NCBI GenBank assembly: GCA_937862865.1
Contig: CALMFJ010000036.1
Span: forward strand, 1-35,575
DNA length: 35,575 nucleotides
DNA from: an uncultured Pseudomonadota bacterium
GTDB taxonomy: Bacteria > Desulfobacterota > Syntrophorhabdia > Syntrophorhabdales > Syntrophorhabdaceae
Direction of reading: 5' to 3'
Below, piece after piece: positions 1 through 35,575 of the stretch. Within the stretch, counting starts at the first letter, position 1, and the number at the start of each line of letters is the position of its first letter. Under the pieces are notes generated by a model. It was not told the DNA's origin. It ran no database searches and saw only the letters and a program-made list of their open reading frames with translations. Position numbers and translations under genes: made by a program.

Positions 1-41
1 TTTTTATCATGGATTGTTTGTGATATTCCACGGGGAGTATC

Positions 42-57
42 ATACAAGGTTTTGTAT
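42..57. repeat. Small palindrome ATACAA-N4-TTGTAT
   Basis: A 6-bp perfect inverted repeat with loop GGTT lies in the non-coding start of the window. It could be an operator or a weak hairpin. No gene start nearby assigns it a role, because the next gene begins at 258. Confidence 0.3.
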
Positions 58-103
58 CTGTTTCTTTTCAGGATTCTTGTCATGAAATCATACAAAGAGG
101 CAA

Positions 104-134
104 ACCTTGGATCCCGGCTTTCGCCGGGATGACG
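104..134 (+). repeat. dRS3/REP-like palindromic repeat, single copy
   Basis: The core ATCCCGGC-TTTC-GCCGGGAT (111-130) is a perfect 8-bp stem. It is flanked by ACCTTGG on the left and GACG on the right. The flanks match the copies at 21207-21240, 21307-21340, 30084-30117 and 30183-30216, but this copy has a shorter TTTC loop instead of the GTGTCAAGCAC-type centre. Repeats of this shape (GGATTCCGG...CCGGAATGACG) are widespread in Proteobacteria and resemble neisserial dRS3. They are non-coding mobile palindromes rather than genes. Confidence 0.75.
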
Positions 135-257
135 AGTGGGATAACATGTCTTCATGTATTGGCCGATATCCCGTTATTTATCAGGGGGTTAAAAGACCTT
201 TCCTTTTGTCGGAAACATTGTTATAATTACTGTGATGACACTCCGGAGGTGCGGGAT

Positions 258-551
258 ATGAAGATAAAGGTCAATGTCGATTCAAACCTCAGGATCAAGA
301 ATGTCTTTGAGCCCCCCCTCGAAGTCGAATTGAGAGACAACGAGAACACCCTGAAGGACGTCCTCGGAAAGCTGGCGGTAAAATATCCCTACCTTCGATT
401 CATCGAAAAGGGTGAAATGGGGGACGACCTGCATCATCTCTACCTCAACGGCGAGAACCACTTTTCGTTCTCCGAAGGGCTGAAAAGAAAGGTGAGCGAA
501 GGCGACACGGTCCGCGTCGAGGCCTACATGGACCCGTTGGCGGGAGGGTAG
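258..551 (+). CDS. MoaD/ThiS-family ubiquitin-like sulfur carrier protein
   Basis: This is a small beta-grasp protein of 97 residues ending in the diagnostic Gly-Gly tail (MDPLAGG). In MoaD and ThiS that tail is adenylated by an E1-like enzyme and then thiocarboxylated to donate sulfur for molybdopterin or thiazole synthesis. The start at 258 was chosen because GGAGGT sits 7 nt upstream. An upstream in-frame start at 129 would run through a palindromic repeat and adds nothing family-like. Length is somewhat above the usual 80-90 residues. No moa, thi or cys gene is adjacent. The only E1 candidate in the window is the ThiF/MoeB-like protein at 7534, so pairing with it is an inference. A role in tungsten/molybdenum cofactor synthesis or in a dedicated thiolation pathway are both possible. 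Confidence 0.82.
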   Translation: MKIKVNVDSNLRIKNVFEPPLEVELRDNENTLKDVLGKLAVKYPYLRFIEKGEMGDDLHHLYLNGENHFSFSEGLKRKVSEGDTVRVEAYMDPLAGG

Positions 552-558
552 GAAAGAC

Positions 559-590
559 CGTTCCGCGTTCTACGTTCCGCGTTCTACGTT
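559..590 (+). repeat. Heptamer tandem array (TTCYRCG type), 4 units
   Basis: Four 7-nt units alternate TTCCGCG and TTCTACG, starting 7 nt after the sulfur-carrier stop codon. The reverse-complement family is found at 651-702, so the two arrays form an imperfect inverted pair between two convergent gene ends. The pair could fold as a long bidirectional 3'-end hairpin. Confidence 0.85.
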
Positions 591-650
591 AAAAACATCA
601 AGACCTACCGAAATTTCTTGACTTAAAAAAGAGAATGCCTTCCTGTCGTT

Positions 651-702
651 AACGCAGAACGCAGAACGCAGAACGCAGAACGCAGAACGCAGAACGCGGA
701 AC
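651..702 (+). repeat. Heptamer tandem array (AACGCAG), 6 perfect units plus variants
   Basis: Six consecutive perfect AACGCAG units (651-692) are followed by AACGCGG and a decayed AACCGCC. The array ends 8 nt before the stop codon of the minus-strand binding-protein gene at 711. Unit length 7 is not a multiple of 3, so the array is not a coding repeat. Confidence 0.9.
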
Positions 703-710
703 CGCCCCCC

Positions 711-1523
711 TCATTTCGCGGGGGCGTTTGTGCCGAGCCATTTCCGGGCGGTCCGGGTTACGGTGCCGTCCTTTTTCATTTCTTCAAGGACCTTGTTCAC
801 CGCGTTGCGCAGGGCGGCGTCCGTCTTGCGGAAGCCGACGCCGTAGGACTCTTTTCCGAAAGTGTCGCCGAGCATGACAAAGGCATCAGGCCTCTTTGTT
901 ATGGTGTAACGGGCGATCACCTCATCGAGGACCACCGCGTCGACGAGGCCGGTCTCGAGGTCCTTAAGGGCAAGCTGGTTCGTTCTGTATACCGATATGT
1001 CCTTCAGGGAGTTGATGACCCCGGGATCGGAGGTGATCCATTTTTCGCTCGATGCACCGCGCTGAAAGCCGACCGTTTTCTGCTTGAGGTCACTTTTACG
1101 GGCAATGTCCGACCCTTTCTTCACGACGATCACCTGGCGGCTTTCAAGATATGGTTGAGAGAAGAGCATCTGGTGTTCCCTTTCGGGGAGGATCGACAGC
1201 CCGCTCCATACGATGTCGATATCACCCGTGTTCAAGCGGGGGATCGTCTTGTCCCAGCGTATCGGTCTGAACTCGGCCTTGAGCCCGAGACGCTCGGCCG
1301 CATTCCGTGCAAGGTCGATATCGAGCCCGGCGACCTCTTTCGTATCGGGGTCCCGAAAGGTCATCGGGGGGAAGGCATCATTGATCCCCACTATCAGAAC
1401 GCCGCGGGCCTTGATATTTTCAAAAGACCGGTCAATGCCGGGCTGCGCACCCCCCTGCGCAAACGCCCCGGAGCACAAGACAGAAATAGACAGCACAACG
1501 AGGATTGCGTTCATTATTCTCAT
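711..1523 (-). CDS. Periplasmic amino-acid-binding protein (SBP_bac_3 family)
   Basis: This is a 270-residue family-3 solute-binding protein of polar amino-acid ABC transporters (the GlnH/FliY/ArtJ group). An N-terminal signal peptide has hydrophobic segment AILVVLSISVL and likely cleavage after AFA at about residue 22, so the protein should act in the periplasm. Family hallmarks are GVLIVGINDAFPPMTFRD, AGLDIDLARNAAERLG, the GDIDIVWSGLSILPER segment and the C-terminal EEMKKDGTVTRTARKWLG. There is no lipobox. The start at 1523 has AAGGGG upstream, and a strong promoter lies at 1563-1591. No permease or ATPase gene is adjacent, so the protein is an orphan in this window. It either feeds a transporter encoded elsewhere or serves a sensory role. 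The ligand cannot be told from sequence alone; an amino acid is likely. Confidence 0.88.
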   Translation of the reverse strand: MRIMNAILVVLSISVLCSGAFAQGGAQPGIDRSFENIKARGVLIVGINDAFPPMTFRDPDTKEVAGLDIDLARNAAERLGLKAEFRPIRWDKTIPRLNTGDIDIVWSGLSILPEREHQMLFSQPYLESRQVIVVKKGSDIARKSDLKQKTVGFQRGASSEKWITSDPGVINSLKDISVYRTNQLALKDLETGLVDAVVLDEVIARYTITKRPDAFVMLGDTFGKESYGVGFRKTDAALRNAVNKVLEEMKKDGTVTRTARKWLGTNAPAK

Positions 1524-1562
1524 AATCGGCCCCTTTTTTGATCGATGTTTGATGATGGGTCT

Positions 1563-1591
1563 ATTATATCCAGGATGAACATTCTTTGCAA
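1563..1591 (-). promoter_or_regulatory. Sigma-70 promoter of the binding-protein gene
   Basis: On the minus strand TTGCAA (1591-1586) and a perfect TATAAT (1568-1563) are separated by 17 bp. This would start transcription near 1556, giving a leader of about 33 nt before the ATG at 1523. Confidence 0.7.
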
Positions 1592-1612
1592 TGCGCGTGA
1601 TGACCAGGCCTT

Positions 1613-1644
1613 AACGTAGAACGTAGAACGCGGAACGCAGAACG
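1613..1644 (+). repeat. Heptamer tandem array (AACGYRG), 4.5 units
   Basis: Units read AACGTAG, AACGTAG, AACGCGG, AACGCAG and AACG. The array abuts, with one nucleotide between, the stop codon (1646-1648) of the minus-strand hotdog gene. It lies between that gene's end and the promoter of the binding-protein gene. Confidence 0.88.
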
Positions 1645-1645
1645 A

Positions 1646-2086
1646 TCATTTCCCATTCTCCACCACCGTCCCGTAGATCGTCGATTCGTACGCCAGTTTT
1701 CCCCTCTGGTCCTCTATGGCGACCTCGAACTTGGCGATCATGCTTCTTTCCTGCCATTTCTTGATGACCGCATGGATGGTGTCGCCGGGGTAGAGCCGTC
1801 CCCGGAACTTCGTATGTTCGATCATGCCGACGGGGATGCCCTTGAGATCGGGGTACAGGATCGCGATCATGAGCCGTATCCCCTGATTTATCAGCTTGTA
1901 TACGGCGTAATCCGGGTATATGGCGCAACCGGCTATGTGGGATGAGAAATCCGGGTCTTTCTCGTCGAGGGCCTTGAAGAGCTCGATCTCGTCGGGAAAA
2001 GCCGGGTCATAGTCGGCTTCGTCGATGATAATGTGCCGTTCCTGCAATCCGAGGAGCTCGGCTATCCTTTTCCGGGGAATGTTCAT
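1646..2086 (-). CDS. FabZ-like hotdog-fold protein lacking the catalytic glutamate
   Basis: This is a 146-residue protein with the C-terminal pattern of the FabZ/MaoC hotdog fold: KFRGRLYPGDTIHAVIKKW followed by a strand containing LAYESTIYGTVV. Comparison by eye with FabZ places HIAG on the catalytic-His motif GHFPG, and PDYAVYKLINQ on PGVLILEAMAQ. The catalytic Glu of the dehydratase is thus replaced by Lys. It is therefore unlikely to be a standard 3-hydroxyacyl-ACP dehydratase and may instead be a thioesterase-like or binding protein. It is the last gene of the MoxR-DUF58-transglutaminase operon, and its ATG overlaps the upstream methyltransferase stop by 4 nt (ATGA), implying translational coupling. 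The fold assignment is moderately sure; the function is unknown. Confidence 0.65.
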   Translation of the reverse strand: MNIPRKRIAELLGLQERHIIIDEADYDPAFPDEIELFKALDEKDPDFSSHIAGCAIYPDYAVYKLINQGIRLMIAILYPDLKGIPVGMIEHTKFRGRLYPGDTIHAVIKKWQERSMIAKFEVAIEDQRGKLAYESTIYGTVVENGK

Positions 2087-2709
2087 CCTTCATCCTCCTT
2101 TCTCATAATGATCCACAGTCCGCCTTCCGTCGTTATGACGGAAGAGCCTGCAATGCCATTTTCGCTCAGGTCGCGCATGATCATGTCTGTGGTCACTTCT
2201 TCTTTGCCGATGAGGAGGTTGAGCAAGCGGGAGCGGTCTGCAATAGGGGAGATCACGCCGGGCGGTGTGTATTTGCCGAAACCTCCGCCAACGAATGCGC
2301 ATCCCGCGGGCTTGAGGGCCCGCTGCACAGCGCGGTAATCGACAGTGAAAAGGGAGGGAAAGAACAGCGCGCCCCTGAAGACGAGAAGATCGACGCTGGC
2401 ATCGTCCACGCCGGTTAACCCGGGGTCCGTATCAATGATCGTGATACTGTCCGTTTGCCCGTGTATTTCGAGCTGTTCGGCATAATATGCCCTCATCTGC
2501 TCCGGAAATGAGGCTATAGAGAAAGTATCGCCGACACCCTGCCGGGCGAGTTCATGTATCACGCCGCAGAAAGGGCCTGCCTCCATCACGGCGCCTCCCC
2601 TTCTGCCGTAGACCTCGGCTATATGCCGGGCAAGGTAGGGATAGACACCATTCCACAGGGAGTTTATGTCCCGGGCCAGTGAGAACGCGCCGGTGCCTTT
2701 ATTGTGCAT
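2083..2709 (-). CDS. Class I SAM-dependent methyltransferase-like protein
   Basis: The 208-residue protein follows the Rossmann methyltransferase plan. A motif I-like segment AVMEAGPFCGVIHELA lies near residues 41-56. An acidic strand end (ITIIDTD) follows, then a motif IV-like segment DDASVDLLVFRGALFF and a post-motif RALKPAGCAFVGGGFG. Motif I is degenerate compared with the usual D/E-x-G-x-G-x-G, so substrate and even activity are open. The gene overlaps the transglutaminase gene upstream by 11 nt and the hotdog gene downstream by 4 nt, so all three are probably translated from one message. The substrate is unknown. Context in a cell-envelope-linked operon suggests a lipid, quinone or protein target, but that is only inference. 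Confidence 0.68.
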   Translation of the reverse strand: MHNKGTGAFSLARDINSLWNGVYPYLARHIAEVYGRRGGAVMEAGPFCGVIHELARQGVGDTFSIASFPEQMRAYYAEQLEIHGQTDSITIIDTDPGLTGVDDASVDLLVFRGALFFPSLFTVDYRAVQRALKPAGCAFVGGGFGKYTPPGVISPIADRSRLLNLLIGKEEVTTDMIMRDLSENGIAGSSVITTEGGLWIIMRKEDEG

Positions 2710-4642
2710 TGCCGATCCTTTCCATGATCTCTTTGAGCGCTTTCAAGTCCTCTGCCATGAACGGCCGGTCCGTGTAGTAGATATTCTCGAACCGCCGAAC
2801 GAATTCCAGAGAGGTCCTTCGGATGTTCTCGTCGGGGATCCGGGCCGCGTATTCCTCGAGCCCCTCGCATTCCCCTTTAGGATAGCCCAGGGCCTTGAGC
2901 TTTCTCAAAAAACGGTTAAGGAGGGCTATTTCCCGGGGGCTTGCCGACCGCGCCAGGGTCCATGCCGTAATTATGAGGATGATGATGACGAGGGCGGTCC
3001 CGGTATGCCGTACGGCCGCCGATTTGAGGAAGTGGAACGAGACGGACGGTTTCTTTATCTCCGCAAATATCGACCGGGTGATCGACAACTGCCTCTCGAG
3101 GTTGTAGGTGAGGACTATGCCGTACCAGTAATAGTTTACTGTGTCGAAGAAGAGCTGGAGCCTGAGGAAGACACCCTGTTTATAGACGGGGGTGAACGCC
3201 TCCGGTGCCGCAGGCGTCGGGTCGTAGCGGACCCATCCTTTGCCGTCGATAAAGGCCTCGACCCACACGTGTGCATATTTTTGCGGGACCAGGTAGTAAT
3301 TACCCATCTCGTTGTAATATCCTCCGCGGTATCCCCCGACAATACGCGACGGGATGTTGTTCACGCGTAAAAGAACGGCCATGGCCGATGCGAAATATTC
3401 GCAGTTGCCGGACCGGGAGTCAAATAAAAAGCTCTCGAGAGGGTTCTTTGTGAGCGGCAGGCCCTTGAGCGAATATGTGTACCTGTCCGAATTGAGGTGG
3501 TCGGCGACTCTCCTGATCGTGGCCTCCGCATCGTCCGGAACGGCAAATTCTCTTGCGAAGGAAACAATGCGGGATGACAGGAGCCGGGGGAGCTGGAGGT
3601 ACTTTTGACGGTCTATGGCGCCTTCGGGAACGGTATCAGAAATGATGGAAAAGACCGTATACCGCACACGCCTCTCTATATAGGACGGTACCGCGAAGGT
3701 GAGGTCGTCATACTTCCGCACGGCCCTGAGGTCCATGTGTACCGGTTTGTCAAGGCCGAACAGGGATGAATTTTCGTACGGCTCGAGATATATCGTCTGG
3801 TTGATGCGCTGCCCCACCGGGCTTGAGCCCCGTGAAGCCGAATAGTAGGCCCTTTTCGGCCCTCTCCAGGATATCCCGTCGAAGTGGTCGAGCGTGATCC
3901 CTCTCCAGTACAGCACGGATTCGTCGACCTTTTCCATTGTTGCCCTGAAAATTATCCTCTCGTCTTCCTGGATGTCCGATACCTGGCCCAGCCTGACATT
4001 GTCCGTGAACCCGGACCGCGCTTTTTCCGGCCTGTTGAGAAAGGTCAGGATGGGATAACTGGTACGCGGCAGTATGATGAACATGAGGCCCGTCAGAGGT
4101 ATGGCAAGAACGGGTATCCACAGGCTCTTCGTGATCACTGTCCGTATCGTCTGGTTGGTGAGCTCGAGTTCGGGGTCCTGGGAATAAAAGGTGAGGAAGA
4201 TAAGGGACAGGCACAGGAGGATAAAGAAGACGAGCAGATACGCCACAAATGCCATTCCGAAAGTCATGAGGCCGAGCCCGGCAAGGACGAACACGGTCAG
4301 GGCGTATATCTGCATGTAGTCACGGAACTCCTTGTGCTCGAGGAATTTTATCCCCATGAGAACGAAGAGGATCTCCATGATGTGCCCGATAAGGTCCTGC
4401 ATGTTGAACTGCAGGAAAAAATAGAGGAGGACGACCATCGACAAGATGGTGAGTATCCAGCGCGGTATAATGATCTTTTTCAGGTCGAACAGAACGGACA
4501 GCCCCATCGCCCCGAGGAGGACAGCCGGGTACACGGACGGGACCTCCCCCGACAGGGCAAGAATGGAGAGGGCCCCGGTACAATAGGTGAAGATATTTAC
4601 GACGGTGCGGACCTTCAGCTGGGTAAAATTGAGAGCCGTCAT
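2699..4642 (-). CDS. Membrane transglutaminase-like protein (DUF3488 - transglutaminase - DUF4129 type)
   Basis: This is a 647-residue TgpA-type protein. The N-terminal part (about residues 15-200) holds several hydrophobic helices matching the DUF3488 membrane domain. An extracytoplasmic transglutaminase-like domain follows. The catalytic triad is visible as Cys414 (SGNCEYFA), His458 (AHVWVEAF) and Asp474 (VRYDPTPA). A further membrane helix lies near residues 545-565 (TGTALVIIILIITAWTL). The C-terminal cytoplasmic tail (LNRFLRKLKALGYPKGECEGLEEYAARIP) is the DUF4129 region. Such proteins are encoded next to DUF58 and MoxR genes in many bacteria and are thought to process cell-envelope or secreted proteins with MoxR as chaperone. 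The gene starts 31 nt after the DUF58 stop. The exact substrate is unknown. Confidence 0.9.
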   Translation of the reverse strand: MTALNFTQLKVRTVVNIFTYCTGALSILALSGEVPSVYPAVLLGAMGLSVLFDLKKIIIPRWILTILSMVVLLYFFLQFNMQDLIGHIMEILFVLMGIKFLEHKEFRDYMQIYALTVFVLAGLGLMTFGMAFVAYLLVFFILLCLSLIFLTFYSQDPELELTNQTIRTVITKSLWIPVLAIPLTGLMFIILPRTSYPILTFLNRPEKARSGFTDNVRLGQVSDIQEDERIIFRATMEKVDESVLYWRGITLDHFDGISWRGPKRAYYSASRGSSPVGQRINQTIYLEPYENSSLFGLDKPVHMDLRAVRKYDDLTFAVPSYIERRVRYTVFSIISDTVPEGAIDRQKYLQLPRLLSSRIVSFAREFAVPDDAEATIRRVADHLNSDRYTYSLKGLPLTKNPLESFLFDSRSGNCEYFASAMAVLLRVNNIPSRIVGGYRGGYYNEMGNYYLVPQKYAHVWVEAFIDGKGWVRYDPTPAAPEAFTPVYKQGVFLRLQLFFDTVNYYWYGIVLTYNLERQLSITRSIFAEIKKPSVSFHFLKSAAVRHTGTALVIIILIITAWTLARSASPREIALLNRFLRKLKALGYPKGECEGLEEYAARIPDENIRRTSLEFVRRFENIYYTDRPFMAEDLKALKEIMERIGNAQ

Positions 4643-4673
4643 TGTCCGTAATTTCCCATGCGGGCCCCGGTCC

Positions 4674-5573
4674 TCATGCCGTCATAACGGATGCCTGCAC
4701 ATCTTCTTTCTCGTACATGGCCAGTTCCCTGAGCATGCTCAGCTTATGCGCGCTCGTGATGTCCGGGGGGTACAGCCTGCCGTTGATCCTCAAGCCGACC
4801 GGCACACTGTTCTTGAGGAGCTGTATGATCGTGTACGCAACGCAGGAGATCTTTTCTTCAATGTCGCGTATCATGACATTGTCGAATTCTATGACAACCG
4901 GCTGGTATGAGAGGGATGACAGCTCTTTCGTCTTGAGCTTCCCCGTCTTTGCCGTCGCCTTCCAGTGAATGTATTTGATCGGGTCCCCGCGGACATATTC
5001 CCGTATGGATAGGACATCGGCATCGTAACCGATCGCGTCGGACACCTTCTCCCCGCGCGATCTGCGCTCGCTGCGGTACAGGCTTGCCAGGTCGCAGGCC
5101 TTGAGCCTCGGCAGCACGATGATCGTGTATGTCTTTCCAAGCGCCTTGTAGCGTGTGAAAAAATTGAACGGGAAGACGGAAGAGACGAGCGGGTTTTCGA
5201 TCGTATGAAGCCCTCGCTCACGAAAGGTTATATTGGCAAAGGCGGACGATGTGCCCTTTCCCGGCGTAAAAGGGAGAAGCACGGAGATCCGGCCGGCCTT
5301 GAGGCTGATGAGAAAGGCCGGCAGGTGCCTGCGCCGGTTCTCCATCGTTATTTTGACGGGGACCTGACTGCCCGCGTAGACCTCCTGCGGGAAATCTATC
5401 CCGAGGTCGAGCCTCGAAAGATTGGCCTTTCCAAAAAAACCGGAGATGCTCATAAAGCTCAAGAGCCCCGATACGATCAGGAAAACCAGGTTGTTGTTGG
5501 TGTTTGCGGCGGCGATGCCCATAAAGATCGTGATCACTATGTAAAGGAACCCGGCTTTCGATATCTTGATCAC
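4674..5573 (-). CDS. DUF58 domain-containing membrane protein
   Basis: The protein has 299 residues. Two adjacent hydrophobic segments (about residues 8-24 and 28-46) anchor it, and the rest is the DUF58 domain with a von Willebrand A-like fold. The hallmark REYVRGDPIKYIHWKATAKT is at about residues 191-210. DUF58 proteins work with MoxR AAA+ ATPases and transglutaminases, as here. The start is GTG at 5573, overlapping the MoxR stop by 4 nt (GTGA), which points to translational coupling. No metal-binding MIDAS motif (DxSxS) is evident, as is usual for DUF58. The family is clearly recognised; the biochemical role in the envelope is not settled. Confidence 0.9.
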   Translation of the reverse strand: MIKISKAGFLYIVITIFMGIAAANTNNNLVFLIVSGLLSFMSISGFFGKANLSRLDLGIDFPQEVYAGSQVPVKITMENRRRHLPAFLISLKAGRISVLLPFTPGKGTSSAFANITFRERGLHTIENPLVSSVFPFNFFTRYKALGKTYTIIVLPRLKACDLASLYRSERRSRGEKVSDAIGYDADVLSIREYVRGDPIKYIHWKATAKTGKLKTKELSSLSYQPVVIEFDNVMIRDIEEKISCVAYTIIQLLKNSVPVGLRINGRLYPPDITSAHKLSMLRELAMYEKEDVQASVMTA

Positions 5574-6523
5574 AGGGGTGTTGAAACGGTGTCTACGATC
5601 GATCGCACAATCTCCCTTTTGTTGAGGTTCTCGTACTCTTCCTTAAAGATGACGCGGTGAGGGATGGTATATTCGACGAGGTCCCTGATGTCTTCGGGAA
5701 TGACAAAATTCCTGTCGTGGAAAAAGGCGTGTGACTTTGCCGTATTGATGATGGTCAGCGCACCCCGGGTCGACAGTCCGGCGGAAAGGTATTCGCTTGT
5801 CCGCGTTGCCTGGATTATGGAAAGGGTGTACTCGAGGATCTTGTCCGAAACATGAACGCCACGGGAGATCTCGTCCTGTATGCGCGTCACATCGTCCTGG
5901 TCGACAACGGGCTCGATCAGGTATATGTCTTCCCGTTTGCTCCCGATCTTGAGGATCTCTTTCTCCGCCTGCCGCGATGGGTACCCTATACTGATCTTCA
6001 TCATGAACCTGTCGAGCTGGGACTCCGGAAGGGGAAATGTCCCGAACTGCTCGGCGGGGTTTTGCGTTGCAATGACACAGAAGATGCGCGGCAGCTTATA
6101 CGTCTTTCCTTCTATGGTCACCTGCTTCTCTTCCATTGCTTCGAGAAGGGCGCTTTGTGTTTTCGGGGTTGCGCGGTTTATCTCGTCGCACAGAACGATG
6201 TTGTTGAAAATGGGGCCGGGGTGAAAATCAAATTCGCCGGATGTCTTGTTGTAGATGGACAGGCCCGTTATATCGGTGGGGAGCAGGTCACTCGTGCACT
6301 GGATCCTGCCGAACGTCAGGCCGAGAGATTTGGCTATACCGATGGCGAGGGTCGTCTTGCCGAGGCCGGGCAGGTCCTCGATGAGCAGGTGCCCCCGTGA
6401 GAAGAACGAGATCAGGGAAAGGCTGAGCGGTTTTTCTTTGCCCTGCAGGTACGATGACAGGGAATCGGTTATCGTGTGGACCTTGTTGATGTCCGTTCCT
6501 ATAGCGAGCTCTTTGCCGTCCAT
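5570..6523 (-). CDS. MoxR-type AAA+ ATPase
   Basis: This is a 317-residue MoxR-family ATPase (AAA_3 plus lid domain). Walker A is LPGLGKTT (about 51-58) and Walker B is IVLCDEINRA (about 109-118). The family segments QSALLEAMEEKQVTIEG and FCVIATQNPAEQFGTFPLPESQLDRF contain sensor 1 and the arginine finger region. Family-wide these act as chaperones that assemble or activate partner proteins, usually VWA or DUF58 proteins, consistent with the overlapping DUF58 gene downstream. The ATG at 6523 was chosen because family homology begins just after it. The reading frame stays open far upstream on this strand (to 7501), but that part is antisense to the DUF2156 gene and is not MoxR. It heads the minus-strand operon. 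No strong Shine-Dalgarno is visible. Confidence 0.92.
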   Translation of the reverse strand: MDGKELAIGTDINKVHTITDSLSSYLQGKEKPLSLSLISFFSRGHLLIEDLPGLGKTTLAIGIAKSLGLTFGRIQCTSDLLPTDITGLSIYNKTSGEFDFHPGPIFNNIVLCDEINRATPKTQSALLEAMEEKQVTIEGKTYKLPRIFCVIATQNPAEQFGTFPLPESQLDRFMMKISIGYPSRQAEKEILKIGSKREDIYLIEPVVDQDDVTRIQDEISRGVHVSDKILEYTLSIIQATRTSEYLSAGLSTRGALTIINTAKSHAFFHDRNFVIPEDIRDLVEYTIPHRVIFKEEYENLNKREIVRSIVDTVSTPL

Positions 6524-6587
6524 GAAAGAATTGTAGCATAAAATCCTGTTCGATGGGAATCGGCAAGCATTCATGGGCCTCGTATCC

Positions 6588-6616
6588 TTGACAAAACGGA
6601 GCATTTCGGCTTGAAT
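6588..6616 (+). promoter_or_regulatory. Possible promoter for the DUF2156-thiF operon
   Basis: TTGACA (6588-6593), 17 bp, then TTGAAT (6611-6616). Transcription would begin near 6622-6624, exactly at an in-frame ATG (6623), so the message might be leaderless. This competes with a TTG start at 6611 that overlaps the -10 and has GGAG 8 nt upstream. Both cannot be right. Confidence 0.4.
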
Positions 6617-7537
6617 AGGGAAATGGGCTTTGTTCCGCTGTTTCCTGATTTCAAGCCGATCACAATCGATGACAGGCGGGGCATCATAGATATCCTGCGG
6701 AGCAACTGGCCCGGGACGTCCGAACTTACGTTTACCAACCTCTTTATCTGGAGAAGACATTACGGTCTGTACTGGTGCCTTTACAGGGACTGCCTCTGTG
6801 TCATCGGCAGGGAGAACGCGGGGCCCGATTTCGCCATGGCCCCTGTCGGGCCGTCGGGAAGGCTCGAAGCCGGTATTGCCGTCCTCGAATGGCTTAGGGA
6901 AACGAAGGGCGTTCCCGCTCCTGCCATAGAGCGCGCCGATGAAGGCCTCGTCCGGGAGGCCTCCCGCTCTGCACATCTTCTGGCCGAAGAGAAACGGGAA
7001 CATTTCGATTACGTCTATCGTACGCAGGAGCTCATCAGCCTGGCGGGAAATAAGCTGAGGAGCAAGCGCAACAAGGTCCACCAGTTCATCCGGTCGTATG
7101 GATCGTACACATACGAGGAGCTGAGCGAAGGCCACATCGAGGCGGCACTCGACCTCCACGAAAAGTGGTGCCGTTTCAAACGGTGCGAAGAGGACCTTAA
7201 TCTTCTGGGAGAGTGGGATGCCACACGTGAGATACTGAATAATTACAGGGAGCTTGAAGTGGCCGGAGCGGTGATCATCCTGGATGGGCAGGTGAAGGCC
7301 TTTACCCTCGGCGAGCCCCTTCCGGGTGATGCCGCGCTCATCCATATCGAGAAAGCGGACCCCTCCGTGCCGGGGCTCTATCAGCTTATCAACCAGCAGT
7401 TCTGCGCCCGCAGATGGAACGATGTGACCTTCATCAACCGTGAGCAGGACCTGGGGCTGCCGGGGTTGCGCGAGGCGAAGCTTTCCTACAATCCCGATCA
7501 CTATGTCAGGAAATACTCGATCACCCTGAAAGGATGA
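6611..7537 (+). CDS. DUF2156 (phosphatidylglycerol lysyltransferase C-terminal-like) protein
   Basis: The 308-residue protein matches DUF2156, a double-GNAT fold related to the catalytic domain of MprF/LPG synthase and to FemX-like aminoacyltransferases. Recognisable segments are FKPITIDDRRGIIDILR and SELTFTNLFIWRRHYGLYW near the N-terminus. Further on are KRNKVHQFIRSYGSYTYEEL in the middle, VAGAVIILDGQVKAFTLGEPL and a C-terminal FINREQDLGLPGLREAKLSYNPD. There are no membrane helices, so it is cytosolic and lacks the MprF flippase part. It overlaps the thiF-like gene downstream by 4 nt. The start is uncertain: TTG at 6611 (GGAG 8 nt upstream) or ATG at 6623. Substrate unknown; aminoacyl or acyl transfer is plausible from the family. 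Confidence 0.85.
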   Translation: MNREMGFVPLFPDFKPITIDDRRGIIDILRSNWPGTSELTFTNLFIWRRHYGLYWCLYRDCLCVIGRENAGPDFAMAPVGPSGRLEAGIAVLEWLRETKGVPAPAIERADEGLVREASRSAHLLAEEKREHFDYVYRTQELISLAGNKLRSKRNKVHQFIRSYGSYTYEELSEGHIEAALDLHEKWCRFKRCEEDLNLLGEWDATREILNNYRELEVAGAVIILDGQVKAFTLGEPLPGDAALIHIEKADPSVPGLYQLINQQFCARRWNDVTFINREQDLGLPGLREAKLSYNPDHYVRKYSITLKG

Positions 7538-8319
7538 CCATGAACTCAGGCAAGGATAACGGAAAGACCGGAATACTCACGGTAGAGGAGCTCGAGCGCT
7601 ACTCCCGTCAGATAATGGTACCGGGCATAGGGGTCGAGAAGCAGGAAATGCTGCGCAATGCACGGGTATCCATTGCGGGGGCTGGCGGGCTCGGCTCCGT
7701 ATCGGCGTACTATCTTGCTGCCGCCGGGGTGGGGAGATTGAGGATCATAGACCGGGACCGGGTCGAGCCGTCGAACCTGAACAGGCAGATACTCCATTTC
7801 ACACCGGACATCGGGCAGCTGAAGGTTGTTTCCGCTCTCGACAAGCTTGAGAACCTCAATCCGCACTGCCGGGTGGAGGCCGTTCAGGCCGACATAAACG
7901 AAGACAACGTGTTCGAACTGATCGACCATTCCGATGTTGTCATCGATGCCCTCGACAATATCGGGGCCCGCAGGATACTCAATTTTGCCGCCATCCACAG
8001 CAGGATACCGCTTATCTACGGCGGTGTGGAAGGATTTTCGGGAATGGCCTCGACGTTCATCCCGTACCAGACGCCCTGCTTCGAATGCATCTTTTCGCAT
8101 ATCGCGGACAACGAGGAAAGAAAGGGAGTTCTCGGGATGCTTCCCGCCATCATCGGGGCAATACAGTCGCTCGAGGCTTTAAAACTGATCATGCGTGAAC
8201 CTCCGGCCCTCGCCGGGACCCTCCTCTATTTTTCCGGCGCCGACATGACCTTCCAGCACATCACCGTAGACCGCAACCCCCACTGCAGCATATGCGGAAC
8301 TCCGCCGGCAACGACGTAA
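7534..8319 (+). CDS. ThiF/MoeB/HesA-family E1-like adenylyltransferase
   Basis: This 261-residue E1-like enzyme activates ubiquitin-like sulfur carriers by C-terminal adenylation. It shows YSRQIMVPGIG near residues 23-33, the nucleotide-binding GAGGLGS (49-55), the ATP-contacting DRDRVEPSNLNRQ (73-85), and DALDN near 138. Two Cys pairs, Cys182/185 and Cys251/254, should bind structural zinc. The Cys that E. coli ThiF and MoeB carry shortly before the conserved P-x-I-I-G segment appears replaced by Lys197 (EERKGVLGMLPAIIG). That Cys is dispensable in some homologues. Initiation may be at 7534 (ATGA overlap with the upstream stop) or at 7540, which has the better AGGA spacing. The probable partner is the Gly-Gly carrier at 258, about 7 kb away. 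Whether it serves molybdopterin, thiamine or another pathway cannot be decided here. Confidence 0.88.
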   Translation: MTMNSGKDNGKTGILTVEELERYSRQIMVPGIGVEKQEMLRNARVSIAGAGGLGSVSAYYLAAAGVGRLRIIDRDRVEPSNLNRQILHFTPDIGQLKVVSALDKLENLNPHCRVEAVQADINEDNVFELIDHSDVVIDALDNIGARRILNFAAIHSRIPLIYGGVEGFSGMASTFIPYQTPCFECIFSHIADNEERKGVLGMLPAIIGAIQSLEALKLIMREPPALAGTLLYFSGADMTFQHITVDRNPHCSICGTPPATT

Positions 8320-8325
8320 AGAAGG

Positions 8326-8343
8326 TTCTACGTTCTGCGTTCT
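8326..8343 (+). repeat. Short heptamer array between convergent stop codons
   Basis: Two units TTCTACG and TTCTGCG plus a degenerate third fill the 24-nt gap between the thiF-like stop (8317-8319) and the ThDP-enzyme stop (8344-8346). It belongs to the same family as the arrays at 559, 651, 1613, 14914 and 26888. Confidence 0.8.
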
Positions 8344-9933
8344 TTATTCCCACGGCGGCGTGTTGTCGGTGTCCTTGAATTCGATGAGAAAAGGCTCATC
8401 CCATGCGACCTTTTCCCGGAATATCGTGCGCAGGCCGTCGAGGGTGTCTGCGGACGCGGCGGGTATGCCGTAGGAGGCGGCGAGTTTTACGAAGTCGGGG
8501 TTTTCGAGGCGCATGGAGCCGTCTATGCCGTAGCGGCTGCGCATGGCTTCTTCAAGGATGCCGTAGCTCATGTTGTTGTCCACAAATATGACGACCGGCA
8601 CCTTGTATTTGACGATCGTCGCCAGTTCGGCGGTCTGCGGGAGAAGGCCGCCGTCGCCGCATAATGCGAGGCAGGGGGCTGCGGGCCGGGCGAGTTTCGC
8701 CCCGATCGCGGCGGACAGGGAATAAAAGATAGGGGATATCCCGCGCGGCATAAGGAAGCTCCGCGGGGAATAGACCGGGAGATAATACTCTGCCCAGTAT
8801 GACGGCAGATTGAGGTCGCACGCGAATATGGTATTGGAGGGTGAGGCATTGCGGATAAGGTTGATAACGGCATGGCCGGTTTGCGATTGCAGGGCGTTCC
8901 GCTCGGCGTTCCTTTTCCCGTCAAGGAACGCGAGGTCCCATTCGAAGACCCGGTCACGCATGGTCCCGGAGAGGCCCTCAAGGGCCAGCTCCACATTGCC
9001 CTCAAAATGAGCGGTGCAGGGATAGTTTTTGCCGATCCACCGTTCATCCGTGTCGATATGGATAAGCTCTCGTATCCTGACCCCCCGTTTCTTTGTATCG
9101 GCCTCCCTGAGCCTCGTGCCTGCGGCAATGACGAGGTCGGCCCGGTCAAGGATATCGCGGGCAACGCCTTTCGCAATAATATTGCCGAACGAGAAGACGG
9201 CACGGTCGCTTATCACCCCCTTTCCCCCTGTGGTGGTAAGGAAAGGCACCCCTCTCGCGCATATCTCCTCGACAATATCGCCCGCGCGGGGATGCATGAG
9301 GCCGCGTCCCCCCACAAGAACGGGCCTCACCTTATGCGCCAGAATATCGCGGCAGTCGTTAAGGAATTCATCCAATCCCGCGTATGACGCCTGGCCCGGG
9401 GGCCGGGGCGGACCGTGCGGCGTATCCGGGATCTCCCTGTCGAGGAAAGAAAAAGGGATTGAAACGAGGACCGGGCCCGGCCGGCCTTCAGTGCACCGCC
9501 CGAGGGCACCATCGAGAGCGCTCCGTACGTGAGACGCCTCATCGACCTTGAAAATGCCTTTGGTGAAATACCGGAAAATATTCTCGGGGTTCTCGATCTC
9601 ATGCAGGGCCCCCTTCCCGATGTCCCTGCGGTCCGTGTCCACATGGAGGATAAAAAGCGGGACATCGTCCGAATACGCCTCCATGCAGCCGGTGACGATA
9701 TTGCCGAGCCCGGGGCCCGGGGTCACGAGGAGCACGGCGGGTTTTCCGGACGCCCGGGCATATCCGTCGGCCATGAAAGCACAACTTGTTTCATGGCGGG
9801 CAGTTATAATTTTAAGCGTTTTGCTGACAAAAAGCTCTGCATTGAGGCTAAGCGTATGCAAACCGGGCAATTGGAAGATGCAGGATATCCCATTTTCCCG
9901 AAAAAATGCGCTAATTAGTTGTTTTCCTTGCAC
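8344..9933 (-). CDS. Acetolactate-synthase-like thiamine-diphosphate enzyme
   Basis: The protein has 529 residues and the three-domain layout of the ThDP decarboxylase/lyase family. The N-terminal Pyr domain carries the cofactor-activating Glu48 (ARHETSCAFMADGYA). The central domain contains VLVGGRGLMHP and LVIAAGTRLRE. The C-terminal PP domain carries the Mg-ThDP motif GDGG (426-429) ending in FVDNN. It terminates in TPPWE. It is shorter than acetolactate synthase (about 550-600) and there is no regulatory subunit gene nearby, so biosynthetic IlvB is unlikely. A 2-oxoacid decarboxylase, carboligase or lyase is more plausible. The start is GTG at 9933 with GAGGG 6-7 nt upstream. It is transcribed divergently from a XRE-cupin regulator gene and shares a palindromic operator candidate with it, which hints at control by that regulator and possibly a link to the polyamine cluster. 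Confidence 0.82.
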   Translation of the reverse strand: MQGKQLISAFFRENGISCIFQLPGLHTLSLNAELFVSKTLKIITARHETSCAFMADGYARASGKPAVLLVTPGPGLGNIVTGCMEAYSDDVPLFILHVDTDRRDIGKGALHEIENPENIFRYFTKGIFKVDEASHVRSALDGALGRCTEGRPGPVLVSIPFSFLDREIPDTPHGPPRPPGQASYAGLDEFLNDCRDILAHKVRPVLVGGRGLMHPRAGDIVEEICARGVPFLTTTGGKGVISDRAVFSFGNIIAKGVARDILDRADLVIAAGTRLREADTKKRGVRIRELIHIDTDERWIGKNYPCTAHFEGNVELALEGLSGTMRDRVFEWDLAFLDGKRNAERNALQSQTGHAVINLIRNASPSNTIFACDLNLPSYWAEYYLPVYSPRSFLMPRGISPIFYSLSAAIGAKLARPAAPCLALCGDGGLLPQTAELATIVKYKVPVVIFVDNNMSYGILEEAMRSRYGIDGSMRLENPDFVKLAASYGIPAASADTLDGLRTIFREKVAWDEPFLIEFKDTDNTPPWE

Positions 9934-9950
9934 AAAAGCCCTCAGGCCGT

Positions 9951-9970
9951 AAGTTTAGCATACTAAACTT
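9951..9970. promoter_or_regulatory. Palindromic operator candidate in the divergent ThDP/XRE promoter region
   Basis: AAGTTTAG-CATA-CTAAACTT is a perfect 8-bp inverted repeat. It is 18 bp upstream of the ThDP gene start and 20 bp upstream of the -35 element of the regulator promoter. A half-site TAAACTT recurs at 10026-10032, at the expected transcription start. This is the arrangement expected for autoregulation by the XRE-cupin protein and control of the divergent gene. Confidence 0.6.
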
Positions 9971-9991
9971 CAAAGTTAAATAAAAATAGAC

Positions 9992-10021
9992 TTGACAAGA
10001 AAAATGCTTTTCCTGTTTAAT
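9992..10021 (+). promoter_or_regulatory. Promoter of the XRE-cupin gene
   Basis: TTGACA (9992-9997), 18 bp, TTTAAT (10016-10021) in an AT-rich stretch. Transcription should start near 10028, about 24 nt before the ATG. Confidence 0.65.
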
Positions 10022-10051
10022 ACTGTAAACTTTTGGTGAGTATATACTGTT

Positions 10052-10606
10052 ATGGCGAGATCAGGCGAACTAAGCATCGGGGAGAGGATCAAAGTGCTCC
10101 GTCAGGCCAAGAACCTGACCCAGGAAGAACTGGGTACGCGGGCGGGTTTGACAAAGGGTTTCATATCACAGGTTGAGCGGAACCTGACGTCGCTTTCCGT
10201 GGAGAGCCTGATCGGCATACTCGATGCGCTGGACGAGAAACCGTCCAATTTTTTCAGCGGTTCCCTCGATGAAAAGATCGTGTTCGGGCTGGAGGACAGG
10301 GTCGACCTGGAGATAGAAGGCGTGAAGGCCTTTCAGATCCTCGTGCCGGCCGCGCAGAACAGGCTTCTCGACCCGGCACTGGTGGAGCTTGCCCCGGGTG
10401 AATGCACACCCGAGGAGGAACCGCACGAGGGCGAGGAGTTTGGGCTTGTCCTTTCGGGGAGCGTGGAGCTTGTCCTCGGCGGTAAACCGCAAAAAATTAA
10501 GAAAGGCGAATGCTTTTATTGTAAGGCTACGCGAAAGCATTACATCATAAATAAGAAAAAGGGACCGGCAGTACTTCTCTGGGTGTCTTCACCGCCGAAT
10601 TTCTAA
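10052..10606 (+). CDS. XRE-family HTH regulator with C-terminal cupin domain
   Basis: The 184-residue protein has an N-terminal lambda-repressor-type HTH (about residues 9-63: IKVLRQAKNLTQEELGTRAG, then FISQVERN) followed by a cupin beta-barrel (about 110-180: LAPGECTPEEEPHEGEEFGL, then GSVELVLGGKPQKIKKGECF). This is the layout of PuuR-type regulators, which sense small metabolites. PuuR itself represses putrescine catabolism and responds to putrescine. Here the gene is the first plus-strand gene before pdaD, speB and the carboxyspermidine genes, so polyamine sensing is a reasonable inference. It has its own promoter (9992-10021) and lies next to an 8-bp-arm palindrome. The ATG at 10052 has GGTGAG 11 nt upstream, a rather long spacing. 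Confidence 0.9.
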   Translation: MARSGELSIGERIKVLRQAKNLTQEELGTRAGLTKGFISQVERNLTSLSVESLIGILDALDEKPSNFFSGSLDEKIVFGLEDRVDLEIEGVKAFQILVPAAQNRLLDPALVELAPGECTPEEEPHEGEEFGLVLSGSVELVLGGKPQKIKKGECFYCKATRKHYIINKKKGPAVLLWVSSPPNF

Positions 10607-10759
10607 AGGTGTCCGGCGGGCAGGGGCAGGCATGATCACGGGCGAGGCGAGGGCGATGCGCCATTCCCGTTGTGTATAGGATAGACGAATTGTGCGCGGC
10701 GCGTGCCGCACCCCTGGGTTTTGAGCTGCCGGGCTTTAGAAAATTTGGGAGGTGCTACC
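10607..10759 (+). other. Structured leader upstream of pdaD
   Basis: This 153-nt untranslated stretch holds a hairpin at 10692-10711 (GTGC and GGC pairing with GCC and GCAC around a GCGT loop). A distant complementary pair, CAGGGG (10621-10626) with CCCCTG (10711-10716), also occurs. No convincing intrinsic terminator follows. It may be a regulatory leader. The evidence is only base pairing by eye. Confidence 0.3.
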
Positions 10760-11233
10760 TTGATTGTCAGAACACCCACAAAATTTTTTCTCGTCAGTGG
10801 TTCTTCCGACGGTTTTTCTCTATTGAACGCCTTTGACGGCGCCCTTCTGGCGTCCGGCGTCGGCGACACCAACCTCGTAAGAATGAGCAGTATCCTCCCT
10901 CCCGGCTGTACCGAGATCAAACCCCGGCCGACGGCGCTTCCCCAGGGGGCCCTCGTTCCCGTTGCTTACGCGTCGATAACAAGCGATGTCCCGGGTGAGG
11001 TAATATCGGCGGCGGTTGCGATAGGCATTCCCGAGGATGCAAGCCTCGCGGGCCTTATCATGGAATATTCGGCCAGGGCGGACGAAGCCGCCGTTCGCAG
11101 CCAGGTGATAAAAATGGCCGAAAAAGGAATGGAAGTAAGGAAACGGCCGATCCGGGAGATAATGTCGATATCGTCCACGTTCAGGGTAGAGAGCGTGGGG
11201 GCGGCGTTCGCCGGGGTCGTCCTGTGGGATTAA
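10760..11233 (+). CDS. pdaD: Pyruvoyl-dependent arginine decarboxylase
   Basis: The enzyme converts arginine to agmatine plus CO2 using a self-generated pyruvoyl group. The proenzyme cleaves within VGDTNLVRMSSILPPG. By family precedent the bond between Ser43 and Ser44 breaks, and Ser44 becomes the pyruvoyl end of the alpha chain. Downstream family segments are LPQGALVPVAYASITSDVPG and AGLIMEYSARADE. The chosen TTG at 10760 has GGGAGGT 7 nt upstream and gives 157 residues, near the family length of about 155-165. Earlier in-frame starts (10703) would run through the leader and lack homology. It is the first enzyme of the polyamine cluster. The next gene, agmatinase, uses its product. The two are separated by a 205-nt inverted-repeat element. 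Confidence 0.92.
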   Translation: MIVRTPTKFFLVSGSSDGFSLLNAFDGALLASGVGDTNLVRMSSILPPGCTEIKPRPTALPQGALVPVAYASITSDVPGEVISAAVAIGIPEDASLAGLIMEYSARADEAAVRSQVIKMAEKGMEVRKRPIREIMSISSTFRVESVGAAFAGVVLWD

Positions 11234-11437
11234 TCCAATTCTCTATCGAAACCAGCTCTTCGTTGCCTGCAGCGCCCCAGATCCTCAACGGGCCACCCGC
11301 TGGAGCAAGCTTGGAAAGCGGGTACCCGGCTTTCAGTGTACGCCTCCGGTCTGGGCCGCCTTGTCGCAATAATGACCGGGTAACCGACGTCCAAGCTTGC
11401 TCATGTCGGGTGGCAAGGCTCCGATAGAGAATTGGAT
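11233..11437. repeat. 205-nt inverted-repeat element between pdaD and speB (MITE-like or structured RNA)
   Basis: The ends are perfect 16-bp inverted repeats: ATCCAATTCTCTATCG at 11233-11248 and its reverse complement at 11422-11437. Inside is a second inverted pair of about 40 nt sharing GCCACCCG, then GAGCAAGCTTGGA, then a CGGGTACCCGG-like part. The left copy is about 11291-11331 and the right copy about 11371-11413. The whole unit starts at the last base of the pdaD stop codon and ends 33 nt before the speB GTG. It encodes no plausible protein. Either a miniature inverted-repeat element inserted in the operon, or a regulatory RNA domain, would look like this. Confidence 0.7.
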
Positions 11438-11470
11438 CGATGCAAACAAAAAAACATAGAGAAGGATGAG

Positions 11471-12307
11471 GTGAGTAAAGGGGTTTTTCATAATCGGTTC
11501 ATAGGGGCGAGGGAAGGGGTATCGTCCGATATCGTCCTGCTCGGCTGCCCGCTCGATATCACGTCCTCATTTCGCGCCGGGTCGAGATTCGGCCCGGAGG
11601 GCCTGCGCAGGGCGTCATGGGCGCTGGAGACGTACAGTCCCTACCTTGATATGGACCTCGAGGACATTGATTTTTCCGACAGCGGCGACCTCGAGCTTCC
11701 CCCGGGAAACCTCCCTGGATCTCTCGACATGATCGAGCAGGCATCCGGCGATATAGCGGGGGCTTCGCGGAAACCGTTGTTTTTCGGGGGCGAGCACCTC
11801 GTCACGTATCCGGTGATCAAGGGGATGAAAAAGGTGTTCCCGGCCCTCCAGATCGTTCATTTTGACGCCCATTGCGACCTCAGGGACGACTACGAGGGGC
11901 AGAAGCTGTCACACGCCACGGTCATGAAGCGCGTTCAGGAACTCGGCGGTATAACTTTGCACCAGATCGGGGTACGTTCGGGAACACGGCAGGAATTCAA
12001 GGAGCTTCAGGCCGTTGGGTCACCCGCCGGGCTCAAGGAACGCCTCAAACCGGGGATACCGGTTTACATAAGTTTTGACATCGATGTCTTTGACCCGTCG
12101 CTCGTGCCGGGCGTCACGACGCCCGAGCCGGGGGGGCTTTCATTCAAAGAGGTCGCAGACTACTTTCAGGCCCTGAGGGGCGCGAAGGTCGTCGGTGCGG
12201 ACCTCGTTGAACTGGCGCCCGATTACGACAGTACGTTCGTCTCCTGCGTCTGCGGCGCGAAGGTCGCCCGGGAGATGATCATGCTCATCGGTTCGGGTGC
12301 TGTCTGA
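11471..12307 (+). CDS. speB: Agmatinase (ureohydrolase family)
   Basis: Hydrolyses agmatine to putrescine and urea, the step after PdaD. The ureohydrolase metal-binding motifs are all visible: FFGGEHLVTYP, HFDAHCDLRDDY and YISFDIDVFDPSLVPGV, followed by TPEPGGLSF. The first motif carries Glu where many agmatinases have Asp (GGDHS). The GTG at 11471 gives 278 residues and has AAGGA 4 nt upstream. An in-frame TTG at 11432 would place the first codons inside the inverted repeat of the upstream element and has no ribosome binding site. The next gene starts 29 nt downstream. Arginase or guanidinobutyrase are alternatives by motif, but the neighbours make agmatinase the best call. Confidence 0.88.
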   Translation: MSKGVFHNRFIGAREGVSSDIVLLGCPLDITSSFRAGSRFGPEGLRRASWALETYSPYLDMDLEDIDFSDSGDLELPPGNLPGSLDMIEQASGDIAGASRKPLFFGGEHLVTYPVIKGMKKVFPALQIVHFDAHCDLRDDYEGQKLSHATVMKRVQELGGITLHQIGVRSGTRQEFKELQAVGSPAGLKERLKPGIPVYISFDIDVFDPSLVPGVTTPEPGGLSFKEVADYFQALRGAKVVGADLVELAPDYDSTFVSCVCGAKVAREMIMLIGSGAV

Positions 12308-12336
12308 TACAAGAAATTTTCTGGCAGGGGTAAGCG

Positions 12337-13572
12337 ATGACGAGAGGAAAAAGCGGAAAGATCATGATCGTAGGGGCGGGAGGCGTTGCGACCGTTGCCG
12401 CTCACAAATGCGCACAGGTGCCCGAGGTCTTCAAGGAGATCATGGTCGCGAGCAGGACGGAATCGAAGTGCAGGGCGATAGCGGGTGACATCAAGGGCCG
12501 TTACCGCAAAGATATCGCGACCGCGCGCGTCGATGCCGACAATGTTCCCGAACTGGTTGAACTTATCGGGTCGTTCAAGCCCGACGTTGTCCTCAACCTT
12601 GCCCTTCCCTACCAGGACCTCCATATCATGGACGCGTGCCTCCTGACAGGTGTGGACTACATCGACACGGCGAACTACGAGCCCCTCGACGAGGCCCGTT
12701 TTGAATACAGCTGGCAATGGGCGTACCGGGACCGTTTCCGGGACAGGGGGATACTGGCACTGCTCGGTTCGGGATTTGATCCCGGTGTAACGAACGTGTT
12801 TACCGCGTATGCGCAGAAGCACCTCTTTGACGAGATACACTATCTCGACATTCTCGACTGCAACGCCGGCTCGCACGGCCACGTGTTTGCGACAAATTTC
12901 AATCCGGAGATCAATATCCGCGAGGTGACCCAGGTCGTGCGCCGCTGGGAGGACGGGAAATGGATAGAGACGCCCGCGATCATCGACGAAGGCAGCATCC
13001 ATTTCGGTTTCGATTATCCTATTGCCGGGGTCAAGGACAGCTATCTTCTGTACCACGAGGAGCTCGAATCGCTCGTCCGCAATGTGAAGGGGCTCAAAAG
13101 GGCCCGTTTCTGGATGACCTTTTCGGAGAATTACCTGACGCATCTCAGGGTGCTGAAGAATGTCGGCATGACGAGGATCGACGAGGTCGACTACGCGGGA
13201 TGCAGGATAGTCCCGATACAGTTCCTGAAGGCCCTCCTGCCCGAGCCGGCGTCGCTCGGCACAAAGTACACAGGCAAGACGGTCATCGGCAACATAATGA
13301 CCGGAACGAAGGACGGCAAACCGCTCAGCCGTTACATATACAACGTGTGCGACCACGAGGATGCCTTCAACGAAACAGGCACCCAGGCGATCGCTTATAC
13401 GACGGGCGTCCCCGCCATGATCGGAGCGATGATGGTCATGACCGGCGCCTGGCAGGGAGACGGCGTCTTCAACATAGAGGAGTTCGATCCCGATCCCTTC
13501 ATGGAAAAGTTGAACCGGTACGGTCTTCCCTGGCAGGTCGTCGGGCACGCCCCCCTTCCTGATAAGGTGTAG
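12337..13572 (+). CDS. Carboxynorspermidine/carboxyspermidine synthase (saccharopine dehydrogenase family)
   Basis: The 411-residue NAD(P)H-dependent enzyme condenses putrescine (or diaminopropane) with aspartate semialdehyde and reduces the imine to carboxyspermidine (or carboxynorspermidine). The N-terminal Rossmann motif is IMIVGAGGVATVAAHKCAQ. Family segments follow: VVLNLALPYQDLHIMDACL, GVDYIDTANYEP, GSGFDPGVTNVFTAYAQKH and DILDCNAGSHGHVFATNFNP. It is typical in length for this group and much longer at the C-terminus than simple dehydrogenases. Because agmatinase upstream makes putrescine, the product here is most likely carboxyspermidine. Saccharopine dehydrogenase of lysine metabolism is the alternative annotation, but the adjacent decarboxylase argues against it. 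The decarboxylase gene follows after 8 nt. Confidence 0.9.
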   Translation: MTRGKSGKIMIVGAGGVATVAAHKCAQVPEVFKEIMVASRTESKCRAIAGDIKGRYRKDIATARVDADNVPELVELIGSFKPDVVLNLALPYQDLHIMDACLLTGVDYIDTANYEPLDEARFEYSWQWAYRDRFRDRGILALLGSGFDPGVTNVFTAYAQKHLFDEIHYLDILDCNAGSHGHVFATNFNPEINIREVTQVVRRWEDGKWIETPAIIDEGSIHFGFDYPIAGVKDSYLLYHEELESLVRNVKGLKRARFWMTFSENYLTHLRVLKNVGMTRIDEVDYAGCRIVPIQFLKALLPEPASLGTKYTGKTVIGNIMTGTKDGKPLSRYIYNVCDHEDAFNETGTQAIAYTTGVPAMIGAMMVMTGAWQGDGVFNIEEFDPDPFMEKLNRYGLPWQVVGHAPLPDKV

Positions 13573-13580
13573 GGCCTTCC

Positions 13581-14912
13581 ATGCGTTCCGCCCGGCAGAC
13601 CATAGATGCCATTCGTGCCGGTGACCTCTCGGGGGCCGCTTCCTATCATGAACTGCCGGACCGCGCACGGCGCGCGGTCCTCGTGTCCTTCAATGACGCA
13701 GACCTCCCATTATTGACCCGCCTTATCAACGATTGGCGCCGCACTCTTTTCGCCCGCGGCGAGGAGCGGTTCCGCGCGATAGCGAAGGGCCGCATCAGGA
13801 CACCCGTCTATCTCATGCATGAGGCGCTGATCGAAGAGAACATGCGGACCTTGCGGTACGTGAAGGACCGCACGGGATGCCGGATACTTCATGCCCTCAA
13901 GTCCTACGCCTCGTTTGCCACCTTCCCGGTCATGACGCAGTACCTTGACGGGGTGTGCGCCAGCGGCGTCTATGAGGCGCGCCTCGGCCGCGAGAAGTTC
14001 GCGAAAGAGGTCCATACCTTCGGGGCGGCATACAAGAAGAGCGAGATGCGGGACATCCTGAGATATTCGGACGTTGTCGTCTTCAATTCGTTCCATCAGC
14101 TTGATATATACGGGGATGCGGCCCGCAGGACAGGCCGGGGCATCGGGCTCAGGGTCAATCCCGGGTATTCGGAGATCGCAACCCCGATGTACGATCCCTG
14201 CGCCCCGTGCTCACGGCTCGGGGTCGTGCACAACGAATTTGCGGGCGCCTTCCCGTCCCGCTCCCGCCTCATCGACGGCCTGCATTTCCACGCCATGTGC
14301 GAGCAGGGCTCCGATGTCCTCGAAAGGGTCCTGGGATCGTTCGAAAAACTATACGGGCCGTTCATAAAAGACCTCGCATGGGTCAACTTCGGCGGCGGCC
14401 ACCACATCACACGGGATGACTACGACATAGAAAGGCTTGTCAGGCTCATAAACGGTTTCAAACGGAAGTACGGCGTGCAGGTTTACCTCGAACCGGGCGA
14501 AGCGTCCGTGTACCACGCGGGGGCCCTCGTATCCTCGGTGATCGATATCGTGAAGAACCAAATGGAGATAGCCATCATGGACGCGTCGGCAGAGGCGCAC
14601 ATGCCGGACGTGCTCCTCATGCCGTACCGGCCGCACATCTTCGGTTCGGCCGGGCCCGGCGTCAAGGCCCATACGTACCGGCTTGCCGGCCCCAGCTGCC
14701 TGGCGGGCGACACCATCGGGGACTATTCATTTGATGCGCCCCTTCAGCGGGGCGATAAAGTGGTCTTCACGGATATGGCCCTTTACAGCATCGTAAAAAA
14801 TACGACGTTCAACGGTATCGCCCTTCCCGGCATCGCAGTGATCAGAACGGACGGCACGGTGGATACGGTGAAGCGGTTCGGGTACCGGGATTATAAGAAC
14901 AGGCAATCGTAA
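13581..14912 (+). CDS. nspC: Carboxynorspermidine/carboxyspermidine decarboxylase with extended N-terminus
   Basis: This PLP-dependent fold-III decarboxylase turns carboxyspermidine into spermidine. The PLP lysine is Lys107 in ILHALKSYASFATFP. Further landmarks are GLRVNPGYSEI, GLHFHAMCEQ, VNFGGGHHIT, LEPGEASVYHAGAL and the dimer-active-site cysteine in GPSCLAGD. The protein has 443 residues against about 380 for Vibrio and Campylobacter NspC, where the lysine is near position 41. About 66 extra residues therefore precede the barrel (ARQTIDAIRAGDLSGAASYH and a predicted helical LLTRLINDWRRTLFARG). The ATG at 13581 follows the dehydrogenase stop by 8 nt. This is the last gene of the polyamine cluster, and a heptamer array begins immediately after its stop. 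Confidence 0.92.
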   Translation: MRSARQTIDAIRAGDLSGAASYHELPDRARRAVLVSFNDADLPLLTRLINDWRRTLFARGEERFRAIAKGRIRTPVYLMHEALIEENMRTLRYVKDRTGCRILHALKSYASFATFPVMTQYLDGVCASGVYEARLGREKFAKEVHTFGAAYKKSEMRDILRYSDVVVFNSFHQLDIYGDAARRTGRGIGLRVNPGYSEIATPMYDPCAPCSRLGVVHNEFAGAFPSRSRLIDGLHFHAMCEQGSDVLERVLGSFEKLYGPFIKDLAWVNFGGGHHITRDDYDIERLVRLINGFKRKYGVQVYLEPGEASVYHAGALVSSVIDIVKNQMEIAIMDASAEAHMPDVLLMPYRPHIFGSAGPGVKAHTYRLAGPSCLAGDTIGDYSFDAPLQRGDKVVFTDMALYSIVKNTTFNGIALPGIAVIRTDGTVDTVKRFGYRDYKNRQS

Positions 14913-14913
14913 G

Positions 14914-14970
14914 AACGCAGAACGTAGAACCTGGAACGTTTTATAACGCAGTCCGCAGTCCGCAGTCCGA
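14914..14970 (+). repeat. Mixed heptamer array (AACGYAG then TCCGCAG)
   Basis: Units AACGCAG, AACGTAG and AACCTGG start 1 nt after the nspC stop. After a short TTTTAT interruption the array resumes with AACGCAG and then two TCCGCAG units. The second part keeps the 7-nt period but changes the first two bases, a snapshot of unit drift. Confidence 0.85.
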
Positions 14971-15023
14971 TTCCCTGCAACGGGTTAAAATGACGTGATT
15001 ATCTGTTTATTGTTAAGAATATC

Positions 15024-15053
15024 TTGACAAGTTGTCCGGTTAAATTGTTAATT
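15024..15053 (+). promoter_or_regulatory. Promoter and palindrome upstream of the LuxR-type gene
   Basis: TTGACA (15024-15029), 18 bp, TTAATT (15048-15053). The -35 overlaps the palindrome GACAA-G-TTGTC (15026-15036), a possible operator. Confidence 0.5.
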
Positions 15054-15129
15054 TATGACTTCGGGATAAATGAATTACAATAGCCGTCCGGCTTATATAT
15101 GTATTTCAGCAGCATGAGAGGTGAAGCGC

Positions 15130-15627
15130 ATGAGATCCAGTGTTACGAACGAACCGAAATCGTCGTCTGCCAGGAGGTCGGAGAAGGAATCGGCAATGAG
15201 GTTGCACGCCCTCGAAGAGACGAATGAGGCATTGAAGATACTTCTTGAACGTGCCGAGGACGAGAAGAAGCTTGTCGAGGACCGCATTAAATCGAACGTC
15301 AAGGAGCTGGTGATCCCCTATATCGATAAGCTGAAATTAACGGGGCTCAATATTGAACAGCAGACATATGCTGAAATAGTGGAGACAACGGTAAGGAACG
15401 TGTTCTCGGCCTTTCTCCAGAAGGTCACATCGAAGCAATACCACTTTACGCCCAAGGAGATACAGGTGGCGACGCTGATCCGCGAGGGCAAGACAACAAA
15501 GCAGATAGCCGATATCATGCGGGTGACGCGGAGCGCGATCGGGCTCCATCGCCACCATATCAGGAACAAGCTCGGTCTTGGCAAGGCCAAGGTCAACCTG
15601 CGTTCGTATCTCCTGTCTCTGCAGTAA
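15130..15627 (+). CDS. LuxR/GerE-type HTH transcriptional regulator without a classical sensor domain
   Basis: The 165-residue protein has a C-terminal LuxR-type HTH (about residues 104-160: HFTPKEIQVATLIREGKTTK, then ADIMRVTRSAIGLHRHHIRNKLGL). It is preceded by a charged, helical, coiled-coil-like segment (about 15-60). No receiver, PAS or autoinducer-binding domain is seen; the PAS portion common in longer relatives is missing. The ATG at 15130 has GAGGTG 8 nt upstream; the GTG at 15121 would overlap that site. The CoA-transferase genes begin about 105 nt downstream on the same strand, so it may control them. It may need a partner for signal input. Confidence 0.82.
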   Translation: MRSSVTNEPKSSSARRSEKESAMRLHALEETNEALKILLERAEDEKKLVEDRIKSNVKELVIPYIDKLKLTGLNIEQQTYAEIVETTVRNVFSAFLQKVTSKQYHFTPKEIQVATLIREGKTTKQIADIMRVTRSAIGLHRHHIRNKLGLGKAKVNLRSYLLSLQ

Positions 15628-15734
15628 GTTGCCACATACAGACTGACTTTCAGCGCACATTTATGATAGTATTAACGATGCCGGCCCGGTGGAACCCGGA
15701 CCGGCATCGTTTGAGATCGCTCGCGGAGACGAAA

Positions 15735-16709
15735 ATGGTGGGTTGCCCTGAAATAGCCGATAAGCTCATGACCGCCGATGAGGCCGTTTCCCGTTTCATC
15801 AGGGACGGCTGCCAGCTGGCCATCGGCGGGTTCTCGATCACCCGCAACCCCATGGCCATTGCGTACGAGATCGTGCGCCAGCGCGTGCGGGACCTCCATA
15901 TCGTCTGCCATTCGCACGGGCAGGCGCTCGATGTGCTTATAGGCGCCGGATGCGTGAAAAGGCTGGAGATCGCCTATGGCGGGAACGGCCGGTACGCCCC
16001 GACGTGCGTCCGGTTCAGGAAAGCGGTCGAGCGCTCCGAGATACAGTTCGAAGACTATTCCAATTTTCAGATATCCCTGCGCTTTCTCGCCGGCTCTCTC
16101 GGGATGCCGTTCATTCCCTCGCGCTCGGGCCTCGGTTCGGACATTTTGGGGCTTGATGGGTTTACGCCGGAGGTCCGTGCGGAACCGAAGGTTGCATGTA
16201 AGAAATATGCGAAGGTACAGAACCCGTTCCGCGAGGATGAAGAGGTTGTCCTCCTGCCCCCGCTCACACCGGATGTCTCTGTCATCCACGCGCAGTACGT
16301 CGGTGATGACGGCACGGTGCGGATCAAAGGGCTGACGTTTGTCGATGTCGAGCAGGCCAAAGCGGCAGACGCGGTGATCGTCACGTGCGAAGAGATCGTC
16401 CCCCGGTCGTTTATCCGGGAGGACCCCGACCAGAACTGCCTGCCGGCCTTTTTCGTGGACGCGATCGTAAAGGTCCCGTACGGCGCCCATCCCACGGCCT
16501 GTTTTAATTTTTACGATTACGACCCGATGCACCTGAACATGTATCACCAGATGGCCGCGGACGACGAGCGCTTTGAGGAATACCTCGACGCGTGGGTCTA
16601 CGGGGTCCGGACCTGGGAAGAGTATCTCGAAAAGGTCGGGGTTGACAGGTTGCTCGAAATAAAAGCGAACCCCACGATCGGCTATGCACCGGGGCTTGTC
16701 CGGAAATGA
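15735..16709 (+). CDS. Class I CoA-transferase subunit A (glutaconate CoA-transferase GctA-like)
   Basis: The 324-residue alpha subunit is close to the 320 residues of Acidaminococcus GctA. Recognisable parts are DGCQLAIGGFSITRNPMAIA near the N-terminus, QFEDYSNFQISLRFLAGSLG, then MPFIPSRSGLGSDI, and VSVIHAQYVGDDGTVRIKG. These enzymes move CoA between dicarboxylic acids. The closely related IpdA of steroid-ring catabolism is a hydrolase, and the acidic FEDYSN motif is shared by both groups, so function cannot be fixed by motif. The ATG at 15735 was chosen because GGAG lies 6 nt upstream and homology begins soon after. The beta subunit gene follows after 12 nt. In an anaerobe of this type, a role in glutaryl/glutaconyl-CoA or aromatic degradation is plausible (inference). 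Confidence 0.85.
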   Translation: MVGCPEIADKLMTADEAVSRFIRDGCQLAIGGFSITRNPMAIAYEIVRQRVRDLHIVCHSHGQALDVLIGAGCVKRLEIAYGGNGRYAPTCVRFRKAVERSEIQFEDYSNFQISLRFLAGSLGMPFIPSRSGLGSDILGLDGFTPEVRAEPKVACKKYAKVQNPFREDEEVVLLPPLTPDVSVIHAQYVGDDGTVRIKGLTFVDVEQAKAADAVIVTCEEIVPRSFIREDPDQNCLPAFFVDAIVKVPYGAHPTACFNFYDYDPMHLNMYHQMAADDERFEEYLDAWVYGVRTWEEYLEKVGVDRLLEIKANPTIGYAPGLVRK

Positions 16710-16721
16710 GGAGACCTTCAC

Positions 16722-17486
16722 GTGCTCGAATACAGCGATAACGAGATGATGGCACTGGCGGCAGGGCGGCTCGTCAGGAATGGCGCGATCGTATTTGCCG
16801 GGACGGGGGTGTCCATGCTTGCGACAACCGCCGCGAAGAGGATCTTTGCCCCGGGGGCGGTCATATTTTTTGAAAGCGGGGGGATCGATCCTTCCTTAAG
16901 CGAAATACCCATGGCCGTGGCCGATCCCCGGGTCATGAGCGGGACCTCGGTCAATTCGGGCCTCATCGACGCCTTTTCGATAGCCGGCCACCGCAGGTTC
17001 CATACCATCGCGTTCCTCGGCGCCGCCCAGATAGACCGGTACGGGAACCTCAATTCGACCTGCATAGGGGATTATTTCAAGCCCGCGACGCGTTTCTCCG
17101 GCAGCGGGGGCAGTAACGATGTGGCGAGCTTTGCATCCGAGGTGATCGCCTTCCTCCGGCACGAAAAGAGACGGTTTGTCGAAAAGCTCGATTACCTGAC
17201 GAGCGTCGGGTGGTACAGGGGGTCCGATTCGAGAAAAAAACTCGGTCTCGAACGCGGGGGCATGACGGCCGTCGTGACGAACCTCGGCGTCCTGAAGTTC
17301 AAGGACGATTCGAAGGAGATGTACCTCAGCGAGTATTTCCCGGGTGTGTCCATAGACCGCATCATAGAGAACACCGGCTTCGAGATCGACACGTCGGCGG
17401 CCGTAGAGGCCGCCGCCCCGACCGCCGAACAGCTCACGATACTCCGCCAGGAAGTCGACCCGCAGCATCTCATTTGTCATGCATAA
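16722..17486 (+). CDS. Class I CoA-transferase subunit B (GctB-like)
   Basis: The 254-residue beta subunit carries the putative covalent-catalysis residue Glu51 in VIFFESGGID, matching the position of Glu54 in glutaconate CoA-transferase. The family segments GTGVSMLATTAAKRIFAPGA, FLGAAQIDRYGNLNSTCIG and KFKDDSKEMYLSEYFPGV are also present. The start is GTG at 16722 with GAGGAG 7 nt upstream. The gene forms an operon with subunit A. Retention of the glutamate favours true CoA transfer over the hydrolase-only variants. Its stop is followed after one nucleotide by a heptamer array. Confidence 0.87.
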   Translation: MLEYSDNEMMALAAGRLVRNGAIVFAGTGVSMLATTAAKRIFAPGAVIFFESGGIDPSLSEIPMAVADPRVMSGTSVNSGLIDAFSIAGHRRFHTIAFLGAAQIDRYGNLNSTCIGDYFKPATRFSGSGGSNDVASFASEVIAFLRHEKRRFVEKLDYLTSVGWYRGSDSRKKLGLERGGMTAVVTNLGVLKFKDDSKEMYLSEYFPGVSIDRIIENTGFEIDTSAAVEAAAPTAEQLTILRQEVDPQHLICHA

Positions 17487-17487
17487 C

Positions 17488-17529
17488 GACAGGCGACAGG
17501 CAATAGGCGACAGGCAATAGGCGATAGGA
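17488..17529 (+). repeat. Heptamer tandem array of second family (RAYAGGC), 6 units
   Basis: Units are GACAGGC, AATAGGC and GATAGGA in mixed order, beginning 1 nt after the CoA-transferase B stop. A trailing GGTGATG doublet (17539-17552) keeps the 7-nt period. An inverted array follows at 17583. Confidence 0.87.
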
Positions 17530-17582
17530 AAGAAGAAGGGTGATGGGTGATGAAAAAAAGCCTTCTGTGTGATGGAGTTTTT

Positions 17583-17614
17583 CCTATAGCCCATTGCCCA
17601 TAGCCCATAGCCCG
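17583..17614 (+). repeat. Heptamer tandem array, inverted partner (CCYATAG)
   Basis: Units CCTATAG, CCCATTG, CCCATAG and CCCATAG read as CTATGGG-type units on the other strand. They are inverted relative to 17488-17529 with a 53-nt spacer. This is the same architecture as the 559-590 / 651-702 pair. Confidence 0.85.
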
Positions 17615-17620
17615 TTTCTA

Positions 17621-17649
17621 TTGCTAATTTAGAAAACTTCGTTTAAAAT
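17621..17649 (+). promoter_or_regulatory. Promoter of tig-clpP-clpX
   Basis: TTGCTA (17621-17626), 17 bp, TAAAAT (17644-17649). The expected start near 17656 leaves a leader of about 43 nt that consists almost entirely of the hairpin at 17664-17684 and the ribosome binding site. Confidence 0.6.
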
Positions 17650-17663
17650 AAGGCAGTTTTTAC

Positions 17664-17684
17664 GGGACGTTTCGGTCCCTTTTT
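17664..17684 (+). terminator. Terminator-like hairpin in the tig leader
   Basis: GGGAC-GTTTCG-GTCCC followed by five Ts, located between the tig promoter and its GGAGG/ATG. As it lies about 8 nt after the predicted transcription start, it may be an attenuator, a leader stem, or the terminator for read-through from the CoA-transferase operon. Confidence 0.6.
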
Positions 17685-17698
17685 CATTCGGAGGTGGT

Positions 17699-19003
17699 AT
17701 GAAAGTCCAGGTTGAGGCGCTTGACAGCGTGACGAAGAAAGTTGAAGTTCTTGTCCCCGAAGAGGATATCACCTCGATCAGGGAATCGATCTATGATGAG
17801 GTCAGGAAAAATGCGAAGATCAAGGGCTTCAGGCCGGGGAAGGTCCCGAAACCTATCATAACCCAGTATTACAAGGAATATATCGAAGAGGAAACACGCA
17901 AGCGCATGCTTGAGGAAACAATGTGGGAGGCCCTTCGGGAAGTCAAAGTGGACCCGATCATCGAGCCCGTGGCCAATTTCCTGGAAGGGGAGAAGACGGG
18001 TTATACGCTCGAATGCGAGGTGCTTCCCGAGATCGAACTGCCCGAGTACAAAGGGGTCGAGATCGAGGCGGACCCTGTTGTCGTGACGGATGCGGATATT
18101 GAGAGCCGGATCGAGAACATGCGCGCCTTTCACGCAAGCTTCGAGCCGAAAGAGGATGGCTCGATTTCCGACAAGGGGGATTTCGTTGTCATCGGGTACC
18201 AGGGATATCTCAATGGCGAGCCCGTGAAGCAGATAGTCGCGGAAAGCTACCCCCTTGAGCTCGGGAACGCGATGCTGATGCCGGAATTCGAGGATTCGGT
18301 CGTCGGTATGAAGCAGGGAGAGGAAAAGGATATAGAGGTCCCGTTCCCCGACGATTATCCCGACAAAGATATCGCCGGGAAAAAGATAACATTCAGGGTC
18401 ACGATGAAGGAAATAAAACGGAAGATGCTCCCCGAGCTCAATGACGAATTTGCCCGGGACATGAGCTATGAGAACCTCGATGTCATGAGAACGGGCGTCA
18501 AAGAAGAGCTCGTCAATGAAAAAGAGGGCTTCCGCAAGCGCGAACTGACAAACAAGGCGATGGAAGCGCTCCTGAAAGCGGTCGATGTCCCCGTTCCGAA
18601 GCGGTTCCTCGAAAAGCGCATTACCGGCATGATGGAAGAGGCGCAGTCCCGCTACCAGCAGCAGAATTTTTCGGCGGAAGAGATGCAGTCGATAACCGAA
18701 AGGATGCATGCCGATCTTGGAAAGAGGGCCGAGGACAGGATAAAGTTCGAGATCATCCTTGCCCGCATTGCCGAGAGGGAAGGCCTGAAGGTTGAGGACA
18801 ACGAGGTTGAAGAGCGCCTGAAAACAATTGCACAGGATGCCAATAAAACATACAATGAAGTGAAGGGCATTTATGAGCAGTACGGCCTGATCGCGAACGT
18901 GAAGGACCAGATCATGGAAGAGAAGGCCGTGGACCTCGTTCTTGAGAATGCCGTTGTAAAGGAAGCGCCGAAGGAGAGGGAAGAGGTCAAGGAGAAGGAA
19001 TGA
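17699..19003 (+). CDS. tig: Trigger factor, ribosome-associated chaperone
   Basis: Trigger factor binds the ribosome exit tunnel and protects nascent chains. The 434-residue protein is full length. The N-terminal ribosome-binding domain carries the signature [14 protein letters not shown] (about residues 41-54). A central FKBP-like prolyl isomerase domain follows ([39 protein letters not shown]), and then the helical C-terminal chaperone arms ([40 protein letters not shown]). GGAGG lies just before the ATG at 17699. Its stop overlaps the clpP ATG by 4 nt, and clpX follows: the classic tig-clpP-clpX order. Confidence 0.97.
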
Positions 19004-19584
19004 GTTTAGTACCGATAGTCATCGAGAAGGATGGAAGGGGCGAAAGGGCGTACGACATATACTCGCGCCTCCTCAAAGAGCGCATCGTCTTTCTGGGCAC
19101 CGGCATCGACGACATGATCGCCAACATTATCATAGCCCAGCTTCTTTTTCTTGAATCAGAGGACCCGTCAAAGGATATCTATCTCTACATCAACAGTCCC
19201 GGCGGCGTCATAACGAGCGGGCTTGCCATCTACGACACAATGCAATACATCAAGGCACCGGTCGTAACGACCTGCATCGGCCAGGCGGCAAGCATGGGTG
19301 CGGTACTGCTGGCAGGGGGCGAGAAGGGGAAACGTTTTGCCCTGCCCCATTCACGCATCCTCATACACCAGCCCCTCGGAGGCGCGCAGGGACAGGCAAG
19401 CGACATCGACATCCAGGCGCGGGAGATATTAAGAATGCGGGAATCTATCAACAACATACTTGTCAGGCACACGGGCCAGCCCCTCGAAAAGGTCGCGAAG
19501 GACACCGAACGCGATTATTTCATGGATGCCGGGCAGGCCATCGAGTACGGCATTGTTGACCAGATCCTTGAGAAGAGGTTGTAG
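19000..19584 (+). CDS. clpP: ATP-dependent Clp protease proteolytic subunit
   Basis: This is the serine peptidase that assembles as a double heptamer and degrades substrates fed by ClpX. It has 194 residues, the normal length. The catalytic triad is Ser98 ([10 protein letters not shown]), His123 (ILIHQPLGG) and Asp172 (TERDYFMDA). The substrate-channel segment [18 protein letters not shown] is present. Translation is probably coupled to tig through the ATGA overlap, and clpX starts 3 nt after the stop. Confidence 0.97.
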
Positions 19585-19587
19585 ACA

Positions 19588-20847
19588 ATGATCAAGAAAA
19601 CAAACGGCAGGACCATCAAGCTGAACTGCTCTTTCTGCGGAAAGAGCCAGGATGAGGTCAAGAAGCTGATCGCCGGGCCAATGGTTTATATATGCGATGA
19701 ATGTATTGAGCTCTGCAACGAGATCATCCAGGAAGAGGCGAAGAAGGAGCGTTTCGATTATATCAAGACGGCCATCCCCAAGCCCCACGAGATAAGCAAG
19801 CTTCTCGATGATTTTGTCATCGGGCAGGACCACGCGAAGAAGGTCCTTTCGGTCGCGGTCTACAATCATTACAAGCGGATCGAGTCGAAGACGCAGTTCG
19901 ACGATGTGGAGATCCAGAAAAGCAACATACTGCTCATCGGCCCGACGGGCTCGGGAAAGACCCTGCTTGCGCAGACGCTCGCCAAGATACTGCACGTGCC
20001 GTTCACGATAGCGGACGCGACGACGCTTACCGAGGCCGGCTACGTCGGCGAAGATGTCGAGAACATCATCCTGTACCTCCTTCAGTCGGCTGATTACAAC
20101 GTCGAAAGGGCGGAGCGCGGCATCGTCTACATCGACGAGATAGACAAGATCTCCCGCAAGACGGACAGCCCGTCGATAACCCGGGACGTGTCCGGCGAAG
20201 GCGTCCAGCAGGCGCTCCTCAAGATCATAGAGGGGACGGTGGCCAATGTACCGCCGAAGGGCGGCAGGAAGCATCCCCAGCAGGATTACATAAAAGTCGA
20301 CACGTCGAATATCCTTTTCATCTGCGGCGGCGCCTTCCACAGCATCGAAGGCCTGATCGCGAGCAGGATAGGGAAGAAGAGCATCGGTTTCGGCGTCGAT
20401 GTCGAGGGCGGACGGGACAAGATGTACTCCGAGCTCATCCGCGACATCCAGCCGGAAGACCTTCTGAAATACGGGCTCATCCCTGAATTCATCGGCCGCC
20501 TGCCGATCACGGCAACCCTCGAGGAACTCTCGGAGGAAAACCTTGTCGAGATCCTTAAACGGCCGAGGAACGCGATCGTCAAGCAGTACAAGAAACTCTT
20601 CGATCTCGAGAACGTGAAGCTCACCTTTACCGAAGGGTCGCTGCGCGGCATAGCCAAAGAGGCGATGAAGAAGAAGACAGGGGCGAGGGGCTTAAGGTCC
20701 ATCATGGAGAAGGTCATGCTCGACGTCATGTACGAGATACCGTCTTTGTCGAATGTAAAGGAATGCGTCATAAGCGAAGAGGTCATCGTGAACCACGAGA
20801 GGCCGATCCTCATATACGAAGAAGAAGCGGAGATTGCGAACGGTTGA
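19588..20847 (+). CDS. clpX: Clp protease ATP-binding subunit ClpX
   Basis: This AAA+ unfoldase delivers tagged proteins to ClpP. The 419-residue protein begins with the C4 zinc-binding domain (Cys14, Cys17, Cys36, Cys39). It then has Walker A GPTGSGKT (118-125), the pore-1 segment [15 protein letters not shown], Walker [11 protein letters not shown] and the [15 protein letters not shown] sensor-2 region. The ClpP-docking IGF loop appears as KSIGFG. The -35 box of the following tRNA-Val promoter overlaps its stop codon. Confidence 0.97.
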
Positions 20848-20872
20848 CATTTCACAGTGAACCTGCTATATT
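20844..20872 (+). promoter_or_regulatory. Strong promoter of the tRNA-Val/tRNA-Asp unit
   Basis: A perfect TTGACA (20844-20849), 17 bp, TATATT (20867-20872). The -35 contains the clpX stop codon TGA. Initiation near 20879 puts the start only a few bases before the tRNA-Val 5' end. Confidence 0.8.
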
Positions 20873-20882
20873 GAACCCGATT

Positions 20883-20957
20883 GGGCGGGTAGCTCAGCGG
20901 GAGAGCATCGGCCTTACAAGCCGGGGGTCGCAGGTTCAAAACCTGTTCCGCCTACCA
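20883..20957 (+). tRNA. tRNA-Val (anticodon TAC)
   Basis: The 75-nt cloverleaf has acceptor GGGCGGG paired with TCCGCCT (G-U at both ends), D arm GCTC/GAGC and anticodon stem TCGGC/GCCGG around loop CTTACAA. The T arm is GCAGG/CCTGT with loop TTCAAAA, discriminator A, and encoded CCA. The anticodon UAC reads valine GUA codons. Confidence 0.95.
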
Positions 20958-20964
20958 TTTACGC

Positions 20965-21042
<78 letters not shown>

Positions 21043-21064
21043 TTTAAAACAACAATAGCCGAAG

Positions 21065-21088
21065 ACCCGGGTCTCCCCGGGTTTTTTG
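21065..21088 (+). terminator. Intrinsic terminator after tRNA-Asp
   Basis: ACCCGGG-TCTC-CCCGGGT followed by a run of Ts. A strong 7-bp GC-rich stem with a poly-U tail, 22 nt after the tRNA-Asp CCA, ends the tRNA transcript. Confidence 0.9.
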
Positions 21089-21206
21089 TTGCCATCGGCT
21101 TATCCACGCGCACACACGTGAAGAAAAGGCGTTTCAAGTTTCAGACAAAAACCTGCATAAGACTGCGTCATCCCCGGGAAGATGCTGTCCATAATTATAT
21201 TTTTGC

Positions 21207-21240
21207 CGTCATTCCGGTGCTTGACACCGGAATCCAAGGT
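21207..21240 (-). repeat. dRS3/REP-like palindromic repeat, left member of inverted pair
   Basis: On the minus strand it reads ACCTTGG, ATTCCGGTG, TCAAG, CACCGGAAT, GACG: a palindrome with ATTCCGGTG/CACCGGAAT arms. It is inverted relative to the copy at 21307, with 66 nt between them. Confidence 0.85.
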
Positions 21241-21306
21241 TTGCCGTTTGCGCAGTCTGCTGACCGTTCACAACAGCTGAATATAGAAAGATGTCATAAA
21301 AACAAA

Positions 21307-21340
21307 ACCTTAGATCCCGGTGTCAAGCACCGTGATGACG
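21307..21340 (+). repeat. dRS3/REP-like palindromic repeat, right member of inverted pair
   Basis: Reads ACCTTAG, ATCCCGGTG, TCAAG, CACCGTGAT, GACG. The stem is imperfect (CCGTG instead of CCGGG), so this copy is diverging. Confidence 0.82.
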
Positions 21341-21502
21341 GGGATGCGTTCTGGGGGGGGAGCGTAATGGGTGGCTTTGGATGATGCACGGGGCAACTGC
21401 GGCGCGGTCCCGACAGCCGTATTGAATAAAGATGCGGATACAGGGTAAACTAAAAAAATGATCTGCGGTTAAATCATTCCAAGGCGAGGTGCGTCACCCC
21501 CT

Positions 21503-23560
21503 ATGAAACTGATAATGTGCATCCACAATCATCAGCCGGTCGGCAACATGGACAGTATCCTCGAAGAGGCCTATACCCGTTCGTACATGCCGTTTTTCAA
21601 TGTCCTGAAGGATTATCCGGCCGTTAAGCTGAACGTCCACTTTACGGGCTACCTTTTCGGCTGGCTTAAAGAACATAAGCCCGACTACATCCGCCTTTTA
21701 AAAGAGCTGCACGACAGAGGGCAGCTCGAGATCGTCTCGGGCGGGATGTATGAGCCGATCCTCGCCCTTCTCCCGGAAGACGACGCGCTGATGCAGATCA
21801 AACTGCACCGTGACATGATGGAGGAGACCTTCGGGGCCCGCCCAAAAGGCATGTGGCTCGCCGAGCGGGTCTATGAGCCGCATTTGCCGAAGATCATGGC
21901 GAAGGCCGGCATCGGGTACACGATCATCGACGACAATCATTTTAAATCGATCGGCTTCAAAGAGGACGAGCTGTACGGCTATTTCGTCAGCGAATTCCAG
22001 GGCGAAAAGATTTTCATCTTTCCGGGGCTCGAGGTGCTCCGGTACGCCATACCGTTCAAGAGCATAGAAAAGGTCGACGAGTGTTTCAGAGACCTGAAAA
22101 ACGCAGGCGCAGATGTCGCGATATTCGGCGACGACGGTGAAAAGTTCGGTTTGTGGCCCGGCACGTACGACTATGTCTATGACAAAGAGCACTGGCTGGA
22201 ATCATTTTTCCGTTACCTGACCGAAAACGCGTCATGGCTCGAAACCGTGCATTTCTCCGGCTATATCGCGGCAACCCCGCCGCAGGGGCGGGTCTATCTT
22301 GCCTGCCAGTCATACCGGGAGATGGAAGAGTGGTGCCTGCCGCCCGAGCGCGCCAGCGAGTACGGCAAGCTTCTCCACGAGGACAACCTTCCCTATCGTG
22401 AATTCTTCAAGGGCGGGTATTACCGGCATTTTCTCGTCAAGTACAGCGAAAGCAACGACATGCACAAGAGGATGATGCGTGTGTCGAAGCTGGCCGAGGG
22501 CAACCCCGCGGCGAAAGAGCATGTTTACATGGCGCAAGCCAACGATAGCTACTGGCACGGGGTTTTCGGCGGCCTCTATCTCCCGCACCTGCGGGGGTCG
22601 GTGTGGCGCCACCTGATCGAGGCACAGAAGGCCCTCGACCCGAAAGAACCTTTTGCCGACGGGTATATAGAGGACATCAACCTCGACGGCCACGACGAAG
22701 CGGTGATACGGAACAACGAGATAGAAGCGACCTTCCGCCTGAAGGAAGGCGGCTCTCTGTACGGGCTCGATTTCAAGCCGTCCTCCGTCAACATCATGGC
22801 GACGCTGAAAAGACGGTATGAAGGGTACCACGAGAAGATCAAAGAGGCGGTCGCCGAGTCCTCCGCGGACGGGACGAAGACAATCCATGACATGGTGATG
22901 GCGAAGGAGGAGGGCCTCGAGAAATACCTGCATTATGACTGGTACAGGCGGGCGTCCCTTGTCGACCATGTACTCGGGACGGAGGCCACGCTCGATGCGT
23001 TCTACCGGTGCGAATATCAAGAGCCGACCGATTTTGTCCGGGAGCCGTACCGGGCCGAGCTCGCGGCAAAGGACGGTGCGGTCGACCTCGTCCTCAAACG
23101 GGAAGGCCATTTCTGGCAGGGCGGTACGGTGTTTCCGCTCGAGATAGAGAAAAAGGTCGGCATTGTGAAGGGAAATGCGGGGCTTTCCGTTGACTACCGC
23201 TTGACGGGCGGGGTCGGCGTCCCGTTCCTTATCGGTGTCGAGTTCAATTTCGCCTTCCTGGGAACAGGCGGCGACCGGTACATGGAGACGGAAAAAGGAC
23301 GCCGCGGTCTCACGGAGCACGGGGCCCTCGACGCATCCTCGCGCGTGAAATTCCATGACCCGTACCAGGATGTCGACGTCTTTCTTGAATTCAGCGAGCC
23401 GGCGGAGCTCTGGACATTCCCCGTCGAGGTCGTCTCCCTGTCCGAGAATGGTTTCGAGCGCAACTACCAGAGCACGATGATCATGCCGGTATGGCAGGTC
23501 AACCTGTCCGGCGGTGCCAGACGTATCCGCATCACGCTGAAACTCGATAAGGCCCGTTAA
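21503..23560 (+). CDS. GH57 family 4-alpha-glucanotransferase/alpha-amylase
   Basis: The 685-residue protein belongs to the glycoside hydrolase 57 family resembling Thermococcus 4-alpha-glucanotransferase. The start MKLIMCIHNHQPVGN is a family start, so the ATG at 21503 holds although GAGG is about 13 nt away. The nucleophile is Glu121 (MWLAERVYEP) and the acid/base lies in FGDDGEKFG (Asp210/Asp211). A conserved WHGVFGGLYLPHLR segment and two C-terminal beta-sandwich regions (DUF1925/1926-like, ending near residue 685) follow. There is no signal peptide, so it acts in the cytosol, probably on glycogen or maltodextrin by cutting and transferring alpha-1,4-glucan chains. A glycosyltransferase gene follows 45 nt downstream. 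Confidence 0.9.
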   Translation: MKLIMCIHNHQPVGNMDSILEEAYTRSYMPFFNVLKDYPAVKLNVHFTGYLFGWLKEHKPDYIRLLKELHDRGQLEIVSGGMYEPILALLPEDDALMQIKLHRDMMEETFGARPKGMWLAERVYEPHLPKIMAKAGIGYTIIDDNHFKSIGFKEDELYGYFVSEFQGEKIFIFPGLEVLRYAIPFKSIEKVDECFRDLKNAGADVAIFGDDGEKFGLWPGTYDYVYDKEHWLESFFRYLTENASWLETVHFSGYIAATPPQGRVYLACQSYREMEEWCLPPERASEYGKLLHEDNLPYREFFKGGYYRHFLVKYSESNDMHKRMMRVSKLAEGNPAAKEHVYMAQANDSYWHGVFGGLYLPHLRGSVWRHLIEAQKALDPKEPFADGYIEDINLDGHDEAVIRNNEIEATFRLKEGGSLYGLDFKPSSVNIMATLKRRYEGYHEKIKEAVAESSADGTKTIHDMVMAKEEGLEKYLHYDWYRRASLVDHVLGTEATLDAFYRCEYQEPTDFVREPYRAELAAKDGAVDLVLKREGHFWQGGTVFPLEIEKKVGIVKGNAGLSVDYRLTGGVGVPFLIGVEFNFAFLGTGGDRYMETEKGRRGLTEHGALDASSRVKFHDPYQDVDVFLEFSEPAELWTFPVEVVSLSENGFERNYQSTMIMPVWQVNLSGGARRIRITLKLDKAR

Positions 23561-23605
23561 GCCGGGCCCGCGTATTTCAGAAAAAAGAGGGGAAATTGCG
23601 GGCCC

Positions 23606-24439
23606 ATGCCGAAGGTCTCCGTTATCATCACAACCTTTAACCGTCGCCATTTCCTGCACGGCGCCTTCCGGTCCGTGGCGGCACAGGATTACCGGGACCG
23701 GGAGATAATCATCGTCGATGACGGGTCGACCGATAACACCCGCGATGACGCTGCATTGTTGCCTGCACGCTACATATGGAAGGAGAACGGCGGGATAAGC
23801 AGCGCGCGCAACGCCGGGCTCAACGCCGCGAGCGGGGAATACATCGCTTTTCTCGACGTCGATGACCGGTGGAAAAAAAAGAAGCTCTCGATACAGCTCG
23901 AGGCGATGGAACAGGCGGACGCTCTCCTGTCGTACACGGACGAGATATGGTTTCGCAACGGCAAAAGGCTGAACCAGAAGCTGAAGCACCGCAAGTATTC
24001 GGGCATGATATTCGAGCATTGCCTTCCCCTTTGCATCATAAGCCCGTCCTCTGCGCTGACCCACCGGAGCGTCTTCGATGCGGTCGGAACGTTCGATGAG
24101 TCGTTGCCGGTCTGCGAGGACTACGACATGTGGCTCAGGATAACGTCCCGTTACCCGGTCCTTTTCATCGAAAAACCCCTTATCATAAAACAGGGCGGGC
24201 ACGCCGACCAGCTGTCGAGGGCCTACGACAGCATGGACCGTTTCAGGATCGAAAGCATAGCGCGGATACTGGACAGCGGGGTGCTCGATGCTGTTTTTGC
24301 GGAAAAAGCGGTCAGGGAACTGGCAAAGAAATGCGGCATATACGCAGGGGGAGCCTTAAAAAGGGGAAAGAAAGAAGAAGCGGAGCATTACCGCGAGCTC
24401 GCGGCTTCATATGCTGCGTCACACCGTATCACTTCCTGA
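23606..24439 (+). CDS. Family 2 glycosyltransferase
   Basis: This is a 277-residue GT-A fold enzyme. The N-terminal PKVSVIITTFNRRHFLHGAF and EIIIVDDGSTDNT bind the nucleotide sugar. NGGISSARNAGLNAASGEYI leads to the metal-binding Asp84-Val-Asp86-Asp87 motif in FLDVDDRW. A later segment FDESLPVCEDYDMWLRI carries the probable catalytic base. No membrane helices are seen. The substrate is unknown; such enzymes build surface polysaccharide or lipid-linked sugars. It follows the GH57 gene by 45 nt and its 3' end overlaps the convergent ferritin-like gene by 11 nt. Confidence 0.9.
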   Translation: MPKVSVIITTFNRRHFLHGAFRSVAAQDYRDREIIIVDDGSTDNTRDDAALLPARYIWKENGGISSARNAGLNAASGEYIAFLDVDDRWKKKKLSIQLEAMEQADALLSYTDEIWFRNGKRLNQKLKHRKYSGMIFEHCLPLCIISPSSALTHRSVFDAVGTFDESLPVCEDYDMWLRITSRYPVLFIEKPLIIKQGGHADQLSRAYDSMDRFRIESIARILDSGVLDAVFAEKAVRELAKKCGIYAGGALKRGKKEEAEHYRELAASYAASHRITS

Positions 24440-24914
24440 GTTCCGCAAACATTTTATCTATATGCGTTTTATGGGCAGCGGTATCGGTGACGATCTCGTT
24501 TACGAGTGCCTCGTATTCAACATCATCCGTCCTGACGATCTCGTTGTACTTTGCCTCGATGAATGCCTGTTCATTGTCCCTTGCGATGGCGATGGCATTG
24601 ACCAGTTGAAGCTGCCCGGTACGCACCTTCACGGTATTGTTTTCCACACCTTTGATCAGGGTCTGGGTTGCCGCAATATTGAACGGCCTGCCCTTCTGGA
24701 AATTCTCAGGTTTTTTCTCGATGATATCTTTCATGTGCCGGATGTTGCGGGCGTGTCTGTTTTCCTGTTCCGCTATGCCGAACCAGAATGCCTGGTGATC
24801 GGTGAAAACCTCCCCGCATGCATGGTAATATTCGCTCAGGACAGCTTCAGACCGCTCCATATGGCTGAGGACATCCAGAATTCCCTTAAGATCTCCCGAC
24901 GCTGCAAGACTCAT
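24429..24914 (-). CDS. Rubrerythrin/ferritin-like diiron protein
   Basis: The 161-residue all-helical protein has ferritin-like carboxylate/histidine patterning. HMERSEAVLSEYYHACGEVF is the first helix. GIAEQENRHARNIRHM contains the ExxH diiron signature (Glu51, His54). ARDNEQAFIEAKYNEIV and TAAHKTHIDKMFAELRK supply the second half. No rubredoxin Cys4 domain is present, so it would be an erythrin-type protein rather than full rubrerythrin. It is likely involved in peroxide or oxygen protection in an anaerobe. ATG 24914 has GAGGAA directly upstream, and a promoter lies at 24962-24990. It is divergent from formate-THF ligase and convergent with the GT2 gene. Confidence 0.7.
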   Translation of the reverse strand: MSLAASGDLKGILDVLSHMERSEAVLSEYYHACGEVFTDHQAFWFGIAEQENRHARNIRHMKDIIEKKPENFQKGRPFNIAATQTLIKGVENNTVKVRTGQLQLVNAIAIARDNEQAFIEAKYNEIVRTDDVEYEALVNEIVTDTAAHKTHIDKMFAELRK

Positions 24915-24961
24915 GCTTCCTCGGTCCGGATCAACCGTTCAAACGCTCCCGTATCAGTTTA

Positions 24962-24990
24962 AAAGTAGCAAAACCGGTAAATTTATTCAA
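24962..24990 (-). promoter_or_regulatory. Promoter of the ferritin-like gene
   Basis: On the minus strand TTGAAT (24990-24985) and TACTTT (24967-24962) are separated by 17 bp, about 48 nt before the ATG. Confidence 0.45.
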
Positions 24991-25040
24991 TAATAAATGT
25001 CAGCGAATGACTTAATTTATCCGCTGTGGATTGCAAGTAC

Positions 25041-25069
25041 TTGATAAAAATGATTAAAATCTGTATATT
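25041..25069 (+). promoter_or_regulatory. Promoter of formate-THF ligase
   Basis: TTGATA (25041-25046), 17 bp, TATATT (25064-25069). Transcription should begin near 25076 and leave a leader of about 50 nt. Confidence 0.65.
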
Positions 25070-25125
25070 TGTCGATACCCCTGCAAGGGCCGGGACCTGT
25101 GGCCGTGCAGGAAAAGGAGCCTTCG

Positions 25126-26886
25126 ATGCCGTACGATGCGACGAAAATGGCGGACTGGCAGATATCGGAAGCCGCCGAGGAAAGTATGAAGACCATCTGG
25201 CAGCTTCGCGACGAGATGGGGCTTCAGGGCGACGAAGTGATACCGTATGGGAAGATGGGCCGGCTCAACTATGCCGCCATCATGGAGCGTTTCAAGGACA
25301 GGCCCAACGGCAAATACATCGATGTGACCGCAATAACTCCGACGCCCCTCGGGGAGGGCAAGACGACAACGACGATCGGCCTTCTCGAGGGCCTGGGAAA
25401 ACGGGGCCGGCTTGTCGGCGGCGCGATCCGCCAGCCGTCGACGGGGCCGACGATGAACGTGAAGGGCAGTGCGGGAGGCGGGGGGAACGCGCAGGTCGTA
25501 CCCCTGACGGAGTTTTCCCTGGGCCTGACCGGCGATATCGACCGCATCATGAACGCCCACAACATAGCAATGGTTGCGCTTACCGCACGGATGCAGCACG
25601 AGCGGAATTACAGCGACAAAGAACTGGAAAAAAGGGGCCTTAAGCGCCTCGATGTCGATCCTACGAATATCCAGATGGGCTGGGTCATCGATTTCTGTGC
25701 ACAGGCCCTGCGCAATATCGTTGTCGGGATGGGCGGCAGGATGGACGGTTTCACGATGCAGTCGCATTTCGACATCGGGGTCAGTTCCGAGCTGATGGCG
25801 ATACTATCGATCGTCCGGGACCTCAAGGACCTGCGCAAGCGCATCGGCGAGATCACCGTTGCATACCGCAAGAACGGAGACCCTGTGACGACCGAGGACC
25901 TCGAGGTCGCCGGCGCCATGTGCGCGATCATGAAAGACACGATCAACCCCACGCTGATACAGACGGTCGAAGGCCAGCCCGTCATGGTCCACGCGGGGCC
26001 CTTTGCCAATATAGCCATCGGGCAGTCGTCGATCATCGCCGACCTCCTGGGGCTCAAGCTCTTCGATTACCATGTCACCGAGAGCGGTTTCGGCGCGGAC
26101 ATCGGCTTCGAGAAGTTCTGGAACGTAAAGTGCCGGTTGAGCGGGCTGAAACCGAACGTTTCCGTGATAACGGCCACGATACGCGCGCTCAAGATGCATG
26201 GCGGCGGCCCCCGCGTCGCGCCCGGCATCCCGCTTCCCATGGAATACACGCATGAGGACCTGAAGCTCCTGGAGAAGGGGATCCCCAATCTGCTCCATCA
26301 CATCCGCATCGTCAAGATGTCCGGCATGAAGCCCGTTGTCTGCATCAACAAGTTCACGACGGACACGAAGGACGAGATCGCCCTCGTCCGCCGGTTCGCG
26401 GAAAGCGAAGGCGCCCGCGTCGCGGTCTCCGAGCAGTGGCTGAAAGGCGGGGACGGGGCGCTGGAGCTGGCGGACGCCGTGATCGACGCCTGCAGCGAAA
26501 ACGTCGAGTTCGGGTACCTCTACCCCCTCGAGATGCCTCTCATGCAGAGGGTGGACGTGATCGCCAAGAACGTGTACGGCGCCGACAGCGTCCTGTGGAT
26601 CCCCGAGGCGGAAGAGAAGGCCCGACGCCTCGAGAACGACCCGGCAAAAGGCGATTATTTCACCATGATGGTGAAAACGCACCTGAGCCTCTCCCACAAG
26701 CCCGAGTTAAAAGGCGTGCCGAAGGGATGGCGCCTGCCCGTCCGCGACGTCCTCGTCTTTACCGGCGCGAAATTCCTCTGCCCCGTCACCGGCGCCATAA
26801 GCCTCATGCCCGGCACCAGCTCCGACCCCGCCTTCCGGAGAATTGACGTGGATGTGGAAACGGGGAAGGTAAAGGGACTGTTCTAG
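25126..26886 (+). CDS. fhs: Formate-tetrahydrofolate ligase
   Basis: ATP-dependent activation of formate to 10-formyl-THF, the second step of the methyl branch of the Wood-Ljungdahl pathway or, reversed, an ATP-yielding step in formate production. The P-loop is [16 protein letters not shown] (about 71-86). Further signatures are [40 protein letters not shown] and [19 protein letters not shown]. The C-terminus ends [18 protein letters not shown]. The ATG at 25126 has GGAG 6 nt upstream and gives 586 residues, slightly over the usual 557-560. The longer in-frame start at 25069 lies inside the promoter -10. No other C1 gene is adjacent. Its stop is followed by a heptamer array. Confidence 0.96.
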
Positions 26887-26887
26887 G

Positions 26888-26914
26888 TTCTACGTTCCGC
26901 GTTCTACGTTCCAC
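26888..26914 (+). repeat. Heptamer array overlapping the end of a convergent gene
   Basis: Units TTCTACG, TTCCGCG and TTCTACG plus a degenerate TTCCACG, starting 1 nt after the fhs stop. The minus-strand gene ends inside the array: its stop codon TAG (26892-26890) and its last codons are made of array units. Confidence 0.87.
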
Positions 26915-27468
26915 GGTTCTTTCTTAATGATCTCCCCCGTTTTTACGGAGAAGGTGTAGCTGATGCCGTCTACGGTTTTCAGGAAGACCGTGCCTTCTTT
27001 TTCGTTGTACTTGAGGTCGGTGCGCCAGAAGAAATGGCTTACTGTGTGCTTTAGCGCGTCGGTGTCTTTGACGAGGTCGGAGATGGCGTATTGTTTCAGC
27101 TCTTTTCCGTCCTCGTAGAAGGCGAGGGCGAGGTCCCTTGTGGATTGCGCCCAGGGCCCCAGCCTGACGACGTGTTTCCCGTCGGAGCTCAGGTAAACAC
27201 TGAAGGAATACCAGTACACTTTCCAGAGCGGTTCGCGCGATCCATCGTTCCTGTACAATCCTGAATATTTATACACCTTCCGTATTTCGGGTTCCTTTGA
27301 TGACCAGCGCGGCCCGTCGGGCGCAAGCATGACGAAGATGTATGCGCCGCCCTGTGTCTCTTTCGTGTAGTCGGTCGGCGGCATTTCCGAATCGGCCAGG
27401 ACCGGCGCGGCAAGGCTCATTGAGAGCGCGATGAGGAATGCGAGGCTTATTATTCCGAAAAGTTTCAT
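26890..27468 (-). CDS. Secreted hypothetical protein
   Basis: The 192-residue protein is of unrecognised family. A clear signal peptide (MKLFGIISLAFLIALSMSLA, cleavage probably after VLA near residue 26) sends it to the periplasm. The mature part is polar and beta-rich by appearance, with YIFVMLAPDGPRWS and VYWYSFSVYLSSDGKHVVRL; the pattern FLKTVDGISYTFSVKTGEII looks like a beta-strand repeat. The ATG at 27468 has AAGGAGG 4-5 nt upstream. The final residues (PWNVERGT) are encoded by a heptamer array, so the natural C-terminus may have been replaced or extended. Probably monocistronic, from the promoter at 27495-27523. Confidence 0.78.
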   Translation of the reverse strand: MKLFGIISLAFLIALSMSLAAPVLADSEMPPTDYTKETQGGAYIFVMLAPDGPRWSSKEPEIRKVYKYSGLYRNDGSREPLWKVYWYSFSVYLSSDGKHVVRLGPWAQSTRDLALAFYEDGKELKQYAISDLVKDTDALKHTVSHFFWRTDLKYNEKEGTVFLKTVDGISYTFSVKTGEIIKKEPWNVERGT

Positions 27469-27806
27469 GGACCCTCCTTGTGAATCACGCGGATAATATA
27501 GATTATTATGCATGAACGGGCAAGGCAATACCCGGTTTTGCCGGGATCATCCTGCTCACGCCATGGGATACCCTTTCCTCCGGGGCGCTCTATGATTCTT
27601 ATGCAGGCCAAAAACGGATGTGGGCCGTCCCGCAAGGCGGACACAACGATTGGCCTGACTTTCCCGGTCCCGGGCAGGTCAAGGAGATCGCTGACTTCCC
27701 GGGCGGACCGGAAGCGCGTTAAAAACCGTGGAATATCCGGTAATAATCCATTATCCATTCCCGGCTCGATGATTTTTTGTAGGTCAAACACCGACATTTT
27801 ATTCAT
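27465..27806 (-). CDS. Doubtful small hypothetical ORF upstream of the secreted protein
   Basis: A 113-codon frame lies in an otherwise empty gap. Its stop overlaps the secreted-protein ATG by 4 nt (ATGA), as in coupled genes, and the middle (GKVRPIVVSALRDGPHPFLA) looks protein-like. Against it, the last 20 codons contain a promoter (27495-27523), the start has only a weak GGCGG, and no family is recognised. It is listed so that the gap is not left blank. Confidence 0.22.
   Translation of the reverse strand: MNKMSVFDLQKIIEPGMDNGLLPDIPRFLTRFRSAREVSDLLDLPGTGKVRPIVVSALRDGPHPFLACIRIIERPGGKGIPWREQDDPGKTGYCLARSCIIIYIIRVIHKEGP
27495..27523 (-). promoter_or_regulatory. Promoter of the secreted-protein gene
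   Basis: On the minus strand TTGCCC (27523-27518), 17 bp, TATATT (27500-27495). Transcription would start near 27488, 20 nt before the ATG and just ahead of its AAGGAGG. Confidence 0.55.
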
Positions 27807-27932
27807 CCGCCAGCCTATACCAAAGAGATGATTTCTATTCTATTCTGATGCCGTGGGATTGGTACCATGGAAGAAGACGCGGGTTTTAAGGCCGCGCGGT
27901 TGGTAAAAACTTCAAGGAGAAGGAGAAAGAAA

Positions 27933-29906
27933 ATGGCTAACGAAACCGATTTTTACGACAAGATATTCAAGGTGCCTGACAGGGTAAGGGAAAAATCTTA
28001 CGTCAAGAGCAGGGAAGAGTACGACAAACTCTACGCAGAATCGATCAAAGACCCGAATGCATTCTGGGCCAAACTGGCGGAACAGAGGCTGAGCTGGTTC
28101 AAAATGTTCGATAAGAGCAAGGTCTCGGACTGGTCTTTTGCCGCTGACAAACTCCACGTGAAATGGTTCGAAGGCGGAAAGATAAATGTCTCCTACAATT
28201 GTCTCGACCGTCACCTGGAAACGAAGAAAACGAAAGCCGCCATTATCTTCGAGGGCAATGACCCCAATGACTGGAAGATATATACCTACTTCGATATGTA
28301 CCGTGAAGTCAACAAGTGCGCCAATGTTCTGAAGAAACTGGGCGTCAAGAAAGGTGACCGCGTTGCCATCTACCTGCCGATGATCCCCGAGCTCGCGATC
28401 ACCATGCTGGCATGTGCGCGCGTTGGCGCCATCCATGCCATCGTATTCGGCGGGTTCTCTGCCGAAGCCTTGAGAGACCGTGTCAATGACTGCGAATGCT
28501 CGCTCCTTATCACGTGCGACGGAAGTTACCGCGGGGCAAAAGCGGTGCCGCAGAAAGAAAGCGCAGACAAGGCGCTTCCTCAGTGCCCGTCAGTCAAGAA
28601 GATGATCGTCGTGAAACGCACCGGCATAGAGGTCCCCATGGTCGAGGGCCGCGATCTCTGGTACGAAGAATTAATGGCAGAGGCGGCACCGTACTGCGAG
28701 CCGGAGCCGATGGACGCGGAAGACCCGCTGTTCATCCTCTACACATCGGGCTCCACGGGCAAGCCGAAGGGCGCCGTCCACACCCAGGCCGGTTACCTTC
28801 TGTATGCATCGATGACGCAGCAGTATGCATTCGACGTTCGCGATGAAGATGTTTTCTGGTGTACGGCCGATATCGGCTGGGTCACCGGCCACAGCTACGT
28901 TGTGTACGGCCCGCTCTGCAACGGTTTTTCCAGCATCCTCTTTGAGGGCGTTCCCAACTACCCGGCGTTCGACCGGTTCTGGGCCGTCATCGAGAAATAC
29001 AATGTCAACAACTTCTACACCGCCCCGACGGTCATCCGCTCCGTTGCGAAGGAAGGCGACGAGCATGTCGATAAGCATGACCTGTCCTCCCTGCGTGTCC
29101 TCGGCTCGGTCGGCGAACCGCTGAACCCGGAAGCATGGTGGTGGTTCTACAACAAGATCGGCGCAGGCCGCTGCACGATCGTCGACACCTGGTGGCAGAC
29201 CGAGAACGGCGGCCACCTGATCCTCCCGCTCCCCGGCGCGATCGACATTAAGCCGGCCAAGGCAATGCAGCCCTTCTTCGGCGTTGTTCCCGGCATCTTC
29301 GATGTTGAGTCCGGAAAAGAGATACAGGGCCCCGGAAGCGGTGCGCTGTGCATCAAGAACTGCTGGCCCGGAATGTTCAGGGGCATCTGGAAGAATCCGG
29401 ACCTCTACAAGGAAAACTATTTTGTCCAGTACCCGGGGACATACTTCTCCGGTGACGGGGCCGAGCGCGACAAAGACGGCGACTACAAGATCACGGGCCG
29501 CATCGACGACGTTATCAACGTATCGGGCCACAGGATCGGCACCGCCGAGGTCGAAAGCGCCCTTACACTGCACCCGGATGTCGCCGAGGCAGCCGTCGTC
29601 GGTTTCCCGCACGATATCAAGGGCCAGGGCATCTTCGCCTATGTAACGCTGAACAACAATGTCGACAAGACCGACGCATTGAAGAAAGACCTGATCGCCA
29701 CGGTCCGTAAAGAGATCGGCCCCATCGCGACACCCGACCAGATCCAGTGGGCGGACGGCCTTCCGAAGACACGTTCCGGCAAGATCATGAGGCGCGTCCT
29801 GCGTCAGGTTGCGGCAAAGAAATTCGAGGACTTCGGCGATACGTCAACGCTGGCGGAGCCGCATGTTGTCGATGATCTCGTAAATGAAAGGAAGAAACTC
29901 GCCTGA
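27933..29906 (+). CDS. acs: Acetyl-CoA synthetase, AMP-forming
   Basis: Activates acetate with ATP and CoA through acetyl-AMP. The 657-residue protein is full length. The P-loop-like motif YTSGSTGKPKGAVHT begins at residue 270. WWQTENGGHLILPLPGA is the acetate-pocket signature. YFSGDGAERDKDGDYKITGR is the hinge, and INVSGHRIGTAEVE and TRSGKIMRRVLR close the C-terminal lid. Lys617 in the last motif is the lysine acetylated by Pat-type enzymes in other bacteria. The ATG at 27933 has AAGGAGAAGGAG upstream; the longer in-frame start at 27867 adds only a basic, non-homologous leader. The convergent neighbour is an acyl-CoA synthetase/GNAT fusion of the Pat family, which may regulate it. Confidence 0.96.
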   Translation: MANETDFYDKIFKVPDRVREKSYVKSREEYDKLYAESIKDPNAFWAKLAEQRLSWFKMFDKSKVSDWSFAADKLHVKWFEGGKINVSYNCLDRHLETKKTKAAIIFEGNDPNDWKIYTYFDMYREVNKCANVLKKLGVKKGDRVAIYLPMIPELAITMLACARVGAIHAIVFGGFSAEALRDRVNDCECSLLITCDGSYRGAKAVPQKESADKALPQCPSVKKMIVVKRTGIEVPMVEGRDLWYEELMAEAAPYCEPEPMDAEDPLFILYTSGSTGKPKGAVHTQAGYLLYASMTQQYAFDVRDEDVFWCTADIGWVTGHSYVVYGPLCNGFSSILFEGVPNYPAFDRFWAVIEKYNVNNFYTAPTVIRSVAKEGDEHVDKHDLSSLRVLGSVGEPLNPEAWWWFYNKIGAGRCTIVDTWWQTENGGHLILPLPGAIDIKPAKAMQPFFGVVPGIFDVESGKEIQGPGSGALCIKNCWPGMFRGIWKNPDLYKENYFVQYPGTYFSGDGAERDKDGDYKITGRIDDVINVSGHRIGTAEVESALTLHPDVAEAAVVGFPHDIKGQGIFAYVTLNNNVDKTDALKKDLIATVRKEIGPIATPDQIQWADGLPKTRSGKIMRRVLRQVAAKKFEDFGDTSTLAEPHVVDDLVNERKKLA

Positions 29907-29920
29907 TTCGCAACACATGT

Positions 29921-29948
29921 GCCCGGCCGGGAACGTAACCGGCCGGGC
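29921..29948. terminator. GC-rich hairpin after acs
   Basis: GCCCGGCCGG-GAACGTAA-CCGGCCGGGC is a perfect 10-bp stem 15 nt after the acs stop. There is no T-tract, so it is more likely an mRNA 3'-end stabiliser or part of a factor-dependent terminator. Confidence 0.65.
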
Positions 29949-30083
29949 GCTCAACAAAGTTCATCTACCGGTCGTACCCCGTATATACGGCCGGCGTCTG
30001 CCAAATTGGGGGGGACTGTATCGGCAGCTCCCCTCAATTCTTTTTAACACCTTAAGGCGTGAGGCGTTCCGTGCGACCCCCAT

Positions 30084-30117
30084 CGTCATCCCGGTGCTTG
30101 ACACCGGGATCCAAGGT
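30084..30117 (-). repeat. dRS3/REP-like palindromic repeat, left member of inverted pair
   Basis: On the minus strand ACCTTGG, ATCCCGGTG, TCAAG, CACCGGGAT, GACG: a perfect 9-bp palindromic stem. Inverted relative to the copy at 30183, with a 65-nt spacer. Confidence 0.86.
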
Positions 30118-30182
30118 CCTGTTTTTATTGCATCTTTTATATCGAAACGTCATGAACGATGAGAACGCTTCATCAAAGGCAA

Positions 30183-30216
30183 ACCCTGGATTCCGGTGTC
30201 AGGCACCGGAATGACG
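30183..30216 (+). repeat. dRS3/REP-like palindromic repeat, right member of inverted pair
   Basis: ACCCTGG, ATTCCGGTG, TCAGG, CACCGGAAT, GACG: a perfect 9-bp stem. The left flank AAAGGCAAACC resembles the left flank of the copy at 104-134. Confidence 0.86.
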
Positions 30217-30241
30217 ACGTGAAACCTGATGGGGTGTTTCG

Positions 30242-30275
30242 AAAAAAAGGGCCGGATCTTGCCCGGCCCTTTTTT
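30242..30275. terminator. Bidirectional intrinsic terminator between acs and the acyl-CoA synthetase gene
   Basis: Seven As, GGGCCGG (30249-30255), loop, CCGGCCC (30263-30269), six Ts. The symmetric A/T flanks let it terminate transcription from both sides. It lies 17 nt beyond the minus-strand stop at 30293. Confidence 0.88.
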
Positions 30276-30292
30276 GATTTACCTACCGCCCA

Positions 30293-32938
30293 TTACCCGT
30301 TGCCGAGGTTCCTTGACAGCAGCAACATGTTCCTTTCCTTCGCGTGGAGGGTAAAGTGGCAGTGGTTGAGGACCTTGTTCATCGGGAAGTTTTCCTGGAG
30401 TATTTCGGCGTTGACGACCCGGATGTTGAGGCGGCGGGCGAGGTCGAGGCAGGCTTCGAGGAGGAGGCGGCCGAGGGTCTTCTGCTGCCATTTGTCCGTT
30501 ACGATGACGGCGTATTCGGCCTGTCCCGTGTCGCCGCATTTTATGAGACGGGCGATGGCGACAAGTTTGCAGCGCCCCTGCTCGACGGTTTCTGCGACGA
30601 CCGCGACCTCTTCGTCGGGGTCTATGTCGCAGAAGCGCCGGGCATTATCGGGGGTGGGGCTGAAGGGTGAAAGAAAACGCATCCATAAGGACCTTTCAGA
30701 ACAGCTCTTGACAAATTCGGTCCACAGGGGAATATCGTCGTGTGTCAGGAGCCTCAAATGTATTCGGCTATCATTGAGCGTGAATGAACGGTCCTTCAGG
30801 GCCCGGTTGAGCTCTTCGAGCCTGTTCTTATGCTGTCTTTCGTTATACCCGTACATCTCCGCGAGGACATCTGCCGCGGCCTCCGGTGTTGAAAATACGG
30901 GAATCCCTCTGTTCTCCATCTTAATGACCCCCTCCATCATAAATTCCTTGCATGCGACACAGCACAGCACCGGTTTTCCCCTGTAGTCTATATTCGCAAG
31001 CGTATCCACGTAAGATTCGAGGATCTCGCCCTGCAGGATGACAAGGATGCTGTTCACATCGGCACTCGCAAGCCCCGTTTCTATGATGTTTCGTGCCTGG
31101 TCGGGCCCCATGCTGAAAGAGCAGTCGACCGGGTTGCGGACGTTGAGATAGCCGTCGATGTATGACGAGAGCCGTGTCTTGAGAGACGGTTCGAGTTCGG
31201 CGAGCTTCAGCCCGCGGCTGTATATCATGTCGGTCGCCGCGACGCCGAGGGAGCCGGTGTACGTGACGACGAAGACGCCGGGGCCCTTCGGCAGCGGCTG
31301 CTTGGAGAAGGCACGGATGAGGCCGAAGAGATGTTCGTTGTCGCGTGCCCGGATAACGCCGCTTTGCCTGAACGCGGCGCTGTTTATGGCGTCGTTCCCT
31401 GCCAGGGAGGCCGTGTGCGAGGAGACCGCTTTCTTGCCTTCTTCGGTACGGCCCGTTTTCAGGGCAATGACCGGCCTCAAGGCTGAAACGCGACGGGCCA
31501 CGTCGACGAAACGGCGCCCGCTCGTCACATCCTCCATGTAGAGGGCTATGACCTTTATGTTTTCGTCCTTTCCCATGAATTCCAGGATATCCGTTTCCGT
31601 TATGTCCATCTTGTTGCCGATCGTGGCGATCATGCCGAAGTTGACGATGTTCCGTAAGCCCGTCAGGATCCCCGCGGCATACACGCCGGCCTGGGCAATG
31701 AGGCCGACGTTGCCTTTTGCCAGCTCGTCGATGATCCCGATCGATTGGACCATGTTGTGATGCGTATTGATTATGCCCGAGCAATTAGGGCCAAGGAGAC
31801 GATGGTCGCCGGCTAAGATCAGTGACTTGATGCGGGCCTGGGCCTGCCGCCCCGCTTCTCCGGTCTCTGCGAAGCCTGCTGTCTCGACGACTATGTACGG
31901 CACGCCTTTCCGGCAGCACTCCTCGATGGCCGGCGCGGCCCCTTCCGCAGGCACGATGATGATCGCCGCGTCGACGGCCCCGGGGACTTCGCTGATGGAC
32001 GGGTAGGCCCTAAGGCCCATGATCGTCTTTTTTCCCGGGTTGACCGGATAGATCTTTCCCTGAAAATGATGCGAGAGAAGGTTATGTACGACGTTGTAGC
32101 CGAGCTTCCCCCGGGTATCGGTGGCCCCCAGCACCGCGATAGACCCCGGGTAGAACAGCCGCACAAGGTCATCGTGCTTGCGTTCGCGCGAAACCCTGGC
32201 GGGAGGCGTGTCAATGAACATCCGGGCATCGACGGCCATACAGCCCGACTCATACAGGAACACCGGGTTTATATCGAGCTCCCGGACCGAAGGGGTGGAA
32301 AGCGCGAGGTTGGACACCTTGACAAGGAGCTCCTTCAATGCCTCGATATCGATCTTTTTTCCCCGGTATCCGGCGAGGAGAGAATATCCCTTGATCTCCC
32401 GGACCATCTCATCTATCTCGCCGGGCGTTACGGGCAGTACCCTGAATGTCACATCGTTCAGGACCTCGGCGAAGACACCGCCGAGACCGAACATGAGGAC
32501 CGGGCCAAAGCTTTCATCGCGGGTGAAGCCGACGATGACCTCAAGACCGGGAGCGGCCATTTTCTGTACGGCGGCGCCGACCAGGCCTTCGCCGGCAAAG
32601 GCCGAGGTTATCTGACGGTACGCGTTCCGCACGCTGTCGTCGTCTTTGACGTCAAGCTTCACTCCCCCGGCGTCCGTTTTATGGACAACGCTCTTGGAAA
32701 CGACTTTCAGCACAACGGGGTAACCGAGCCTGCGGGCGGTATCGACCGCGTCATCCTCGGTTTGAGCTACGTCGGCGCCGGTGGTCCTTATGCCGTATGC
32801 CTCCAGGATCGCCTTGCTTTCATTTTCAAGAAGGTACGAGCGTGCCTCCGATTGCGCCCTCTGTATGATGTCCGAGGTCACGCTTACGATGCGGGCCGCG
32901 GCGGGGCATATGTTGATGTGCGGTTTTATGTCTTTCAT
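30293..32938 (-). CDS. ADP-forming acyl-CoA synthetase fused to a GNAT acetyltransferase (Pat-like, ATP-grasp first)
   Basis: The 881-residue three-part protein begins with the ATP-grasp (beta-subunit-like) domain (about 25-245), including VVLKVVSKSVVHKTDAGGVK with His86 and LMFGLGGVFAEVLNDVTFRV. Next come the CoA-binding and succinyl-CoA-ligase-like (alpha) domains (about 260-705): SIAVLGATDTRGKLGYNVVHN, LLGPNCSGIINTHHNMVQSI, and VSSHTASLAG with the phospho-acceptor His508. A C-terminal GNAT domain (about 720-875) has an acetyl-CoA-binding KTLGRLLLEACLDLARR. E. coli-type PatZ carries the ATP-grasp domain after the alpha part, so the order here is permuted. PatZ-type proteins are also reported to lack the active-site histidine, whereas this one keeps it. 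It may therefore both make ATP from an acyl-CoA (or the reverse) and acetylate proteins such as Acs, encoded convergently. Confidence 0.88.
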   Translation of the reverse strand: MKDIKPHINICPAAARIVSVTSDIIQRAQSEARSYLLENESKAILEAYGIRTTGADVAQTEDDAVDTARRLGYPVVLKVVSKSVVHKTDAGGVKLDVKDDDSVRNAYRQITSAFAGEGLVGAAVQKMAAPGLEVIVGFTRDESFGPVLMFGLGGVFAEVLNDVTFRVLPVTPGEIDEMVREIKGYSLLAGYRGKKIDIEALKELLVKVSNLALSTPSVRELDINPVFLYESGCMAVDARMFIDTPPARVSRERKHDDLVRLFYPGSIAVLGATDTRGKLGYNVVHNLLSHHFQGKIYPVNPGKKTIMGLRAYPSISEVPGAVDAAIIIVPAEGAAPAIEECCRKGVPYIVVETAGFAETGEAGRQAQARIKSLILAGDHRLLGPNCSGIINTHHNMVQSIGIIDELAKGNVGLIAQAGVYAAGILTGLRNIVNFGMIATIGNKMDITETDILEFMGKDENIKVIALYMEDVTSGRRFVDVARRVSALRPVIALKTGRTEEGKKAVSSHTASLAGNDAINSAAFRQSGVIRARDNEHLFGLIRAFSKQPLPKGPGVFVVTYTGSLGVAATDMIYSRGLKLAELEPSLKTRLSSYIDGYLNVRNPVDCSFSMGPDQARNIIETGLASADVNSILVILQGEILESYVDTLANIDYRGKPVLCCVACKEFMMEGVIKMENRGIPVFSTPEAAADVLAEMYGYNERQHKNRLEELNRALKDRSFTLNDSRIHLRLLTHDDIPLWTEFVKSCSERSLWMRFLSPFSPTPDNARRFCDIDPDEEVAVVAETVEQGRCKLVAIARLIKCGDTGQAEYAVIVTDKWQQKTLGRLLLEACLDLARRLNIRVVNAEILQENFPMNKVLNHCHFTLHAKERNMLLLSRNLGNG

Positions 32939-33125
32939 GGCCCTGTCGTCCTTACCCTATAATTAACATCCGGGCAAGGATGACGGTATCAGCAGGGAAC
33001 TGTTTATCGTGTCAGATTGGTGAAGGGGAATTGTGACGGGAAATGTCCGACAGGACAGGGCGTCCTGACGGATACGGCGGGGACTTAAAACCCGATACGC
33101 ACATTGCCCGGCAGGCCCACACGGA

Positions 33126-33758
33126 TCAGACGATCAGGTTGTTCTTGACCGCGTAAAGGGTAAGCTCGGCATTCTTTTTCATGTCCATCTTTTCGAGTAT
33201 GCGTGTCCGGTACGTGCTGATGGTCTTCGCGCTGAGGCACAGCTCGTCCGCGACCTCGCTCACGGACTGCCCGGAGGCGAGCATGAGCATTACCTGGTAT
33301 TCACGGTTCGATAATCTTTCATGGCGGGGTTTCTCGGCGCCCGCATCGAGTTCGAAGGCGAGCTTTTCCGCAAGGGAGACCGTTACATACTTGCCGCCCT
33401 TCGAAACCTTCCGGATGGCGTTCATTAATTCCTGGGGGGCGCTTGCCTTGGTCAGGTACCCGGCGGCCCCCGCCCGGAGCATCCGGACGGCGTACTGCTC
33501 CTCGGGGTGCATGCTGAGGATCAGCACGGGCAACTTCGGCTGCACGATCTTGATCTCTTCGAGCACCTCGAGCCCGCTCTTGCCGGGCATGGAGATGTCA
33601 AGAAGGATGAGATCGAATTTTTTTGCGGCTATCTTCGCGAGGACGTCCTGCCCGCTGTCGGCCTCGTCTTCGACGATCATATCGTCGAGCCCTGCGAGTA
33701 TCTGCTTTATGCCTTCCCTGACGACCGCATGGTCGTCGGCGACTAAGATGCGTATCAT
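33126..33758 (-). CDS. NarL/FixJ-type response regulator
   Basis: The 210-residue protein has a receiver domain (1-120) with acidic pair Asp8/Asp9, phosphorylation site Asp54 (LILLDISMPG) and Lys104 (GYLTKASAPQ). A LuxR-type HTH follows (about 146-208: LSNREYQVMLMLASGQSVSE, LCLSAKTISTYRTRILEKM). All residues needed for phosphotransfer are present. Its ATG overlaps the kinase stop by 4 nt, so the two form a two-component pair. Target genes cannot be told from the window. Confidence 0.95.
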   Translation of the reverse strand: MIRILVADDHAVVREGIKQILAGLDDMIVEDEADSGQDVLAKIAAKKFDLILLDISMPGKSGLEVLEEIKIVQPKLPVLILSMHPEEQYAVRMLRAGAAGYLTKASAPQELMNAIRKVSKGGKYVTVSLAEKLAFELDAGAEKPRHERLSNREYQVMLMLASGQSVSEVADELCLSAKTISTYRTRILEKMDMKKNAELTLYAVKNNLIV

Positions 33759-35245
33759 GTTTTTCTCCCGCTTCGGATGGGGATGCGGACACCGACCTTC
33801 GTTCCTTTATACGGTTTCCCCGTTATGTCCACGGTGCCGCCCCATGGGTTGACCCTTTCGCGTATCCCGACCAGACCGAAGGATGCCGGGTTATCGATAT
33901 CTTTTTCCGTTATCCCGATCCCGTTGTCGCTGACATCGAGGCGCAGTTCGTTGCCCTTCTGAAGGAGCCGGACACGAACGTGCGTGGCATGCGCATGGCG
34001 GACGATATTCGTCAGCGTCTCCTGGAATATGCGGAAAATGGCCGTTGCCAGGTCTTTTTCAACGATCGATTCCTTAAGGTCGAACCGCGAATCGCACGGA
34101 ATATGTGTGCGCTCCTGGAATTCTCCCACCTGCCATTCCATTGCCGCTATGAGGCCGAGGTCATCGAGAAGTATCGGCCTTAATTCCGTCGATATCCGGT
34201 GGACGCTCTCGATGGTGCTGTCTACGACATTCTTCATACGCTGTATCTTTGCGGTTAGCGCGGGACCGGCCTGCGGTATCGAAACGCTGAGCCACGCAAG
34301 GTCCATCTGGAGAGCGGTGAGCGATTGCCCGAGCTCATCATGGATCTCCCGGGCGATCCGGGTGCTTTCCTTTTCCCGCACCGACTGGAGGTGGAGCGAC
34401 AGGTTGCGGAGCTTTTCACGCGAATTGGCAAGTTCCTGTTCGGCCATTCTCTGGTCCGTTATATCTTCGTACGTGATGACGATCCGTCGCTGTTTGAGCG
34501 CCTCACCGATGCGGGCGGACCTCATCCGGCACAGGATGTCCCTGCCGTCCTTGCGCCGGCAATTGAACTCCGAGACGAATGTCCGCTGGTGTTCGAGCGT
34601 GCTGTAAAAATGGCTGCCGATCTGCTCCGCTTCTTTCTCATTCCGGTAGAAGAGGGTGACGCTCTTGCCGATCAATTCCTCGGGCTTCCATCCGAAGACC
34701 TCTTCCACGGCCGTGTTCGCGAAATTTATCCGCCTGTTCTCGAGGCCGACGACCGCCTGGGGTATGGCATCGAGTATCGAGGCCTTCAGGGCGTCAAATT
34801 CCTGCAGGCTCATTTTGGCCGATTTGTATTCGGTTATGTCGATGGAATTGCCGAGGACCGCCTTCTTCCCCTTGAACATTATCGGGACGACCGTCTCCAG
34901 TATCCACCGGACCTGGCCGTCTTTTGAGATCAGCCGGTATTCGTAGGGTGAGAACCGCAGCCCTTTGAGCATATGCACTGCGTCGGTGACCGTCCTGTCC
35001 CTGTCCTCGGGGTGGACAAGGTCGAGCGGGTCCATGTCCATCATCTCGGTCCGCGAATAGCCTGTATATTCCTGGAGATGGAAGTTCGTGAACTGGAGCC
35101 TCTTATCGACGGCAATGTACACCCCGAGCTGAAGATTATTTGCCAGGGTCTTATAGAGCTCGTCCTCTGTCGTATCGAGGGCCGTGCGGTTCGGCGAGGC
35201 ATCTTTATTCGCCGCCGCTATAGCCTGTATGAGCTTCTTTTTCAT
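33755..35245 (-). CDS. Soluble PAS-PAS histidine kinase (NarX/DegS subfamily)
   Basis: The 496-residue kinase has two PAS domains (about 25-140 with YKSAK after a PAC motif, and about 150-270: AIPQAVVGLENRRINFANTA, VFGWKPEELIGKSVTLFYRN). A HisKA_3 dimerisation domain carries the phospho-acceptor His302 in REIHDELGQSL. The HATPase_c domain has IFRIFQETLTNIVRHAHATH (N box), DNGIGITEKD (G1) and FGLVGIRERV (G2). No membrane segments are present, so it senses a cytoplasmic signal (redox, ligand or a partner). ATG 35245 has GGAGG 7 nt upstream. The response regulator gene overlaps by 4 nt downstream. Confidence 0.95.
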   Translation of the reverse strand: MKKKLIQAIAAANKDASPNRTALDTTEDELYKTLANNLQLGVYIAVDKRLQFTNFHLQEYTGYSRTEMMDMDPLDLVHPEDRDRTVTDAVHMLKGLRFSPYEYRLISKDGQVRWILETVVPIMFKGKKAVLGNSIDITEYKSAKMSLQEFDALKASILDAIPQAVVGLENRRINFANTAVEEVFGWKPEELIGKSVTLFYRNEKEAEQIGSHFYSTLEHQRTFVSEFNCRRKDGRDILCRMRSARIGEALKQRRIVITYEDITDQRMAEQELANSREKLRNLSLHLQSVREKESTRIAREIHDELGQSLTALQMDLAWLSVSIPQAGPALTAKIQRMKNVVDSTIESVHRISTELRPILLDDLGLIAAMEWQVGEFQERTHIPCDSRFDLKESIVEKDLATAIFRIFQETLTNIVRHAHATHVRVRLLQKGNELRLDVSDNGIGITEKDIDNPASFGLVGIRERVNPWGGTVDITGKPYKGTKVGVRIPIRSGRKT

Positions 35246-35289
35246 TCATAACCTCCGGAATCTGTGTCCGGCGACCTGAGCGATTCACA

Positions 35290-35314
35290 ATTATAAAAGG
35301 GTATAATCATACCC
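35290..35314 (-). promoter_or_regulatory. Kinase promoter with palindromic operator candidate
   Basis: On the minus strand a TATAAT -10 box (35295-35290) follows a perfect palindrome GGGTAT-N4-ATACCC (35299-35314) that occupies the -10/-35 spacer. The -35 itself is weak (CAGCGG). Such a layout fits repression, or activation with operator binding, by the co-encoded or another regulator. Confidence 0.5.
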
Positions 35315-35481
35315 GCTGACGACGGCCGCACAACGACTGGCCGTTGAGCCGCCACCTGTGTGGGATTGGTAACTTCGTGGGTTTTTCTCAACGCGGACCG
35401 GCGAGGGATATGTATGGTGCGTCTCCCTGATGCCCCGGTAATGTATAATTTTACAACGCCGGTGAAATTATGTCAATGGAT

Positions 35482-35552
35482 AATGGGGTGATAGGCGATG
35501 GGCAATAGGCGATGGGCTATAGGAGATAGGTAATGGGTTATGGCTTAGGGGT
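35482..35552 (+). repeat. Heptamer tandem array of second family (RATRGGC), about 10 units
   Basis: Units GATAGGC, GATGGGC, AATAGGC, GATGGGC, TATAGGA, GATAGGT, AATGGGT and TATGGCT in 7-nt register. The longest array in the window, and the only one not adjacent to a stop codon inside the window. Confidence 0.87.
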
Positions 35553-35575
35553 TACTGGGAGAGGCGGTCGGATAT

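Follow-up and report, generated by a model that had tools for sequence, protein, structure and literature searches.

Heptamer arrays as putative arms of 3'-end hairpins in a Syntrophorhabdus-like bacterium, and the change of their unit between sister species

Over-represented heptamer repeats have been known in bacteria for years and have no accepted role. In cyanobacteria, short tandemly repeated heptanucleotides (STRR) form arrays at multiple loci, with several families in one genome, an arrangement shared by the bacterium described here. In Xanthomonas campestris and X. citri/axonopodis, dispersed GGGAATC heptamers have been read as G-quadruplex elements (Rehm et al., 2015, PMC4692102). Each genome holds 70-75 convergent inverted pairs, and the repeats are rare between divergent genes; sense-strand arrays lie less than 50 nt from the stop codon and antisense arrays farther away, at positions largely kept across the two species (PMC4692102). 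Few facing pairs were found among the heptamer repeats of Nostoc (PMC4692102). In Geobacter metallireducens, elements of four GGGACCG units are present in 49 copies within and between genes and are predicted to be regulatory RNA elements (PMC2700814). These are likewise dispersed tandem heptamers of a deltaproteobacterial (Desulfobacterota) genome, but the passages that describe them mention neither stop anchoring nor facing pairs, both of which occur here (PMC2700814). The TAACTGA repeats of marine Beggiatoaceae are also abundant intergenic direct heptamers of patchy distribution; they lie mostly just upstream of start codons, unlike the present arrays, with one indirect repeat in the genome (PMC4679880).

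The arrays described here resemble those of Xanthomonas in being dispersed intergenic heptamers that form facing pairs and stand in sense orientation right after the stop. Xanthomonas, however, has one G-rich unit in both species, whereas here each genome has several units, mostly non-G-rich; the elements are specific to transcription-unit ends, carry A/T flanks and, at orthologous stops, have had their unit replaced from one sister species to another. A first-pass annotation had proposed an undescribed system, which was too strong a claim, since stop-proximal heptamer inverted pairs have been known in Xanthomonas since 2015 (PMC4692102). What is added here is the non-G-rich units and their switching at orthologous gene ends; species-specific replacement of this kind was not found in the literature searched, nor did the search find a paper on tandem repeats in Syntrophorhabdus. 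REP, REPIN and BIME elements are comparable as high-copy extragenic palindromes with proposed roles in termination and mRNA stabilisation. They differ from the present elements, the arms of which are short tandem repeats of a species-specific unit, and for which neither a link to RAYT nor a common core palindrome was seen.

Arrays in the window and across the genome

The DNA analysed (the window, 35,575 nt in full) is contig C36 of a 2.64-Mb MAG of 172 contigs that is 96.5% complete. The host is taken to be Syntrophorhabdus-like because proteins of Syntrophorhabdus sp. PtaB.Bin184, UBA5329, UBA5756, UBA1386, Delta_02 and bin-237 match the window's trigger factor at 72-85% identity. The arrays given in Table 1 were located with Tandem Repeats Finder and by scanning for period 7 (the first family C array being called as 17487-17552). 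All those reported by the first-pass annotation are in place, at distances from the stops that were correct to within 1 nt. On the stops themselves (551, 711, 1646, 8319, 8344, 14912, 17486, 26886 and 26890) the open reading frames and a gene caller concur. The caller is a simple hexamer/codon model trained on this genome (coding fraction 0.91); it over-extended the gene at 5570-7501, which leaves the arrays unaffected. The arrays at 17583-17613 and 35487-35554 adjoin no stop. The region 14912-14969 is peculiar in holding the window's only reversed-polarity stop-adjacent array, followed by a second, unrelated heptamer. Rfam identifies two tRNAs only in the window, adjacent RF00005 genes at 20883-21039, just downstream of a clpX-like gene.

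Table 1. Arrays, arms and loops of the window (positions in nt)
Feature	Position	Strand	Remarks
Family A arm (CGTTCYR)n	559..590	+	Outside-in, 8 nt past stop 551; first arm of facing pair in convergent gap
Loop (spacer) of family A hairpin	591..650		Unique: single copy in 844 kb
Family A arm	651..702	-	Outside-in, 8 nt from minus-strand gene stop 711; second arm of the pair
Lone family A arm	1613..1644	-	Outside-in, 1 nt from minus-strand gene stop 1646
Short family A array	8325..8343	+	Fills the 24-nt gap between convergent stops 8319/8344
Family A array	14912..14937	-	After plus-strand stop 14912, opposite polarity; resembles a distal arm standing alone
Minor heptamer array (CGCAGTC)3	14947..14969		
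Family C arm (RATRGGC)n	17487..17528	+	Directly after stop 17486; first arm of pair, upstream of trigger-factor gene
Loop (spacer) of family C hairpin	17529..17582		
Family C second arm	17583..17613	-	Followed by conserved trigger-factor promoter block (CTATTGCTAATTT)
Family A array	26880..26915	+	Overlaps last codons of gene ending 26886; extends over convergent stop 26890
Family C array	35487..35554	+	Contig end; 241 nt from 5' end of minus-strand gene ending 35245

Genome statistics were drawn from 51 stretches of the same genome, 844 kb together. These contain 122 period-7 arrays, 117 of them intergenic, while the control periods 4, 8, 11 and 13 give no array and periods 5 and 10 give 1-2. 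Three main families dominate in place of the two proposed at first: A, AACGYRG (54 arrays); B, AACGGCT (20); and C, RATRGGC (38). A CRISPR array was rejected as a candidate, since it requires direct repeats of 20-50 nt and unique spacers, and the units here are of 7 nt and stand head to tail.

The anchoring of arrays to stop codons, as against random intergenic placement, holds across the sample: among 81 testable arrays, 47 are no more than 10 nt from a stop, compared with a mean of 22.8 and a maximum of 34 when arrays are placed at random in the same gaps (2000 trials). The commonest distance is 2-9 nt. At some loci the array overlaps the gene end and provides the stop codon, as in the window, where the TAG of the gene ending at 26886 belongs to the array starting at 26880 (GTTCTAG); another example reads ..GGCTAACGGC. 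The density of 122 arrays per 0.84 Mb compares with 39 per 0.31 Mb in a sister species (G004), in a sample that includes contigs selected for holding arrays, and with 15 per 1.09 Mb at 63 loci of distant bacteria. Of 89 contig ends, 12 have an array no more than 60 nt away, where 1.9 would be expected. Because contig breaks of the MAG assembly coincide with arrays in this way, the array copy numbers and lengths given here are lower bounds, and the repeats probably help to fragment these MAGs.

Paired arms at transcription-unit ends

A motif scan found 179 arms. Among neighbouring arms on opposite strands less than 250 nt apart, there are 55 facing pairs, all outside-in and of a single family (23 of A, 28 of C and 4 of B), against one outward-facing pair and no pair of mixed family. 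Inverted partners accompany 53% of the arrays here and 51% of those in G004, and none when these arrays are moved to random context. Read in the sense of the gene, the stop-proximal arm is CGTTCYR, TAACGGC or RATRGGC, and 52 of the 57 arrays no farther than 10 nt from a stop have this outside-in polarity. Of the 179 arms, 69 are unpaired; unpaired arms adjacent to a stop keep the rule in 39 of 45 cases. The first-pass annotation had connected the arrays with a 3'-end process; their link to gene 3' ends is strongly supported genome-wide, whereas the inverted pairing into hairpin arms and the fixed polarity had been missed.

The composites are predicted to fold stably, with mean z scores of -7.0 (A), -5.2 (B) and -7.2 (C). 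Just past the second arm (positions 2-6; families A and C) the frequency of T is 0.43-0.68 against a background of 0.26, and A is enriched upstream of the first arm. With about 3.6-4 T per 8 nt past the stem, the T content is above background, yet the runs are broken and symmetric; they are weaker than those of textbook terminators, and many loops are long. Where genes lie in tandem, the A-run preceding the near arm equals the T-run that follows the far arm, so that the element appears symmetric and not tuned to one direction.

Arms follow the 3' end of 36 of 88 convergent genes and 36 of 189 tandem genes where the gap is at least 60 nt, and only 2 of 351 operon-like ends (gap below 30 nt; 0.6%). 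The elements share with intrinsic terminators a predicted stable hairpin at transcription-unit ends. A generic terminator finder reports a canonical hairpin with a T-run at 27% of array-free and 8% of array-bearing convergent ends; these are small numbers, suggestive of arrays substituting for canonical terminators there. A geometry that is facing, of one family, anchored to stops and placed at unit ends points to RNA 3' ends.

Window positions 11225-11445 also hold a 220-nt near-palindromic element, which begins at the stop codon of another gene (end at 11233). It lacks tandem repeats, has the outer arms CCAATTCTCTATCG / CGATAGAGAATTGG and a predicted RNA fold of -103 kcal/mol, and is present once in the sampled genome, with 80% identity over 143 nt to a sequence in L123.

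Unit words and hairpin slots in sister species

Is it the word or the architecture that related genomes share? Other species of the genus contain tens to hundreds of array matches, the units of which are quite different and include a 9-mer. In pattern searches, the places counted exceed the arrays because they overlap inside an array. Counted in this way, AACGYRG (A) occurs at 291 places here, 21 in G004 and 0 or 1 elsewhere, and RATRGGC (C) at 184 places here, 14 in a genome of another genus (G022) and at most 3 elsewhere. CGTRAAT (D) is found at 140 places in G004 and GGTYYCA (E) at 100 in G010, 86 in G002, 72 in G005, 33 in G001 and 26 in G006; the 9-mer YTCAAGCSR (F) is found at 133 in G006, 113 in G002, 43 in G001 and 31 in G005. 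Patterns D, E and F are all absent here, and E also from G004. Reversed-pattern controls over whole genomes give no match for D, E and F in this genus nor for A and C here; the control for C matches as many as 26 places in G020, a genome of another genus. The searches thus show words particular to each species of the genus. The 14 places in G022, which is of the same family, include a long array (C77:7634-7713), and most other genera of that family are without the pattern.

In G002, within regions selected for holding arrays, 81 of the 84 GGTYYCA and 9-mer arms are intergenic, facing pairs outnumber outward ones by 27 to 2, and 38 of 39 arms near a stop are outside-in. Since 7-mer and 9-mer arms follow the same rules, the shared feature is the architecture and neither the word nor its length. 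Facing pairs of the nonamer CCGCTTGAR with arms of about 40 bp were also observed in L124, L126, L127 and G006_L112:380-499, and arrays of the 9-mer GGTTTRTYY and the 8-mer TCAAACTT in G008_L115. G002 and L127 (Delta_02) are probably one genome and L122 may be G004, and these are not to be counted twice.

Orthologous stops were compared mainly in G003, G004 and six named loci. Of 31 comparisons in which the stop here bears an array, 12 show a period-7 array at the orthologous stop too, compared with 9 of 222 for array-free stops (odds ratio 15, Fisher p = 2e-7; the rows are not fully independent, because several represent one gene in several relatives). At shared sites the unit usually differs. 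The gene ending at window position 26886 carries GTTCTAC here, a GGTTATG-type unit in L125 and CGTCACA in L127; the gene end orthologous to the site at 8325 has a CGTAAAT array in L122. At the slot L088:152, RATRGGC here corresponds to CGTAAAT in G004, and the TTCTTTATTGAAATCA... block that follows is conserved. Similarly, the trigger-factor promoter block, from TTGCTAATTT, is conserved across seven loci, and the hairpin beside it is built of RATRGGC here, of a GGTAAT-type unit in L123 and of the 9-mer in L124, L126 and L127. In the same slot the hairpin of L125 shows no clear tandem repeats, and L122 keeps a remnant only.

Orthologous stops that lack an array have a stable predicted hairpin, with a median z of -2.85 compared with -0.14 at the remaining tandem unit ends (p = 0.001) and +0.16 at operon-internal stops (p = 4e-5). 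Compared with orthologs of convergent ends that bear no array, their hairpin strength showed no significant difference (p = 0.53, n = 10). Since orthologous stops without arrays keep stable hairpins, the slot would belong primarily to a hairpin and only secondarily to repeats. At orthologous stops, as read from the sequences, the predicted hairpin persists while both arms are rewritten.

Putative role and spread of the unit

Geometry, polarity, stop anchoring, location at unit ends, A/T flanks, conservation of the slot and replacement of the unit are features of the sequences themselves. They are probably best accounted for if each array is an arm of a dispersed hairpin element that follows directly on a stop codon, closes a transcription unit and serves transcripts from either side, with a unit spread by a copying process. 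Such an element would consist of an A-rich flank, (unit)n outside-in, a loop that in most cases measures 4-122 nt, a second (unit)n in reverse complement and a T-rich flank. In RNA, the arms could pair in any register, and the hairpin would act at the 3' end in both directions, by intrinsic termination, by protection of the mRNA 3' end or by both, which on sequence grounds is the most likely reading of the arrays. The unit would be spread or homogenised genome-wide by copying, and arms may grow until coding sequence stops them, which would give the tight edge at the stop codon.

Alternatively, the arrays could be functionless dispersed repeats of neutral or selfish spread, tolerated in promoter-free 3' regions and growing until they meet a stop codon. 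Their lineage-specific, explosive copy numbers, which differ among species of one genus, would fit this, as would the symmetric flanks in tandem contexts and the many unpaired arms. Tolerance, however, predicts neither same-family facing pairs nor a fixed polarity in at least four families, and neither the 0.6% occurrence inside operons nor a hairpin at the orthologous slot of species without the array. This explanation is thus considered unlikely, although it deserves real weight.

The composites also recall REPIN-like mobile elements moved by a Y1/HuH transposase (RAYT), being inverted pairs with a loop, intergenic and of high copy number. About eight family A elements even have a common 72-nt spacer (75-89% identity) and appear to be dispersed as a unit. 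Yet spacers are mostly unique, only this subgroup and one family B pair sharing theirs, which argues against one ordinary mobile element. A PF01797 gene is present once in this genome and absent from G002, which is 98% complete and has 199 pattern places; there are no arrays at eight examined transposase loci, and inspection of more than 50 element ends revealed neither a conserved core palindrome nor a constant tetranucleotide foot at the hairpin base. The RAYT link was rejected, as the transposase does not track with the repeats, and mobility of this kind is very unlikely. A REP-like palindrome, GGATCCCGGCTTTCGCCGGGATGACG, is present in the window at 101-140, with at least 10 dispersed relatives in the genome and others in G004 and G006; the core GATTCCGGC..GCCGGAATGACG, related to it, forms the spacer of the roughly eight family A elements.

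Slippage-based repeat addition, raised by the first-pass annotation, would have the polymerase generate heptamers locally and independently at each site. Heptamers are over-represented among the simple repeats of bacteria, and the footprint of the polymerase has been put forward as a cause (discussed in PMC4692102). Slippage alone nevertheless fails to explain one unit common to about 100 loci in one species and replaced in its sisters, two arms that are always of the same family, or the 9-mers of sister species. It is highly improbable as the origin of the arrays, but may still change their copy number. RNA-templated addition, which the first-pass annotation also named, may contribute. Least probable, and barely to be entertained, is a common basis in G-quadruplexes as proposed for the GGGNATC repeats of Xanthomonas and Nostoc: family C does have some GGG tracts and a G-rich stop-proximal arm, but no GGGNATC unit with four G-tracts was encountered, families A, B, D, E and F are without GGG tracts, and CGTTCYR, CGTRAAT, GGTYYCA and YSGCTTGAR keep the pairing order and polarity without them.

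For the favoured 3'-end hairpin element, the surprising part is the replacement of the unit genome-wide at the species level. Within a hairpin, the two arms resemble each other no more closely than arms taken from separate hairpins do (p = 0.16-0.71 in five sets; 0.07 and 0.38 in a first version), which indicates that homogenisation is genome-wide and that copying within a hairpin is not its sole source. It is possible, if only as a tentative proposal, that 3'-end hairpins are present throughout the genus and that both arms are periodically rewritten across the genome to a new species-specific word of 7 or 9 nt by an undescribed copying process. Candidate routes would be the transfer of single-stranded DNA hairpins, template switching at ectopic sites or the use of RNA as the template. 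If this holds, terminators would keep their places while their sequences are under concerted evolution. Unit switching at orthologous stops offers a natural comparative system for the homogenisation of dispersed non-coding repeats in a bacterium that has no evident transposase.
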